Positions 1 to 64,000 of a stretch of 64,000 bases of DNA are shown here, in pieces. Source of the stretch: Salinibacterium sp. G-O1 (lineage in GTDB: Bacteria; Actinomycetota; Actinomycetes; Actinomycetales; Microbacteriaceae); contig NZ_JASISV010000002.1 in assembly GCF_030063305.1 (NCBI RefSeq), forward strand, positions 248,001 to 312,000, given 5' to 3'. Under the pieces are notes generated by a model that saw only the letters and a list, made by a program, of their open reading frames with translations, was not told the DNA's origin and did no database searches. A program made the translations under genes and the position numbers. Position 1 is the first letter of the stretch, and every line of letters begins with the position of its first letter.

Positions 1-289
1 AGGTGAGAATGCACGCCCGCAGGCCTGTGAGCCAGACGGGGTCGCGGTTCGCCCGCATCGCCACCGCGCCCGCGATCGCCATCACGATGACGAAAGCGAT
101 ATTGCTCTGAATCGTGAGGTAGGCGTAATAGTTGTTCGGTGTGAATGTGGCCGAACCGAGCCCCCAGTTGTAACGCTCGACCAGGGCGATCGCGCAGACC
201 ACAGCAAAGGCGATCCGGACGGCACCCACAAGCAAACGCGGGCGTAACGCCCTGAGCGGTGGGGGTAGAAGTTTGGCGAAATCCAGCAC
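1..289 (-). CDS. Pr6Pr-like integral membrane protein, C-terminus beyond window edge
   Basis: The minus strand is open from about 289 to the window edge. Its translation alternates hydrophobic spans with a segment reading YYAYLTIQSNIAFVIVM, which resembles the TIQSN motif of actinobacterial Pr6Pr (FAR-17a/AIG1-like) membrane proteins. A first transmembrane span follows a basic N-terminus. The GTG at 289 begins VLDFAKLLPPPL; a TTG at 304 is an in-frame alternative and neither has an obvious ribosome binding site. Function in this family is not established. The 3' part of the gene lies outside the window, so length and topology cannot be checked. Confidence 0.55.
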   Translation of the reverse strand, partial: MLDFAKLLPPPLRALRPRLLVGAVRIAFAVVCAIALVERYNWGLGSATFTPNNYYAYLTIQSNIAFVIVMAIAGAVAMRANRDPVWLTGLRACILT

Positions 290-378
290 GCGGGTGGAGG
301 TCAACCGCGGGGATCTACCGGCGGAAAACTCATCCTTTGAGCCTACGCCCCCGCGGATGCCCTCATCCGCAAAACCGC

Positions 379-834
379 CTAGTTCTCGACAGAACCCCGC
401 CAGGCGCCGTCGGGGGTGCCCTGCTTCTCGATGTATTTCTTGAAGTTGTCGAGTTCGTTTTTCACGACGTGGTCGGGGATGTCGAGTGCGGCGCCAGCCT
501 TCTCGACGAGCCCACTGGGTTCCCAGTCGATCTGAACGGCGACGCGCGATGTGGTGTCGCTGAGCTTATGGAACGTGACGACTCCGGCGTGGTCAACTTC
601 ACCGCCGGTGCTCGTCCAGGCGATGCGGTCATCCGGAACCTGTTCACTGATCACCGTGTCAAATTCACGGGTGTTTCCGGCGATGGTCACCACCCAGTGA
701 TTGTGCTTGTCATCCTGCTGGGTGATCGACTCAACGACGCTCAGGAACTTCGGGAACTCCTCGAACTGGGTCCACTGGTTGTACGAGAGGTTCACGGGAA
801 CATCAACGTCGATCGTCTGCAGTACTTGTGCCAT
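379..834 (-). CDS. SRPBCC-family (cyclase/dehydrase-like) protein
   Basis: A 151-residue protein that starts AQVLQTIDVDVPVN, then has WTQFEEFPKFLSVVESI and later AWTSTGGEVDHAGVVTFH. This is the usual pattern of small SRPBCC or polyketide-cyclase-like proteins, whose helix-grip fold makes a hydrophobic cavity for a ligand. No catalytic residue can be assigned, and members are often stress-associated or of unknown role. The length is typical of a single-domain SRPBCC protein. The start ATG has a good ribosome binding site (AAGGAG about five bases upstream). It is a monocistronic gene with no informative neighbour. The ligand is unknown. Confidence 0.8.
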   Translation of the reverse strand: MAQVLQTIDVDVPVNLSYNQWTQFEEFPKFLSVVESITQQDDKHNHWVVTIAGNTREFDTVISEQVPDDRIAWTSTGGEVDHAGVVTFHKLSDTTSRVAVQIDWEPSGLVEKAGAALDIPDHVVKNELDNFKKYIEKQGTPDGAWRGSVEN

Positions 835-918
835 GGTGGGCTCCTTCGTGTGCGTGGTTGTCGTTCCACGTTAGGCACAATGGCCCGTGGATGAACGGGG
901 CTTGATCCTGAGGCCGAC

Positions 919-942
919 GACGGCTATAGGCTCTGAGCCGTC
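919..942 (-). terminator. Probable terminator of the DUF2834 gene
   Basis: A 7-bp perfect inverted repeat (GACGGCT / AGCCGTC) with a ten-base loop overlaps the stop codon of the DUF2834 gene and precedes the SRPBCC gene. No clear U-run follows, as is common in GC-rich actinobacteria. Confidence 0.4.
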
Positions 943-1282
943 AGGCCGACGTGACCCGCAGGGCGGCGAGCTTGCGCTCCCGCATCGCAAGAAACAGTGG
1001 GAAGGTGAACGCGAAAGCGGTGATGCCTGACAGCACGATGTAGAGCCACGCGTGCTTCATCCCGAGCCTGCGTGATTCGACCACGATCAGAATGCAGCCC
1101 GCCACCGCGACGACCAGCAGATCGACGGTCAGCGACGAGACGGCGGGACCGCTGGTCACCCAGTCGCCGAAGAAGTCGCGCAGTTGGATGATCGCCAGCG
1201 TGTTGAACGTCCAGGTGCCGATGAGGCCGGCGACGGCCAGTGCGAGCCAGATGATGGCGAGAGGAGTCCAGTTCTTCGTCAT
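941..1282 (-). CDS. DUF2834-like small membrane protein
   Basis: A 113-residue hydrophobic protein with three likely transmembrane segments (about residues 7-27, 50-68 and 78-100) joined by the amphipathic stretch LRDFFGDWVTSGPAVSSLTVDL. Size and layout match the DUF2834 family, whose biochemical function is unknown. The C-terminus is short and basic. The start ATG lies in the 103-bp divergent gap facing the SOS-regulated imuA' gene. Nothing else in the context suggests a role. Confidence 0.65.
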   Translation of the reverse strand: MTKNWTPLAIIWLALAVAGLIGTWTFNTLAIIQLRDFFGDWVTSGPAVSSLTVDLLVVAVAGCILIVVESRRLGMKHAWLYIVLSGITAFAFTFPLFLAMRERKLAALRVTSA

Positions 1283-1350
1283 ACGACATTGTTGCGCGTC
1301 GAGCCGAGTTTGCCGCTCGGGGCGACACGCCGCTCAAATGTCACCCGCAA

Positions 1351-1386
1351 TTGACACAATCGAACGTATGTTCGAATATGGAGTTA
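1351..1386 (+). promoter_or_regulatory. SOS-controlled promoter of imuA'-imuB-dnaE2 with LexA box
   Basis: A consensus -35 hexamer TTGACA (1351-1356) is followed after 17 bases by a -10-like GAATAT (1374-1379). The perfect 16-bp palindrome TCGAACGTATGTTCGA (1360-1375) fills the spacer and overlaps the -10. It fits the LexA-binding consensus of Actinobacteria (TCGAAC-N4-GTTCGA). LexA bound here should block RNA polymerase until DNA damage. The predicted transcription start falls on or next to the ATG at 1386, so the mRNA is probably leaderless. Confidence 0.88.
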
Positions 1387-2099
1387 TGACTCCGGCAGCC
1401 GCGACCCTCGACAGTGCTGAGCACGCTGTCGAGAGCAGCGCGCCCGGCAGGGTTGCCGAGCTGCAGGCTCGGATCCGGTCGATGCAGGCAACGAAACTCG
1501 ACTCGAAACTGATCCCCACGCATCCAGCGATCGCCGGCTTGCTGCCCGGTGGTGGGCTTCAACAGGGTGCCGCATACTCCATCGATAGTTCGGCGATGCT
1601 GCTCATGACCCTTCTGGCTGCGCCCTCGGCAGCAGGTTCGTGGTGTGCGGTCGTGGGCATCCCCGAATTTGGGGTCGAGGCGGCCGGTCATGCCGGCGTC
1701 GACCTCGACCGGCTGGTGCTGGTGCCCCGCCCGGCAGAGCAATGGCTCACCGTCACAGCCGCCATCGCAGATGTCATGAGTATCGTCGTCACCCGGCCGC
1801 CCAAGCGCGCGACAGACTCGAGCGTTGCGCGGCTCGCCGCCAGGTTGCGCCAACGCGGAACCACCCTTCTCGTGCTCGGAAGCTGGCCCCAGACCGAAGC
1901 GATGCTGTCGCTCTCCCAGAGCACATGGCACGGCATCGGGGACGGCCATGGGCACCTGTCATCACGCGAGGTGACCATCACGGTGACCAGCCGTATGACG
2001 GGCCGACCGCGCAGCACGAGACTGTGGCTGCCCGACACGGGAGCGGTGGTGAGGCGAGCCGAAACACTTGTCGACGACACCCGCAGGTACGGAACATGA
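1386..2099 (+). CDS. imuA': ImuA'-like RecA-fold accessory protein of the mutasome
   Basis: A 237-residue protein in the position of ImuA' upstream of imuB and dnaE2. It has the degenerate RecA-like pattern LIPTHPAIAGLLPGGGLQ, then hydrophobic strands such as LLMTLLAAPSAAG and IVVTRPPK, but no good Walker A lysine. In mycobacteria ImuA' bridges ImuB and DnaE2 during damage-induced mutagenesis; that role is carried over from the family. An upstream in-frame ATG at 1368 lies inside the LexA box, so the ATG at 1386 was chosen; it sits at the expected transcription start. The stop overlaps the imuB start as ATGA, so the two genes are translationally coupled. Confidence 0.82.
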   Translation: MTPAAATLDSAEHAVESSAPGRVAELQARIRSMQATKLDSKLIPTHPAIAGLLPGGGLQQGAAYSIDSSAMLLMTLLAAPSAAGSWCAVVGIPEFGVEAAGHAGVDLDRLVLVPRPAEQWLTVTAAIADVMSIVVTRPPKRATDSSVARLAARLRQRGTTLLVLGSWPQTEAMLSLSQSTWHGIGDGHGHLSSREVTITVTSRMTGRPRSTRLWLPDTGAVVRRAETLVDDTRRYGT

Positions 2100-3664
2100 C
2101 GTGGGAACCCCCGAGGGTCGCCCTGCTGTGGTGCCCTGACTGGCCGGTGACCGCGGCCGCCCAGCACGCAAAACTTCCCGTGGATGCCGCGATCGCCCTG
2201 GTTTCGAACGGAGTAGTGCACGCATCGTCGGCCGCAGCTCGCGTTGAGGGGATTCGACGGGGTCTGCGACTGCGTGAAGCGCAGGCCCGCCACCCCGAAC
2301 TCGCTGTGCTCGACTACGACGCAGCTCTCGACAATCGGGCATTCGAACCCATCATCACGGCCCTCGAGTCACTGGTGCCCGGGGTGCAGGTACTCAGGCC
2401 GGGGCTGTGCGCCGTTCGGGTGCGAGGAGCTGCCCGCTACTACGGGGGCGAACTGTCTGCCGGGCTCTTTCTCGCGGGCAGGGCAGACGACGAGGGGGCG
2501 GGAGGTGCCAGGGTTGGCATCGCCGACGGAATTTTCACGGCAGATCAGGCAGCACGCAGAACCGGTGCGCAGGGCAAAGACACTGTGCATGTCGTGGCGG
2601 CAGGGCACTCGGCCGATTTTCTTGCTCCGCTCGGCATCGGATTGCTCGACGACCAGCAGGGGCCGGAAGGTGCCGCGGCGATCGTCACCCTGCTTCGCCG
2701 GCTCGGCATCCGCACCCTCGGCGATTTTGCCGCGTTGCCCGCCGACGATGTGACGGCCAGGTTCGGTTCGACCGGTGCGAGACTGCACGCGCTGGCGAGT
2801 GGTCGCGATTCGTGGCCGGTCACCCCGCGCACTCCCCCGCGAGACCTGGATGTGACTGTCGACTTCGAACCGGCCCTCGAGCGCGTCGACCAGGTCGCAT
2901 TCGGCGTTCGTGCCGCAGCCGAGCGGTTCATCCTCGACATCACAGCAGCGAAGCTCGTGTGCACGGCGATCCGCGTCGAACTCGACTCAGACTCCGGCGA
3001 ACTGTCCGAGCGGGTGTGGCTGCATCCTCGCTCCTTCACCGCTGGTGACGTCGTCGATCGTGTGCGGTGGCAGCTGCAGGGCTCGGGCGAGGTCGGGCTG
3101 AGCTCCGGAATCACCCGGGTGCTGGTGTCGCCAGACGCGGTCGATGCGATCGGCAATCACGAGAGCGGGCTGTGGGGGCAGGGTCCCGATGAACGCATCC
3201 ACCACGGATTGTCGCGCGTGCAGAGCATGCTCGGTCACGGCGCGGTGCTGATGCCCGGGGTCGGCGGCGGTCGCACCCTGCGCGACCGGCAGCAGTTTGT
3301 GGCGTGGGGCGACAGGCTCGTGGGTGACCGGCCGGCAGAGCAACCATGGCCAGGGCAGCTGCCCACTCCACTGCCCGGCACCGTCTTCTCGCCGCGGCAT
3401 CCTGTGCATGTTTTTTCGGGCAGCGGAGACTCGGTCTCCGTCGATGAGCGCGGTGCCCTCTCGGCGACTCCCGCCATGTTCTCGGCCACGGGAACACCAT
3501 CGCGCACGCTCACGGCGTGGGCAGGTCCGTGGCCGATTGATGAACGCTGGTGGAGCGAAGATGCGACCAACGCGTGGCGTTTTCAGGCCGTCGACGAGAC
3601 GGGATGCGCCTGGCTTCTGGTGCTCGACGCCGGCGGCTGGTGGGCCGAAGCGAGGTATGACTGA
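2096..3664 (+). CDS. imuB: ImuB, catalytically dead Y-family polymerase homologue
   Basis: A 522-residue Y-family-like protein (YDYDAALDN, then LRRLGIRTLGDFAALPADDV for the helix-hairpin-helix part). The polymerase motif I region reads ALLWCPDWPVTAAAQ, and the second acidic motif region reads CAVRVRGAARYYGG, so the metal-binding Asp/Glu residues of active Y-family enzymes are missing. ImuB proteins act as hubs that tether DnaE2 to the beta clamp. A clamp-motif-like ESGLWG lies at residues 356-361, close to the known QLPLWG position in the mycobacterial protein. The start is coupled to imuA' by ATGA. The stop overlaps the dnaE2 ATG by one base. Confidence 0.92.
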   Translation: MTWEPPRVALLWCPDWPVTAAAQHAKLPVDAAIALVSNGVVHASSAAARVEGIRRGLRLREAQARHPELAVLDYDAALDNRAFEPIITALESLVPGVQVLRPGLCAVRVRGAARYYGGELSAGLFLAGRADDEGAGGARVGIADGIFTADQAARRTGAQGKDTVHVVAAGHSADFLAPLGIGLLDDQQGPEGAAAIVTLLRRLGIRTLGDFAALPADDVTARFGSTGARLHALASGRDSWPVTPRTPPRDLDVTVDFEPALERVDQVAFGVRAAAERFILDITAAKLVCTAIRVELDSDSGELSERVWLHPRSFTAGDVVDRVRWQLQGSGEVGLSSGITRVLVSPDAVDAIGNHESGLWGQGPDERIHHGLSRVQSMLGHGAVLMPGVGGGRTLRDRQQFVAWGDRLVGDRPAEQPWPGQLPTPLPGTVFSPRHPVHVFSGSGDSVSVDERGALSATPAMFSATGTPSRTLTAWAGPWPIDERWWSEDATNAWRFQAVDETGCAWLLVLDAGGWWAEARYD

Positions 3665-6600
3665 TGGGCTGGAACAACCCGCCGGTCTCATGGTCGGAGT
3701 TCGAGAAGAAGCTGAGCGATGCGTCGCGCCCCGGCACAGCTCCCCCGGTCGGCGCCGATGGCGGCGACAGCCCCGCCTGGTCTCTGAAGCGCAAGGCCTA
3801 TCAGGCGCCTGCAGATATCACAGACGCGGGTGGCACTTCTCGCGGAGCCTCCGTGCCGTACGCCGAACTGCACGCCCACTCGAGCTTCAGCTTTCTCGAC
3901 GGCGCGAGCATGCCGGAGTCGCTGGCGGAAGAGGCGGCGCGGCTCGGGCTGCACGCCCTCGCCCTCACCGACCACGACGGCCTGTACGGCATCGTCAGGA
4001 TGGCCGAGGCTGCCGCCGAGATCGGAACCACCGCCACAGTCTTCGGTGCCGAACTGTCGCTCGGTCTTCGAAAGCCGCAGAATGGCTCACCCGATCCCGA
4101 GGGCATCCATCTGCTGGTGCTGGCCAGAAAGGAGGAGGGCTACCACCGGCTCGCCTCAGCCATCACCCGCGCGCAGCTGCGCGGAGGGGAGAAGGGCAGG
4201 CCCGTCTACGATCTCGAGGAGCTGGCCGCGCAGGCAGATGGCCACTGGATCGTGCTCACCGGTTGTCGCAAAGGTGCGGTGCGGCGTTCGCTCTCCCAGG
4301 GAGATGCCGAAGCAGAGCTCGACCACCTCGTAGGGCTGTTCGGCTCTCAGAATGTCGTGGTCGAACTCTTCGACCACGGCAATCCGCTCGACAGCGCGCA
4401 CAATGATGCTCTGTTCGACCTCGCCAACCGGAAAGGCCTCAGGGCCGTCGCCACCGGCAATGTTCACTACGCCACCCCGGCTCAAAACCGGCTGCACACG
4501 GCCCTGGCTGCGGTGAGGGCACATCGCAGTCTCGACGAGATGGATGGCTGGCTTCCCGCTTCGGGGTCTGCACACCTGCGCTCCGGCGCCGAGATGGCGG
4601 CCAGGTTTGCGCGCTACCCCGGTGTGATCGAGAACACCGTCATCATCGCCGACGAGCTCAGCTTCGAGCTGAGGTCAGCCAAGCCAGACCTGCCGCTGCA
4701 GGACGTCCCAGACGGTCACACCCCCATGAGCTATCTGCGCGAACTCGTCTGGCTGGGGGTCGGTTTGAGGTCAATGGAGATGGATGACGCCAAGCGCGTC
4801 CGAATCGAGCGTGAACTCGATGTCATCGAAGAGAAACACTTCGCCGGATACTTCCTGATCGTGTGGGATATCGTGCGCTACGCCCGCAGCCGCGGCATCC
4901 TGTGCCAGGGTCGTGGCTCTGCCGCAAACTCGGCAGTCTGCTACCTGCTGATGATCACCGCCATCGACTCGATCTACTACAAGCTTCCCTTCGAGAGGTT
5001 CATCTCGGCGATGCGGGAAGAGGAGCCAGACATCGATGTCGACTTCGACTCTGAGCGTCGCGAGGAGGTGATCCAGTATGTGTTCGAGAAATATGGTCGC
5101 GAGAACGCCGCGCAGGTTGCCAATGTGATCCAGTACCGGCCGAAGTTTGCCGTCCGCGACATGGCCAAGGCCCTCGGGCACAGTCCCGGCCAGCAGGATG
5201 CCTGGTCGAAGCAGGTGGAGCGCTGGGGCGCCACCATCTCAAGCGCCGAGCATGACATCCCGCGGAATGTGGTCGATCTCGCGATCGAGGTGATGAAGTT
5301 CCCCCGGCACCTGGGCATCCACTCGGGAGGCATGGTGCTTACTCGGCGGCCCGTGGGAGAGGTGGTGCCGATCGAGCATGCACGCAAAGAGAATCGCACA
5401 GTCGTGCAGTGGGACAAAGACGACTGCGCCTGGATGGGTCTGGTCAAATTCGACCTGCTGGGGCTCGGCATGTTGTCTGCGCTGCAGTACAGCTTCGACA
5501 TGGTGCGGGAAACCTTCGGTGAGACGTGGGACCTCGGCTCCCTGCCTCGCGAAGAGCAGGGTGTGTACGACCAGTTGTGCAGGGCCGATGCGATCGGCGT
5601 GTTCCAGGTCGAGAGTCGCGCGCAGATGGGGCTGCTCCCCCGCCTCCAACCGCGGGAGTTCTACCATCTGGTGGTCGAGATTGCGCTCGTGCGGCCAGGC
5701 CCGATCCAGGGTGGGGCCGTGCATCCGTACGTCCGCCGCAAGATGGGCACAGAACCTGTCACCTACCTGCATCCCCGGCTCAAAGAGCCTCTGGAGCGCA
5801 CCCTCGGCGTGCCGATCTTCCAGGAGCAGCTCATGCAGATCGCCGTGGCCGTGGGCGGCTGCACCCCCGATGACGCAGACCTGCTGCGCCGGGCGATGGG
5901 GTCGAAGCGTGGCATCGAGAAGATCGAGAAGCTGCGCGACAAGCTCTACCTCGGCATGGCCAGCAACGGCATCACCGGCGACGATGCCGACAAGATCTAT
6001 GGCAGCATCCAGGCTTTCGCTGGGTTCGGGTTTGCCGAAAGTCACGCGCTCAGCTTCGGCCTGCTCGTCTACGCCAGTGCCTGGATGCGCCTGCACTATC
6101 CCGCAGCGTTCCTCGCCGCGATGCTCCGTGCCCAGCCGATGGGCTTCTACTCGCCGCAGTCTTTGGTCGCGGATGCCCGCCGCCACGGTGTGCAGGTGCT
6201 GAGGCCAGACATCCAGGGCTCGGGGGTGTACGCGGGGCTTGAGTCGCTGGCTGGCGCTACCAGCGCCACCGGGCGAGACTCTTGTCTTGCGCGGGAGCAG
6301 CCGCCGGTGGGTCCGTTCGACCGTGACGCTCACTTCGACACGGACGACCATCGCCGCGATGGTGCGTTCGCGGTGCGGCTCGGTCTCGACGAGGTCAGCG
6401 GCATCGGCATCCCGGTGGCTGAGAAGATCGTGGAGGAGCGAGCCCGCGCCGGCGATTTTCTGAGTATGAACGATCTTGTGCGCCGGGTGGGCCTCACGAC
6501 CGCGCAGCTGGAGGTACTCGCCGCGGCCGGCGCGTTCGACTGTTTCGGGCTGAGCCGGCGCGAAGCCATGTGGAACGCCGGCAACGCGGCCCAGGATCGC

Positions 6601-7071
6601 TCCGAGTTTCTGCCCGGCAGCATCATCACGGTGCAGCCACCGCTGTTCGCGCTGCCTTCCTCCGTAGACGAGCTCATGTCAGACCTGTGGGCGACGGGGG
6701 TGTCGACCAACAGCCACCCGGTCGAGCACCTGCGCCCTGCACTACGGCGGCGGGGCATCCTGTCTGCGGCCGACTTGGCCACGGCGGAGTCTGGTCGACG
6801 CATCGAGATCGGCGGGGTCGTGACACATCGCCAGCGTCCAGCGACAGCCAGCGGCATCACCTTTGTGAACATCGAGGATGAGACGGGGTTGATCAACGTG
6901 ATCTGCAGCGTCGGCGTGTGGACGCACTACCGGCGGGTGGTGCGAGAGGCGCCCGCGCTGGTCATCCGCGGCATTCTGGAGCGATCCGCAGAGGGCGTGA
7001 CCAACGTTCTGGCCGACCGATTCGAACTGCTCGACATGGCTCCGAAGACCAGATCTCGCGATTTCCGGTAA
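3664..7071 (+). CDS. dnaE2: DnaE2, error-prone DNA polymerase III alpha-type subunit
   Basis: A 1135-residue C-family polymerase. The N-terminal PHP domain starts around residue 65 (YAELHAHSSFSFLDGAS, later LALTDHDGLYG). The palm carries GRGSAANSAVCYLL and the catalytic acidic cluster PDIDVDFDSERRE (Asp456, Asp458). Thumb and fingers follow (LRRAMGSKRG, FGFAESHALSFG), and a C-terminal OB fold begins near residue 1035 (IEIGGVVTHRQRPATASGI). DnaE2 performs damage-induced translesion synthesis with ImuA' and ImuB. Residues about 858-905 form a poorly conserved acidic, His-rich insertion before the helix-hairpin-helix region. It is the third gene of the SOS operon; no terminator is visible after it. 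Confidence 0.95.
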   Translation: MGWNNPPVSWSEFEKKLSDASRPGTAPPVGADGGDSPAWSLKRKAYQAPADITDAGGTSRGASVPYAELHAHSSFSFLDGASMPESLAEEAARLGLHALALTDHDGLYGIVRMAEAAAEIGTTATVFGAELSLGLRKPQNGSPDPEGIHLLVLARKEEGYHRLASAITRAQLRGGEKGRPVYDLEELAAQADGHWIVLTGCRKGAVRRSLSQGDAEAELDHLVGLFGSQNVVVELFDHGNPLDSAHNDALFDLANRKGLRAVATGNVHYATPAQNRLHTALAAVRAHRSLDEMDGWLPASGSAHLRSGAEMAARFARYPGVIENTVIIADELSFELRSAKPDLPLQDVPDGHTPMSYLRELVWLGVGLRSMEMDDAKRVRIERELDVIEEKHFAGYFLIVWDIVRYARSRGILCQGRGSAANSAVCYLLMITAIDSIYYKLPFERFISAMREEEPDIDVDFDSERREEVIQYVFEKYGRENAAQVANVIQYRPKFAVRDMAKALGHSPGQQDAWSKQVERWGATISSAEHDIPRNVVDLAIEVMKFPRHLGIHSGGMVLTRRPVGEVVPIEHARKENRTVVQWDKDDCAWMGLVKFDLLGLGMLSALQYSFDMVRETFGETWDLGSLPREEQGVYDQLCRADAIGVFQVESRAQMGLLPRLQPREFYHLVVEIALVRPGPIQGGAVHPYVRRKMGTEPVTYLHPRLKEPLERTLGVPIFQEQLMQIAVAVGGCTPDDADLLRRAMGSKRGIEKIEKLRDKLYLGMASNGITGDDADKIYGSIQAFAGFGFAESHALSFGLLVYASAWMRLHYPAAFLAAMLRAQPMGFYSPQSLVADARRHGVQVLRPDIQGSGVYAGLESLAGATSATGRDSCLAREQPPVGPFDRDAHFDTDDHRRDGAFAVRLGLDEVSGIGIPVAEKIVEERARAGDFLSMNDLVRRVGLTTAQLEVLAAAGAFDCFGLSRREAMWNAGNAAQDRSEFLPGSIITVQPPLFALPSSVDELMSDLWATGVSTNSHPVEHLRPALRRRGILSAADLATAESGRRIEIGGVVTHRQRPATASGITFVNIEDETGLINVICSVGVWTHYRRVVREAPALVIRGILERSAEGVTNVLADRFELLDMAPKTRSRDFR

Positions 7072-7234
7072 CGCCCCGAAAAACTCGTTTGATTAAAATC
7101 TCGCACCATTTCCGTAATACATGGCGAACTCCGGCAAGTACTGCTATAGCCTAGGAACATCGTCTTCGTTTCTTTGTAAACGGGATGTGGCCTCGACTGT
7201 CGGGGCTAGAAGAACGCTCCTGGAGGAGTTTTAC
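7072..7234 (+). other. Leader and promoter region of the cold-shock gene
   Basis: A 163-bp AT-richer gap between dnaE2 and the cold-shock gene. A TATAGC element at 7145-7150 could be a -10 and would give a 5' leader of about 80 bases. Long leaders are typical of cold-shock mRNAs. A strong ribosome binding site (GGAGGAG, 7222-7228) precedes the ATG at 7235. The -35 region is not recognisable. Confidence 0.45.
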
Positions 7235-7438
7235 ATGGCATTAGGCACCGTTAAGTGGTTCAACGCGGAAAAGGGCTTTGGTTTCATCGCCCCTGAGGAC
7301 GGAAGTCCTGACGTGTTCGCTCACTACTCGGCCATCGCAACCGGTGGTTACAAGTCGCTCGACGAGAACCAGAAGGTTGAGTTCGACATCACACAGGGAC
7401 CGAAGGGTCCCCAGGCGGAGAACATTCGCCCCCTCTGA
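7235..7438 (+). CDS. cspA: Cold-shock protein, CspA family
   Basis: A 67-residue single cold-shock domain starting [17 protein letters not shown]. It contains both RNA-binding motifs, RNP1 (KGFGFI, residues 13-18) and RNP2-like DVFAHY (26-31), and ends with the usual [10 protein letters not shown]. These proteins bind single-stranded RNA/DNA and act as RNA chaperones in the cytoplasm. The frame stays open upstream to 7121, but the ATG at 7235 has the GGAGG ribosome binding site and the canonical N-terminus. The gene is monocistronic, with a strong terminator immediately after it. Confidence 0.97.
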
Positions 7439-7459
7439 TCTTGATAGTTCAGTAACGGA

Positions 7460-7492
7460 AACGCCCCGGTCCATACCGGGGCGTTTTCTTTT
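7460..7492 (+). terminator. Intrinsic terminator of the cold-shock gene
   Basis: A perfect 11-bp stem (AACGCCCCGGT / ACCGGGGCGTT) with loop CCAT is followed by TTTCTTTT, a textbook rho-independent terminator 22 bases after the stop codon. The convergent helicase gene ends at 7529, so it may also serve the other strand. Confidence 0.92.
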
Positions 7493-7528
7493 GCCCAAAA
7501 ACGTCTTGTGCCCGAAGTGGGCCGCTGC

Positions 7529-9316
7529 TTAGCCGTGGATGCCGCGACGCAGGTAGTCGATCCGCGCTTGCAACTGAGTGACGGTCGCCTGCGCCACGGC
7601 CGGTCCGCCGCACACGCGCCGGAGCTCGGCGTGAATGATGCCGTGCGGCTCGTTCGACATTTTCGCGCGGATGCCAACAAGAGCGTTGAGCACCTTGCGC
7701 TGCTCCTTCAGGTTGCGGAAGAGCGCCTGCGGCTGCTCCTCCTTCGGCCTGCTCGCAGATCGCTTCGACTGCCGCGTCTGCCGCTGTGTGAGAAGCTCCC
7801 GCAGTTGATCGGGCTCGAGGATTCCCGGAAGGCCGATGAAGTCGAGCTCCTCGTCGCTGCCCGTCTCGGCCGCGAACCCGAATTCGTCCCCGTCGAAGAG
7901 CACCCGGTCGAAGTTGGCGTCAGATTCGAGCGCCTCCCACACGAACTCGTTGGCCAGCTCGTCTGAAGTGGTCTCTTCACGGTTTTCCTGGTCGAGCAGT
8001 CCGTCGTCGAGCAGTCCGTCGTCGTCCTTCGATTCACGGTCGAGAGCATGGTCACGCTCCAGCTCCATGAGACCGGCGAGGGTGATGAGCGACGGCACAC
8101 TCGGCAGGAAGATGGAGGCGGTCTCGTGGCTTCGTCGAGCCCTCACAAAGCGGCCGACGGCCTGGGCGAAATACAGCGGCGTCGAGGCGGACGTCGCGTA
8201 GACGCCGACAGCGAGCCGTGGAACGTCCACGCCCTCCGACACCATGCGCACCGCGACCATCCAGCGGGACTCCCCCTCGGAGAAAGTCTCGATCCTGGAC
8301 GAAGATTCCTTTTCGTCAGACAGCACGACGGTGGGCATCTCGCCCGTGATCTCGTGCAGCAATTTGGCGTAGGACCGCGCGGTCGTCTGGTCGGTCGCGA
8401 TGACCAGTCCCCCAGCATCCGGGATCGAATGGCGCACCTCGGTCAGCCGTCGATCGGCGGCCCGCAGCACGGCCTGCATCCACTCCCCGCCGGGGGCGAG
8501 TGCCGTGCGCCATGCTTGGGCGGTCACATCCTTCGTGTCACCCTCGCCGAGCCTGGCCTCCATTTCGTCGCCCATTTTGGTGCGCCAGCGCATCTTGCCG
8601 GCATACGCCATGAACATCACCGGGCGAACGACACCATCGGCCAATGCGCGCCCATAGCCGTACGAATAGTCGGTGACGGAGGTGCGAATGCCCTTGTTGT
8701 CCGGGGCGTAGGTAACGAACGGGATCGGGGCGGTATCGCTGCGGAACGGCGTACCGGTGAGAGAGAGCCTTCGTGTGGCCCGCTCAAAGGACTCACGAAT
8801 CGCGTCGCCCCAGCTCAGGGCGTCGCCGCCGTGATGAACCTCATCGAGAATCACGAGAGTGCGAGCGGATTCGGTGATCTCCTTATGCAGGGATGCCCGC
8901 ACGGCGACCTGTGCGTACGTCACGGCCATGCCGTGGAACCGCCGACCGCCGTAGCCGTCTCCGTTGGAGTAGCCGGGGTCGAGCCGCAGTCCCACCCGAT
9001 GCGCGGCGTCGGCCCACTGGCGCTTGAGGTGATCGGTCGGGGCGACCACGGTCACACGATCCACCACCCGCTGCGCGATGAGTTCGACGGCGAGGCGCAG
9101 GGCGAAGGTCGTTTTCCCGGCGCCGGGCGTTGCTGCGGCAAGAAAATCGCGGGGGTTTCTCTCGAAATAGATGTCGAGAGCTTCGGCTTGCCAGGCGCGA
9201 AGGGCGGTGGCTGTACCGCGCGCCGCCCTGTCCGGGAATGACGGCGACAGGTGCTCTGCAGCGAACGTGCCCACCGTGGGCGTGAAAACGCCGGGGTTGG
9301 AAGCTGCGCTATTCAC
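7529..9316 (-). CDS. DEAD/DEAH-box superfamily 2 helicase (actinobacterial orphan type)
   Basis: A 595-residue SF2 ATPase. Walker A is AATPGAGKTT (residues 61-70) and Walker B is DEVH (158-161). Motif III is LTGTPFRSD, and the second RecA domain ends with SEGVDVPRLAVGVYA and QAVGRFVRARR (motifs V and VI). The motor core resembles the Ssl2/RadD-like group. A long acidic linker (about residues 430-510) precedes a basic C-terminal domain containing HAELRRVCGGPAVAQAT, a tail I believe is shared by actinobacterial homologues. The substrate is unknown. Neighbours are cspA and dinB. The GTG start has no ribosome binding site; a TAAAGT element lies eight bases upstream. Confidence 0.88.
   Translation of the reverse strand: MNSAASNPGVFTPTVGTFAAEHLSPSFPDRAARGTATALRAWQAEALDIYFERNPRDFLAAATPGAGKTTFALRLAVELIAQRVVDRVTVVAPTDHLKRQWADAAHRVGLRLDPGYSNGDGYGGRRFHGMAVTYAQVAVRASLHKEITESARTLVILDEVHHGGDALSWGDAIRESFERATRRLSLTGTPFRSDTAPIPFVTYAPDNKGIRTSVTDYSYGYGRALADGVVRPVMFMAYAGKMRWRTKMGDEMEARLGEGDTKDVTAQAWRTALAPGGEWMQAVLRAADRRLTEVRHSIPDAGGLVIATDQTTARSYAKLLHEITGEMPTVVLSDEKESSSRIETFSEGESRWMVAVRMVSEGVDVPRLAVGVYATSASTPLYFAQAVGRFVRARRSHETASIFLPSVPSLITLAGLMELERDHALDRESKDDDGLLDDGLLDQENREETTSDELANEFVWEALESDANFDRVLFDGDEFGFAAETGSDEELDFIGLPGILEPDQLRELLTQRQTRQSKRSASRPKEEQPQALFRNLKEQRKVLNALVGIRAKMSNEPHGIIHAELRRVCGGPAVAQATVTQLQARIDYLRRGIHG
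7992..8021 (-). repeat. In-frame 15-bp tandem repeat in the helicase acidic linker
   Basis: The 15-bp unit TCGAGCAGTCCGTCG occurs twice head to tail, encoding the repeated peptide DDGLL. It lies in the disordered linker, so copy-number changes would keep the frame. Confidence 0.85.
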
Positions 9317-9381
9317 TTAACGAAACTTTACGCGACCCTACCGACAGTCGGCGCCGACTCGGTGTGGTGCGGGGTTCGAGT

Positions 9382-10629
9382 TCAGTCGCGCTGGCCGAGC
9401 CTCGGCCGCTCGTCCTGTGTGTGTCCGATGAGTCTGGCCTGCTTCACGGCGCCTTTGCCGAATCGTGCGCTGGCGGCATCCATCACATCTTCGGCGTCGC
9501 GCCAGGCCTCCGATTCGTCCCACAGCCCCTGAGGTACCGTGGCCGAATCCAGCAGCTGCTCGGCCCTCACCCCGACGAGCCTGATGGCGGCATTCTGACG
9601 ACCCTGGGCCTCATAGACCTGACCGATCTCCTCGTAGATCGTGCGACCGAGATCGGTGGGTTCGCTGATGGTCCGTGATCGGGTAATCGTGGTGAAGTCT
9701 GAAAACCGCAATTTCAGCACGACGGTGCGGGCCACAAATCCGCCGGTACGCAGGCGGACCGCGACCATGTTCGACATTCTGAGCAGTTCGCGCCTGATCA
9801 CCTGCGCGTCGGTGACGTCGGTCTCGAAGGTGATCTCGTGACCGATGCTCTTTTCGTCGGCGCGAGTCTGGACCGTTCGTGGATCGATGCCCCAGGCGAG
9901 CTCGTGCAGTCGTTCGGCGCCGGCGTCACCGATGACACGCCGAAGTTCGGAGACGGGCGCTGCGGCGATGTCACCGATCGTGTTGAACCCTCGACCCCGC
10001 AGGATCTCTTCTGTCTTTGCTCCGACTCCCCACAGCTTTGCAATCGGGAGTGGATGAAGCAGCGCCACGGTCTTGTCGGCCGGCACCACGAGCAGCCCAT
10101 CGGGCTTACAGAGCCCCGAGGCCAGCTTCGCCACGAACTTGGAGGCTGCCGCACCAACCGAGCAATTCAGCCGTGTCTCCTGACGAACGCGCTGGCGAAT
10201 GAGCTGGGCGACCTGCATTGGTGAACCAAAAACGTTGCGGGCTCCCGCGACATCCAGGAATGCCTCGTCGATGCCGAGACGTTCCACCTTGGGCGTCATA
10301 TCGTCGAAGATCGACATGACCTGACGGGAGAAATGCTGATATCGCTCGAAGTGTGGCTCGAGCACGATCGCCTCGGGGCAGCGCTTGAGTGCGATCGCCA
10401 TCGGCAGAGCGGAGTTCACGCCGAACTTGCGCGCCTCGTAGGTGGCGGCGGTGACGATCGATCTCGCCGACTTGTGGCCCACGATCACGGGCTTACCGAC
10501 GAGCTCAGGATGATCGAGCAGTTCGACGGAGGCGAAGAAGGCATCCATGTCGACATGCAGGATTGTCGCCGTGCTGTCGTCGATGGGCCCGATGGTGACC
10601 TGCCGGTCGCTGCCATCCTGTTTGCCCAT
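9382..10629 (-). CDS. dinB: DNA polymerase IV (Y family)
   Basis: A 415-residue translesion polymerase. Motif I is HVDMDAFFASVE (Asp27) and the second acidic motif is GIDEAFLDV (Asp120, Glu121), so the catalytic triad is intact, unlike in ImuB nearby. The usual serine before IDEA is glycine. Helix-hairpin-helix residues appear as LWGVGAKTEEILRGRG. Near the C-terminus QGLWDE resembles a beta-clamp-binding peptide. DinB copies past bulky lesions and alkylated bases and can cause frameshifts. The ATG has GGAG upstream. No LexA box is visible in the short region before it. It follows the helicase on the same strand with a 65-bp gap. Confidence 0.95.
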   Translation of the reverse strand: MGKQDGSDRQVTIGPIDDSTATILHVDMDAFFASVELLDHPELVGKPVIVGHKSARSIVTAATYEARKFGVNSALPMAIALKRCPEAIVLEPHFERYQHFSRQVMSIFDDMTPKVERLGIDEAFLDVAGARNVFGSPMQVAQLIRQRVRQETRLNCSVGAAASKFVAKLASGLCKPDGLLVVPADKTVALLHPLPIAKLWGVGAKTEEILRGRGFNTIGDIAAAPVSELRRVIGDAGAERLHELAWGIDPRTVQTRADEKSIGHEITFETDVTDAQVIRRELLRMSNMVAVRLRTGGFVARTVVLKLRFSDFTTITRSRTISEPTDLGRTIYEEIGQVYEAQGRQNAAIRLVGVRAEQLLDSATVPQGLWDESEAWRDAEDVMDAASARFGKGAVKQARLIGHTQDERPRLGQRD

Positions 10630-10685
10630 GTCTCCATCTTCTCAGCCGCCACCGACCACCACGATGCTGAGCGGGTTAAACGCCG

Positions 10686-10715
10686 ATGGGCGGCATGCCG
10701 AAGCATGCCGCCCAT
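10686..10715 (-). terminator. Perfect hairpin with UUCG loop after the GlsB-like gene
   Basis: A 13-bp perfect stem (ATGGGCGGCATGC) closes a tetraloop that reads TTCG on the minus strand with a C-G closing pair, the very stable C(UUCG)G type. It starts 12 bases after the stop of the GlsB-like gene and precedes dinB. A short GTTT follows. Confidence 0.82.
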
Positions 10716-10726
10716 GGAGTCGAGGG

Positions 10727-10993
10727 TTACGCCCTGCGGCTACCGCGTGTAACGAGGCCGTAGATGAGCAACACGAGGATGGATCCACCGATTGCCAGCA
10801 GCCACGTCTGGATGGAGAAGAAGTCCTCCAGCGGTGCATTGAACAGTGCGCTTCCGATGAAGCCACCAAGCAATGCTCCGACGACGCCAAGGATCAGCGT
10901 GATGAGCCAACCGCCGCCCTGTGAGCCAGGAAGGATTGCCTTCGCAATTGCTCCTGCGGCGAGGCCTAATACGATCCAGCCGATGATTCCCAT
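10727..10993 (-). CDS. GlsB/YeaQ/YmgE-family stress membrane protein
   Basis: An 88-residue protein with three hydrophobic helices and the glycine-rich signature of the transglycosylase-associated (GlsB/YeaQ) family: GWIVLGLAAGAIAKAILPG, then TLILGVVGALLGGFIGS. The third helix (about residues 64-83) ends in TRGSRRA. Homologues are small inner-membrane proteins induced by stress; their molecular activity is unknown. The start ATG has a strong ribosome binding site (GGGAGGTC). It is a single gene, cut off from dinB by the UUCG hairpin. Confidence 0.9.
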   Translation of the reverse strand: MGIIGWIVLGLAAGAIAKAILPGSQGGGWLITLILGVVGALLGGFIGSALFNAPLEDFFSIQTWLLAIGGSILVLLIYGLVTRGSRRA

Positions 10994-11121
10994 GGTGACC
11001 TCCCAGTCGATCGAACTTGCCCCGGATTCAGGGCCGTGACCGATTCAAGCACGGACACTCGTTTGGGGGATGCCCCTTGTGTGCTCCTATCTGTCAGTGG
11101 TATTGGTGACAAACTTGAGAG

Positions 11122-11883
11122 ATGGACCAGAAACACCCGTGGAGCCGGTATGTGGCGATCGGCGATTCCTTCACTGAGGGAATCGGTGATCCCGAGCCTC
11201 TCAGCCCCGGCGGACACCGGGGCTGGGCAGACCGGGTTGCCGAGGTCCTGGCGGCGGGAACCGAGGGGTTCAGCTACGCGAATCTCGCCATCCGTGGTCG
11301 GTTGCTGCAGCAGATCTCCGACGAGCAAGTGGATGCCGCTATCGCCCTGAAACCGGATTTGATCAGCATTTCTGCTGGGGGCAACGACATCATCCGACCC
11401 GGCACCGACGCCGACGAGATCTCAGTACGTTTCGAGGAGGTGATCGAGCGCCTGGGCGTCGACGGTGCCACCGTCATCATGTTCAATGGGCCCGATATCG
11501 GTATGACTCCTGTGCTCAATCGCCTGCGCGGAAAGGTGGCGATTTACAACGAGAACCTGCGCGCCATCGCCCAGCGACATGATGCGATTGTGGCCGACAT
11601 GTGGGCTTTGCGCGAACTGTCTGACGCGCGGATGTGGGCCCCGGATCGACTGCACTTCTCCCCCATTGGCCACAACACGATCGCGGCGATGGTGCTGGAT
11701 TCTTTGGCGGTCGAGCACTCGCTTGAACCGTTCAGCCCCGAGCCACTTCCGGCGATCCGCTGGCGCGATGCGAGGGTCGGCGACATCGGTTGGGCGCGCG
11801 AGTATCTCGTGCCCTGGGTGCTCAGACGCGTTCGGCACCAGTCATCCGGAGATGACATGGTGCCGAAACGACCGAGCTACTAG
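11122..11883 (+). CDS. SGNH/GDSL-family hydrolase (esterase/lipase-like)
   Basis: A 253-residue SGNH hydrolase. Block I is GDSFTEGIGDPE with the nucleophilic serine, block III is SISAGGNDI (Gly and Asn of the oxyanion hole), and block V is APDRLHFSPIGH with catalytic Asp and His. There is no signal peptide, so it acts in the cytoplasm. The natural ester substrate is unknown. The gene stands alone on the plus strand and converges on the desaturase gene with six bases between the stop codons. Confidence 0.9.
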   Translation: MDQKHPWSRYVAIGDSFTEGIGDPEPLSPGGHRGWADRVAEVLAAGTEGFSYANLAIRGRLLQQISDEQVDAAIALKPDLISISAGGNDIIRPGTDADEISVRFEEVIERLGVDGATVIMFNGPDIGMTPVLNRLRGKVAIYNENLRAIAQRHDAIVADMWALRELSDARMWAPDRLHFSPIGHNTIAAMVLDSLAVEHSLEPFSPEPLPAIRWRDARVGDIGWAREYLVPWVLRRVRHQSSGDDMVPKRPSY

Positions 11884-11889
11884 GGCAGG

Positions 11890-12984
11890 TCAGGTTGCGC
11901 TGTAGCCACCGCGAGCGGCTCCAGGGCAGTCGAAGGGATCGACGCTGCGACCAACCTCATTGAGGTAGCTGACGACGGTGCCGTAGGCGGGAAGCAGGTG
12001 GACCTCCGTGTAGAGGATGCCCTTAGCCGCACAGTATTCGCGCACGATCTCGCCAGCGCGTCGCAGGTGGGGCCTGGCCATGCTCGGGAAGAGGTGGTGC
12101 TCGATCTGGTAGTTGAGGCCGCCCATGAAGTGGTTCATGAAGTGGCCGCCCTTGATGTTGCGGCTGGTCAGTACCTGTCGGCGCAGGAAGTCGACCTTCG
12201 AGCCCTTGGGAAGCACCGGCATCCCGATGTGGTTCGGGGCGAATGATGCGCCCATGTACAGACCGAAGATGGCGAGCTGCACGCCGAGGAACGCAAAGGC
12301 CATCCCGAGCGGCATGAAGGTAAACAGCACCGCGATGTAGCCGACGTTCCTGACGGTTAGCAGCACGATTTCAAGCGCACGCTTGTCGACCTTGCCCTTG
12401 GTGAACACGGTCTGGAAGGCGTGCCGGTGAAGGTTGATCCCCTCGAGAAGCAGCACCGGGAAGAATAGGTAACCCTGTCGCTTGGCCAGGAACTTCGACA
12501 CTCCGGTTAGTCCGACTGCGGCCTCTTTGTGGAACACGATGAAGTCGGTTTCGACGTCGGGGTCGCGTCCGATGGTGTTCGAGCCAGCGTGATGGCGCGA
12601 GTGCTTGCTCATCCACCAGGAATAGCTGATTCCCACCACGAGGTCGGCCATGATGCGGCCGGCGAAGTCGTTGATCTTGTTGGACGAGAACACCTGGCGG
12701 TGCGAGAGCTCATGGGTGATGAAGGCGTACTGGGTGAACAGCACCCCCATGACCGCGGCGATGATGAGCAGGTACCAGGTGTCGTGCAGCAGCGCGAAGC
12801 CGACCCAGGCGCCGATCATCGCTACGGTGATCGCCGAGAACGTGAGCGCGTAGAAGGTCTTGCTGCGCCGCAACAGGCCGGCATCGCGAACCGTGTGCAG
12901 CAGGGCAGAGAATTCCGAAATCGGATTCCCGATACCTCGTGGCCCGGTCTTGATGATGCGGGACGGTTCAGCAGCAGTAGTCAC
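11890..12984 (-). CDS. Membrane fatty-acid desaturase
   Basis: A 364-residue integral membrane di-iron desaturase with three histidine boxes: HELSH (residues 91-95), HSRHH (128-132) and QIEHH near residue 308. The last box begins with Gln instead of His, as in front-end and acyl-lipid desaturases. Four or more hydrophobic spans surround the boxes. It introduces cis double bonds in acyl chains and would raise membrane fluidity at low temperature. Regiospecificity cannot be read from the sequence. The start is GTG with GAGG close upstream. The electron donor is not encoded next to it. Confidence 0.92.
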   Translation of the reverse strand: MTTAAEPSRIIKTGPRGIGNPISEFSALLHTVRDAGLLRRSKTFYALTFSAITVAMIGAWVGFALLHDTWYLLIIAAVMGVLFTQYAFITHELSHRQVFSSNKINDFAGRIMADLVVGISYSWWMSKHSRHHAGSNTIGRDPDVETDFIVFHKEAAVGLTGVSKFLAKRQGYLFFPVLLLEGINLHRHAFQTVFTKGKVDKRALEIVLLTVRNVGYIAVLFTFMPLGMAFAFLGVQLAIFGLYMGASFAPNHIGMPVLPKGSKVDFLRRQVLTSRNIKGGHFMNHFMGGLNYQIEHHLFPSMARPHLRRAGEIVREYCAAKGILYTEVHLLPAYGTVVSYLNEVGRSVDPFDCPGAARGGYSAT

Positions 12985-13086
12985 GTGACCTCAGAAGTTA
13001 AGATGACTTCTCACAGTCACACAAAGGGAGCAGATGCTCGAGATACGGTAAGCGTAGCGGTGAAGGCTGTGAACGACGTGCGACTC
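12985..13086 (-). other. Intergenic region upstream of the desaturase
   Basis: A 102-bp gap between dacA and the desaturase gene, both on the minus strand. It should carry the desaturase promoter, but I cannot place a convincing -10/-35 pair and see no strong terminator for dacA. Confidence 0.3.
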
Positions 13087-14313
13087 TCAGAAGAGTTCCA
13101 GCGGATGTGACAAACGCCACCACGGTCCCGGGTCATCGATTGTGGTCGCCAGCTCCAGTGGCACGTCGAAGCTGCGGTCGCCGACCGTGAAGTGAAGCGC
13201 TCCCACTTCGGTGCCGGCGTCCGCCAGGCGAACGGGTTCGGATGTCAGGTCGACAGTGATGGGGGTGGCGTCCCACACCACGACAGAGAGTTCGGATGCC
13301 GCGACCGCTGTCGAGGCATCCCCCCACTCCGTGGCATACGAACCAAACTGCTGGCCCTCGGTGGTGAGGCTTATCTCGTGAAAGCCTGCGTTGGCCTCTG
13401 CGAGCAACGACTGGATGGCGGCGTCGATGGTGTCGTGGTCGGGGCCACCGAGCACCACTCCGACGAGCGTGATGGTGGTGTCTCCCACCACGAAATCCTG
13501 TGAGAACAGCAGGCAGGATCCCGCCTCATCGAGCGTGCCCGTCTTGATTCCGTCCACCCCACCCACGCCCAGAAGTGCGTTCGTGTTCTCATACTGGCCG
13601 AGTTCGGGGATGTCGATGCTGGGGGTCGCCACGATCTCGGCCACCACCGGATTCGCCAGAGCGAGTCTGGCGAGCTCGACGAGGTCGGACGAGGTGCTGA
13701 CGTTGCTGGGTGACACCCCGGTGGGTTCCACGATGGCGGTGTTGGTGAGTCCGGCACTCGCGATCCACGCTGTCGCGGCCGTCGCGAAGGCCTCCTGCGA
13801 GCCGAACGCCCATTGCGCGATCGATTCGGCGTAGTTGTTGGCTGAGGCGATGAGCATCACGTTCATCGCTGTGCGCTGCGACATCACCTGACCCGAATAG
13901 ACCGCCGCGACGCTGCCGTTCTGGGCAACCTGTGCGTAGTAGAGCTGCACATCGGCATCGGTGAAGGTGATGTCGGGCCCCGACTCCCCCACGGCAAGGG
14001 GGTGAGCGTCGAGAACCACGAGTGACGTGATGACCTTGGAGATGGAGGCGATCGGCAGCGCGTCGGTGGACCCGCCACTGGCCAGGACGCCGGGATAGCC
14101 GATTGCGCCGATGGCCGATGCGCCGTACTCCGGGAAGGTGAGGGTCGGTTTGGCAGGCACGGGCGCTTCGTACTGGATGACCTCTGCGCTCACCGCCTGC
14201 AATGGGGCAAGCAGGGTGATCGGCAGGTAGAACACCGTGCTGAGGGCGACCAGTCCGCCCCCGAACACCGCCAACCGTCGTCGGAAGTAGATCTGGCGTC
14301 GAGTCAGCGGCAT
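13087..14313 (-). CDS. dacA: D-alanyl-D-alanine carboxypeptidase (PBP5/6 type)
   Basis: A 408-residue low-molecular-weight penicillin-binding protein. All three active-site motifs are present: SISK (Ser90-Lys93), SAN (Ser157-Asn159) and KTG (257-259). A basic N-terminus followed by a hydrophobic span (about residues 14-40) is a signal anchor or uncleaved signal. Unlike Gram-negative PBP5 no C-terminal amphipathic anchor is obvious. The enzyme trims the terminal D-Ala from peptidoglycan pentapeptides outside the membrane. The ATG follows a TAGCAT element at six bases and has no ribosome binding site. Confidence 0.92.
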   Translation of the reverse strand: MPLTRRQIYFRRRLAVFGGGLVALSTVFYLPITLLAPLQAVSAEVIQYEAPVPAKPTLTFPEYGASAIGAIGYPGVLASGGSTDALPIASISKVITSLVVLDAHPLAVGESGPDITFTDADVQLYYAQVAQNGSVAAVYSGQVMSQRTAMNVMLIASANNYAESIAQWAFGSQEAFATAATAWIASAGLTNTAIVEPTGVSPSNVSTSSDLVELARLALANPVVAEIVATPSIDIPELGQYENTNALLGVGGVDGIKTGTLDEAGSCLLFSQDFVVGDTTITLVGVVLGGPDHDTIDAAIQSLLAEANAGFHEISLTTEGQQFGSYATEWGDASTAVAASELSVVVWDATPITVDLTSEPVRLADAGTEVGALHFTVGDRSFDVPLELATTIDDPGPWWRLSHPLELF

Positions 14314-14319
14314 CCGCCC

Positions 14320-14325
14320 ATGCTA
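14320..14325 (-). promoter_or_regulatory. -10 element (TAGCAT) for leaderless dacA
   Basis: TAGCAT lies six bases before the dacA ATG, so transcription should start at or next to the start codon. It is back-to-back with the -10 of the divergent kinase gene. Confidence 0.6.
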
Positions 14326-14332
14326 AAGGACG

Positions 14333-14338
14333 TAGATT
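14333..14338 (+). promoter_or_regulatory. -10 element (TAGATT) for the APH-like kinase
   Basis: TAGATT lies six bases before the ATG at 14345, with no ribosome binding site between, which implies a leaderless transcript. Confidence 0.6.
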
Positions 14339-14344
14339 CGGTGC

Positions 14345-15277
14345 ATGCGCAGTGTGGGATTCGAGGATGCGGCGCTCACGACCTACCCCACCCGTTTGCT
14401 GTGGGATGCTGCGGCCGGCGACCTCGTCGCCTCCATGCTCGCTCGCTGGCGCCTGATCGCGGGCGAGCCGTACCGGCACGGCGAGTCTGGTGCCGTGCTG
14501 CGCGTGACCACAAGCGACGGTCGTCCTGCGGTACTGAAGGTTGGTTTTCCGCACTGGGAGGGTCGCTGGGAGGCCGTGGCGCTCGAGCTCTGGGGTGGGC
14601 AATTCGCGCCAGAGGTGCTGAAGCAGGATGCGTGGGCGTGGGCGATGCTGCTGGAGAGGGCGGAGCCTGGGGAGCCTCTCTCGCGCCTGCAGGCGTCCAC
14701 CGAGCACGCGTTGGAGATCGCGGCGAGGCTCTACACGGAGGCCGTGATCGCGCGCTCCGCCTCGACCATTCCTGCTGGCATCCCGAGCCTCGCCGAGGTC
14801 GTCCGAAAATATGTGGCGGATGCGACAGCCCGGCTCCCCCACCACCATGCTGCTCTCTCGCAGTGGGGTGGATCGCAGGCTCTGGAGGCCGCCTTCTCGG
14901 ACGCCATCGCTCTGGCCGCCGAGGACCGGCCGGGCGTGCTTCTGCATGGAGATTTCAACCCGGGAAACATCGTGCGACACGGCGAGCGGTGGCTTCTCGT
15001 CGACCCCAAACCCTTGGTTGGTGAGCCCGAGTTCGACCTGTTTCCGCTCATCGAACAGCTCGGTGCCCCGCTGAACCAACCACGGCCGGCTCTGGCGTTA
15101 GCCCACCATCTGGAGAGAGTCTCGGCGCTGGTGGGCTGCGACCCGGCCAGGACCGCACGGTGGTGCACCATCAGGGCCGCCCTCGCGGTGAGCTGGCACC
15201 TGGAGGACGGCAGGCTGGCGGCGGCGCACGCGGTCTTGCGCGAGCTGGGGTTGTGGCGCCAGCTCAGCGGGACCTGA
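14345..15277 (+). CDS. APH-fold small-molecule kinase (streptomycin 6-kinase/hydroxyurea kinase-like)
   Basis: A 310-residue kinase. The Brenner-type catalytic loop LLHGDFNPGNIV (Asp203, Asn208) is followed by the metal-binding Asp in LLVDPKPLVGEPEFDL (Asp220); the ATP lysine lies in AVLKVGFPH. The GEPEFDL layout resembles the APH(6)/hydroxyurea phosphotransferase group (PF04655). Such chromosomal genes often lack proven antibiotic activity, so aminoglycoside resistance should not be assumed. The 3' end overlaps the convergent TrmH gene by 14 bases. Confidence 0.85.
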   Translation: MRSVGFEDAALTTYPTRLLWDAAAGDLVASMLARWRLIAGEPYRHGESGAVLRVTTSDGRPAVLKVGFPHWEGRWEAVALELWGGQFAPEVLKQDAWAWAMLLERAEPGEPLSRLQASTEHALEIAARLYTEAVIARSASTIPAGIPSLAEVVRKYVADATARLPHHHAALSQWGGSQALEAAFSDAIALAAEDRPGVLLHGDFNPGNIVRHGERWLLVDPKPLVGEPEFDLFPLIEQLGAPLNQPRPALALAHHLERVSALVGCDPARTARWCTIRAALAVSWHLEDGRLAAAHAVLRELGLWRQLSGT

Positions 15278-16067
15278 GGGCGTAAAGCGCTACCGCGCTC
15301 GCGGAAGCAACGTTGAGGGAATCGACGCCGTGCATCATGGGAATGGTCACGATGGTGTCTGCGGCGTCGAGTGCGGCGCGACTCAGGCCGTCGCCCTCTG
15401 TACCGAGCACGATGGCGAGGCGCTCCGGAGCGTTGGCGGCGAACTCATCCAGCGATCGTGCGTTGTCTGCCAGCGCGAGGGCAGCGATGTGAAAGCCCGC
15501 CGCGCGAAGTTCGGTCGCGCCGTCTGGCCAGTCAGGCAGCCTCGTCCACGGCACCTGGAGAACGGTTCCCATGCTGACCCTCACGCTGCGCCGATAGAGC
15601 GGATCCGCGCATCGGGGGGTCACGAGCACGGCGTCAGCGCCGAGACCGGCCACGGAACGGAAGATCGCTCCCACGTTGGTGTGGTCGACGATGTCTTCCA
15701 GCACGACCACGCGGCGGGCATCCCGCAACAGGTCTGACACCGGCGTCAGGGGCGGCCGGTGCATGGATGCCAGTGCTCCACGATGCAGGTTGAAGCCGGT
15801 AAGGGACTCGAGAAGCTCAGACTCCCCCACGAAGACCGGCACGTCCAGGCCGTCGAGCAGCGGTCTCAGGTCGTCGAGCCACTGCTGCAACACGAGGACG
15901 GCGCGCGGGCGGTGACCCGCGGCGAGGGCGCGGGAGATCACCTTTGGCGACTCGGCGATGTAGAGGCCGCCAGCGGGCTCCGTGCGGCGTCTCAGCGCGA
16001 CATCCGTGAGATTGGCGAAGTCGCCCAGCCTCTCGTCGGTGAGATTGTCAATATGAATAACGTGGAT
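15264..16067 (-). CDS. TrmH/SpoU-family RNA 2'-O-methyltransferase
   Basis: A SPOUT methyltransferase with the three knot motifs: VVVLEDIVDHTNVGAIFRS, LAIVLGTEGDGLS and IPMMHGVDSLNVASASAVAL. It transfers methyl from S-adenosylmethionine to a ribose 2'-OH in tRNA or rRNA. The first conventional start is GTG at 15941. Upstream, however, the same frame encodes the N-terminal substrate-binding region expected for the family (HIDNLTDERLGDFANLTDVA, LRRRTEPAGGLYIAESPK) back to an in-frame TAG at 16092-16094. No ATG, GTG or TTG lies in that stretch. An ATC at 16067 has GGGAG six bases upstream and gives a normal-length protein of 267 residues, so I use it with caution. Confidence 0.85.
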   Translation of the reverse strand: MHVIHIDNLTDERLGDFANLTDVALRRRTEPAGGLYIAESPKVISRALAAGHRPRAVLVLQQWLDDLRPLLDGLDVPVFVGESELLESLTGFNLHRGALASMHRPPLTPVSDLLRDARRVVVLEDIVDHTNVGAIFRSVAGLGADAVLVTPRCADPLYRRSVRVSMGTVLQVPWTRLPDWPDGATELRAAGFHIAALALADNARSLDEFAANAPERLAIVLGTEGDGLSRAALDAADTIVTIPMMHGVDSLNVASASAVALYALRSR

Positions 16068-16185
16068 GAGGTGCTCCCAGGGTGCGACCGACTAGACAGC
16101 CGTAAAGTTTTGCCAGCATTCGGAAACATATCGGAAAGCTGCTGCGTTTATTCTTGGAGCAGACGCCCAACGGCAAGGAGGTGCA

Positions 16186-17037
16186 ATGACGAACGTGATC
16201 CCGTCGACTTCCGCGTCCGCCGCTGACGACTCTCTTGACCTGGCGACAGACGCACTGGCAGGCCGCACGCTCGCCGTTCTCACCGGCGCAGGAGTCAGCA
16301 CCGACTCCGGAATACCCGACTACCGTGGCGCGGGTGCGCCCGCGCGCTCGCCGATGACGTTTGAGCAGTTCCTCACCGACACTGACTACCGCAAGCGATA
16401 CTGGGCCGGAAGCCACCTCGGCTGGAAGCGGTTCTCGGCCGCACAGCCCAACGCCGGCCATGCCGCTCTCGTCGAGCTTGAGCTGGCCGGCATCGTGGAC
16501 GGCATCATCACCCAGAACGTAGATGGGCTGCACCTCAGGGCGGGTTCGCAGCGGGTCGTCGACCTCCACGGCACCATGGATCGGGTGCGCTGCCTGACCT
16601 GCGGTCAGTACTACGCGCGCCAGGGCATCGCCGACCAGATCACCGAGACCAACCCCTGGATCGACACCAGCGAGGCTTTCGACCTCTCCCCCGACGGCGA
16701 TGTGGAGGTTCGCGATATCGATGCGTTCCTCATTCCCGATTGCACAGTGTGTGGGGGCATCCTGAAGCCGGATGTGGTGTTCTTTGGCGAGTTCGTGCCG
16801 AAAGAGAAGTTCGCGGAGGCTTCGGCGCTCATGCAGTCTGCCGACGCCCTCGTGATCGCCGGTTCTTCTCTGATCGTCAATTCGGGCATCCGGCTGCTGG
16901 AGCAGGCCAGCCGTCGCAAGCTGCCGATCGTGATCATCAATCGTGGGGTCACCAAAGGTGACAACAGGGCGACCGTGAAGGTGGATGCCGGAATCTCAGA
17001 GACACTGCAGTCGTTGCTGCTCAGGCTCCAGGCGTGA
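16186..17037 (+). CDS. cobB: Sir2-family NAD-dependent protein deacylase
   Basis: A 283-residue sirtuin. NAD-binding motifs are GAGVSTDSGIPDYRG (34-48) and TQNVDGLHLRAG. The catalytic histidine is in VVDLHG (His128). A structural zinc site is formed by CLTC (136, 139) and CTVC (186, 189). It removes acyl groups from lysines using NAD+, releasing nicotinamide and O-acyl-ADP-ribose. The length is slightly above a minimal sirtuin because of an acidic insert between the Cys pairs. A strong ribosome binding site (AAGGAGGTG) precedes the ATG. The stop overlaps the start of the next gene by four bases (GTGA). Confidence 0.93.
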   Translation: MTNVIPSTSASAADDSLDLATDALAGRTLAVLTGAGVSTDSGIPDYRGAGAPARSPMTFEQFLTDTDYRKRYWAGSHLGWKRFSAAQPNAGHAALVELELAGIVDGIITQNVDGLHLRAGSQRVVDLHGTMDRVRCLTCGQYYARQGIADQITETNPWIDTSEAFDLSPDGDVEVRDIDAFLIPDCTVCGGILKPDVVFFGEFVPKEKFAEASALMQSADALVIAGSSLIVNSGIRLLEQASRRKLPIVIINRGVTKGDNRATVKVDAGISETLQSLLLRLQA

Positions 17038-17615
17038 GTTCTCTGATCTATTTCGTTCGTCACGGCGAGACCGAGTGGAACCGCCAGCAGCGCATCCAGG
17101 GCAGCACTGACATCCCGCTCAACGACACGGGACGCGCGCAGGCGCTCGCCGCCGCGGCTCGGTTGAGCGATTCGGCCCCGGATCTGATTGTCGCGAGTCC
17201 CCTGATGCGAGCGTTCGAGACGGCCACGATTATCGGTGACTCGCTGGGGCTGAACGGTCCCACCGCTGACCCCGATCTGGTCGAACGCAACTATGGCGAA
17301 GCCGAGGGGATGAACTATCGGCAGATCGAGGATCGCTTTCCCGATCGTGCACTCATCCGTGGCCACGAGTCACACGAGCGACTCGCTGCCCGGTCGTTGG
17401 GCGCGCTGCACCGGCTCGCGCGTTCCCACGACGGAGCATCCATGGTGGTGGTAGCGCACGGCGGAGTGATCCGCGCGGTGCTGGGCGAGATCGATCAGGA
17501 GGGCACCCACGGCGCCATCCGGAATGGTTCGATCCACAGCCTCAGCTTCTCGGGCGACCAGTTCTCGCTGCTCGGCTTCGACGAGGTCACGCCGCGGCAG
17601 CCCGCGCGATCCTGA
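17034..17615 (+). CDS. Histidine phosphatase family protein (phosphoglycerate-mutase-like)
   Basis: A 193-residue branch-1 histidine phosphatase with the phosphohistidine motif VRHGETEWN (His10), an Arg-containing SPLMRAFET and the second histidine in VVVAHGGVIRAV. The acidic general acid falls within LVERNYGEAEG. Many members are broad phosphatases, and the substrate here cannot be told. The GTG start sits inside the cobB stop (GTGA), so translation is coupled to the sirtuin. It converges on the glycosyltransferase gene with three bases between stop codons. Confidence 0.88.
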   Translation: MSSLIYFVRHGETEWNRQQRIQGSTDIPLNDTGRAQALAAAARLSDSAPDLIVASPLMRAFETATIIGDSLGLNGPTADPDLVERNYGEAEGMNYRQIEDRFPDRALIRGHESHERLAARSLGALHRLARSHDGASMVVVAHGGVIRAVLGEIDQEGTHGAIRNGSIHSLSFSGDQFSLLGFDEVTPRQPARS

Positions 17616-17618
17616 CGG

Positions 17619-18698
17619 TCAGTGGCGTGCCGCGCGTCGTTGAACGGCGTCTGTGAGCACGTCGAGCAGAGCGCGAGCCGCGTCCGGCCAGTTGTAGCGT
17701 TTAGCCCACTCGACGGAGGCCGACGACCGACGGGACCACTCGGTAACATCCTCGAGTTCACGAACGGCGGCGACGAACGACGCGGGGCTGGACGGATCGA
17801 AGAAGCCTGCAGGTGCTCCCCCGATCTCGCGGAAGATAGGGGTGTCGCTGAGCAGCACGGGCGTTCCGAGAGCCTGTGCCTCGACGACCGGAAGGCCGAA
17901 GCCCTCGTCTCGCGAGGCTGAGACCAGGGCGGTCGCGCCGAGCGTCGCCGCGGCGTACTCCTCATCGCTCGCACCGTTGAAGAATTCGAGCGAACCCGCG
18001 GGCGCCAGGGCCGTCAGCCTGGCCTTCTCGTCGTCAGTGATGCGACTCATCAGTTGCAGCCGATAGTCGGGCAGGTCATGCAGCGCGGCGACGATGAGGT
18101 CGACGTTCTTGTACGGCATGAACGAACCCATGTAGACGAGATTTTTGGATGCCGGGGCAGTCCGCTCGGGAGAAACCTCAGACTGCTCGGTGCCGAGAAG
18201 CACAACTGTCATGGGATTACGCGTCAGCCGGTGTTCGGCCATCAGGTCCCGAGTGGTCTCCGAGTCGACGAGGTGCGCGTCAGCCTTGTTCAGGAGGCTG
18301 CGCTGGAACCCCCACCAGAGGTGATATCCGCGCCACAGCAGTCTCAGCGCGGGATTGAGGTCGCGTGGCGGCGTGCGGTGCGTGTAGTAGATCAGGTCGT
18401 GCACGGTGGTCACGAGCGCGTAGTCCCGACCCCCGGGGCCCATGGTCTGCATGGGAGTGAAGACGACATCCGGAGCGTGCCTGTTGACCTGCCGCGCGAT
18501 CCAGGGTTCTTTTGCCGAGGTCGGATCTGAGCCCATGACCCACGGCAGATCGGGCAGCATCTCGAGCTGGCGCCGGTCGGAGATCAGCATCGTCACGGGG
18601 TGGAGTTTCGACAGTTCCTCCACGAGCCTGGCGCCGTAGCGACTGATGCCGTCGTGGCGCCCGATGCGTGTGTAGCGGCAATCAAAGATGATCTTCAC
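17619..18698 (-). CDS. Glycosyltransferase family 4 protein
   Basis: A 359-residue GT-B fold glycosyltransferase. The N-terminal domain starts MKIIFDCRYTRIGRHDGISR with the glycine-rich acceptor loop. The C-terminal domain carries NLVYMGSFMPYKNVDLIV and the retaining E-x7-E pattern SRDEGFGLPVVEAQALG. The donor is a nucleotide sugar, probably for an envelope glycan or lipid; the exact reaction is unknown. The GTG start overlaps the stop of the upstream alpha/beta hydrolase by four bases (GTGA), so they are translationally coupled. Confidence 0.88.
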   Translation of the reverse strand: MKIIFDCRYTRIGRHDGISRYGARLVEELSKLHPVTMLISDRRQLEMLPDLPWVMGSDPTSAKEPWIARQVNRHAPDVVFTPMQTMGPGGRDYALVTTVHDLIYYTHRTPPRDLNPALRLLWRGYHLWWGFQRSLLNKADAHLVDSETTRDLMAEHRLTRNPMTVVLLGTEQSEVSPERTAPASKNLVYMGSFMPYKNVDLIVAALHDLPDYRLQLMSRITDDEKARLTALAPAGSLEFFNGASDEEYAAATLGATALVSASRDEGFGLPVVEAQALGTPVLLSDTPIFREIGGAPAGFFDPSSPASFVAAVRELEDVTEWSRRSSASVEWAKRYNWPDAARALLDVLTDAVQRRAARH

Positions 18699-19594
18699 GC
18701 GAGCGAACCTTCCCCGACGAAGTCGAGAATGAGGGCGGCCGCTTCGCGGGGTTTCTCGTAGTGCACGAGGTGCCCGACGCCCGCGAGAATCTCGAGGCGG
18801 GCGCTGGGGAACAGGGCTGCCAACTCCTCTTGAGCTGCGACCGTGGTGATGGGGTCGCGATCAGCGCCGATCAGCAGGGTAGGAACCGCAATCTGTGCCG
18901 CGAACATGCTGGCGTCGCTGGATATGGATGCCTCGAAGCCTTCGACGACCGTGTCGCGGTTGGCGTAGCGGCTGAAGTAGCTGTGGTGTTGCGCGTGAAT
19001 CCAGCGGCGCAGGGCCGGGTCTTTGGATTGCGCGAGGAACACACTCATAAATCGGACGATGAGCCAGCTGCTCAACAGACTCTTGCCCACCCTCTCGGGA
19101 AGTGCCCGGCCAGCGCGGTAATACAGCAGCGTCAGTCGACTCATGAAGCCGTTCGGCCCTTCGAGGGCGGGGGCCGCGATCGGATTCACAAGGATGAGTC
19201 TGGGGGTGGGCAGCCCTCCGGCCACCGCCGACGAGACCACGATCGAGCCGAAGGAGTGGCCAAGAATGATGGCGGTGCCCGTTACGCCCATCCGGTCGAC
19301 GAACTGACCGAGCCACTGCGAGTAACCGCTGATGTCGTGCCGCTGGCCAACCAGCGCGGTCGATTCCCCAAAGCCCGGCAGGTCGGGGCTGATGATGCGG
19401 ATGCCCCGCAGTTGCGCTATCACGGGCTCGAGACCGTGGTGCTCACCCCGGTAACCGTGTACGACGACGACGACGGTAGAGGCATCCTCCGGTCCGTACT
19501 CCCAGTAGTGGGTGCTGCTGCCGAGCACGTCGACGACGCCCCGACGGGCGGGGATTTCGGCAAGAAGGGCGGCGTAGGGCGATTCGACGGTCAT
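18695..19594 (-). CDS. Alpha/beta-fold hydrolase
   Basis: A 299-residue alpha/beta hydrolase. The nucleophile elbow is GHSFGS (Ser114), the acid lies in LLIGADRDPITT and the catalytic histidine in LAGVGHLVHYEKP. The oxyanion-hole stretch is VVVVVHGYRGEHHG. The substrate is unknown. The frame stays open upstream to 19687 but the family-like N-terminus begins at the ATG at 19594, which follows a TAGAAT element by seven bases. It is coupled to the GT4 gene downstream and diverges from treS. Confidence 0.86.
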   Translation of the reverse strand: MTVESPYAALLAEIPARRGVVDVLGSSTHYWEYGPEDASTVVVVVHGYRGEHHGLEPVIAQLRGIRIISPDLPGFGESTALVGQRHDISGYSQWLGQFVDRMGVTGTAIILGHSFGSIVVSSAVAGGLPTPRLILVNPIAAPALEGPNGFMSRLTLLYYRAGRALPERVGKSLLSSWLIVRFMSVFLAQSKDPALRRWIHAQHHSYFSRYANRDTVVEGFEASISSDASMFAAQIAVPTLLIGADRDPITTVAAQEELAALFPSARLEILAGVGHLVHYEKPREAAALILDFVGEGSLA

Positions 19595-19601
19595 CGAGAC
19601 G

Positions 19602-19607
19602 ATTCTA
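19602..19607 (-). promoter_or_regulatory. -10 element (TAGAAT) for the alpha/beta hydrolase
   Basis: TAGAAT ends seven bases before the chosen ATG with no ribosome binding site between them, which supports a leaderless transcript and this start codon. Confidence 0.55.
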
Positions 19608-19686
19608 CGAGGATGCTCCGGATCGGGGATCACACACCGACGGCGCGCGCCGAGCCGGGTCTGGACACAGGCGAAGGTCTCCGCCA

Positions 19687-19692
19687 TAGACT
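19687..19692 (+). promoter_or_regulatory. -10 element (TAGACT) for leaderless treS
   Basis: TAGACT lies six bases before the treS GTG. No Shine-Dalgarno sequence is present. Confidence 0.55.
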
Positions 19693-19698
19693 CGACGT

Positions 19699-21423
19699 GT
19701 GACTTTTACCGCGCCCATCCAGCTGCCCGGACTAGCCCTCGACCCGCAGTGGTACCGCCGCGCGGTCTTCTACGAGGTGATGGTCAGGTCGTTCTACGAC
19801 AGCAACGGCGACGGCTCTGGCGACATCGCGGGGCTCATTTCCAAGCTCGACTACCTGCAGTGGCTCGGTGTCGACGCGTTGTGGATCCCCCCGTTCTACA
19901 GTTCGCCACTGCGCGATGGTGGCTACGACGTTTCGGACTTCACCACGGTGCTGCCCGAATTCGGCACGCTCGACGAGTTCAAAGAGCTGGTCACCAAAGC
20001 ACACGAGCGAAACATGCGCGTCGTCATCGACTACCCGCTGAACCACACCTCGGATGCTCATGACTGGTTCCAGCAGTCGCGCGAAGACCCAGAGGGACCG
20101 TACGGCGACTACTACGTCTGGAGCGACACAGACGAGAAGTACCCCAACATTCGCATCATCTTCGTCGACACCGAGGAGTCGAACTGGACGTTCGACCCGG
20201 TACGTCGACAGTTCTTCTTCCACAGGTTCTTCTCGCACCAGCCCGACCTGAACTTCGAGCACCCTGCCGTGCGCGAGGCAGTGCTCGACACGATCAGGCA
20301 CTGGATGGACCTGGGAGTGGACGGTGTGCGCCTTGATGCCATCCCGTACCTGTTTGAGTCTGAAGACGGCAACGGTGAGGGCGAGCCCAAGACCCACGCG
20401 TTCATCAAAGAGATCCGCGCCATGGTCGACCGGGAATACCCGGGCCGTGTGCTGATCGCCGAGGCGAACCAATGGCCCCAGGAGGTCGTGGCGTTCTTCG
20501 GAACGGAAGAAGAGCCCGAGTGCCACATGGCATTCGACTTCCCCGTCATGCCCCGAATCTTCTACTCTCTCCGCTCCCAGAACGCCGGCGAATTGGTGCG
20601 GGTGCTCGCCGAGACGACCGACATGCCCGAGGGCGCGGCGTGGGGCGTATTCCTGCGCAACCACGACGAGCTCACCCTCGAGATGGTGAGCGAGGAATAC
20701 CGCCAGGCGATGTACGGCTGGTACGCCTACGACCCGAGGATGAGGTCGAACGTGGGAATCCGCCGCAGGCTGGCGCCGCTTCTCGACAATTCGCGCGCCG
20801 AACTGGAGCTTGCCCACGCGCTGCTGTTCTCGCTGCAGGGCAGCCCCTTCCTGTTCTACGGCGACGAGATCGGGATGGGTGACAACATCTGGCTGCCCGA
20901 CCGAGACTCCTCCAGGACGCCCATGCAGTGGACACCGGACCGCAACGCCGGCTTCTCGCACGCGGACCCGGGAAAGCTCTTCCTGCCGGTAGTGCAGTCA
21001 TTGGTCTACAACTACAACCTCGTCAACGTCGAATCGCAGCTGGCGCAGTCCCGCTCGCTCCTGCACTGGGTGCGCAACGTCATCCATGTGCGTAAGGGGC
21101 ACCCGACCTTCGGGCTTGGTTCTTTGCGGGTGCTGCAGACAAACCACGAGTCTGTGCTTGCGTTCGTTCGCGAATACGAGGGGGCGGGAACCCAGTTCGG
21201 CGACTCCCCCGAGTCAATCCTGTGTGTCTTCAGCTTTGCTCATAATCCCGTGTCGGCGACCATCCAGGTCGAGGGATATGCGGGAGCCACCTCGTTCGAC
21301 CTTTTCGGTGGAGGCGAGTTCCCGCCGGTCGGCGAGGACGGATCCCTCACCCTCACTCTCGGCACGCAAAGCTTCTACTGGCTGCATCTGGGCGATTCCC
21401 GATTCGCAGGCAGCCGCGTCTAG
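19699..21423 (+). CDS. treS: Trehalose synthase / maltose alpha-D-glucosyltransferase
   Basis: A 574-residue GH13 enzyme. The N-terminus WYRRAVFYEVMVRSFYDSNG is typical of TreS. The catalytic nucleophile lies in VRLDAIPYL (Asp213), the acid/base in IAEANQWPQ (Glu255) and the transition-state stabiliser in RNHDELTLE (Asp323). It interconverts maltose and trehalose in the cytoplasm; in actinobacteria it feeds maltose to maltokinase and GlgE for glycogen synthesis. No maltokinase domain is fused to the C-terminus and no pep2 or glgE follows. glgA and glgC lie 3-6 kb downstream. Confidence 0.94.
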   Translation: MTFTAPIQLPGLALDPQWYRRAVFYEVMVRSFYDSNGDGSGDIAGLISKLDYLQWLGVDALWIPPFYSSPLRDGGYDVSDFTTVLPEFGTLDEFKELVTKAHERNMRVVIDYPLNHTSDAHDWFQQSREDPEGPYGDYYVWSDTDEKYPNIRIIFVDTEESNWTFDPVRRQFFFHRFFSHQPDLNFEHPAVREAVLDTIRHWMDLGVDGVRLDAIPYLFESEDGNGEGEPKTHAFIKEIRAMVDREYPGRVLIAEANQWPQEVVAFFGTEEEPECHMAFDFPVMPRIFYSLRSQNAGELVRVLAETTDMPEGAAWGVFLRNHDELTLEMVSEEYRQAMYGWYAYDPRMRSNVGIRRRLAPLLDNSRAELELAHALLFSLQGSPFLFYGDEIGMGDNIWLPDRDSSRTPMQWTPDRNAGFSHADPGKLFLPVVQSLVYNYNLVNVESQLAQSRSLLHWVRNVIHVRKGHPTFGLGSLRVLQTNHESVLAFVREYEGAGTQFGDSPESILCVFSFAHNPVSATIQVEGYAGATSFDLFGGGEFPPVGEDGSLTLTLGTQSFYWLHLGDSRFAGSRV

Positions 21424-21482
21424 CGCCGGCACGTGATCGCGCTCGGGCAGCGAGCCTGCGCGGCGTGATCACCCGCCAGCCC

Positions 21483-21488
21483 TAGCCT
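21483..21488 (+). promoter_or_regulatory. -10 element (TAGCCT) for the exonuclease-NUDIX gene
   Basis: TAGCCT ends six bases before the ATG at 21495; only a weak GAGG-like stretch overlaps the spacer. Confidence 0.5.
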
Positions 21489-21494
21489 GAGGTC

Positions 21495-23102
21495 ATGAAC
21501 AATTGGGGCCAACTCGGCGTCTTCGATCTCGAGACCACCGGGGTCGATGTCGACACCGCACGGATCGTGTCAGCCTGCATCGCAATCCTCCGCCCGGACG
21601 GCTCGGTCGTTGCCAGATGGGATTGGCTCGCCGACCCCGGTATCGAGATCCCGGCGGGCGCCTCGGCCGTCCACGGCATCACGACGGAGCGTGCCCGGTC
21701 GCTCGGCCGAAACGCCAAAGACGTCGTCGCCGAAATCAGTCAGAGCCTGCGGGTGCTTTTCGCGCTCGACATTCCCCTCGTCGTCTACAACGCGCCCTAT
21801 GACCTCACCCTTCTCGACCGCGAGTGCCGACGCCACGGGATTGAACCCCTCGCTGTGGCGTCCCCGGTAATCGACCCGCTGGTGCTCGACAAGTTCGTTG
21901 ACAAGTTCCGCAAAGGTAAGCGCACGCTGGAAGCCGCGGCAGCGCTCTACGGTGTCGAGCTGGATGAGGCGCACGACGCCGGCGCTGACGCGATCGCCGC
22001 CGGTCGGGTGGCGCTCGCGCTCGGCGCCGCGTATCCCGATCAGTTGGATGTGTCCCCAGCCGAACTGCATGTCAGCCAGGTCACGTGGTACGCCGATCAG
22101 GCGGCGAGTTTCGCCGACTACATCCGCCGGGTAAAGGGTGACAAAGACTTCGTCGCCGACACGATCTGGCCGGTGCGCACGACAGACCTTTCCGCGAGCA
22201 TCCAGGACACCCAGCCAATCGCGGCGCCTTCGCCCCGACCCAGCCTGCGCGTGCCTCACCTCGACTTTGATACCGGAGTGCTCGTATTCGACAGGGTCGC
22301 GCTCGAAGCTGCGCCTGTACGGGCGAGCGCGAGCGTGTCTGAGGTGGAGGCCGTGCAGTTCCGCGACGTGGAACCCGTAATCGCGCCCGACGAACCCACT
22401 GACACGGTCGAGCCGGACGAGTTCGATCGCCTCATCGAGCCGGATGTCTCCGACTCTGGCCCTGAGGCCGGCTATGAGCCCCTGGTGCTCGTGGAGCCAT
22501 TCGTCGAGGAGCCACAAGCATCCGGCGACGACCCCGACCTCCTGTGGAACGTGTTCGACCTTGATGCCCTTGCGGATGAGCCAGGCCCGGACGCAGAGCC
22601 AGCATCGTTTGACCAGCAACTCGATCTCGACCCAGTCTCAGCAGACTCTGACAACCAGGATGCGGCACCACCCGCGCGCCCGACGCTTCGCCCGACGGTG
22701 CTTCGGGTCGCTGCCGCCATCATCACTGATCCGGATGGGCGGACGCTGCTCGTGCGCAAGCGAGGAAGTTCCTCGTTCATGCAGGCTGGCGGCAAGATCG
22801 AACGCGGCGAGAGTGCCGTCGTGGCGCTGTCACGTGAACTTCTCGAAGAGATCGGGCTCGAACTGGATCTCGGTGAGACCGAATACCTCGGTAGCTTCAG
22901 GGCCGAGGCTGCCAACGAGTCGGACACGGTAATCCGGGCCGAAGTATTTGCGATGATGACCTCCCTCACCCCCATCGCTTCGGGCGAGATCGAGGAACTC
23001 ATCTGGATCGACAGCGATGAGCCAGCTGGAATCGAGCTCGCACCTCTCACGCGCGACACGATCCTGCCCCTCTGGGTGACTCGCCGCGCCTCCAGGTTCT
23101 AG
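21495..23102 (+). CDS. DEDDh 3'-5' exonuclease fused to a NUDIX hydrolase
   Basis: A 535-residue two-enzyme protein. Residues 1-225 are a DnaQ-like exonuclease: ExoI FDLETTG (Asp11, Glu13), ExoII YNAPYDLTLLD (Asp103), ExoIII H-x4-D (His160, Asp165). Residues about 230-398 are a low-complexity linker rich in Asp, Glu and Pro. Residues 400-535 are a NUDIX domain with a complete box, G433-x5-E-x7-REL-x-EE-x-G-L455. The first half should degrade single-stranded DNA or RNA ends, the second a nucleoside diphosphate derivative such as an oxidised nucleotide; both substrates are inferred. The frame is unbroken. A terminator follows at 23152. Confidence 0.9.
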   Translation: MNNWGQLGVFDLETTGVDVDTARIVSACIAILRPDGSVVARWDWLADPGIEIPAGASAVHGITTERARSLGRNAKDVVAEISQSLRVLFALDIPLVVYNAPYDLTLLDRECRRHGIEPLAVASPVIDPLVLDKFVDKFRKGKRTLEAAAALYGVELDEAHDAGADAIAAGRVALALGAAYPDQLDVSPAELHVSQVTWYADQAASFADYIRRVKGDKDFVADTIWPVRTTDLSASIQDTQPIAAPSPRPSLRVPHLDFDTGVLVFDRVALEAAPVRASASVSEVEAVQFRDVEPVIAPDEPTDTVEPDEFDRLIEPDVSDSGPEAGYEPLVLVEPFVEEPQASGDDPDLLWNVFDLDALADEPGPDAEPASFDQQLDLDPVSADSDNQDAAPPARPTLRPTVLRVAAAIITDPDGRTLLVRKRGSSSFMQAGGKIERGESAVVALSRELLEEIGLELDLGETEYLGSFRAEAANESDTVIRAEVFAMMTSLTPIASGEIEELIWIDSDEPAGIELAPLTRDTILPLWVTRRASRF

Positions 23103-23151
23103 ACGCGGGATAACCACCCTCTGCCGGTCTCGGGGCCGCGCCATTAACGAC

Positions 23152-23177
23152 GAAAGGCGGCCCGAGGGCCGCCTTTC
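23152..23177. terminator. Bidirectional hairpin terminator
   Basis: A 12-bp perfect stem (GAAAGGCGGCCC / GGGCCGCCTTTC) lies between the convergent exonuclease-NUDIX gene (ends 23102) and rpmE2 (ends 23194). A-rich and T-rich bases flank both arms, so it can act on both strands. Confidence 0.88.
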
Positions 23178-23193
23178 TGTGGAACCTGAGGAA

Positions 23194-23451
23194 CTAGTCC
23201 TTCTTGGTGCCGAAACCTGAGTAACGCGAGTTGAACTTCTCAACGCGTCCGGCGGAGTCCATGATGCGCTGCTTGCCGGTGTAGAACGGGTGCGACTCTG
23301 ACGAGATCTCGACGTCGATTACGGGGTACGTGACACCGTCGAGGTCGATCGTCTTCTCGCTGGTGGCGGTCGAACGGGTAAGGAACGTGGCGCCCGACGC
23401 GAGGTCGCGGAAAACGATCGCGTTGTACGTGGGGTGGATGTCGGTCTTCAT
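23194..23451 (-). CDS. rpmE2: 50S ribosomal protein L31 type B
   Basis: An 85-residue L31 starting [16 protein letters not shown] and containing [31 protein letters not shown]. It has no cysteines, so this is the zinc-free (C-minus) type B form, which in many bacteria replaces the zinc-binding L31 when zinc is scarce. Upstream codons to 23559 are open but lack family similarity; the ATG at 23451 has AAGGAA eight bases upstream. No Zur site is recognisable in the short leader. Confidence 0.96.
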
Positions 23452-23576
23452 GAACGTTCCTTCAAATAGATGTCTTGCGCGAGAGGATCTTGCGCGAGGG
23501 AGAGCTTGATGAATGAGGGAGCGACGAGCGCTCAAGGCCAGCTCACGCGGAGCCGACATAACAGACTACCAAATAT

Positions 23577-24359
23577 TCAGGCAGACCGCGCGGTGAATCG
23601 CTCGTTCTCGTGGGTGACGACCAGAGGGAGTCCGAAAACCTCCGTGAGGTTCTCGGAGGTGATGACGTCGCCGATCGGCCCTGCGGCCCTAACCTCGCCG
23701 TGAGAGAGCAGCATTGCGTGGCCGAAGCCGGGCGGAATCTCTTCGACGTGGTGCGTGACCATGACGATCGCCGGCGAGGTGTCTTCCGAGGCGAATCCGC
23801 CAAGCAGGCCAACGAGTTCTTCGCGTGCGCCGAGATCGAGACTCGCTGCTGGCTCGTCGAGCAGCAGGAGTTCAGGATCCGTCATCACAGAGCGGGCAAT
23901 CTGCACCCGCTTCTGCTCGCCGTCACTCAGATCGCCGAAGCGGCGATCTTCGAGATGGGTGAGCTTCCACTCGGCCAGGACGCGCTGGGCGCGCTTGGTG
24001 TCGACCTCTTCGTAAGTCTCGTTCCAGCGGCCCGTCACCGAGTACGCCGCGGTGAGAACAACGTCGATGACTCGCTCATCGCGCGGGACCTTGCGTGCCA
24101 GGGCGCTCGACGCGAAGCCGATCCTGGGACGCAGCTCGAAGACATCGGCGTGACCCAGGCTGTCGTCAAGAATCTGCACGCGGCCGGAGCTGGGATGCAT
24201 CTGTGCAGCAGCAAGCTGCAACAGGGTGGTCTTCCCAGCGCCGTTGGGCCCCAAAATCACCCAACGGTCGGCAGAATCCACCGTCCAGTTCGCGGAATTG
24301 AGGATCGGATTGCCGTCGCGAACGACGGTGACGTCAGAGAACTGCAAAACACTTGCCAT
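23577..24359 (-). CDS. Solitary ABC transporter-type ATPase
   Basis: A 260-residue ATP-binding subunit: Walker A GPNGAGKTT, signature LSDGEQKRVQIAR, Walker B LLLLDEPAASLD and the H-loop VTHHVEEIP. The His-His after the D-loop and the overall length resemble the ModF/YbbL-like group. No permease or binding-protein gene is adjacent, so it may pair with a distant membrane protein or work outside transport. It is transcribed towards rpmE2, with a TAGGCT element eight bases before the ATG and a weak GAGGG ribosome binding site. Confidence 0.88.
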   Translation of the reverse strand: MASVLQFSDVTVVRDGNPILNSANWTVDSADRWVILGPNGAGKTTLLQLAAAQMHPSSGRVQILDDSLGHADVFELRPRIGFASSALARKVPRDERVIDVVLTAAYSVTGRWNETYEEVDTKRAQRVLAEWKLTHLEDRRFGDLSDGEQKRVQIARSVMTDPELLLLDEPAASLDLGAREELVGLLGGFASEDTSPAIVMVTHHVEEIPPGFGHAMLLSHGEVRAAGPIGDVITSENLTEVFGLPLVVTHENERFTARSA

Positions 24360-24391
24360 GATCCCTCAGCCTACGGCGTGACGACCGGGAC

Positions 24392-25573
24392 CTAGGTGAG
24401 ACTCGCGTATATCTCTTGAGTGCGAGCTGCGATTGTCACCCAGCTGAAGTCGGTTTCGGCCCGAACGCGACCAGCGGCGCCCATCTTCTTGGCGTTGACC
24501 GGGTCACTGACGACCTCGGCCAGTGCCGCGGCGAGGTCGGCGACGAACCGGTCGGGGTCGGTCGGGGTGCCGGTGCCGTCCTCAACCTGATCGATCGGAA
24601 CCAACCTGCCGGTCACGCCGTCGACAATCACCTCGGGGATTCCGCCAGTGGCGGTGCCCACCACGGGAACCCCGCAGGCCATCGCCTCAAGATTCACGAT
24701 CCCCAGCGGTTCGTACACGGACGGGCACACAAAGGTGGTGGCCTGGGTGAGCACGGCCGAGAGGTCGTGCTGGCTTAGCAACTTGTCGATCCACACCACT
24801 CCGGAACGCTCGGCCTGAAGGGCCTGCACGCCTGCCTGCACTTCTGCAAGGATCTCCGGGGTGTCGGGCGCGCCCGCGCAGAGCACGAGCTGTACTTCCG
24901 GCGGGAGCATCGCGGCGGCGCGAAGCAGGTATGGGAGCCCCTTTTGGCGCGTAATCCTGCCGACGAACACGACGGAGGGGCGGTCGGGGTCGATCCCGAG
25001 CTCGCGCACGATGGTGTCATCGTCCACCGGCTTCCACCGCGCCAGGTCGATGCCGTTGTGGACGGTGATCACCTTCTGCTCGTCCAGCGATGGGTAGCAG
25101 CGCAGGATGTCGCGACGCATGCCCTCGCTGACGGCGATGACCGCCGCCGCCCCCTCAAAAGCTGTGCGTTCGATCCAGCTCGACACGCGGTAGCCGCCGC
25201 CGAGCTGCTCAGCCTTCCAGGGACGCAGCGGTTCGAGGCTGTGTGCGGTGGCTACGTGAGGAATCCCATGCAGCATCGAGGCGAGGTGGCCTGCGGCGTT
25301 GGCGTACCAGGTGTGGGAGTGAACGATGTCGGCTCCGGCCACATCCTGTGCGATCTGCAGGTCGACGCCGAGTGTCGCAAGCGCGGAGTTTGCTGCACCA
25401 AGCTCGGATGGCACACCGTAGGCGTGCACGTCTGGTTCATCGCGCGGCGCTCCGAAGCAACGTACGACGACATCGAGATCGCCGCGCAGAGCCCTTACGA
25501 GTTCGGCGACGTGCACTCCAGCTCCGCCATACACCTCAGGTGGATATTCCTTGCTGATCAGATCTACTCGCAT
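24392..25573 (-). CDS. glgA: Actinobacterial GlgA (GlgM-type) glucosyltransferase
   Basis: A 393-residue GT4 enzyme with N-terminal KEYPPEVYGGAGVHV (glycine-rich donor/acceptor loop) and C-terminal VFVGRITRQKGL and EPLGIVNLEAMACG (E-x7-E). Annotated as glycogen synthase, but in mycobacteria the orthologue (GlgM) mainly makes alpha-maltose-1-phosphate from ADP-glucose and glucose-1-phosphate. The short length (classical GlgA is about 480) matches the actinobacterial form. It diverges from glgC across a 61-bp gap, so ADP-glucose producer and consumer are probably co-regulated. Confidence 0.94.
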   Translation of the reverse strand: MRVDLISKEYPPEVYGGAGVHVAELVRALRGDLDVVVRCFGAPRDEPDVHAYGVPSELGAANSALATLGVDLQIAQDVAGADIVHSHTWYANAAGHLASMLHGIPHVATAHSLEPLRPWKAEQLGGGYRVSSWIERTAFEGAAAVIAVSEGMRRDILRCYPSLDEQKVITVHNGIDLARWKPVDDDTIVRELGIDPDRPSVVFVGRITRQKGLPYLLRAAAMLPPEVQLVLCAGAPDTPEILAEVQAGVQALQAERSGVVWIDKLLSQHDLSAVLTQATTFVCPSVYEPLGIVNLEAMACGVPVVGTATGGIPEVIVDGVTGRLVPIDQVEDGTGTPTDPDRFVADLAAALAEVVSDPVNAKKMGAAGRVRAETDFSWVTIAARTQEIYASLT

Positions 25574-25579
25574 GGCAAG

Positions 25580-25585
25580 ACGCTA
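25580..25585 (-). promoter_or_regulatory. -10 element (TAGCGT) for leaderless glgA
   Basis: TAGCGT lies six bases before the glgA ATG; no ribosome binding site is present. Confidence 0.55.
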
Positions 25586-25622
25586 CTCCACATGAGTGCA
25601 ACAAAACCGCTCGCACCTCCCC

Positions 25623-25628
25623 TAGTGT
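25623..25628 (+). promoter_or_regulatory. -10 element (TAGTGT) for leaderless glgC
   Basis: TAGTGT lies six bases before the glgC ATG; no ribosome binding site is present. The spacing is the same as for divergent glgA. Confidence 0.55.
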
Positions 25629-25634
25629 TGCCTC

Positions 25635-26873
25635 ATGTCATCAAAGAAGATATTCGGCATCGTCCTCGCTGGCGGTGAAGGTAAGCGCCTCATGCCCCTC
25701 ACAGCTGACAGGGCCAAACCCGCAGTGCCGTTCGCGGGCGGCTATCGACTTATCGACTTTGCGCTGAGCAACCTCATCAACTCGGGGTTGCGTCAGATCG
25801 TGGTGCTCACCCAGTACAAGTCCCACAGCCTCGACAGGCACGTGTCGCAGACCTGGCGTCTCAGCCAGGTGCTCAACGCCTACGTCGCCTCAGTTCCGGC
25901 TCAGCAGCGACTGGGCAAGCGCTGGTTCAGCGGTTCGGCCGATGCCATCCTTCAGAGCCTCAACCTGCTTCGCGATGAGAAGCCGGACATCGTGATCGTC
26001 GTTGGCGCCGACCACGTCTACCGCATGGACTTCAGCCAAATGGTCGAGGCGCACATCGCCTCAGGTTTCGGGGTCACGGTGGCAGCCATCCGCCAGCCGA
26101 TCGCCCTCGCTGATCAATTCGGTGTGATCGAAGTCGATTCTGAGAACCCCGCAAAGATTGCCGCATTTCACGAGAAGCCGAAGAAACCGATTGGGCTCGC
26201 TGACTCTCCTGAAGAGGTGCTTGCGTCGATGGGTAACTACATCTTCGACGCAGACGTGCTCATGGATGCCGTGCAGCGAGACGGTGAGCGCTCGGACTCC
26301 AACCACGACATGGGCGGCGACATCGTTCCCGACTTCGTCTCGCGCGGCCTTGCCGGTGTGTACGACCTGAACCGGAATGAAGTGCCTGGCTCCACCGAAC
26401 GCGACCGCTTCTACTGGCGCGATGTCGGTACGATCGAGTCATTCTTCGATGCTCACCAGGATCTGATCGCTGCACTGCCGATCTTCAACCTGTACAACAC
26501 CGAGTGGCCGATTTTCAGCCAGCAGCTCAACTCTCCCCCGGCCAAGTTCGTGCGTGACGCCCAAGGCAACCAGGGCACCATGATCGACTCGATCATCTCG
26601 CTCGGCTGCGTCATCTCCGGCGCACAAATCGAGCGCAGCATGATCGGCCCATGGGTGGTCGCAGGGTCTGGTGCGAGTGTCGTCGACTCGGTCGTCTTCG
26701 AGAAGGTACGCATCGAGCCAAACTCAACGGTCCGACGCGCTATTCTCGACAAAGAGGTCGTCATCACCGAGGGCGCCTCCGTCGGCGTCGACCATGATGC
26801 CGATCGTGCGCGCGGCTTTACGGTTACCGAAACGGGAATCACCGTTGTCGGAAAGGGCGTTGTCGTCACCTGA
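25635..26873 (+). CDS. glgC: Glucose-1-phosphate adenylyltransferase
   Basis: A 412-residue ADP-glucose pyrophosphorylase. The nucleotide-binding loop GGEGKRLMPLTADRAKPAVP opens the protein, followed by GADHVYRMDF (metal Asp) and IAAFHEKPKKP. The left-handed beta-helix C-terminal domain spans about residues 290-400 (VVDSVVFEKVRIEPNSTV). It makes ADP-glucose from ATP and glucose-1-phosphate, the committed step of bacterial glycogen synthesis, and is normally allosterically controlled. It diverges from glgA. serB follows after 26 bases on the same strand. Confidence 0.96.
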   Translation: MSSKKIFGIVLAGGEGKRLMPLTADRAKPAVPFAGGYRLIDFALSNLINSGLRQIVVLTQYKSHSLDRHVSQTWRLSQVLNAYVASVPAQQRLGKRWFSGSADAILQSLNLLRDEKPDIVIVVGADHVYRMDFSQMVEAHIASGFGVTVAAIRQPIALADQFGVIEVDSENPAKIAAFHEKPKKPIGLADSPEEVLASMGNYIFDADVLMDAVQRDGERSDSNHDMGGDIVPDFVSRGLAGVYDLNRNEVPGSTERDRFYWRDVGTIESFFDAHQDLIAALPIFNLYNTEWPIFSQQLNSPPAKFVRDAQGNQGTMIDSIISLGCVISGAQIERSMIGPWVVAGSGASVVDSVVFEKVRIEPNSTVRRAILDKEVVITEGASVGVDHDADRARGFTVTETGITVVGKGVVVT

Positions 26874-26899
26874 TCCACGCCCTGCGGAAGGCCACGTCT

Positions 26900-27538
26900 A
26901 TGCCCAGCTTCCTTGTCGTGCTCGACGTCGATTCGACCCTCATCGAGGATGAGGTCATCGAGTTGCTCGCCGCGCACTCCGGTTCTCTCACGGAAGTTGA
27001 GGCGATCACCCGCCAGGCGATGAACGGCGAGCTGGACTTCGCAGAGAGCCTTCGGGCGCGGGTTGCGACCCTTAAAGGTCTTCCGGAGTCGGTGTTCGCA
27101 ACGGTTCGAGCCGAGGTAACCGTGACTCGCGGTGTGCCCGAGATGGTTGCGGCCATTCACGCTGCAGACGGGTGCGTAGGGGTCGTCTCAGGCGGCTTCC
27201 ACGAGATCATCGACCCCGTGGCGGCCGAACTCGGTCTCGACTACTGCCGGGCCAACCGGCTTGAGGTCACCGACGGCGTTCTCACCGGCGGCGTCATCGG
27301 CCAGATTGTGGATGCCGCAGCAAAAGCCACCACGTTGAAGCAGTGGGCCGACGACTGTGGGGTGCCGCTCTCCCGAACCGTCGCCGTCGGAGATGGCGCC
27401 AACGACCTCGAAATGATGGCCATTGCCGGGCTCGCGGTGGGGTTCGACGCGAAAGCTCCGGTGCGAGACCTCGCTGGCGTGCTGATCGATGAGCGCGACC
27501 TTGCACAAGTGCTGCCCCTTCTGGGCTTGCGCGGCTGA
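26900..27538 (+). CDS. serB: Phosphoserine phosphatase
   Basis: A 212-residue HAD phosphatase: motif I DVDSTLIEDE (Asp9 nucleophile, Asp11 acid), motif II VVSGGFHE, motif III Lys in AAAKATTLKQW and motif IV GDGANDLEMM. It removes phosphate from O-phosphoserine, the last step of serine synthesis. It is the short form, lacking the N-terminal ACT domain. The ATG has GGAAGG nine bases upstream. Its closeness to glgC suggests co-transcription, though no functional tie is evident. Confidence 0.92.
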   Translation: MPSFLVVLDVDSTLIEDEVIELLAAHSGSLTEVEAITRQAMNGELDFAESLRARVATLKGLPESVFATVRAEVTVTRGVPEMVAAIHAADGCVGVVSGGFHEIIDPVAAELGLDYCRANRLEVTDGVLTGGVIGQIVDAAAKATTLKQWADDCGVPLSRTVAVGDGANDLEMMAIAGLAVGFDAKAPVRDLAGVLIDERDLAQVLPLLGLRG

Positions 27539-27571
27539 TTTCAGAACGTCGGGGCGTCGCTGCAGCGTGAG

Positions 27572-28306
27572 TTAGTGACCCATCCCAAGTCCACCATCGA
27601 CGGGGATGACAGCGCCGGAGATGTAGCCGGCCTCGTCACCTGCGAGCCAGCGAATCACCCTGGCGACCTCGAGCGGACTGGCGAACCTGCCCGCCGGAAT
27701 TTGCTTCAGGTACGCCTTCTGCTGCTCGTCCGGCAACGCGGCCGTCATGTCGGTTTCGATGAATCCGGGAGCAACGACGTTGGCGGTGATGCCTCGGCTG
27801 CCCAATTCTCTCGTCACGGAACGGGCGAGGCCCACAAGCCCGCTCTTCGATGCCGAATAGTTCACCTGTCCGGCCGATCCGAGCAGGCCGACCACGCTCG
27901 AAACCAGGATGATGCGTCCAAATCTGGCCTTCATCATCCCCTTGGAGGCGCGTTTGACGACCCGGAACGCTCCGCTCAGGTTGGTGTCGATCACGTCAGT
28001 GAAATCGTCGTCAGACATGCGCATGAGCAGGGTGTCCCTGGTGATCCCTGCATTGGCGACGAGAATTTCCACTGCGCCAAGCTGAGCTTCGATTTCGGCG
28101 AATGCGGCATCGAGGCTCGCGGAATCCGTCACGTCGGCGATGACGGTGAGCGATCCGTCCGGACCGCTCCCTGAGCGTGCCGTGACGGCGACTCTGTGGC
28201 CCGCTGCCACGAAATCTTCTGCGATGGCCCATCCGATTCCGCGGTTGCCGCCGGTCACAAGGACGGTGCGTGGAATGAAGTCTGCTGGGAGTTCTCCGCT
28301 GGTCAT
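27572..28306 (-). CDS. fabG: SDR-family 3-oxoacyl-ACP reductase
   Basis: A 244-residue short-chain dehydrogenase: cofactor loop VTGGNRGIGW, NAGITRDTLLMRM, catalytic Ser in ILVSSVVGLLG and the Y-x3-K pair in VNYSASKSGL. The C-terminus GYISGAVIPVDGGLGMGH is typical of FabG. It reduces 3-oxoacyl-ACP with NADPH, although other ketone substrates are possible because no fab cluster surrounds it. An ATG at 28318 is an alternative, but the ATG at 28306 is preceded by GGAG and TATGCT. It converges on serB. Confidence 0.88.
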   Translation of the reverse strand: MTSGELPADFIPRTVLVTGGNRGIGWAIAEDFVAAGHRVAVTARSGSGPDGSLTVIADVTDSASLDAAFAEIEAQLGAVEILVANAGITRDTLLMRMSDDDFTDVIDTNLSGAFRVVKRASKGMMKARFGRIILVSSVVGLLGSAGQVNYSASKSGLVGLARSVTRELGSRGITANVVAPGFIETDMTAALPDEQQKAYLKQIPAGRFASPLEVARVIRWLAGDEAGYISGAVIPVDGGLGMGH

Positions 28307-28313
28307 GCGCTCC

Positions 28314-28319
28314 AGCATA
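28314..28319 (-). promoter_or_regulatory. -10 element (TATGCT) for fabG
   Basis: TATGCT ends seven bases before the chosen fabG ATG. A GGAG is also in the spacer, so the transcript could be leaderless or have a very short leader. Confidence 0.4.
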
Positions 28320-28417
28320 TAGTCGCGCGATTGCGACGTAGGCTTGTAAGGAGGTGTCAGCCGACCCTCAGGTGGCCGCGTCTGGGACTTCGTGGGCCAG
28401 GTAGCAGAGCAGGAATT

Positions 28418-28699
28418 GTGAACCAGAAGCAGTCGATCACGTCGCTCCCAGAATCACCCCAGGATGACCAGCGCAGGCGGGTCATTCGGTACTCGGTTGC
28501 CATGAGCATTCGCGTCGCCTGTGTCATAGCCTGTTTCTTCGCGCAGGGATGGTGGCTGCTAGCCTGCGTAATCGGCGCACTCGTTCTGCCGTACATTGCT
28601 GTGGTTATCGCGAATGTCGGCGGCAAAGAGGGTGACGCGGTCGAGCGGCCGGGATCGATCCTGCCGGTGTATAGAGCACCGGGGGCTCACCACGAGTGA
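28418..28699 (+). CDS. DUF3099-like small membrane protein
   Basis: A 93-residue protein. A polar N-terminus (QKQSITSLPESPQDDQRRRV) is followed by two hydrophobic helices (about residues 30-45 and 49-67: GWWLLACVIGALVLPYIAVV) and a short cytoplasmic tail. The arrangement matches the DUF3099 family, which is common in actinobacteria and has no known function. The GTG at 28418 has AGGA close upstream; the open frame further upstream has no such site. It is the first gene of a three-gene run with a small Cys-rich protein and SURF1. Confidence 0.8.
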   Translation: MNQKQSITSLPESPQDDQRRRVIRYSVAMSIRVACVIACFFAQGWWLLACVIGALVLPYIAVVIANVGGKEGDAVERPGSILPVYRAPGAHHE

Positions 28700-28731
28700 A
28701 TGGCCGGTCCACACATGAAAGGTACTGACAC

Positions 28732-28962
28732 GTGATTGGCGCGGAGGGCCCTCTCATCGACCGATGCTCCCGGGCGGGATGCACGAATCCCGCGTCGGCA
28801 AAGGTCAATTGGCGCAATCCGCGAATCCACACCGAGGATCGTGTCAAGATCTGGCTCGCGTGCGACGAACACAGCGAATTCCTGCGCGATTATCTTGCTT
28901 CGCGTAGTTTCCCCGTGCTCGTCACTGGCCTCGACCAGGACGTGAGTGTGGTGCCGACATGA
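28732..28962 (+). CDS. Small protein with a C-x4-C / C-x2-H zinc-site pattern
   Basis: A 76-residue soluble protein of unknown function. Cys12, Cys17, Cys44 and His47 form a possible single zinc site (RCSRAGC and ACDEH). Between them lies NWRNPRIHTEDRVKIW. Similar short actinobacterial proteins carry unreliable acetone-carboxylase-like names. The GTG start has AAAGG eight bases upstream. The stop overlaps the SURF1 start as ATGA, so the two are translationally coupled, which hints at a role linked to cytochrome oxidase maturation. Confidence 0.75.
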   Translation: MIGAEGPLIDRCSRAGCTNPASAKVNWRNPRIHTEDRVKIWLACDEHSEFLRDYLASRSFPVLVTGLDQDVSVVPT

Positions 28963-29804
28963 AGAACTGGGGCTTTGCCTTCTCGCGGCGGTGGCTCGGG
29001 TATCTCGCGCTCGTCATCGTCTTCGCCATCGGCTGCGCAGGGTTGTCGTACTGGCAGGTGGCGCGTCGGGACGAGGCCAGGGCGGAGATTACCCGCGTCG
29101 ATGCAAACTGGGCGTCAGCGCCCAGGCCCGTGACCGAGGTGCTTTTCACGCTGGATGCCTTCGACCCTGACGACAAATGGACGCCGGTCACCATGACCGG
29201 CCACTATCTTGCCGATGACGAGTTGCTCGCCCGCGGACGCCCACTCGACAGCAACGCCGGCTTTGAGCAGCTCGTACCCTTCGAACTCGACGACGGCTCG
29301 GTCTTCATTGTCGACCGTGGCTGGATTCGGGCGGGCAATGAACAGGATGCCCCGGATTCGGTCCCGCAGGTTCCGGCGGGCGAGATCACGGTGGTCGCCC
29401 GTCTGAAGGCCGGCGAGCCCAACATCCCCGGTCGGTCGGCTCCCGATGGACAGGTCGCCACCATTAATCTGACGACCATCGCCGACATCATTGACCGGCC
29501 GATCTTCACCGGCGCGTACGGGCTCATGGCCAGCGAAGATCCTGCTCCAGCAGTCCGGCCCGTGGCCGTCACCAAGCCCGTCGCCGACGAAGGCCCTCAC
29601 CTTTCGTACGCGTTCCAGTGGATCGTGTTCGGGCTCATGGCGTTCGTCGGGCTGGGCTGGGCGATCAGGCAGGAGTACCGCGTCAGGAACGCCGACGATC
29701 CGCAGGAGCGTGAGCGTGCAGAGGCGCGACGCCTCAAGGCTGAAGCGAAGGCTCCCACCGATGCCGAGATCGAAGACGCAATTCTGGATCGCGTCGACCG
29801 TTAG
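28959..29804 (+). CDS. SURF1-family cytochrome oxidase assembly protein
   Basis: A 281-residue SURF1 homologue with an N-terminal transmembrane helix (about residues 13-31, LGYLALVIVFAIGCAGLSYW), the family sequence LSYWQVARRDEARAEI, a large external domain with VDRGWIRAGNEQDAP, and a C-terminal helix at about 217-236 containing YAFQWIVFGLMAFVGLGW. SURF1 assists haem a insertion or assembly of cytochrome c oxidase in the membrane. A charged coiled-coil-like tail follows the second helix. ctaA and ctaB lie 7 kb downstream. Its TAG stop overlaps the convergent ABC-F stop. Confidence 0.92.
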   Translation: MKNWGFAFSRRWLGYLALVIVFAIGCAGLSYWQVARRDEARAEITRVDANWASAPRPVTEVLFTLDAFDPDDKWTPVTMTGHYLADDELLARGRPLDSNAGFEQLVPFELDDGSVFIVDRGWIRAGNEQDAPDSVPQVPAGEITVVARLKAGEPNIPGRSAPDGQVATINLTTIADIIDRPIFTGAYGLMASEDPAPAVRPVAVTKPVADEGPHLSYAFQWIVFGLMAFVGLGWAIRQEYRVRNADDPQERERAEARRLKAEAKAPTDAEIEDAILDRVDR

Positions 29805-31399
29805 GCGAGCGAGATGAGCTCCGCGTAGTCCTTGTTCCAGTGATCCTCGATGCCGTCAGGCAGGATGAGTACTCTTTCGGGGTTGAGAGCCTCAACGGCG
29901 CCCTCATCGTGACTCACCAACACCACGGCGCCGCTGTAGCTCGCCAGGGCGCCCAGGATCTCTTCACGGCTTGCCGGGTCGAGGTTGTTGGTCGGCTCAT
30001 CCAGCAGCAGCACGTTGGCTCCACTGACGACGATCATGGCCAGTGCGAGTCGTGTCTTCTCGCCGCCGGAGAGAACTCCCGCGAGCTTGTGGCCGTCGTC
30101 GCCCGTGAAGAGGAACGAGCCGAGTACACGACGCGCCTCCATCTCGGTGATGCTCAGTGAGGACGACACCATGTTTTGCAGCACGGTTCGCTTGACGTCG
30201 ATGGTCTCGTGCTCCTGCGCGTAGTACCCGACGCGCAACCCGTGTCCCGGTTCGATCTGGCCGGTGTCTGGTTTGTCGACGCCAGCCAGCATCCTGAGCA
30301 GGGTCGTCTTGCCTGCACCGTTGAAGCCGAGGATGACGACCTTGGAGCCACGGTCGATCGCGAGGTCCACCGCGGTAAAGATCTCCAGTGAGCCGTAGCT
30401 CTTGCTGAGATTGGATGCCATGAGGGGCGTTCGACCGCACGGTGCCGGCTCCGGGAATCGCAGCTTTGCGACCCTGTCGACGCTTCTGACCTCATCAAGG
30501 CCGGCGAGCAGCTTCTCGGCGCGGGCGACCATCTGGTGGGCGGCCGCTGCTTTCGAGGCCTTCGCCCCGAATTTCGCTGCCTGCGTGGTGAGCACGCCAG
30601 CCTTTTTCTCGGCGTTGACGCGCTCTTTTTTGCGGCGCTCTTCGTCGGCCGCGCGCTGCTTGTGGTAATTCTTCCAGCCCATGTTGTACTGGTCGATCGT
30701 CTGTCGGTTCGCGTCGAGGTAGAAGACCTTGTTGACGGTCTCTTCCACGAGAGCCACATCGTGAGTGATCACGATGAGTCCGCCGGAGAACCCTTTCAGG
30801 AACTCCCGCAGCCAGACGACCGAATCGGCGTCGAGGTGGTTGGTCGGCTCATCCAGGAGCATGGTGTCTGCCCCGGAGAAGAGAATGCGGGCGAGCTCGA
30901 TGCGTCGGCGCTGCCCACCGGAGAGGGTCGAGAGCTTCTGATCCAGGATGTGGTCGGGCAGGCTCAGGTTGCTCGCGATCGACGCAGCCTCGGCCTCGGC
31001 GGCATAGCCACCGAGCGCGGTGAAGCGTTCCTCGAGATTGCCGTACTTCTTCATGGCCGCTGCGCTGAGCGCTGCATCCGGGTTGGCCATGTCTTCCATC
31101 GACTTAGCCATACCCACAACGATCGATCCCAGACCGCGGGCGTCGAGGATTCGGGTGCGAGCAAGGTCTTCGGGATTACCCGAGCGCGGGTCTTGCGGCA
31201 GGTAGCCAATCTCGCCGGTGCGGTCGATTCGACCCGCTGCCGGCTGCAACTCCCCCGCCAGGGTCTTGGTGAGGGTGGTCTTGCCGGCGCCATTACGCCC
31301 GACCAGACCGATCTTGTCTCCGCGGTCAACGCGGAAAGAGACCTCGTCCATCAGGAGGCGTGCGCCGACGCGTAGCTCGAGATCGTGCACAGAAAGCAC
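29801..31399 (-). CDS. ABC-F family ribosome-associated ATPase
   Basis: A 532-residue protein with two ABC domains and no membrane segment. First set: GRNGAGKTT, LSGGQRRRIELAR, LLDEPTNHLD. Second set: GFNGAGKTT, LSGGEKTRLALA, LLLDEPTNNLD. The charged linker between them (KQRAADEERRKKERV) is the P-site tRNA interaction motif region of ABC-F factors. These proteins bind the ribosomal E site and rescue or regulate translation, and some give antibiotic protection; which applies here cannot be told. The GTG start has AAAGGA upstream. The leader region is 141 bp, shared with divergent bioY. Confidence 0.92.
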   Translation of the reverse strand: MLSVHDLELRVGARLLMDEVSFRVDRGDKIGLVGRNGAGKTTLTKTLAGELQPAAGRIDRTGEIGYLPQDPRSGNPEDLARTRILDARGLGSIVVGMAKSMEDMANPDAALSAAAMKKYGNLEERFTALGGYAAEAEAASIASNLSLPDHILDQKLSTLSGGQRRRIELARILFSGADTMLLDEPTNHLDADSVVWLREFLKGFSGGLIVITHDVALVEETVNKVFYLDANRQTIDQYNMGWKNYHKQRAADEERRKKERVNAEKKAGVLTTQAAKFGAKASKAAAAHQMVARAEKLLAGLDEVRSVDRVAKLRFPEPAPCGRTPLMASNLSKSYGSLEIFTAVDLAIDRGSKVVILGFNGAGKTTLLRMLAGVDKPDTGQIEPGHGLRVGYYAQEHETIDVKRTVLQNMVSSSLSITEMEARRVLGSFLFTGDDGHKLAGVLSGGEKTRLALAMIVVSGANVLLLDEPTNNLDPASREEILGALASYSGAVVLVSHDEGAVEALNPERVLILPDGIEDHWNKDYAELISLA

Positions 31400-31540
31400 A
31401 GTGGAAATCCTTTAGTAATAAAGAACGGCCAGTTCTTTTGGAGGGGAAGGGTACGGTCCAACAGCGCACCAGCCAGCTAGTCTACTTCGTGGAGCGGTGC
31501 ACATGGCCCCGATCCGTTTTCAGATCTTCGAGGAGCAACT

Positions 31541-32164
31541 TTGAGCAACCTGTCCCTGGCCCTCGGGCGACCAACTCTGGCTGACCGCGTCATTAGTCGC
31601 ACTCTTGCGCGGGATGTCGCTCTCGTCGTTGCAGGAGCCGCCCTGACTGCCGTTTCAGCCCAGATCGCCGTGCCACTGTGGCCCGTGCCCGTCACCGGCC
31701 AGACTCTGGCTGTATTGCTTGTCGGAGTGACGCTGGGTGCTGTGCGCGGTGGCGTTTCGATGGTGCTGTACGCCCTGCTCGGAATCGTCGGTCTGCCCGT
31801 GTTCAGCGAGTCCTCGTCGGGCTGGGGTGTCGTTGCCGGTCCCACCGGCGGATACATCATCGGGTTCATCTTCGCCGCGATTCTCACCGGATGGCTCGCC
31901 CAGCGCGAATGGGATCGCAAACTCTTGCGAGCATTTGTGGCGTTTGTGGCCGGATCCGTCGTGACCTTCGCCTTCGGTCTGCCCTGGCTCGCCGCCTACC
32001 TGGGCGCCGTCGGCGCACCCACCGACCTCAACTACGTGCTCAGCGCTGGCTTGTACCCGTTCATCCTCGGTGGTGTGGTGAAAGCTGTCCTCGGCGCTGG
32101 CATCATCACTCTCGCGTGGGCGGCAGTCGGCCGTCGCGACAGGAAGAACGCGCAGCACCAGTAA
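31541..32164 (+). CDS. bioY: Biotin transporter substrate-binding subunit BioY
   Basis: A 207-residue integral membrane protein with about six hydrophobic segments. The family-specific stretch PLWPVPVTGQTLAVLLVG is at residues 46-63, and FSESSSGWGVVAGPTGGYI follows. BioY is the S component of ECF biotin transporters; it can work alone or with EcfAT, neither of which is adjacent. The TTG start is supported by GAGGAG seven bases upstream. No BirA operator is recognisable. A strong hairpin terminator follows 17 bases after the stop. Confidence 0.95.
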   Translation: MSNLSLALGRPTLADRVISRTLARDVALVVAGAALTAVSAQIAVPLWPVPVTGQTLAVLLVGVTLGAVRGGVSMVLYALLGIVGLPVFSESSSGWGVVAGPTGGYIIGFIFAAILTGWLAQREWDRKLLRAFVAFVAGSVVTFAFGLPWLAAYLGAVGAPTDLNYVLSAGLYPFILGGVVKAVLGAGIITLAWAAVGRRDRKNAQHQ

Positions 32165-32181
32165 GCACCGCAGCGAACGCG

Positions 32182-32216
32182 AACGGCCCGTGCGAAGCAT
32201 CGCACGGGCCGTTTTG
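32182..32216. terminator. Bidirectional intrinsic terminator between bioY and the sufT-like gene
   Basis: A perfect 14-bp stem (AACGGCCCGTGCGA / TCGCACGGGCCGTT) with loop AGCA is followed by TTTTG on the plus strand and preceded by A-rich flanks for the minus strand. It separates the convergent bioY and suf transcripts. Confidence 0.92.
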
Positions 32217-32229
32217 CAGTTCGGGGAGT

Positions 32230-32559
32230 TTAGATCGAGAATCCGAGCGCGCGCATCATGTCGCGCCCATCGTCGGTGATCTTCTCGGCGCCCCACGGCG
32301 GCATCCACACCCAATTGATGCGGAAAGCGTCGACGATGCCATCGAGCGACTGCGCGATCTGCTCCTCGATCACATCGGTGAGCGGACAACCGGCCGAGGT
32401 CAGCGTCATGCTGATGATGAGAGCGTTGCTCTCGTCATCCCAGCTGAGGTCGTAAATCAGACCGAGGTCAACGATGTTCACCCCGAGCTCGGGATCCATC
32501 ACATCTTTCAGTCCCTCTTCGACCTGATCGAAGAGTGCGGGCGCTAGGGCGGTCGACAT
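32230..32559 (-). CDS. sufT: Metal-sulfur cluster assembly factor (SufT/MIP18-like)
   Basis: A 109-residue DUF59/MIP18-family protein: DVMDPELGVNIVDLGLIYDL, then MTLTSAGCPLTDVIEEQI with the conserved cysteine and WVWMPPWGAEKITDDGRDMM. Members help insert or transfer Fe-S clusters. It is the last gene of the suf cluster, starting five bases after the sufC stop. A TAATCT element lies six bases before the ATG and overlaps the sufC stop, so it may also have its own start. Confidence 0.92.
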   Translation of the reverse strand: MSTALAPALFDQVEEGLKDVMDPELGVNIVDLGLIYDLSWDDESNALIISMTLTSAGCPLTDVIEEQIAQSLDGIVDAFRINWVWMPPWGAEKITDDGRDMMRALGFSI

Positions 32560-32563
32560 GGGG

Positions 32564-33328
<765 letters not shown>

Positions 33329-33364
33329 TGCTCTGTTTCCTGTTGGGGCCGTGACCGTGCTGGG

Positions 33365-33697
33365 TCAGGAGGCCAGTGTCTTGTTGGCAGGGTCGATGTA
33401 TACGACGCCTGAGTCGTCGACGTTGACGTCGAAGACCGGTACCGGCTCATAGGCCGGAAGGTTGAGGGGCTTGCCCGTTGCGAGCGAGAACTGCGACCCA
33501 TGGGCCCAGCATTCGATGGCGTCGTCTTCGACGAAGCCTTCAGCCAGCGAGATGTCGCCATGGGTGCACGTATCACCGATCGCATGCACGGCGCCGCTCG
33601 AGTCTTTGACCACGACGATTGCCGTGCCATCCAGCACCACCCTGAATGCTTTGTTCTCTTCGAGCTCTGCGGTGGTGCAGACCCGCACGGCGGTCAC
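33365..33697 (-). CDS. Rieske-type ferredoxin subunit in the suf operon
   Basis: A 110-residue Rieske [2Fe-2S] protein. Cluster ligands are CTHGDISLAEG (Cys44, His46) and CWAHGSQF (Cys63, His66). It lacks a signal peptide or membrane anchor, so it is a soluble ferredoxin. Databases name such proteins as oxygenase ferredoxin subunits, but its position between sufD and sufC, seen in many actinobacterial suf clusters, suggests electron supply to cluster assembly. Its ATG overlaps the sufD stop (ATGA-type, 33694-33697). Confidence 0.93.
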   Translation of the reverse strand: MTAVRVCTTAELEENKAFRVVLDGTAIVVVKDSSGAVHAIGDTCTHGDISLAEGFVEDDAIECWAHGSQFSLATGKPLNLPAYEPVPVFDVNVDDSGVVYIDPANKTLAS

Positions 33698-34887
33698 AGT
33701 GCCACTGCCGCGGTGAGCGACAGCTCAGCCTCGATCGCGGAGTGCAGGCGGGCTTCGAGCTCGGCGTTGCCCACCTTCTGAACAATCTCAGAAAGGAAGC
33801 CGATGACGACGAGCCGGCGCGCCTCTGCCTCGCTGACGCCTCGCGACTGGAGGTAGAACAACTGCTCGTCATCGAAACGTCCCGTGGCGCTGGCGTGGCC
33901 AGCCCCGAGGATATCGCCGGTCTCGATCTCAAGGTTCGGGATCGAATCAGCGCGGGTGCCCTCGGTGAGCACGAGGTTGCGGTTCTGCTCGTAGCTGTCC
34001 GTGCCGGCGGCGTCTGGGCCGATCAACACATCGCCCACCCAGACCGCGCGAGCGCCGGCACCCTGCAGAGCGCCCTTGTAGTTGACGCGGCCCCTGGTGT
34101 TCTGGCCGAGGTGGTGCAGGTAGACACGCTGCTCGAAATGCTGGCCGGCGTCGGCGAAGTAGAGGCCATACAGCTCGGCGTCAGAACCTTCTCCGGCGAG
34201 ATGCACAGATGGGTTGAGCCGCACGACTGCACCGCTGAGTGAAATCACCATGTGCTTGAGCACCGCGTCGCGACCGACCGTCGCGAAGTGACTCGAGAGC
34301 TGGAGGGCATCGTTCGACCACTCCTGGAGCGAGATGACTGTCAGTTTCGCACCATCCTCCACGACGATTTCGACGTTCTCGCTCAGCGTTGCCGAGCCAG
34401 TCGACTGCAGGATGATCGTGGAGTCGCTGTTCGCCTTCGCGGTGATCACCGTGTGGGCTGCTCGCGGTGAGGTCCCGAGAGCGGAGCGTGAGACTGTGAC
34501 GTCGACGTGCTCCTCGGAGGTCACCGTGATCGCGAGAGCTTTCTCGAAGCTCGACCAGGCGTTCGCGGATGCGCGGTCCTCGGGGGTTCCGGCACGGCCG
34601 ATGCTGGCATCGTCGCGGTCGGCCCACTCGATGGCGACGCCCTGCACCTCGCTGGCGACATAGTCATAGGGGGAACCGTCGAGTTTGCCGTCGATGAGGT
34701 CGCGGACGAGCTTGACCGGGGTGAGCTTCCAGTCGACTTCAAGGCCGGTAACGGCCGGGAAATCGTCGTGGTTGACCGACGTGAAGCGCGCAGAGCGGGT
34801 CTGCACGGGAACGTATCCCGGTTCGCCCCATCCGCCGTCGCTGTGGGCCGTCGCCCCGTGCTGTTCGGGTGTGGTTACTACGGTCAC
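33694..34887 (-). CDS. sufD: SufD, Fe-S cluster scaffold subunit
   Basis: A 397-residue SufBD-core protein. The beta-helix region ends with LRADSIPNLEIETGDILGAGHASATGRFD and [20 protein letters not shown], shared with SufB. It lacks catalytic cysteines in that stretch and forms the SufBC2D scaffold. The open frame reaches 34932, but the GTG at 34887 (VTVVTTPEQHG) has AAAGGAA upstream and gives a typical length. It follows sufB by 34 bases. Confidence 0.95.
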   Translation of the reverse strand: MTVVTTPEQHGATAHSDGGWGEPGYVPVQTRSARFTSVNHDDFPAVTGLEVDWKLTPVKLVRDLIDGKLDGSPYDYVASEVQGVAIEWADRDDASIGRAGTPEDRASANAWSSFEKALAITVTSEEHVDVTVSRSALGTSPRAAHTVITAKANSDSTIILQSTGSATLSENVEIVVEDGAKLTVISLQEWSNDALQLSSHFATVGRDAVLKHMVISLSGAVVRLNPSVHLAGEGSDAELYGLYFADAGQHFEQRVYLHHLGQNTRGRVNYKGALQGAGARAVWVGDVLIGPDAAGTDSYEQNRNLVLTEGTRADSIPNLEIETGDILGAGHASATGRFDDEQLFYLQSRGVSEAEARRLVVIGFLSEIVQKVGNAELEARLHSAIEAELSLTAAVAL

Positions 34888-34921
34888 TATCCGACAGTTC
34901 CTTTCGAGGTTAGGAGGAAGG

Positions 34922-36340
34922 TCATCCCACACTGCCTTCCATGCTCATTTCGATGAGCTTGTTGAGTTCGAGCGCGTACTCCATCGGCAGTTCACGAGCG
35001 ATGGGCTCAATGAATCCACGAACGATCATCGCCATGGCTTCGTCTTCCGGCATACCGCGCGACTGCAGGTAGAACAGCTGCTCTGCGCTGACCCTCGAGA
35101 CCGTGGCCTCGTGGCCGAGTTGCACGTCATCCACGCGGATGTCGATTGCCGGGTACGTGTCTGAGCGCGAGATGGTGTCGACCAGCAGCGCGTCACACCG
35201 GACGGTGTTCGCGGAGTGGTGCGCCTTCTCGTCAACCCGGACTTCACCGCGGTATCCGGCCCGACCACCACCACGGGCGATCGACTTCGACACGATCGAT
35301 GACGTCGTGTATGGCGCCATGTGGATCATCTTCGCGCCGGCATCCTGGTGCTGGCCGGGGCCCGCGAAGGCGACAGACAGGGTCTCGCCCTTGGCGTGCT
35401 CCCCCACGAGGTAAATCGACGGGTACTTCATCGTCACCTTGGAGCCGATGTTGCCGTCGATCCATTCCATCGTTGCGCCCTCGTGGGCGATGGCTCGCTT
35501 GGTCACGAGGTTGTACACGTTGTTCGACCAGTTCTGGATCGTCGTGTAGCGAACGCGGGCGTTCTTCTTCACGATGATCTCGACCACGGCGGAGTGAAGC
35601 GAGTCCGACTTGTAGATCGGAGCGGTGCAGCCCTCGATGTAGTGAACGTACGAGCCCTCGTCGGCGATGATCAGCGTTCGCTCGAACTGGCCCATGTTCT
35701 CGGTGTTGATGCGGAAGTAGGCCTGAAGAGGGATCTCAACGTGCACACCCTTGGGCACATACACAAATGACCCGCCCGACCACACGGCGGTGTTCAGCGC
35801 GGCGAACTTGTTGTCGCCGGCCGGGATGACGGTGCCGAAGTACTCCTCGAAGAACTCTGGGTGTTCGCGAAGGGCGGTATCCGTGTCCATGAAGATGACG
35901 CCCTGCGCCTCGAGCTCTGCGTTGATCGAGTGGAACACGACCTCAGATTCGTACTGGGCGGCGACACCTGAGACGAGACGCTTGCGCTCGGCCTCCGGAA
36001 TCCCCAGCTTCTCGTAGGTGTTGCGGATGTCCTCGGGAAGGTCTTCCCAGGTTTGCGCCTGCTTCTCGGTAGAGCGCACAAAGTATTTGATGTTCTCGAA
36101 GTCGATGCCCGAGAGGTCGGCACCCCACGTGGGCATGGGCTTGCGGCGGAACAGCTGCAGGCCCTTGAGCCGCAACTTCAGCATCGACTCTGGTTCATTC
36201 TTCAACCGGGAGATGTCAGTGACGACCTCTTCGTTGATTCCTCGCCGCGCGGAAGCGCCAGCGGCATCAGAGTCGGACCACCCGAATTCATACTGCCCGA
36301 GACCGTTAAGTTCCGGGCGATCGATCAGTACGTCAGACAT
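34922..36340 (-). CDS. sufB: SufB, Fe-S cluster scaffold subunit
   Basis: A 472-residue SufB. It has the family stretches [57 protein letters not shown] (with a conserved cysteine) and [20 protein letters not shown]. It builds nascent Fe-S clusters in the SufBCD complex. It is the first gene of the minus-strand suf operon. The ATG has an AGAGGAAA ribosome binding site. No SufR-type repressor gene precedes it; ctaA diverges upstream. Confidence 0.97.
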
Positions 36341-36649
36341 AGCTTTCCTCTTTCCCTACCTTGGCCAACCGAGGTGGCTGCCGCGGCATTCCTTCAAACG
36401 GGATTGCGCCGCGGGATGTGGGACCAACTCCGGCCTGTCGTTGTAGTGGCAGGACGGGGCTCGATGCCCGTCATCAACATTGACTGTTCGGCGCGGTTGC
36501 GTTCGTAGAACCACTCAATCTTACAGGCAGCAGCTGCGACTGGCCGGTTTAGGAGGCAAACAACCAGACTCGGGATGTCTGAGCTCGGCGGCAACGCCCA
36601 TCAGCGGCTGCCTATGATTGCTTGGGTTTGTTGAGAGGACAGTATTTCT
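36341..36649. other. Divergent intergenic region between sufB and ctaA
   Basis: A 309-bp region with no convincing coding potential. On the plus strand TATGAT (36613-36618) is a good -10 for ctaA, placing its start about 25 bases before the GTG. On the minus strand TAAGAT (36518-36523) is a possible -10 for sufB and would leave a long leader of about 170 bases. Neither has a clear -35. I see no Fur-, IscR/RirA- or SufR-like palindrome I would trust. Confidence 0.45.
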
Positions 36650-37621
36650 GTGGTGCGTCGCGTAGTGGATCGGTTCATTCAGTGGTTGCCGTCGGGCGTC
36701 GATCGGCGTGTTCGGGTGGCGGCATGGCTGTCGCTGGCGTTCCAGGTCGCGCTGATCGCCACCGGTGGAGCTGTGCGCCTGACCGCGTCCGGCCTCGGAT
36801 GCCCGACTTGGCCGCAGTGCACGGATGGGTCGTTTATCGCCACGCCCGAGATGGGCATCCACGGTTTCATCGAGTTCGGCAACCGCCTGTTGACCTTCGT
36901 GCTGGCCGCGATCACGATCGCCGCATTCCTGTCGGTGGTGCGATTCCGTCGCCAACGGCGGGACCTGTTCAGGCTCACGCTCGTGCAGGGCCTGAGCATC
37001 CCGTTCCAGGCGGTTCTCGGCGGGATTACGGTACTCACCGGTCTGAACCCTTATGTCGTCGGCGCTCACTTCGCGGTGTCGATCGTGCTCGTCGCCGTCA
37101 CCACCACTCTCGTCTGGCGCGTCTACAACGGGCCACGGGGGCTCAGCTCGCTCGTGCCGTCGTGGGTGGTGCTGCTGGGCAGACTCGCAGCCGTATTCGT
37201 CGCCGTCACGGTCGTCGTGGGGATTTTGACCACCGGTTCCGGCCCGCACGCCGGCGACAATTCAGATCCAGCCAAACCGGCTCCTCGCAACGGGCTCGAC
37301 CCCGTGCTGCTGCAGCACGTGCACAGCTGGCCCGCGTACGTGACGCTGGGACTCAGCGTGCTGCTGGCGATCGTCGTCCTGCGATTCCCCGTCGAGCGCC
37401 GGTGGGTGCTCGCCCTTGTCGCGGTGGAGGTCGCACAGATGATTGTCGGCCTCACGCAGGCGCGACTTGGGCTTCCCGAACTTCTGGTGGGCATCCACAT
37501 GGTTCTCGCCGGCGCGCTGGTCGCCGCCATGACAGCCGTGCTGCTGTCGCTGCGAGGAAACCTGATCGATGCTGCCAAAGCCGACCCAGTCAATGCCGTC
37601 GAGCGGGTGCCGGCGGTCTAG
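36650..37621 (+). CDS. ctaA: Haem A synthase (CtaA/COX15)
   Basis: A 323-residue protein with about eight transmembrane helices. It has the family motifs [32 protein letters not shown] and a C-terminal half with [14 protein letters not shown] and [14 protein letters not shown], supplying haem-ligand histidines. It oxidises the haem o methyl group to give haem a for cytochrome aa3 oxidase. The Cys pair found in some Gram-positive CtaA loops is not evident. The start is GTG. Its stop shares the palindrome CTAG with the convergent ctaB stop. Confidence 0.95.
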
Positions 37622-38538
37622 AAGGGCAGAAGCGGATCGATGCCCACGGCGAGGAAGACCAGCGTCAGGTAGGTGATCGAGCTGTGGAAGACGCGCATCG
37701 GGCGAACGTCGCCGTGACGGATAGCCGTGCTGTACAGCCGGTGTGACTCGATGATGAACCAGGCTCCGCTGGCCAGGGCGACAACCGTGTACAGGATGCC
37801 CATATCGGCGACGGGGATCAACAGCAGCGAGCACGCGACTGTGGCCCAGGCGTAAAGCACCACCTGCAGCCCAACCACTGCCCGGCCGCGCACGACGGCG
37901 AGCATGGGGACGTTGACCGACTGGTAGTCAGCGCGATACTTCATCGACAGCGGCCAGTAGTGCGGCGGGGTCCAGAGGAAGACAATTCCGAACAGGATGA
38001 TGGGTGCCCAGCTGAGATCGCCGGTGACAGCAGCCCAGCCGATGAGCACCGGCATGCATCCGGCTGCACCGCCCCAGACGATGTTCTGCGGTGTGCGACG
38101 CTTCAGCACGAGCGTATAGACGAGCACGTAGAACAGGATGGCGGCAAGCGACAGAGCTGCGGCCAGCCAGTTGATGAGCAGACCCAGCCAGAGCACGGAG
38201 GCGACCCCCGAAGCCCACGCGAACACCAGTGCCTCGCGGTCGCTCAGTTCCCCGGTGACCAGCGGGCGCTTCTTCGTCCTGTCCATGACGCGGTCGATGT
38301 CGCGGTCGATGTAGCAGTTGAAGGCGTTCGCCGAACTCGCGCTCATGATGCCGCCCACCAGGGTTCCCAGCACCAGCCAGAGGTTGGGGATGCCACCGGC
38401 GGCCAGAATCATCACGGGCGCGGTGGTAACCAGCAGCAACTCAATGACTCTGGGCTTGGTGAGCGCGACGTACGCTTTCGTTTTTCTGAGGATGCTGACG
38501 CGCTCCCGAGGGGCGTGATTCTTGACCATTACATCCAT
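37618..38538 (-). CDS. ctaB: Protohaem IX farnesyltransferase (haem O synthase)
   Basis: A 306-residue UbiA-family prenyltransferase with nine or so hydrophobic helices. The aspartate-rich motifs are [19 protein letters not shown] (about residues 79-97) and [13 protein letters not shown] (loop 6/7). It attaches a farnesyl group to haem b, making haem o, the substrate of CtaA. The frame extends far upstream, but the ATG at 38538 gives the expected N-terminus and follows TAGAAT by seven bases. It converges tail to tail with ctaA. Confidence 0.95.
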
Positions 38539-38785
38539 ATAGACGATTCTAAGCGACGCGCAGCGGTCGGCTGACTGCTCGCCGATGACCTCCGGCGTAG
38601 CTTTCTCCGTGACCATGCAGGCTTCTCTATACTGATTAGGCCTGCCCTTCGCGGGAAACGCAGACACCATGAACCTGTGGTTTTGTTGCGCCGCGAAGGA
38701 GACACTGTCGTCCTCAGCAGATCCACCATTACCGTTTTCCGGGCGAAGCGCTCGGGAGGCCGCTCTAAGAAGGGTGCAGTACCTC
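38539..38785. other. Divergent promoter region of ctaB and the pentose-phosphate operon
   Basis: A 247-bp gap. TAGAAT for ctaB is at one edge. For tkt, TATACT (38628-38633) is a near-consensus -10 that would give a leader of about 145 bases. AAGAAGG lies 12 bases before the chosen tkt GTG. No other structure stands out. Confidence 0.5.
38546..38551 (-). promoter_or_regulatory. -10 element (TAGAAT) for leaderless ctaB
   Basis: TAGAAT ends seven bases before the ctaB ATG with no ribosome binding site between. Confidence 0.55.
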
Positions 38786-40879
38786 GTGGCAACTCTCCAG
38801 TGGGACCCCATTGACAGCAAGGCAGTAGACACCGCCAAGATCCTCGCGGCAGACGCCGTCGAGAAGGTTGGGAACGGGCATCCTGGAACCGCGATGAGCC
38901 TCGCGCCAGCTGCGTACCTGCTCTTCCAGAAGGTCATGCGTCGCGACCCCAGTGACAACGAATGGATCGGCCGCGACCGCTTCATCCTCTCGGTCGGACA
39001 CAGCTCCCTCACCCAGTACGTCCAGCTCTACTTCGGCGGATACGGCCTCGAGCTCGACGACCTGAAGGCGCTTCGCACCTGGGGTTCCAAGACACCGGGG
39101 CACCCGGAGTACGGGCACACCGATGGGGTGGAGATCACCACGGGCCCGCTCGGCCAGGGCATCGCCTCAGCCGTCGGATTCGCGTACGCGAGCCGCTTCG
39201 AGCGCGGGCTCTTCGACCCGGACGCCGCTGCTGGCACGAGCCCCTTCGATCACAACATCTACTTCATCGCCGGCGATGGCGACCTGCAGGAGGGTGTCTC
39301 CAGCGAGGCGTCGTCGCTTGCCGGCCACCAGCAGCTCGGCAACCTGATCGGCATCTACGACTCGAACCAGATCTCGATCGAAGATGACACCAACATCGCC
39401 TTCACGGAAGACGTCAAGGCCCGCTACGAGGCCTACAACTGGCACGTTCAGGTCGTCGACTGGAAAAAGACCGGCGTGTACGCCGAGGACGTCGTTGAGC
39501 TGAACGCCGCGATCGAGGCGGCTCAGGGCGTAACGGACAAGCCATCGTTGATCATCCTCAAGACGATCATCGGCTGGCCAAGCCCGAAGAAGCAGAACAC
39601 CGGCAAGATCCACGGATCAGCACTCGGAAGCGAAGAGCTCGCCGCCGTCAAGTCAGTGCTCGGTTTCGACCCTGAGCAGACCTTCGAGGTCGCCCCCGAG
39701 GTCATCGAGCACACCCGCAAGGCAGTGGAGCGCGGAAAGGCAGCCCACGCCGAGTGGAACGTGCAGTTCGAGGCGTGGGCCACGGCCAACCCGGACAAGA
39801 AGGTGCTTCTCGACCGGGTGCTCTCCGGTGCGCTGCCGGATGGCGTCGAGGACGCTCTGCCGGTGTTCGAGGCCGGAAAAGAGGTGTCAACCCGCGCTGC
39901 CAGCGGCAAGGTGTTGAGCGCTCTCGGTGCCGTCATCCCCGAGCTCTGGGGCGGCTCTGCCGACCTTGCTGAGTCGAACAACACCACGATCGAGGGCGCA
40001 GCGTCGTTCATCCCGAGCGAACACTCGACCCACGAGTGGACGGGCAACCCCTACGGCCGCACCCTGCACTTCGGAATCCGCGAGCACGCGATGGGCGCCA
40101 TCCTGAATGGAATCGTTCTTCACGGAAACACGCGTCCCTATGGCGGAACCTTCCTGATCTTCAGCGACTACATGCGCCCGGCAGTCCGCCTGGCCGCGCT
40201 GATGAAGTCGCCGTCGATCTTTGTCTGGACGCACGATTCCGTCGCGCTCGGAGAAGATGGACCGACTCACCAGCCGATCGAGCAGCTCGCATCGCTTCGC
40301 GCGATTCCGGGAATGGATGTGGTGCGCCCCGGCGACGCCAACGAAACCGCCTGGGCGTGGAAGACGATTCTCGAGCGACGCAACGGCCCGGCCGGCATCG
40401 CACTCACGCGCCAGAACATCCCGGTGTTCGAGCGCGGCGATGACGTCGCCAACGGCGAAACTTTCGCTTCGGCGAAGCACGTCGCGAAGGGCGCATACAT
40501 TCTGGTTGACGCGCCCAACGGCACGCCAGACGTCATCCTGATGGCGACCGGTTCCGAGCTGCAGATCGCTGTCGAGGCCCGTGAGGCGCTGAAGGCTGAC
40601 GGCGTGAACGCCCGTGTCGTTTCGGTGCCGAGCCTCGAATGGTTCGAGGAGCAGGATGCCGCATACCGCGAATCCGTGTTCCCGGCCGCAGTCAAGGCGC
40701 GCGTTTCGATTGAGGCCGGCATTGCGCTGACCTGGCGTGGCTATGTCGGCGACGCAGGCCGAAGCGTCTCGATCGAACACTTCGGTGCGTCCGCAGACTA
40801 CAAGACCCTGTTCCGTGAATTTGGGATTACCACCGAGGCCGCCGTGGCCGCAGCCAAGGAATCGCTGGCGGCCGTCTAG
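38786..40879 (+). CDS. tkt: Transketolase
   Basis: A 697-residue thiamine-diphosphate enzyme. [14 protein letters not shown] and the TPP motif region [20 protein letters not shown] lie in the first domain, [20 protein letters not shown] in the pyrimidine domain, and the C-terminal domain ends [11 protein letters not shown]. It moves two-carbon units between ketoses and aldoses. The reading frame is open further upstream, but the GTG at 38786 begins the normal sequence [18 protein letters not shown]. It is the first gene of a six-gene pentose-phosphate operon. Confidence 0.97.
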
Positions 40880-40905
40880 GCCCCCGGCAAAGGAGATAGA
40901 GAATT

Positions 40906-42018
40906 ATGAGCAACGAAACCCCCACAGCAGCCCTCTCCGCAGCAGGCGTCAGCATCTGGCTCGACGACCTCTCTCGTGAGCGGATCAACTCGGGCGGACT
41001 TCAGCAGCTGATCGCTGAGCGCAATGTTGTCGGCGTCACCACCAACCCGACGATCTTCGCCACCGCGCTTGCCAAGGGTGAGGCCTATGACGCCCAGGTT
41101 GCCGAGCTGGCCGCCGCAGGCAAGACCGTGACCGAGGCAGTCTTCGAGATCACCACGGATGACGTTGCGGCGGCGAGCGATATCTTCCGCCCGGTCTACG
41201 ACGCGACGGGTGGCCAAGATGGTCGCGTCTCCATCGAGGTCGAGCCCGGTCTCGCGCACGATGCTGCCGGAACCATCCAGCAGGCGCAGGAACTCTGGGC
41301 CAAGGTCAACCGCGCGAACGCGATGATCAAGATCCCGGCAACGGTTGAGGGCCTCGAGGCGATCACGGCCACCATCGGGGCGGGAATCAGCGTCAACGTG
41401 ACCCTGATCTTCAGCCTGTCGCGCCACCGCGAGGTCATCAACGCATACCTCACCGGCCTCGAGCAGGCCAAGGCAGCAGGGCATGACCTCTCAACGATCC
41501 ACTCGGTGGCGTCGTTCTTCGTGTCACGAGTAGACACTGAGATCGACAAGCGCCTCGACGCGATCTCCACCGACGACGCCACGGCGCTGAAGAGCAAGGC
41601 CGGAATCGCCAACGCGCGACTCGCGTACCAGGTCTACGAGCAGGAGTTCAGCTCAGAGCGCGCCAAGGTGCTGATTGCGGCCGGTGCAAACAAGCAGCGA
41701 CCGCTGTGGGCCTCCACCGGAGTGAAAGACCCTTCGCTGCCAGACACCCTGTACGTCACGGAACTTGCTGTCGGCGAGACGGTCAACACCATGCCGGAGA
41801 AGACCCTCGAGGCTACCTTCGACCACGGCGTGATCACGGGCGACAACGTCACGGGCGGCTATAACGCAGCCAACAACACGCTCGACGCCCTGGCAGCGCT
41901 CGGTATCTCTTACGACGAGGTGACGGCGCTTCTTGAGAAGGAGGGCGTCGAGAAGTTCATCGTGTCGTGGAACGAATTGCTCGACACGGTTGCTGCCGCA
42001 CTCGAGGCCGCAAAATGA
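40906..42018 (+). CDS. tal: Transaldolase
   Basis: A 370-residue transaldolase of the actinobacterial long type. [13 protein letters not shown] is near the N-terminus and the Schiff-base lysine lies in [28 protein letters not shown] and [13 protein letters not shown] complete the barrel motifs. It transfers dihydroxyacetone units in the non-oxidative pentose-phosphate pathway. The ATG has an AAAGGAG ribosome binding site. The stop overlaps the pgi start as ATGA. Confidence 0.97.
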
Positions 42019-43613
42019 GCGTCAGGATCGCCGTCTCCGGTGCCGCGGCAGATGCCGTCAAGCGGGTCGTTCCCGAGCTGATCAAGGACCTCGTTGCGAG
42101 CCGCCTGACCGGCGGAGATGCATCGCTGTGGGGTGCCGAGGCTGAAGAAGAGTCAGAGAAGCGCCTCGGCTGGGTTGAGGCGGTCACCGTCTCTCGTCCG
42201 CTCATCCCCGAGATCTACGCTCTGCGGGATGCGCTTCGCGCGTCAGGTGTCAATCACATAGTCCTCGGTGGCATGGGTGGCTCATCCCTCGCCCCCGAGG
42301 TGATTGCCGGCACGTACGGCGTCAAGCTGACTGTGCTGGATTCGACCGATCCCGGTCAGGTCCTTGCTGCCCTCGGCGATCGGCTCGCCACGACCGCCGT
42401 CGTGATCTCATCCAAATCGGGTTCGACGCTCGAAACCGACAGCCAGAAGCGCATCTACGAGCAGTTCTTCACCGATGCGGGAATCGACCCGCTCGAACGC
42501 ATCGTCATCGTGACCGACCCGGGCTCGCCGCTCGATGCCGCAGCCCGCGCAGCCGGATACCGGGTATTCAACGCCGACCCCACCGTGGGTGGACGCTACT
42601 CAGCGCTCACCGCATTCGGACTTGTGCCGTCCGGACTCGCCGGGGTCGACCTCGTCGAACTCCTCGACGAGGCCGAAGGCGTCATGGTCGAACTGTCGGT
42701 CGATCACCCGGCGAACCCTGGCCTCGTGCTTGCCGCCGCCATTGCCGGCACACAGCCACTGAAGGACAAGCTGGCGATCGTCTCTGACGGCACCCACATC
42801 CGTGGGTTCGGCGAATGGGCCGAGCAGCTCATCGCTGAGTCGACGGGCAAGATCGGCAAGGGCATCCTGCCCGTCGTTCTCGATGCCCACTCCCCCGAAC
42901 TCAGTGCGAATCTTCACGACCTGCAGGTGGTTCGCCTCGTTGGCGATTGGGACGACACGAAGAAGGTCGCCCCCGGAGAGATCGAGATCGCGGGCAGCCT
43001 CGGCGCCCAGATTCTGGTCTGGGAATACGCGACGGCAATCGCCGGCCGGATTCTCGGGATCAACCCGTTCGACCAGCCCGATGTCGAGTCGGCCAAGATC
43101 GCAAGCCGCGCGCTCATCGACAACCCATCGACCCCCGCGAGCCCTGCATTCGTGGATGGCGACGTCGAGGTTCGTGGCACAGCCGACGTAGTCGATGGTG
43201 TGACGGACCTGGCGGGTGCGATCGACAAGCTTGTCGCCGCACTTCCTGCTGACGGTTACGTGTCCATTCAGGCCTATGTCGATCGCGTGGCTCACCCTGC
43301 GCTCCTGGCCTTGCGTGACGCCGTCGCGAAGCGTTCTGGCCGACCTGTCACCTTTGGCTGGGGTCCGCGGTTCCTGCACTCCACCGGGCAGTTCCACAAG
43401 GGCGGCCCGGCCGTGGGTGTGTTCCTCCAGATCCTGATCAGCGACGACGTCGATCTTCAGATTCCGGATCGTCCCTTCACCTTTGGCCAGCTCATCCGGG
43501 CTCAGGCCGATGGCGACGCGAGCGTGCTTGCCGATCACGGTCGTCCCGTGCTCAGCCTCACCCTCGCCAACCCCGCACAGTCTGTGCCTGCGATCATCCG
43601 CGCACTCAGCTAG
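42015..43613 (+). CDS. pgi: Glucose-6-phosphate isomerase
   Basis: A 532-residue protein with SIS-domain motifs [15 protein letters not shown] and [14 protein letters not shown], and a C-terminal part with [14 protein letters not shown]. It interconverts glucose-6-phosphate and fructose-6-phosphate. The sequence is of the divergent actinobacterial type seen in pentose-phosphate operons and lacks classic eukaryotic-like PGI signatures. The ATG at 42015 is coupled to tal (ATGA). Its place between tal and zwf links glycolysis to the pentose-phosphate cycle. Confidence 0.93.
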
Positions 43614-43643
43614 CAACGGGTACCAAGCACTAGTAGGAGCACA

Positions 43644-45185
43644 ATGTCGCCCGTGAACATCACAGCCGACTTCAACCCGTTGAGGTTGTTGTCGGATCGC
43701 AGGCTTAATCGAATTGCCGGCCCCAGTGGCCTGGTGATTTTCGGCGTCACGGGCGACCTGTCGCGTAAAAAGCTGATGCCAGCCGTGTACGACCTGGCAA
43801 ATCGCGGTCTGTTGCCGCCCGGTTTCGCGCTCGTCGGGTTCGCCAGACGGGACTGGGATGACCAGGACTTCGCGAAGGTGGTGCACGACGCGGTCAAGCA
43901 GTACGCGCGCACCCCCTTCGACGAAGACGTCTGGGCTCAGCTGGCCCAGGGCATCCGATTTGTGCAGGGTGAATTTGATGATGCTGAGGCTTTTGCGCGT
44001 CTGAAGAAGACCGTCGACGAGCTCGATCGCGAACGCGGAACCATGGGCAATCACGCCTTCTACCTGTCGATTCCGCCGAAGTCGTTTCCCGAAGTCACCG
44101 AGCGTCTCCGGGACTCAGGGCTGGCTGAACAAAAGAATGGCGAATGGCGCCGGGTCGTCATCGAAAAGCCGTTCGGAAGCGACCTCACAACGGCTCGAGA
44201 ACTCAACGCAGTCGTCGAATCGGTATTTCCGCCAGACAGTGTGTTCCGCATTGACCACTACCTCGGCAAAGAGACTGTGCAGAACATCCTGGCGCTGCGG
44301 TTTGCCAACCAGCTGTATGAACCCATCTGGAACGCCAACTACGTCGACCACGTGCAGATCACGATGGCCGAGGACATCGGTGTGGGAGGTCGCGCCGGCT
44401 ACTACGACGGCATCGGCGCTGCGCGCGACGTCATCCAGAACCACCTTCTGCAGCTCCTTGCGCTCACGGCGATGGAAGAGCCCGTCTCCTTCGACGCGGC
44501 AGACCTGCGCGCCGAGAAAGAGAAGGTGCTCTCGGCCGTCAGACTGCCGAAAGATCTCGGGAAACATACTGCTCGCGGGCAGTACACGGGCGGATGGTCA
44601 GGTGGCGAGAAGGTCGCCGGATTCCTCGAAGAGGACGGGATGAACCCCGAATCCATCACCGAAACCTTCGCGGCAATTCGCCTCGACATCGGCACCAGAC
44701 GCTGGGCGGGTGTGCCGTTCTACCTGCGGGCAGGAAAGCGGCTCGGCCGCAGGGTCACCGAGATCGCCGTAGTCTTCAAGCGCGCTCCCCAGTACCTGTT
44801 CGCCGAGAGCCAGACCTCCGCGCTGGGGCAGAATGCCCTCGTGATCCGGGTGCAGCCAGATGAGGGTGTGACCATACGTTTCGGTTCGAAAGTTCCCGGC
44901 GCCGGCATGCAGGTGCGTGACGTGACAATGGACTTCGGCTACGGCCACGCATTCACCGAGGCAAGCCCCGAGGCGTACGAGCGACTCATCCTCGACGTTC
45001 TGCTGGGAGATCCGCCACTGTTCCCCCGTCACGAAGAGGTGGAGCTCAGCTGGAAAATCCTCGACCCCATCGAGGAGTACTGGGCGACACAGGGGCAGCC
45101 AGAGCAGTACCGACCGGGCACGTGGGGCCCGTCATCCGCTGACGATTTGATGGCCAGAGACGGCCGCACCTGGAGACGACCATGA
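43644..45185 (+). CDS. zwf: Glucose-6-phosphate 1-dehydrogenase
   Basis: A 513-residue enzyme with the cofactor loop VIFGVTGDLSRKKLMPAVYD and the substrate motif RIDHYLGKETVQN. It oxidises glucose-6-phosphate to 6-phosphogluconolactone, producing NADPH. The ATG is preceded by TAGGAG at five bases, and the start codon lies 30 bases after pgi. The stop overlaps the opcA start as ATGA. Confidence 0.98.
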   Translation: MSPVNITADFNPLRLLSDRRLNRIAGPSGLVIFGVTGDLSRKKLMPAVYDLANRGLLPPGFALVGFARRDWDDQDFAKVVHDAVKQYARTPFDEDVWAQLAQGIRFVQGEFDDAEAFARLKKTVDELDRERGTMGNHAFYLSIPPKSFPEVTERLRDSGLAEQKNGEWRRVVIEKPFGSDLTTARELNAVVESVFPPDSVFRIDHYLGKETVQNILALRFANQLYEPIWNANYVDHVQITMAEDIGVGGRAGYYDGIGAARDVIQNHLLQLLALTAMEEPVSFDAADLRAEKEKVLSAVRLPKDLGKHTARGQYTGGWSGGEKVAGFLEEDGMNPESITETFAAIRLDIGTRRWAGVPFYLRAGKRLGRRVTEIAVVFKRAPQYLFAESQTSALGQNALVIRVQPDEGVTIRFGSKVPGAGMQVRDVTMDFGYGHAFTEASPEAYERLILDVLLGDPPLFPRHEEVELSWKILDPIEEYWATQGQPEQYRPGTWGPSSADDLMARDGRTWRRP

Positions 45186-46156
45186 TCGTTGACCTGCCGA
45201 ATACGACCACCAGCAAGATATCGAAGACCCTCGTCAAGATTCGCGAAGAGGGCGGGGCCGTAGCGCTCGGCCGGGTTCTGACGCTGATCATCAGTACCAG
45301 GCTTGGCGAAGAGGAAGAGGCCATCGAGGCCGCCAACGATGCTTCCCGCGAGCACCCCATGCGGGTGATTGTGGTCTCCACCGACTCCGAGAAAGCCCAG
45401 GGTGACAGCGAGGCGAGGGTTGACGCCCAGATTCGTGTCGGAGGGGATGCAGGCGCCAGCGAGGTCATCGTGGTCAAGGCCTTCGGCGATGCTGCCAAGG
45501 ACCGGGAAAGCCTCGTTACAGGACTGCTGCTGCCCGACGCCCCCGTCGTGGCCTGGTGGCCGGGAAACGCACCAGAAGCCGTGTCGCAGTCGGCCATCGG
45601 TCGGATCGCGCAGCGTCGGATCACCGACGCGGCCGCCTGCTCTCATCCGCTCAAAGTGATCTCGACCATCGCCCACACCTACGAGCCGGGTGACACCGAC
45701 TTTGCCTGGACTCGACTCACGTTGTGGCGCGCGCAGCTTGCCGCTGTGCTCGATCAGCCCCCGTACGAGCCTGTCACGGCGATCGAAGTGCATGGTGCCG
45801 CAGATTCTCCCTCCACGGTGCTGCTCGCGGCGTGGCTTCAGCTGCAACTCGAGGTCGAAGTGACGCTCATCGTGTCACGCAAGTCACACGGCAGCAGCGG
45901 CATTCAGGGCGTCACTCTCACGCGCAAGTCCGGGCAGATCAAGCTCGAACGAACGATGACGAACATTGCCACCCTGGTGCAGCCCAACCAGCCCACCCAC
46001 GACATCTCCCTCCCCCGTCGGAGCCTTCGCGACTGTCTCGCGGAGGAACTGCGCAGGCTCGACCCCGATGAACTTTTCGGTCACGTCGTGCAGCAGGGTG
46101 TTGGCCAACTCAGCAAGCCTGAAAAAGAACCAGTCCAGACCGGAGCAAAGTCATGA
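45182..46156 (+). CDS. opcA: OpcA, glucose-6-phosphate dehydrogenase assembly protein
   Basis: A 324-residue OpcA with N-terminal VDLPNTTTSKISKTLVKIRE and LLPDAPVVAWWPGNAPE, and the later YEPGDTDFAWTRLTLWRAQL. OpcA activates or assembles the zwf product in cyanobacteria and actinobacteria. It is coupled at both ends, with ATGA overlaps to zwf and pgl. A C-terminal ESX-like extension is absent. Confidence 0.96.
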   Translation: MIVDLPNTTTSKISKTLVKIREEGGAVALGRVLTLIISTRLGEEEEAIEAANDASREHPMRVIVVSTDSEKAQGDSEARVDAQIRVGGDAGASEVIVVKAFGDAAKDRESLVTGLLLPDAPVVAWWPGNAPEAVSQSAIGRIAQRRITDAAACSHPLKVISTIAHTYEPGDTDFAWTRLTLWRAQLAAVLDQPPYEPVTAIEVHGAADSPSTVLLAAWLQLQLEVEVTLIVSRKSHGSSGIQGVTLTRKSGQIKLERTMTNIATLVQPNQPTHDISLPRRSLRDCLAEELRRLDPDELFGHVVQQGVGQLSKPEKEPVQTGAKS

Positions 46157-46959
46157 CCAACGAACGTCGCGTGATTCTGCACCCGGATAAGTCATCGCTT
46201 GCCGCAGCCGTCGCTGCACGCTTCATCACCAAAGCCGTCGACCTCATCGCAGAGTTTGACGAGGCCTCCGTGGTTCTGACCGGTGGCACCATGGGATCAG
46301 CCGTTCTGGAGGCGATCAACGCGTCTCCGGCCCGCGACTCCATCGACTGGAGCCGCGTCAACGTGTGGTGGGGCGACGAGCGCTGGCTGCCGGCGGGCGA
46401 TCCCGACCGTAACGAGACTCAGGCGCGCGCGGCGCTGCTCGATCACGTTCCGCTCGACCCTGACCGTGTTCATCCTTTCGCGGCATCCGACAGCGGCGTG
46501 GAGCTCGACGAGGCTTCCGACGCATATGCGGCTCTCATCACCGCACATAGCCCCGCAAACGCTGCGATGCCAAATTTCGACATCACCTTCCTGGGAATGG
46601 GACCGGACGGACACATCGCCTCGCTGTTTCCCGAGCGCGGCGGAATTCTCGAGCGCGAGAAAACCGTTATCTCGGTGCGAAACTCACCCAAGCCGCCACC
46701 GGAGCGACTGAGCCTCACCCTGCCGGTGATCAACTCATCGGCGCGAGTGTGGCTCGTGGTGGCTGGCGCAGACAAGGCCTCGGCACTTGGCCTGACGTTG
46801 GCTGGTGCCGGTGTGAACGAGGTGCCTGCCGCGGGAGTGGAGGGACGCCGCAAGACGCTGTTCTTCGTCGACGCTGACGCAGCGGCTCAAGTTCCTGAGA
46901 ATCTGATCGCGCCCGGGCAGTTCTGGACCGGCGCTGATGACCACGGCCTGGTCATCTAA
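46153..46959 (+). CDS. pgl: 6-phosphogluconolactonase
   Basis: A 268-residue NagB/DevB-type lactonase with VVLTGGTMGSAVLEAI, VNVWWGDERWLPAGDPDRNE and ITFLGMGPDGHIASLFPE. It hydrolyses 6-phosphogluconolactone to 6-phosphogluconate. It is the last gene of the operon; gnd (the next enzyme) is not in the window. The ATG overlaps the opcA stop. A hairpin follows at 46985. Confidence 0.97.
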   Translation: MTNERRVILHPDKSSLAAAVAARFITKAVDLIAEFDEASVVLTGGTMGSAVLEAINASPARDSIDWSRVNVWWGDERWLPAGDPDRNETQARAALLDHVPLDPDRVHPFAASDSGVELDEASDAYAALITAHSPANAAMPNFDITFLGMGPDGHIASLFPERGGILEREKTVISVRNSPKPPPERLSLTLPVINSSARVWLVVAGADKASALGLTLAGAGVNEVPAAGVEGRRKTLFFVDADAAAQVPENLIAPGQFWTGADDHGLVI

Positions 46960-46984
46960 ACGGGCGATCGACGAGACCTGACGT

Positions 46985-47011
46985 GGCCAACCGAACCTCG
47001 TTCGGTTGGCC
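46985..47011. terminator. Perfect hairpin between convergent pgl and rbpA
   Basis: A perfect 12-bp stem (GGCCAACCGAAC / GTTCGGTTGGCC) with loop CTC sits between the stop codons of pgl and rbpA. No T-run follows on either side, so it may be a U-tract-less terminator used by both strands. Confidence 0.75.
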
Positions 47012-47018
47012 GCAGATG

Positions 47019-47381
47019 TTAGTTGGTGACTGTTCCGCGTCGCGCGCGAAGCTGCACGAGTGCCTCTTCGAGAAGCTGTGCCGCCTCTTCCTCGCTGCGG
47101 CGCTCTTTCACGTATGCGAGGTGGGTCTTGTAAGGCTCGAGCTTGGTGACAGACGGAGGATTTTCCTTGTCGCGTCCGGCAGGAAGACCGGTTGACGGCG
47201 AGTCGATCGTCTCTGGGATCTCTTCATCCGGCAGGTTCGCAGCGAAATTGCGGACTGTTTCGTTGCCCATCTCATCCCAGTACGAGACCTGGATGCGATC
47301 AGCGTGGAATCCACGATCCTGCTCGCCCATGGGGCCTGCGCCTACACGAGAACCTCGAATTGCACTTCCGCCTGATGCCAC
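47019..47381 (-). CDS. rbpA: RNA polymerase-binding protein RbpA
   Basis: A 120-residue RbpA: N-terminal tail with SAIRGSRVGAGPMGEQDRG, central VSYWDEMGNETVRNFAAN (core domain) and a C-terminal sigma-interaction helix (HLAYVKERRSEEEAAQLLEEAL). It binds principal sigma and stabilises open complexes in Actinobacteria. The central core domain carries no Cys pair, unlike zinc-binding RbpA forms. The GTG start has AAGGGG close upstream. It follows secG on the same strand with a hairpin between. Confidence 0.95.
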   Translation of the reverse strand: MASGGSAIRGSRVGAGPMGEQDRGFHADRIQVSYWDEMGNETVRNFAANLPDEEIPETIDSPSTGLPAGRDKENPPSVTKLEPYKTHLAYVKERRSEEEAAQLLEEALVQLRARRGTVTN

Positions 47382-47420
47382 GATGCCCCTTAGTTCGAAC
47401 TGTTGTTGTGATGTGCTGGA

Positions 47421-47448
47421 CGAGCCCCGTTATGAACGAGTGGGCTCG
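47421..47448 (-). terminator. Hairpin between secG and rbpA
   Basis: A 7-bp stem (CGAGCCC / GGGCTCG) with a 14-base loop begins about nine bases after the secG stop. It could terminate or attenuate read-through into rbpA. Confidence 0.4.
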
Positions 47449-47456
47449 AGTTGGGC

Positions 47457-47705
47457 CTAAGCTCCGTCGAATTTGGTGATGAGTCCGAGGAACACGATGC
47501 AGCTGATCCAGACCACACCAAGAATGACGGTAATTCGGTTGAGGTTTCGCTCGGCAACCCCGGACGCACCGAGGTTGGACGTGACGCCGCCACCGAACAT
47601 GTCGGAGAGGCCGCCACCGCGACCGCGGTGCAGCAGGATGAGCAGAGTGAGCAGCAAGCTTGTGAGCCCGAGAACGACCTGAAGCGCTACCTGAAGAATT
47701 TCCAC
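47457..47705 (-). CDS. secG: SecG, preprotein translocase subunit
   Basis: An 82-residue protein with two transmembrane helices (about residues 3-24 and 58-77). The loop LHRGRGGGLSDMFGGGVTSNLGAS between them is characteristic of SecG. It is the small subunit of the SecYEG channel. The start is GTG. Its place after tpiA is conserved in many actinobacteria. Confidence 0.97.
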   Translation of the reverse strand: MEILQVALQVVLGLTSLLLTLLILLHRGRGGGLSDMFGGGVTSNLGASGVAERNLNRITVILGVVWISCIVFLGLITKFDGA

Positions 47706-47774
47706 GAATAATACCTTTCGAAAGCCTCGACTATCCTATCCGACAACACGAGGTCGTCGATGTCGGGGTTCTCA

Positions 47775-47792
47775 CCGCGCTGGTGCGCGCGG
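47775..47792 (-). terminator. Weak hairpin after tpiA
   Basis: CCGCGC / GCGCGG with a six-base loop lies 14 bases past the tpiA stop. Stem is short and no U-run follows, so it is only a possible partial terminator before secG. Confidence 0.3.
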
Positions 47793-47805
47793 AATAAGGG
47801 AAGTA

Positions 47806-48603
47806 TCAGGTGCCGACGTGCTTCTGGAAGCGCGCAATGCTGGCGAATTCCGTGACATCCAGGCTTGCGCCACCGACGAGCGCACCATCGACGTTCGGCT
47901 GCCGCATGAACCCTGCGATGTTGCTCGACTTGACCGAGCCGCCGTAGAGGATCCGAGTGGCGTCGGCGACCTCATCGCCCAACAACTCAGCGAGGGTGGC
48001 GCGTAGCGTCGCGGCAACCTGCTCCGCCTGCTCCGGAGTTGCGGCCTGACCAGATCCGATGGCCCACACGGGCTCGTAAGCGACGACCAGGTTGGGCGTT
48101 CCGCTGATGCCGGCAAGTGCTGCGCGCAATTGCGCAACGGGCACGGCACTCGGGCCGTGCGTCTCGAGATCTTCGGCTGTTTCGCCGACGCACAGCACCG
48201 GAACAACACCGTGCTTGATGGCAGCGGCAACCTTACGGCCCAGCTGTTCATCGGTCTCGGCGTGCAGGGTGCGGCGTTCGGAGTGGCCGATGATCACGTA
48301 GGTGCAATCGAGAGCCTTAAGGAACGCGCCCGAGATCTCGCCGGTGAATGCGCCCGAGTCATGTTCGGAGAGGTCCTGGCCGCCGTAAACGATGTCCAGC
48401 TTGTCTGCAGCGACCAGGTTTTGCACAGAGCGAAGATCGGTGAACGGTGGGAACACGGCCACCTCAGCGCCCTCGATGCCGTAGTCGTGGCGGGCATCCT
48501 TAAGGGTCCAGTCGAGCTTCTGCACGAAAGCGATCGCCTGCAGGTGATCGAGGTTCAATTTCCAGTTGCCCGCAATAAGCGGGACGCGAGCTACTTTTGC
48601 CAT
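47806..48603 (-). CDS. tpiA: Triosephosphate isomerase
   Basis: A 265-residue TIM-barrel enzyme. Substrate-binding Lys lies in LIAGNWKLNL, the electrophilic His in VIIGHSERR and the catalytic Glu in VVAYEPVWAIGSG. ILYGGSVKSSN and GALVGGASLD hold the phosphate. It interconverts dihydroxyacetone phosphate and glyceraldehyde-3-phosphate. The ATG overlaps the end of pgk by 13 bases. Confidence 0.98.
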   Translation of the reverse strand: MAKVARVPLIAGNWKLNLDHLQAIAFVQKLDWTLKDARHDYGIEGAEVAVFPPFTDLRSVQNLVAADKLDIVYGGQDLSEHDSGAFTGEISGAFLKALDCTYVIIGHSERRTLHAETDEQLGRKVAAAIKHGVVPVLCVGETAEDLETHGPSAVPVAQLRAALAGISGTPNLVVAYEPVWAIGSGQAATPEQAEQVAATLRATLAELLGDEVADATRILYGGSVKSSNIAGFMRQPNVDGALVGGASLDVTEFASIARFQKHVGT

Positions 48604-49808
48604 CCGAGGACCTCCAGGCCGGGCAGCGACTTGCCTTCGAGGAACTCGAGGCTCGCGCCACCGCCAGTTGAAATGTGACCGAATTGGTCATCGTTGAAAC
48701 CGAGAGCCCGGACGGCGGCGGCGGAATCGCCACCACCAACAACCCCGAACCCCTCGAACGTAGTGAGTGCAGAAGCGACCGCGCGGGTGCCCGCGGCGAA
48801 CGGAGCCAGCTCGAAAACGCCCATCGGGCCGTTCCAGAAGACTGTCTTCGAATCGATGATCGCCTCGGCGAAACGAGCAGCGGTATCCGGCCCGATATCG
48901 AGCCCCAGTCCGGATGCACCGAAGGCAGTCTCTTCGATCGCATCAGCCGACGTGACCACGTGCTCGGCGTCGCCACCGAATTCCGATGCAACGACGATGT
49001 CGGTGGGGAGGACGATCTCGACACCCAGCCTTTCGGCTTCCGCGAGATAGCCCTTGACCGCATCGACCTGGTCGAGTTCCAGGAGGCTCGATCCGACCTT
49101 GTGTCCCAGGGCAACGAGGAAGGTGAAGAGCATCCCTCCACCGATGAGGAGACGGTCTACCTTCGGCAGCAACGCACCGATGACTGCAAGCTTGTCTGAC
49201 ACCTTCGAACCGCCGAGAACGACCGTGTACGGCTTCTCTGGAACGACCGTCAGTCTCTCGAGCACGTCGAGTTCCTGCTCGATGAGAAGGCCGGCGGCGC
49301 TGGGAAGCGCTTCTGCCAGTTCGAAGACGCTCGCTTGCTTTCGATGTACGACGCCGAAGCCGTCTGATACGAAGGCATCGCCGAACGCGGCGAGCTTCGC
49401 GGCGAACTGCGCCCGCTCCCCCGCGTCCTTGCTCGTCTCATGCGCATTGAAACGCAGGTTTTCGAGCAGTGCAACGCCTCCGTCTTCGAGTTCCGCTACG
49501 GACTCTTCGGCTGCGGAGCCGACTGTGTCCGTGGCGAACACCACGGGCTTGCCGAGCAACTCGCACAGCCGCTGCGCCACGGGGGCGAGGCTGTACTTCG
49601 AGTTCGGTTCGCCATCGGGACGACCCAGATGGGACACGACGATAACGCGTGCCCCAGCCTGGATCAACCGGTTAAGAGTGGGCAGCGATGCACGGATGCG
49701 ACCGTCATCGGTAATCTGACCGTCTTTCAAGGGAACGTTCAGGTCGCAGCGGACCAGAACCTTCTTACCCGTCAGATCGCCCAGCGAGTCAATCGTTCGC
49801 AGTGACAT
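48591..49808 (-). CDS. pgk: Phosphoglycerate kinase
   Basis: A 405-residue PGK: LVRCDLNVPLKDG at the N-terminus, VVSHLGRPDGEPNSKYSLAP, VLGGSKVSDKLAVI and FWNGPMGVFE with GGGDSAAAV at the C-terminus. It makes ATP from 1,3-bisphosphoglycerate. The frame extends upstream to 49895, but the ATG at 49808 gives the normal start (SLRTIDSLGDL). It lies 14 bases after gap, and its end overlaps tpiA. Confidence 0.98.
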   Translation of the reverse strand: MSLRTIDSLGDLTGKKVLVRCDLNVPLKDGQITDDGRIRASLPTLNRLIQAGARVIVVSHLGRPDGEPNSKYSLAPVAQRLCELLGKPVVFATDTVGSAAEESVAELEDGGVALLENLRFNAHETSKDAGERAQFAAKLAAFGDAFVSDGFGVVHRKQASVFELAEALPSAAGLLIEQELDVLERLTVVPEKPYTVVLGGSKVSDKLAVIGALLPKVDRLLIGGGMLFTFLVALGHKVGSSLLELDQVDAVKGYLAEAERLGVEIVLPTDIVVASEFGGDAEHVVTSADAIEETAFGASGLGLDIGPDTAARFAEAIIDSKTVFWNGPMGVFELAPFAAGTRAVASALTTFEGFGVVGGGDSAAAVRALGFNDDQFGHISTGGGASLEFLEGKSLPGLEVLGWQK

Positions 49809-49822
49809 CGTTGCGGAGGGTG

Positions 49823-50845
<1,023 letters not shown>

Positions 50846-50894
50846 TCAGGCGTCTTGGACGCTTCGTGCTTGTGTGGTGGTGGTGGAGGTGATG

Positions 50895-50922
50895 GTGGCC
50901 GGGCGCCGTTGCGACCGGCCAC
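50895..50922 (-). terminator. Hairpin after sodA
   Basis: GTGGCCGG / CCGGCCAC with a 12-base loop follows the sodA stop by about eight bases on the minus strand. Beyond it is a low-complexity tract (GTGGTGGTGGTGGAGG on the plus strand) instead of a U-run. Confidence 0.5.
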
Positions 50923-50929
50923 GACGCCG

Positions 50930-51556
50930 CTACGACAGTAGCAGCAGCCCGCTCGTCTTTTCGCGCGCTGCGTCGAAGCGCTGCTGGACGTTCGCCCAGT
51001 TGGCGATATTCCAGAACGCCTTCACGTAGTCGGCGCGCACGTTCTTGTAGTCGAGGTAGTAGGCGTGCTCCCAGACGTCCAGCATCAGCAGCGGGACAAT
51101 GCCGGCAGGCAGGTTGCCCTGCTGGTCGAAGAACTGCACGATGATGAGGTTCTCACCGAGCGAATCCCAGGCGAGCACTGCCCAGCCTGAACCCTGCACG
51201 CCCATGGCCGTTGCGGTGAAATGCGCGGTGAACTTGTCGAACGAGCCGAAGTGGTCGTCGATGGCACTGGCGAGATCGCCGGTCGGCTTGTCGCCGCCAT
51301 CCGGAGACAGGTTGGTCCAGAAAATCGAATGGTTTACGTGGCCGCCGAGGTTGAACGACAGGTCTTTCTCGAGCTTGTTGACATTGGCGAGGTCGCCAGA
51401 ATCACGAGCTGCGGCGAGCCCGGCAAGCGCAGCATTGGCGCCCGTCACGTACGCCTGGTGGTGCTTGCTGTGGTGAAGCTCCATGATCGCACCACTGATG
51501 CTCGGGGCAAGCGCCGAGTAGTCGTATGCAAGTTCAGGAAGGGTGTATTCAGCCAA
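50930..51556 (-). CDS. sodA: Superoxide dismutase, Fe/Mn family
   Basis: A 208-residue SOD. The first metal-binding stretch is [18 protein letters not shown] (His28) and the last ligands are in [21 protein letters not shown] holds the second His. It dismutates superoxide; metal (Mn, Fe or either) cannot be told by eye. The start is TTG with TAGGAG about eight bases upstream. It lies between whiA and gap, as in relatives I recall. Confidence 0.96.
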
Positions 51557-51681
51557 CGTTATCTCCTAGCAAATAGGCCCCTGAGAACGATCCGAAATCG
51601 TGTTGGGGTGACCTTTCCAGTCTACTCACCACAACAGTGCGCCCATCGAATGCGTCCTCGTTGCGGAATCGAACGGACGGC

Positions 51682-52659
51682 CTACTCGTCGAGATCGGGC
51701 GGAAGGTTGGCGTCGGTTCCCAGAATTCCAAGGTCGCTGGCGCGCTTGTCAGCCATGGCGAGCAGGCGGCGGATCCTGCCGGCGACCGCGTCCTTCGTCA
51801 TGGGTGGGTCGGCGTGGTGGCCCAACTCGTCAAGGCTGGAGTCGCGGAATCGAAGGCGCAGCTGCCCGGCGTACTGCAGGTGGAAGGGAACATCGTCGCC
51901 GAGGATCTCGAGTGCTCGTTCCACACGGGCGCAGGCCGCGACCGCGGCCTGCGCTGAACGACGCAGGTTCGCGTCGTCGAAGTTGACGAGCCGGTTTGCC
52001 GTCGCCCTGACTTCGCGACGCTGGCGAAGTTCATTCCAACTCAGCACACTCTTCTGAGCACCCATCAGCACGAGCATTGCGCTGATCGCTTCACCGTCGC
52101 GTACAACGACACGGTGCACGCCCCTGACTTCTCTGGCCTTCGCCGAGACCTTCAGTCGGCCGGCAGCACCAACGAGAGCCATGGCGGCCTCATTTCCGGG
52201 GCACGTGATCTCCAGCGCGGCGGAACGACCGGGGTCTGTCAGACTTCCTGCGGCCAGGAATGCCCCGCGCCATACGGCCGAGAGCTCCTCCTGGCTGCCT
52301 GTGGTGAGCCGGTTCGGCAATCCGCGGATCGGCCGTCGGCGCGCGTCCAGCAGGCCAGTCTGCCGCGCCAGCGTTTCGCCGCCGTCGAGAACCCGCACCA
52401 GGAAGTGGCTGGTTCGACGCGTACCGGAAGCTGATACGACGGAGGCATCGGAACGCACTCCGTACAGTTCCGCGATGTCCTTGCGCACCCGCCGCGCCAA
52501 TTGCTCCGTTTCGAGCTCGGACTCGACGGCGATCCTGCCCGAAATCATGTGGAGACCACCCGAAAAACGCAGGATGGTCGCAAGCTCCGCCGCACGCACC
52601 GTCGTTTTACCCGACGTGATGCTCGTCAGTTCTTCCTTCACCTCGGCGGTCAATGCCAC
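51682..52659 (-). CDS. whiA: WhiA, DNA-binding regulator
   Basis: A 325-residue WhiA with an N-terminal LAGLIDADG-like domain ([20 protein letters not shown]) and a C-terminal helix-turn-helix ([37 protein letters not shown]). It regulates cell division and sporulation in Streptomyces, and cell division or chromosome segregation elsewhere. An ATG at 52674 is in frame, but AAGGAG lies just before the GTG at 52659, which starts [10 protein letters not shown] as in the family. It follows rapZ after 51 bases, with no yvcK between. Confidence 0.95.
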
Positions 52660-52710
52660 AGGTTTCTCCTTCATTCATGGGGCAGGCTGTATCGGAATAC
52701 CGCCGCCGGG

Positions 52711-53586
52711 TCACTCGCGCCCGAGGTCGCGATGCTTGACGTTGACGACAACGCCGGGAAGCTCACGCAGAAGACCCGCGAGCTCTTCTGCAATCGCGAC
52801 GGAGCGATGTTTGCCGCCCGTGCAACCGATGGCGATCGTAGCGTGTCGCTTATTCTCGCGCTGGAAGCCGGCGAATACCGGCTCCATCGCCTTCGAGTAA
52901 CTCGAAACAAAATCTGATGCGCCAGGCTGAGCAAGAACATATTCTTGCACTTCGACGTCCTTGCCGTTGAGCGACTTGAGCTCTGGAATCCAGAACGGGT
53001 TCGGTAGGAATCGGCAGTCTGCGACCATGTCCGCATCCGCGGGAAGGCCGTATTTGTACCCGAAGCTTTCGACCGTGATGCTGAGTCCGGCGGTGTCTGC
53101 GGCAGCGAACCGTTCTGCAATCGTTGTCGCAAGCTGGTGAATATTTAGTTCAGACGTATCGATGACGATGTCGCTTGTGGAGCGAAGTTCTACCATTCGT
53201 TGACGTTCGGCGGCAATTCCATCGAGGGTGGTGCCGTCGCCCTGAAGTGGATGTGGCCGCCGCACCTGCTCGAAGCGGCGCACCAACGCCGCGTCAGTTG
53301 CCTCCAGGAAAAGGACGCGCATTGCGATCGTGTCGCGAAGTGAGCCGATAGCTTCCTGAACGTCGGAGAACAAGCGGCCCCCGCGCACGTCGACGACCGC
53401 AGCGATTCGTGGGAGCGACTCGCCAGCCTTCTTCGCGAGCTCAACGAGGGGCGTGAGCATCTGGGGCGGAAGGTTGTCGACGACATACCAGCCCAGGTCT
53501 TCAAGGGCGTTGGCTACGGTGGATCGACCGGCACCGGACATACCGGTGACAATCAACATTTCCTGGTGATCAAGCTCGGGCGGCAT
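52711..53586 (-). CDS. rapZ: RapZ, RNase adapter / nucleotide-binding protein
   Basis: A 291-residue P-loop protein: Walker [10 protein letters not shown] (residues 15-23), [10 protein letters not shown] and a C-terminal half with [20 protein letters not shown] and [18 protein letters not shown]. In E. coli RapZ guides RNase E to GlmZ; its actinobacterial partner is uncertain. The ATG follows uvrC by 26 bases. uvrC, rapZ and whiA probably share a transcript. Confidence 0.95.
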
Positions 53587-53612
53587 CGTGAACCAAGACT
53601 AGCGGCAGGTTG

Positions 53613-55496
53613 TCACTGTTGGAGCCGCTCGACCACTGTGGAGGCCAGCGCGGGACCGATGCCCTTCACCTCGGTGATGGCGTCTGCGTCCGCCTTCCTC
53701 AGACTCGAGACCGACCCAAAGTGCCTGAGGAGCTCACGAACGCGTGCCGGGCCGAGCCCCGGAATCTCGGCAAGCACCGACTGGATGTCGTTTTTGCGCT
53801 TCTGTCGCTGATAGCTGATCGCGAACCTGTGCGCTTCGTCACGAATCCGTTGAATGAGGAAGAGAGCGTCGCTGTTTCGAGGGAGGATGACCGGGAAGTC
53901 AGAGTCGGGCAGCCAGATCTCCTCGAGCCGTTTGGCTATGCCGCACAGCTGAATGCCGGTGATGCCGGCGTCGTCGAGCGCACGCTGCGCCGCAGCGACC
54001 TGCGGTTGCCCGCCATCCACGATCAATAGTTGCGGTGGGTACGCGAACTTCTTTCGCCTCGTCTCGACACCGTCGGCCGCGTCGAGCGCCTCAGAAACGG
54101 TGCTGGTGGCCGGCTCTTTCAGGTAAGCAAGACGCCGCGACAGTGTCTGATAGATCGATTCGGTGTCGTCCGTTGATTCCGGAATGCTGAAGCGGCGGTA
54201 CTGGTCTTTGCGCGGCAGACCGTCTTCGAATACGACCATCGACGCGACGATGTTGGTGCCGCTCAGGTGTGACACGTCGTAGCACTCCATGCGCAGCGGC
54301 GCATCCGGCATCGACAGCGCCTCCTGAATATCGGAGAGGGCCTGCGATCGTGCCACGAAGTCACCGCTGCGGCGGGTCTTGTACAGGATGAGGGCATTTT
54401 GGGCGTTCTGCGTCACCGTCTGTGACAGGGCTGCCTTGTCTCCGCGCTGCGCGACAGCAAGCCTCACCCGGGCACCAGGGCCACGCAGCTCCCCCAGCCA
54501 CCGCCCGAGAGCTGGCGCGTCATCCGGAAGCGCCGGGACGAAAACGTCGCGCGGTGGTACCGCGTCTTCATAGGCGTTCTGCAGCACCGACTCGACCAGG
54601 TCTGGCAGTTCGACATCCAGCTCCTTGTCGACGACCCATCCCCTCACACCCCGGATGCGGCCGCCGCGCACGATGAACTGCTGCACGGCCGCGGCGAGTT
54701 CGTCGTGAGCGATACCAAAGAGGTCGGCGTCGACGCCGTCGTCGAGCACCACGGCATTCTTCGCCAGCGCTGTCTCCATCGCGGCGATCTGATCTCGAAA
54801 ACGCGCCGCGGACTCGTAGTCCATCGCCGCAGATGCCTCTTTCATCCGTTTCGTGATGCCGGCCACGTATCGGGAGTCGTTGCCGCCCATGAAGCTTGCG
54901 AAATCCAGTGCGATCGACTTGTGCTCTTCGAGCGTTACTCGTCCCACGCAGGGCGCCGCACATTTGCCAATGTCGCCAAGCAGGCATGGACGGCCGGTCT
55001 GTTGGGCTCGTTTGAAGGTGGTCTCAGTGCAGCTTCGCATCGGGAATGCCTTGAGCATGATGTCGACGGTCTCGCGGATCGCCCACGCGCGACTGTACGG
55101 CCCGAAGTAGCGGGCGTTGGGGATGGAACGGTTGCGAGTCACAAGAACCCGCGGCACCGGATCGCCGAGCGTTATCGCCAGATAGGGGTACGACTTGTCA
55201 TCTTTGTACTGAACGTTGAACGGCGGATCGAATTCCTTGATCCAGGTGAATTCCAGTTGCAGCGCCTCGAAGTCGTTGCTGACGACGGTCCACTCCACTG
55301 ACGAGGCGGTCAGCACCATTCTGCGCGTGCGTTCGTGCAGCGAGTTGAGCGGCGCGAAGTAGTTGCTCAGCCTTGACCTGAGGTTCTTCGCCTTACCGAC
55401 ATACAGCACTCGCGACGAGGCATCGCGAAATCTGTATACGCCCGCCTGCTGCGGGATCTCGCCCGCCTTCGGACGCCAGCTGACCGTGGTGGCCAT
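53613..55496 (-). CDS. uvrC: UvrC, excinuclease ABC subunit C
   Basis: A 627-residue UvrC. The N-terminal GIY-YIG nuclease is [20 protein letters not shown]. The UvrB-binding motif is [16 protein letters not shown]. An RNase-H-like endonuclease domain contains [20 protein letters not shown], and two helix-hairpin-helix motifs end the protein ([20 protein letters not shown]). It makes both incisions in nucleotide excision repair. It starts 27 bases after the uvrA stop. Confidence 0.97.
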
Positions 55497-55523
55497 CGTT
55501 AGCGTGCTCAGGCCGCGTGCGGG

Positions 55524-58445
55524 CTAAGCACGACTTCCTTCCAGCGTTTCTTTGAGGAACATGCCGGTGTGGCTGCCCTCCACCTTCGCCAATTGCTCGG
55601 GTGTGCCGATCGACAGCACCTCGCCACCTCCGGCGCCGCCCTCGGGGCCGAGATCGATCAGCCAGTCGGCCGACTTGATGACATCGAGGTTGTGCTCAAT
55701 CACGATGACGGTGTTGCCCTTATCGACCAGACCGTTCAGCACCATGAGCAGTTTGCGCACATCCTCGAAATGGAGACCCGTGGTGGGTTCATCGAGAACG
55801 TAAATGCTGCGGCCCATCGACCGTCGCTGCAGTTCTGTCGCGAGCTTCACACGTTGTGCCTCGCCACCAGACAGAGTGGTCGCGCTTTGGCCGAGTCGGA
55901 CATAACCGAGCCCGACCTCTTCGAGCGTCCTGAGGTACCGGTGGATCGACGAGATGGCCTCGAAGAACTCTGCGGCTTCGCTGATGGGCATGTCGAGCAC
56001 TTCGGCGATGTTTTTGCTCTTGTACTTCACCGCGAGGGTCTCGCGGTTGTACCGGGCTCCCCCGCACACCTCGCACGCCACGTACACGTCTGGCAGGAAG
56101 TTCATTTCAATCTTGATGGTTCCGTCACCGGAGCAGTTCTCGCAGCGACCGCCCTTGACGTTGAAGCTGAATCGGCCGGGCAGGTACCCGCGAGCCTTCG
56201 CGTCTGCGGTTTCGGAGAACAGGGTGCGGATCTTGTCGAACACGCCGGTGTACGTTGCCGGGTTCGACCGCGGGGTGCGACCGATGGGTGCCTGGTCGAC
56301 GTGCACGACCTTATCGAGGTTGTCGAGGCCGGTGACCCTGGTGTGTTTTCCGGCAACCTGGCGTGCTCCGTTGAGCTGGTTGGCGAGCACCTTGTACAGG
56401 ATGTCGTTGACCAGGCTGGACTTGCCCGACCCGCTGACGCCGGTCACCGCCGTGAAAACGCCCAGCGGGAATCCCACTGTGACATTCCTGAGGTTGTTGG
56501 CCTTCGCGCCCTCGACAATGACCTGACGGGACTTGTCGATTTTCCTGCGCTTCTTCGGCGTCTCGATCTTTCTACGCCCGGCAAGGTAGTCACCCGTGAT
56601 GGATTCGGGATTCGCCAGAAGTCCCTCGTATGAACCCGAGTGCACGACCATGCCGCCGTGTTCGCCCGCCCCTGGGCCGATGTCAACGATCCAGTCGGCA
56701 GTTCTGATGGTGTCTTCGTCGTGCTCAACGACGATCAGGGTGTTGCCGAGATTCTTGAGCTTGACGAGAGTTTCGATCAGACGACGGTTGTCGCGCTGGT
56801 GCAGACCGATGCTGGGCTCATCCAGAACGTAGAGCACGCCGGTCAGCCCCGAGCCGATCTGTGTCGCAAGACGAATGCGCTGTGCTTCACCGCCGCTGAG
56901 GGTTGCGGCCGCGCGCATCAGGTTGAGGTAGCTCAAACCGACCTCAATCAGGAACTCGAGCCTGAGGCGGATCTCACGAAGCACCTGGGCTGCAATCTTC
57001 GCATCGCGGGTCGACAGCACCAGGTTCTGCATGAACTCGTAGGAGTCGAGCAGGCTCAGCTCACAAACGTCGGAGATGCTCGCGCCCTCGACAGTGACGG
57101 CCAGTACCTCGGGTTTGAGCCGCTTGCCATCGCACACCGGGCACGGAATTTCTCGGAGATAGTCGGCCACACGCTGGCGCTGCGAGTCTGTCTCGGCCTC
57201 GATGTATTTGCGCTCCATGTAGGGGATGACGCCTTCGAAGCCGGTCGAGTACTTCATCTCGCGACCGAAGCGGTTCTTCCACTTCACGGTCACCTGGAAG
57301 TTGTTGCCGCGTAAAATCGCTTCCTGCACGTCGGCAGACAACTCCCCCCACGGCGTCTTCAGCGAGAAGTCCAGATCCTGGGACAGCCCAACGAGCAGCT
57401 TCTCGAAGTAGTTGAACAGGCCCTTGCCCGCGCTCGTCCACGGCAGGATCGCACCGTCGGCGAGACTCACACTGTCGCCTGCGATCAGCAGATCAGCATC
57501 GACAGACATCCGGGTGCCGAGCCCGGAGCACTCCGGGCACGCGCCGAACGGTGCGTTGAACGAGAAGGTGCGCGGCTCGATTTCGGTCAACTGGAGTGCG
57601 TGATTGTTGGGGCAGGACAGTTTCTCGGAATAGGTGCGCCATGCGGCATCCCCCTCAAGATCCACATAGTTGACGGACACGATGCCGTCGGTGAGACGCA
57701 GCGCGGTCTCGAGTGAATCAGTCAGCCGGGTGAGGATGTCGTCGCCGGCGACGAGGCGGTCAACCACTACCGAAATGTCGTGCTTGTACTGCTTCTTCAG
57801 CTTCGGCGGATCGCTCAGCTGGATCTGCTCACCGTCGACAAGGGCCCGTGAATAGCCGCTCGAGGCGAGCTCGCTGAAGAGATCGACGAATTCACCCTTC
57901 TTCTGGGTGATGACGGGGCTCACCAGCTGATAGCGCGTGCCGGTTTCGAGTGTCATGAGCTGATCGGCGATCTGCTGCACACTTTGTCGCGAGATGAGTT
58001 CGCCGCATTCCGGGCAGTGCGGCACACCGATCCTTGCCCACAGCAGGCGCATGTAGTCGTAGATCTCGGTGATCGTTCCCACGGTCGACCTGGGGTTGCG
58101 GTTCGTCGACTTCTGATCGATGGATACCGCGGGGCTCAGCCCTTCGATGAAGTCGACGTCCGGGCGGTCGACCTGGCCCAGGAACTGCCGGGCGTAGGCG
58201 GAGAGGGACTCGACGTAGCGGCGCTGCCCCTCGGCAAAGATGGTGTCGAAGGCCAGGCTCGATTTGCCGGACCCGGACAACCCCGTGAAGACGACGAGTG
58301 AATCGCGAGGGATTTCGAGGTCGACGTTACGCAAATTGTGGACGCGGGCTCCACGAACACTCAGCAGGCCATGTGGTGCGCCTTTTGCGTCGATTGCATC
58401 GAGCATTGCGCTCTCGTCCAGCTCTTCGATTTCAGTAATTGACAC
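55524..58445 (-). CDS. uvrA: UvrA, excinuclease ABC subunit A
   Basis: A 973-residue UvrA with two ABC ATPase domains ([14 protein letters not shown] and [13 protein letters not shown]; signatures [16 protein letters not shown] and [14 protein letters not shown]) and two zinc modules (CPNNHALQL with [16 protein letters not shown] with CEVCGG). It finds distorted DNA and loads UvrB. The GTG start follows TAGGAT by seven bases with no ribosome binding site. No LexA box was found in the 88-bp leader. Confidence 0.98.
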
Positions 58446-58452
58446 TCTCTAT

Positions 58453-58458
58453 ATCCTA
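58453..58458 (-). promoter_or_regulatory. -10 element (TAGGAT) for leaderless uvrA
   Basis: TAGGAT ends seven bases before the uvrA GTG; no ribosome binding site is present. Confidence 0.55.
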
Positions 58459-58533
58459 CGGATGCCACCGACATTGAAGCTGGACGGTGGGCGGTGCACG
58501 GTTGATCTTGGCGGGAGGTTCATGGGCGTCTTC

Positions 58534-60606
58534 TTACTGGAGATGACCGGCCTGCTCCATCTGGCGCAGTTCCCGCTTAAGATCCTGGACTTCGTCTCGC
58601 AGGCGGCCCGCGAGCTCGAACTTGAGTTCGCCGGCTGCCTGAAGCATCTGCTCGTTGAGTTCGAAGATGATCTTCTCGAGGTCATTGCCGCCCGCAGCGG
58701 CGAGGCCCTCTCGCTTGAGATTCGGCGTGGGAGCGCGTTTGCGACTCGCATCCGATTTTCCGGCGAGCACGGCGGCGGTATCGCCTGCCTCGCGCATGAT
58801 CTGATCGGTGATGTCGGCGATCTTCTTGCGAAGCGGCTGAGGATCGATGCCGCGCTCGAGGTTGTAGGCAATCTGCTTGTCGCGACGGCGAGTGGTCTCA
58901 TCGATGGCTTTCGCCATCGAATCGGTCATGCGGTCCGCGTACATGTGGACCTCGCCGGAGACGTTTCGCGCTGCTCGACCGATTGTCTGGATGAGGGAGG
59001 TGCCCGATCGCAGGAAACCCTCTTTGTCGGCGTCGAGAATGGCAACGAGAGAGACCTCGGGCAGGTCGAGACCCTCGCGCAGCAGGTTGATGCCGACGAG
59101 GACGTCGTAGACACCCTGTCTCAGCTCGGTGAGCAACTCGACCCTGCGCAGGGTGTCGACATCCGAATGGAGGTAGCGAACCCGCACGCCATGCTCCCCC
59201 AGGAATTCGGTGAGCTCCTCCGCCATCTTCTTTGTCAGCGTCGTGACCAGAACACGCTCGTTCTTATCGACCCTGATGCGGATCTCCTCGAGCAGGTCGT
59301 CTATCTGGCCCTTGGACGGTTTCACGAGGATTTGCGGATCGACAAGTCCCGTGGGCCTGATGACCTGTTCGACCACAGAATCGGTGATGCCGAGTTCGTA
59401 CTTGCCGGGTGTAGCTGACAGATAGACCTTCTGCCCGACGCGCCCCAGGAATTCTTCCCACTTGAGCGGACGGTTGTCCATGGCGCTCGGCAGCCTGAAG
59501 CCGTGCTCCACAAGGGTGCGTTTGCGCGAGGCGTCGCCCTCGTACATGGCGCCGATTTGCGGGACCGTAACGTGGGACTCGTCGATAACGACGAGGAAGT
59601 CCTCAGCGAAATAGTCGAGCAGACAGTGAGGCGCCTCGCCAGGCTGTCGACCGTCCATATGGCGCGAATAGTTCTCGATTCCGTTGCAGAAACCGATCTG
59701 CTCCATCATTTCGATGTCAAAGGTGGTGCGCATGCGAAGCCGCTGGGCCTCCAGGAGCTTGCCCTGACGTTCGAACTCCTGAAGGCGCTCGGCGAGTTCG
59801 TCCTGAATCGTGACGATGGCGCGCTGGATCGTGGCTGGGCTGGCGGCGTAGTGGGTTCCGGGGAAGACGGACACCGCATCCATGGTCTTCACGACTTCGC
59901 CCGTCAATGGATGGAGCGCGAAGATCGCCTCGATCTCGTTGCCGAACATCTCGATGCGGATCGCCAGCTCTTCGTACACCGGGATGATCTCGATGGTGTC
60001 ACCACGCACCCTGAAGGTGCCGCGGGAGAAGTCATAGTCATTGCGCTGGTACTGCATCGACACGAAGCGTCGGATGAGGGTCTCGCGGTCGATCTGCTGC
60101 CCCACCTGAAGCGCGACCATCGCCTCAAGGTATGACTCAGCGGCACCGAGGCCGTAGATGCACGACACCGTCGACACGACGACGACGTCACGGCGACTGA
60201 GCAGTGAGTTCGTCGTCGAATGTCTAAGGCGCTCTACCTCGGCGTTGATCGAGGAGTCTTTCTCGATGAACGTATCGGTCTGTGGGATGTAGGCCTCTGG
60301 CTGGTAGTAGTCGTAGTAGGACACGAAGTACTCGACAGCATTATTGGGCATGAGGTCGCGGAACTCATTGGCGAGCTGCGCCGCGAGGGTTTTGTTGTGC
60401 GACAGCACCAGTGTGGGCCGCTGAACCTGCTCGATCAGCCAGGCGGTTGTCGCCGACTTGCCGGTGCCCGTAGCCCCGAGCAATACCACGTCGGTTTCAC
60501 CCGCATTGATGCGTTGCGCGAGTTCGGCGATCGCCTGGGGCTGATCGCCGCTCGGAATGTACTCACTGACGACCTCGAAGGGTCGCACCGAGCGTGTGGG
60601 TTCCAT
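58534..60606 (-). CDS. uvrB: UvrB, excinuclease ABC subunit B
   Basis: A 690-residue UvrB: helicase Walker [15 protein letters not shown], the damage-probing beta-hairpin [21 protein letters not shown], motif [14 protein letters not shown] and the C-terminal UvrC-binding helix [21 protein letters not shown]. It verifies damage and recruits UvrC. The ATG follows TAAGCT by six bases with no ribosome binding site. It lies 88 bp upstream of uvrA on the same strand, so uvrB-uvrA-uvrC may be partly co-transcribed. Confidence 0.97.
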
Positions 60607-60612
60607 GTTTCA

Positions 60613-60618
60613 AGCTTA
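60613..60618 (-). promoter_or_regulatory. -10 element (TAAGCT) for leaderless uvrB
   Basis: TAAGCT ends six bases before the uvrB ATG. Confidence 0.55.
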
Positions 60619-60634
60619 GGCACCCCCACCGACA

Positions 60635-61255
60635 TCACCGCCGGTGTTTGCTCAGGGCGGACTCCACAACGCGAAGCCACAGATCGTCGGCTTGTGCCAG
60701 AGTCTCGTCGAGGGTGCCATCACTGCCGATGATCACGTCGGCGATGGCCAACCGCTCTGCATCGGAGGCCTGGGATCCGATCCGCCTCTCGGCGTCTTCC
60801 CGACTGAGCCCGCGCAGCTCCACCATCCGCGCGATGCGAGTCTCGGCCGAGGCGTGAACAACGACAACGAGGTCGAACTCGTCGACCCGTGTTCCCTCGG
60901 CAAGCAGCGGAACGTCATAGACCACGACAGCACGAGGGTCTGCGGCCTCGGCCGCGGCAAAGAGAGCGTGAGAGGCCTCGAGCACCGCGGGATGGGTGAT
61001 TTCGTTGAGAACTTTGCGTTGCGCTGGATCGCTGAAGATGATCGAACCGAGGGCGGCACGGTCGAGAGTTCCGTCGTTGTGGATGACCTCATTGCCGAAT
61101 TGAGCGGCGATTGCCACCAGCGCTGGCGTGCCCGGCTCGACCACATCACGGGCCACCTGATCGGCATCCACGACGATCGCGCCGTGCTCGGCAAGTCGAC
61201 GCGCCACGACAGATTTTCCGGACGCAATTCCGCCGGTCAGCCCAATCAAATACAC
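60635..61255 (-). CDS. coaE: Dephospho-CoA kinase
   Basis: A 206-residue P-loop kinase: LIGLTGGIASGKSVVARRL at the N-terminus, [15 protein letters not shown] and VVYDVPLLAEGTRVDEFDLV. It phosphorylates dephospho-CoA at the ribose 3'-OH, the last step of CoA synthesis. The GTG start follows TAACAT by six bases. It lies 28 bp upstream of uvrB, as in other Micrococcales. The C-terminal DUF tail of mycobacterial CoaE is absent. Confidence 0.96.
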   Translation of the reverse strand: MYLIGLTGGIASGKSVVARRLAEHGAIVVDADQVARDVVEPGTPALVAIAAQFGNEVIHNDGTLDRAALGSIIFSDPAQRKVLNEITHPAVLEASHALFAAAEAADPRAVVVYDVPLLAEGTRVDEFDLVVVVHASAETRIARMVELRGLSREDAERRIGSQASDAERLAIADVIIGSDGTLDETLAQADDLWLRVVESALSKHRR

Positions 61256-61261
61256 GCGCCC

Positions 61262-61267
61262 ATGTTA
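61262..61267 (-). promoter_or_regulatory. -10 element (TAACAT) for leaderless coaE
   Basis: TAACAT ends six bases before the coaE GTG; no ribosome binding site is present. Confidence 0.55.
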
Positions 61268-61311
61268 GCGGCGCACGGCTGGTAACGTCAGATTATGGAA
61301 GGAAGACGCTG

Positions 61312-61914
61312 ATGTTCGAGATCCTGACGGGAACCGGATTGGCCGTGGCGGCCGGACTCAATGCGTACATCCCGCTGCTCGTTCTTGGCCTCGCCGGTCG
61401 CTTTCTCGACTTCGTGGAGCTGCCAGCGGCCTGGGCATGGCTGGCCAACGACTGGGTGCTGATCATCCTCGGTGTGCTGCTGGTCATCGAGGTCGCCGCC
61501 GACAAGATTCCCGTCGTCGATTCTGTGAACGACTGGATCCAGACGATCGTGCGGCCGGCCGCGGGCGGCATCGCTTTTGGAACGGGCTCGACCTCCGAAA
61601 CGGCAATCGTGGAAGACCCTGCGGCGTTTTTCAGTTCGAACGGTTGGGTTCCCATCGTCGTCGGGATACTGCTTGCCCTCATTACGCATGTCATCAAGAC
61701 GGCGTCGCGCCCGGCGCTGAATGCGGCAACCGCTGGCGTCGCGGCTCCCGTGGTGAGCACGCTGGAAGACTTCAGCAGCATCATCCTGAGCGTTCTGGCG
61801 TTGCTGTTGCCCGTGCTCGTTATCGTGGCTCTCGGAGGGCTGGTCATGGGGTTCGTGGTGCTGCTGCGGAGATCCCGTCGGCGCCGGGCAGAGCAGCGCG
61901 CGCTGCGCGTCTAA
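61312..61914 (+). CDS. DUF4126-like membrane protein
   Basis: A 200-residue protein with about five hydrophobic segments, including GTGLAVAAGLNAYIPLLVLG at the start, WVLIILGVLLVIEVAADKIPVVD and a C-terminal helix pair ending in RRSRRRRAEQRALRV. The pattern matches DUF4126, whose function is unknown. The upstream frame is open to 61111, but the ATG at 61312 has GGAAGGA about eight bases upstream and starts the first membrane span. It diverges from coaE over 56 bp. Confidence 0.85.
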   Translation: MFEILTGTGLAVAAGLNAYIPLLVLGLAGRFLDFVELPAAWAWLANDWVLIILGVLLVIEVAADKIPVVDSVNDWIQTIVRPAAGGIAFGTGSTSETAIVEDPAAFFSSNGWVPIVVGILLALITHVIKTASRPALNAATAGVAAPVVSTLEDFSSIILSVLALLLPVLVIVALGGLVMGFVVLLRRSRRRRAEQRALRV

Positions 61915-61953
61915 CCCGACACGAGGTCAGCCGCGCGGGCTGGCCGGGAACGA

Positions 61954-61987
61954 CGAATGGCCGGCCTCCGAGGAGACCGGCCATTCG
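61954..61987. terminator. Bidirectional hairpin between DUF4126 gene and rpsA
   Basis: An 11-bp perfect outer stem (CGAATGGCCGG / CCGGCCATTCG) continues into a partly paired inner arm (CCTCC / GGAG). It lies between the convergent stops at 61914 and 62014. Confidence 0.82.
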
Positions 61988-62013
61988 TGCTGTGCCCTGT
62001 GGGGCCTACTCGA

Positions 62014-63477
62014 TTAGGAGTTGTTGCTCAGCTTCTCGCGAAGAGCTGCAAGCGCCTCGTCGTCTGCGAGCGTGCCGGCGCCCGTAGGCGTCTCGTCGCT
62101 GCCGAACGATGATGCTCCGGCGGGAACGCCCGTGACAGGCATGTCCTCCTGGAGTGCGGCCGCTGCGACCTGCTTCTTGTGCTGTTCCCAACGCTCCTGG
62201 GCTGCAGCGTAATCCTGCTCCCACTTCTCGCGCTGGGTCTCGAAGCCCTCTTTCCACTCGTTCGTCTCCGGGTCGAATCCGTCCGGGTACTTGTAGTTGC
62301 CCTGGTCGTCGTACTCGGTGAGCATTCCGTAGAGTGCCGGGTCGAACTCGGTTCCTTCGGGGTCGACGCCATCGTTCGCCTGCTTCAGCGAGAGCGAGAT
62401 GCGGCGACGCTCGAGGTCGATGTCGATGACCTTGACGAAGACCTCGTCGTTGACAGAGACAACCTGCTCAGCGAGCTCAACGTGCTTGCCCGACAGCTCG
62501 GAGATGTGCACGAGGCCCTCGATGCCCTCTGCAACGCGAACGAACGCGCCGAAGGGAACGAGCTTGGTGACCTTTCCGGGTGCAACCTGGCCGATTGCGT
62601 GCGTGCGGGCGAATACCTGCCACGGGTCTTCCTGCGTTGCCTTGAGCGACAGTGAAACGCGCTCGCGCTCGAGGTCGACCTCGAGGATCTCGACGGTGAC
62701 CTCCTGGCCAACCTCGACAACCTCTGAGGCGTGCTCGATGTGCTTCCACGACAGCTCGGAAACGTGAACGAGTCCGTCCACACCGCCGAGGTCGACGAAT
62801 GCGCCGAAGTTGACGATCGAGGAGACGACACCCTTGCGAACCTGGCCCTTGGCGAGGTTGTTGAGGAAGGTCGTGCGGCTTTCGCTCTGGGTCTGCTCAA
62901 GGAGGGCGCGACGCGAAAGCACAACGTTGTTGCGGTTCTTGTCGAGCTCGAGGATCTTGGCCTCGATCTCCTGGCCGAGGTACGGCGTGAGGTCGCGAAC
63001 GCGGCGCAGCTCGATGAGCGATGCCGGCAGGAATCCACGGAGTCCGATGTCGACGATAAGTCCACCCTTGACGACCTCGATGACCGAACCGGTCACGACG
63101 CCATCGGCTTCCTTGATCTTCTCAACATCGCCCCATGCGCGCTCGTACTGTGCGCGCTTCTTGGACAGGATGAGACGGCCCTCTTTGTCCTCCTTCTGGA
63201 GAACGAGTGCCTCGACGGTGTCGCCAACCTGGACGACCTCTGTCGGGTCTACATCATGTTTGATGGAGAGTTCGCGGGAGGGAATAACGCCCTCGGTCTT
63301 GTAACCGACGTCGAGGAGGACCTCGTCACGATCGATTTTGACGACGGTGCCCTCGATGAGGTCTCCGTCGTTGAAAAACTTCAGTGTCTTTTCGACCGCG
63401 GCGAGAAAGTCTTCAGCAGATCCGATGTCATTGATGGCGACCTGCTTGGGTGCCTTGTCGGTCGTTACGATTGTCAT
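62014..63477 (-). CDS. rpsA: 30S ribosomal protein S1
   Basis: A 487-residue S1 with four S1 RNA-binding domains (about residues 36-105, 123-190, 208-276 and 293-362), seen as repeated GTVVKIDRDEVLLDVGYKTEG-like and LVHVSELSGKH-like stretches. An Ala- and acid-rich tail follows, ending AALREKLSNNS. It helps mRNA binding to the ribosome, notably for structured leaders. The frame is open upstream to 63564, but the ATG at 63477 (TIVTTDKAPKQVAINDIG) is the family start, with GGAG upstream. Confidence 0.96.
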   Translation of the reverse strand: MTIVTTDKAPKQVAINDIGSAEDFLAAVEKTLKFFNDGDLIEGTVVKIDRDEVLLDVGYKTEGVIPSRELSIKHDVDPTEVVQVGDTVEALVLQKEDKEGRLILSKKRAQYERAWGDVEKIKEADGVVTGSVIEVVKGGLIVDIGLRGFLPASLIELRRVRDLTPYLGQEIEAKILELDKNRNNVVLSRRALLEQTQSESRTTFLNNLAKGQVRKGVVSSIVNFGAFVDLGGVDGLVHVSELSWKHIEHASEVVEVGQEVTVEILEVDLERERVSLSLKATQEDPWQVFARTHAIGQVAPGKVTKLVPFGAFVRVAEGIEGLVHISELSGKHVELAEQVVSVNDEVFVKVIDIDLERRRISLSLKQANDGVDPEGTEFDPALYGMLTEYDDQGNYKYPDGFDPETNEWKEGFETQREKWEQDYAAAQERWEQHKKQVAAAALQEDMPVTGVPAGASSFGSDETPTGAGTLADDEALAALREKLSNNS

Positions 63478-63581
63478 GTAGTAGTTGCTCCGGTATGGAC
63501 ATGATTGGGCCGCTGGCACGTTGTGCAATTTTTCTGTAGCCAGAGGCATGCGGATAGATGCCACGAATGTGACATTCCAGC

Positions 63582-64000
63582 TTAGCGTGCCTGCGACTCG
63601 AGTACCACCCGTGGCTCCGGTCCGGCGGCGGGTCGCTTGGTGCTGGCGAATATAACGAGTCGCTGCATCTGATAGCTGACGATGTACAGGACGACGTCGA
63701 CGATGATCTTCGAGGGAACAAGAGCGACGCCGAGTCCGGTGAGCGCAAGGATGCCCAGGTAGCTCGCCACCACAATCGCGATGGCCAGGATGATGTACCG
63801 AAGCAGCTGCCTGCGCGGGCGGGGTTCCGTCGCGCCGAACACGAGGTGGCGGTTGATGAGGAAGTTTGCCGTGCCGCTGATCATCCGCGCCCCGAAAACG
63901 GCAGCCACGAGGGATCCGGTGAGCAGGATCAGCAACTGAACCGCTACCAGGTCAAGCACGAAGGAGCCAAGGGACGACAGGCCAAAGAGAGCAAGTGGCC
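63582..64000 (-). CDS. GtrA-family membrane protein, N-terminus cut by window edge
   Basis: An open frame that continues past the window edge, with four hydrophobic spans. The family stretch MISGTANFLINRHLVFG lies in the middle, and LPALAL-type residues continue upstream of 63959 without a stop (PLALFGLSSLGSF). GtrA-like proteins are small membrane proteins linked to polyprenyl-phosphate sugar flipping and cell-surface polysaccharides. The true start lies outside the window. Confidence 0.82.
   Translation of the reverse strand, partial: PLALFGLSSLGSFVLDLVAVQLLILLTGSLVAAVFGARMISGTANFLINRHLVFGATEPRPRRQLLRYIILAIAIVVASYLGILALTGLGVALVPSKIIVDVVLYIVSYQMQRLVIFASTKRPAAGPEPRVVLESQAR

What the first reader, a model, noticed from the sequence alone, without database searches (positions are those of the whole stretch)
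21495..23102. DnaQ-like exonuclease and MutT-like NUDIX hydrolase fused in one protein
One unbroken 535-codon frame holds a complete DEDDh exonuclease (Asp11, Glu13, Asp103, His160, Asp165) and a complete NUDIX box (Gly433-Leu455), joined by an acidic, proline-rich linker of about 170 residues. Both families include classic anti-mutator enzymes: proofreading or end-trimming nucleases and oxidised-nucleotide sanitation. A physical fusion suggests a coupled nucleic-acid end-processing and nucleotide-cleaning activity, or NUDIX hydrolysis of the released product. I do not know of this fusion as a characterised system. The link to mutation avoidance is inference.
Basis: partly seen in the sequence, partly recalled or inferred. 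Interest (0 to 1): 0.85.

Follow-up and report, generated by a model that had tools for sequence, protein, structure and literature searches.

The report
Exonuclease and NUDIX enzymes fused together
An actinobacterium makes one protein that joins a DNA-type 3' exonuclease to a nucleotide-cleaving NUDIX enzyme; the pairing is real, is kept intact in many relatives and seems to have been fused twice, but what it does in the cell is untested.

Summary
Window 21495-23102 (+) encodes one unbroken 535-residue protein: a DEDDh exonuclease of NCBIfam subfamily PRK07942 (287 bits, cut-off 186), a 174-residue, mostly disordered linker, and a complete NUDIX domain. It is not an artefact: 30 genomes in eight genus groups of the family carry a single-frame fusion. 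The five exonuclease residues are kept in 29 of 30, five NUDIX-box residues in 30 of 30; both halves show purifying selection in eight pairs tested. Five relatives carry the domains as adjacent genes, four with a clear stop/start overlap. One genome near these has a second, separate fusion with only a short linker. The main fused gene also appears to have replaced the native exonuclease in the window's genus, at the same chromosomal site. Elsewhere the same exonuclease subfamily is fused to a FEN-type 5' nuclease, and the same NUDIX subfamily to a uridine-kinase-like domain. I read it as a DNA 3'-end-trimming exonuclease flexibly tethered to a nucleotide-housekeeping NUDIX hydrolase. Mutation avoidance is plausible but untested; MutT-type 8-oxo-dGTP specificity is not supported. 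My paper searches showed no description of it.

The parts
21495..23102 (+). whole fused gene, 535 aa (stop included in coordinates)
   Evidence: 29 further single-frame homologues
21495..22178 (+). DEDDh exonuclease domain, residues 1-228, PRK07942 subfamily
   Evidence: 287.4 bits, cut-off 186; Pfam RNase_T; pLDDT over 90 in all 23 ten-residue blocks of residues 1-230
22179..22700 (+). acidic, proline-rich, mostly disordered linker, residues 229-402
22206..22229 (+). conserved linker motif DTQPIAAP, residues 238-245 (DTxP[IL] in 29 of 30 fused proteins; possible docking site, function unknown)
   Evidence: 27 by pattern, 2 by eye from the same output
22701..23099 (+). NUDIX domain, residues 403-535
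   Evidence: mean pLDDT 94.6 for residues 395-535 folded alone
22791..22859 (+). NUDIX box G433-L455
19699..21423 (+). upstream neighbour, trehalose-synthase-like gene (name recalled from its sequence, not tested); synteny marker only
   Evidence: found upstream of the exonuclease in 44 of 53 loci
23194..23559 (-). downstream neighbour, ribosomal protein L31 type B-like gene (name recalled from its sequence, not tested); synteny marker only
   Evidence: found downstream in 53 of 53 loci

Best explanation
A two-headed housekeeping enzyme. The N-terminal DEDDh domain is an actinobacterial repair-type 3'-5' exonuclease that trims damaged, mispaired or ragged 3' ends on DNA (inferred). The C-terminal NUDIX domain hydrolyses non-canonical or surplus nucleoside triphosphates, or a similar NDP-X compound, to monophosphates (inferred from subfamily and nearest solved relatives). 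The domains are held together by a flexible linker rather than a shared active site (predicted), so the fusion works mainly by keeping both activities at one place and in one-to-one amount (inferred). Shown here: the fusion, intact active sites, purifying selection on both halves, adjacent and overlapping gene pairs in relatives, a second fusion, and an exonuclease tree that conflicts with vertical descent in the window's genus. Not shown: substrates, DNA versus RNA, and any effect on mutation rate.
For: Both active sites kept and both halves constrained in 8 pairs. Coupled gene pairs: the NUDIX start overlaps the exonuclease stop (GTGA or ATGA) in L126, L127, L128 and L129; L160 has a possible GTG start that overlaps the stop by more bases. 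Two fusion lineages: the main clade (28 fused exonucleases plus 11 unfused ones of the genus, 99/91; its 29 NUDIX domains 99/92), and G286, which groups with three overlapping pairs by exonuclease (97/92) and with all five pairs by NUDIX (97/88) and has only a short linker without the motif. DNA side: the same subfamily is fused to PF02739+PF01367 5' nuclease in 8 of 8 g91 loci read, chosen for long frames; three were tested, 3 of 3 positive by Pfam and at 242-258 bits for PRK07942, cut-off 186. Solved relatives: by sequence PolC, DnaQ domain, DinG; among the top 50 by fold DinG, PolC, DnaQ domain, TREX1/2, ExoI, RNase T. Nucleotide side: best solved relative of the NUDIX is E. coli CTP pyrophosphohydrolase NudG, E 1.3e-14, also Foldseek rank 1; the same NUDIX subfamily follows a P-loop domain in 12 of 12 f12 loci read, chosen for long frames, the one tested being uridine-kinase-like below the curated cut-offs. 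Flexible tether.
Against: No activity is known to me for either half of these subfamilies. Coupling is not essential: 13 of 27 genomes of the genus have the exonuclease without the NUDIX in frame, and only 24 of 349 family genomes were found fused or adjacent (55 NUDIX loci unread). In G062 all five exonuclease residues are gone while the NUDIX box is intact, so there the NUDIX must act without the exonuclease. The NUDIX is far from solved enzymes (33% identity to NudG in the Foldseek alignment; no NudG, MutT or RppH cut-off reached), so its substrate is a guess. RNase T and RppH are among the structural matches. The chromosomal neighbours give no repair link.
Confidence: 0.5

Rival explanations
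1. An RNA-decay enzyme: the NUDIX half removes a 5' cap or pyrophosphate from RNA (like RppH or NudC) and the DEDDh half degrades the RNA from its 3' end.
For: RppH, Dcp2 and NudC structures are among the top 50 Foldseek matches of the NUDIX domain and RNase T among those of the full model; both activities are used in RNA decay (established knowledge).
Against: By sequence profile NudG and MutT proteins rank above RppH and Dcp2 (1.3e-14 for NudG against about 1e-8 to 1e-6 for the latter). The exonuclease subfamily's other fusion partner is a 5' nuclease of the Pol I/FEN kind.
Confidence: 0.2
2. The fusion is nearly neutral: two housekeeping enzymes in one transcription unit became one frame, with no functional coupling beyond equal expression.
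For: Overlapping gene pairs give an easy route to fusion; exonuclease genes without the NUDIX are common; the linker is 64 to 174 residues in the 17 of 30 proteins where the script measured it and longer in at least one other (L115), without common sequence outside the DTxP region.
Against: The fusion persists in several genus groups with both sites intact and the linker motif kept in 29 of 30; a second fusion arose in a separate lineage.
Confidence: 0.22
3. A scaffold or regulatory protein in which one half senses a nucleotide ligand and controls the other half.
For: G062 keeps a decayed exonuclease half in frame with an intact NUDIX; the conserved short linker motif suggests docking or control.
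Against: The exonuclease set is intact in 29 of 30 and the tested NUDIX set in 30 of 30; no domain arrangement is confidently predicted (pTM 0.54).
Confidence: 0.05

Closest known systems
PRK07942 (NF005927) 'DNA polymerase III subunit epsilon', stand-alone actinobacterial exonuclease
   Same: Exonuclease half is a clear member (287 bits, cut-off 186), at the same chromosomal place as the stand-alone genes
   Different: Stand-alone members read here end near residue 230; here a linker and a NUDIX domain follow in frame. I read nothing that gives the subfamily a function
E. coli NudG/Orf135 (PDB 2rrk, CTP pyrophosphohydrolase)
   Same: Best solved relative of the NUDIX half by profile and fold
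   Different: Stand-alone; model NF007834 scores 35.5 bits against cut-off 156; an Asp near its end is Thr/Ser here
MutT / MTH1 8-oxo-dGTP hydrolases
   Same: NUDIX box and fold
   Different: Below the MutT cut-offs: 25.8 against 97.9 and 24.1 against 148 bits
DnaQ-type exonuclease fused to other repair domains: Cho/UvrC-like (passage of PMC1839093), DinG (model dinG_rel), DnaQ-DinG-RecQ (passage of PMC1274311)
   Same: A DnaQ-type exonuclease used as a module in repair fusions
   Different: The partner there is an endonuclease or helicase, here a NUDIX hydrolase
DUF429 RNase H-like domain with NUDIX (passage of PMC3985635)
   Same: An RNase H-like fold co-occurring with NUDIX
   Different: DUF429 is another family, not a DEDDh exonuclease

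Membership tests
PRK07942 exonuclease subfamily | Score over the curated NCBIfam cut-off | tested here: met
   287.4 bits, cut-off 186
PRK07942 exonuclease subfamily | DEDDh active-site residues intact | tested here: met
   D11, E13, D103, H160, D165 in the window; 29 of 30 fused proteins
Replicative Pol III epsilon proofreader | Over the cut-off of dnaQ_proteo, PRK05711, PRK06309 or PRK06310 | tested here: not met
   41.5 against 222.7; 38 against 196; 57.2 against 245; 38 against 236
Replicative Pol III epsilon proofreader | Binds the polymerase alpha subunit | not testable with these tools
   needs a binding assay
NUDIX hydrolase superfamily | Pfam NUDIX over cut-off and intact NUDIX box | tested here: met
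   44.3 bits, cut-off 21.1; E439, R447, E448, E451, E452 in 30 of 30
MutT 8-oxo-dGTP diphosphatase | Over an equivalog cut-off (TIGR00586, NF008044) | tested here: not met
   25.8 against 97.9; 24.1 against 148
NudG pyrimidine (d)NTP diphosphatase | Over the cut-off of NF007834 | tested here: not met
   35.5 against 156
RNA pyrophosphohydrolase RppH | Over the cut-off of the RppH model listed (NF001934) | tested here: not met
   18.5 against 241 (which showed 25 of 36 families)
NUDIX enzymes generally | Substrate specificity | not testable with these tools
   needs assays

The most novel reading that the evidence does not exclude
The PRK07942 exonuclease is a shared 3'-end module of a so far undescribed actinobacterial repair system: it is fused to a FEN-type 5' nuclease in one family and to a NUDIX hydrolase here, so that in the fused protein clean-up of the nucleotide pool and 3' trimming of DNA are done at the same repair site by one molecule, docked through the conserved DTxP linker motif.
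Probability: 0.22. Interest if true: 0.8.

Novelty: new variant of a known kind. Interest (0 to 1): 0.52.

Why it matters
I found no role assigned to it. Its fusion partners, NUDIX here and a FEN-type nuclease elsewhere, are functional hints that make direct tests possible. If true, this would be a physical link between nucleotide sanitation and 3'-end processing in a phylum where MutS-MutL is absent in almost all members (PMC5290159, abstract in the listing; that paper describes another mismatch repair pathway there).

Tried and rejected
Sequencing or assembly artefact: rejected, the fusion is in many independent genomes.

Long frames as a sign of further exonuclease fusions in the family: 20 more loci with long NUDIX frames had no exonuclease within about 2 kb (0 of 20), and ten loci (L152-L159, L161, L162; flanks up to 1.5 kb) had none. 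Of 109 family genomes with a NUDIX match, 19 are fused and 5 adjacent; of the other 85 I read 30 and left 55 unread.

Wider search: the NUDIX half over 296 genomes of the phylum gave 5 genomes at 1e-17, one of them the window's own; the other four were not read for exonuclease. Phages: 115 of 50,697 records match, none covering 80% of the query. Plasmids: 62 of 72,556, none covering 80%. The order sample (297 genomes) was read only at the loci named in this report, so a fusion elsewhere in the order is not excluded.

Whether the 11 exonuclease-only genomes of the genus lost the NUDIX or never had it: unresolved. The best tree nests them among the fused, but a tree that holds the 28 fused together is not rejected (p-AU 0.33). 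No NUDIX remnant was seen by eye in the 60 bases after their stop (11 of 11), and the exonuclease-only loci gave no NUDIX hit at 1e-8 in their 1.5 kb flanks.

One or two origins of the NUDIX pairing: one origin is not rejected (p-AU 0.457).

A kinase-substrate reading of the DTQP motif: one paper search (listing only), not followed; dropped as speculation.

Full report
OBSERVATION. Window 21495-23102 (+) is one open frame of 535 codons. Pfam finds RNase_T (residues 9-170) and NUDIX (404-510), each over its cut-off; NCBIfam places the first half in subfamily PRK07942 at 287.4 bits, cut-off 186. The linker is residues 229-402, 174 long, 23% acidic and 14% proline. AlphaFold2 gives two confident domains and low confidence at 272-388, with pTM 0.54, so no reliable arrangement of the domains. 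The genome holds 11 NUDIX and 3 RNase_T matches, so this is one enzyme of several of each kind.

CONSERVATION. A scan of genome contigs returned 80 loci; 11 (L003-L013) encode the fusion in one frame, from records named Salinibacterium, Rhodoglobus, Leifsonia or unnamed actinobacteria, among them the isolates S. xinjiangense, S. soli and S. metalliresistens. In the window's genus all 27 genomes have the exonuclease and 14 of 27 have the NUDIX in the same frame. In a sample of 349 genomes of the family (Microbacteriaceae, by recall from the record names), 339 match the fused query and 109 have a NUDIX match at 1e-15; 19 of 349 are fused and 5 of 349 have the two genes adjacent, with 55 NUDIX loci unread. 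Together this is 30 fused genomes in eight genus groups (g1, g10, g33, g37, g42, g49, g59, g67). D11, E13, D103, H160 and D165 are kept in 29 of 30; the exception, G062, has lost all five, stays below the PRK07942 cut-off (56.8 bits) and shows no RNase_T match, but has a normal NUDIX domain. E439, R447, E448, E451 and E452 of the NUDIX box are kept in 30 of 30. In 8 pairs that I chose, dN/dS is 0.08-0.18 for the exonuclease, 0.09-0.21 for the NUDIX and 0.14-0.40 for the linker (linker alignments are rough and dS is near saturation in some pairs).

LINKER MOTIF. Right after the exonuclease, DTxP[IL] is kept in 29 of 30 proteins (27 by pattern, 2 by eye); only G286 lacks it. It starts at residue 238 or 239 in 26 of the 27 found by pattern and at 181 in the shortened G062 protein. 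The parts of the linker alignment that I saw show no other shared stretch beyond this region. Its role is unknown.

HISTORY. In L126, L127, L128 and L129 the exonuclease stop overlaps a GTG or ATG start of the NUDIX frame; L160 has a possible GTG that overlaps by more bases. On a careful exonuclease tree (67 rows, G062 left out) 28 fused and 11 unfused genes of the window's genus form one clade, 99/91, with the G132 gene pair next to it, 97/93; the G286 fusion falls with three overlapping pairs instead, 97/92. NUDIX domains agree: 29 main fused, 99/92; G286 with the five pairs, 97/88; one origin of all 35 is not rejected, p-AU 0.457. So there were two fusion events or, less simply, one fusion followed by re-splitting. 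An RpoB tree (27 of 30 genomes, quick method, weak root) puts the window's genus with g38, g43 and g53 (SH-aLRT 95), not with the other fused genera; it does not itself recover the genus as one clade, since g38 falls inside. The exonuclease data reject all 27 genes of the genus as one clade (p-AU 0.0003) and also the genus together with g38, g43, g53 and g40 (p-AU 0.00005; g40 was not in the RpoB tree). Two genomes of the genus, G018 and G009, carry an exonuclease of the g40/g43 type. In all 53 loci compared the gene is followed by the L31-like and ABC genes and preceded by the alpha/beta-hydrolase-like gene; the trehalose-synthase-like gene lies between in 44 of 53 (at least one genome is present twice). 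The simplest reading is that the fused gene replaced the native one in situ by horizontal transfer. The groups were chosen after seeing the trees, so the p values are descriptive.

PARTNERS ELSEWHERE. I read 11 exonuclease loci of the order chosen mainly for long frames: in 8 of 8 from genus g91 (family f7) the exonuclease lies C-terminal to a 5' nuclease in the same frame, in 0 of 3 from families f10 and f12. Three of the eight were tested, all with PF02739 and PF01367 and PRK07942 at 242-258 bits. I read 12 NUDIX loci of family f12, chosen for long frames: in 12 of 12 the NUDIX follows a P-loop domain (by eye); the one tested resembles uridine kinase below the curated cut-offs. One f6 locus read in the same way had none (L192). 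These partners point to nucleic-acid repair for the exonuclease and nucleotide metabolism for the NUDIX.

FUNCTION. The solved relatives of the exonuclease by sequence are PolC, a DnaQ domain and DinG (4 sequences), and by fold also TREX1/2, ExoI and RNase T (top 50 shown). The NUDIX set shows its own signature (VRK, FMQxGGK, AANE, LAPL; 39 sequences), and its best solved relative is E. coli NudG, but no NudG, MutT or RppH cut-off is reached among the 25 of 36 families shown. An Asp of NudG (chain position 123; residue 118 and a role in base recognition are recalled) aligns with the Thr/Ser of LAPLT. DEDDh enzymes release monophosphates, which are not NUDIX substrates (established knowledge), so a relay of product from one site to the other is unlikely. 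I commit to a flexibly tethered DNA 3'-end trimmer plus nucleotide hydrolase at 0.5; RNA decay 0.2; nearly neutral fusion 0.22; regulatory scaffold 0.05.

LITERATURE. Searches aimed at this fusion in the held open-access library: 4 of 4 hits listed; 5 of 5; 20 of 495; 15 of 102; 6 of 6; 10 of 96. None of the listed titles and abstract openings describes it. I saw passages found by term in PMC5389931 (Nudix clan), PMC7824862, PMC12926913, PMC1839093, PMC3985635 and PMC1274311, and the abstract of PMC5636811. Subscription journals and web domain databases could not be searched.

VERDICT. A real, conserved, uncharacterised domain fusion with good comparative evidence that the pairing is meaningful; function is inferred only.

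Noticed in passing
L265-L272 (G500, G594, G373, G391, G448, G574, G642, G422; family f7, genus g91): PRK07942 exonuclease fused to a FEN-type 5' nuclease in one frame, like a Pol I without the polymerase; 8 of 8 loci read by eye, 3 of 3 tested by Pfam and NCBIfam.
   Followed up: partly
L173-L184 (12 genomes of family f12): Same NUDIX subfamily behind a P-loop domain in one frame, 12 of 12 loci read by eye; the one tested is uridine-kinase-like below curated cut-offs.
   Followed up: partly
L150:1498-2613 (G062, genus g37): Fusion whose exonuclease half has lost all five catalytic residues while the tested NUDIX-box residues are intact.
   Followed up: yes
window 22206-22229 and homologues: Short motif DTxP[IL] kept in 29 of 30 linkers.
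   Followed up: partly
phage records, e.g. JX006077.1 and NC_073474.1: 115 of 50,697 phage records match, many of them Gordonia and Microbacterium phages; the ten listed match the exonuclease half only.
   Followed up: no
window 21483-21497: TAGCCT lies just upstream of the ATG and could be a -10 box of a leaderless transcript; seen by eye, not tested.
   Followed up: no
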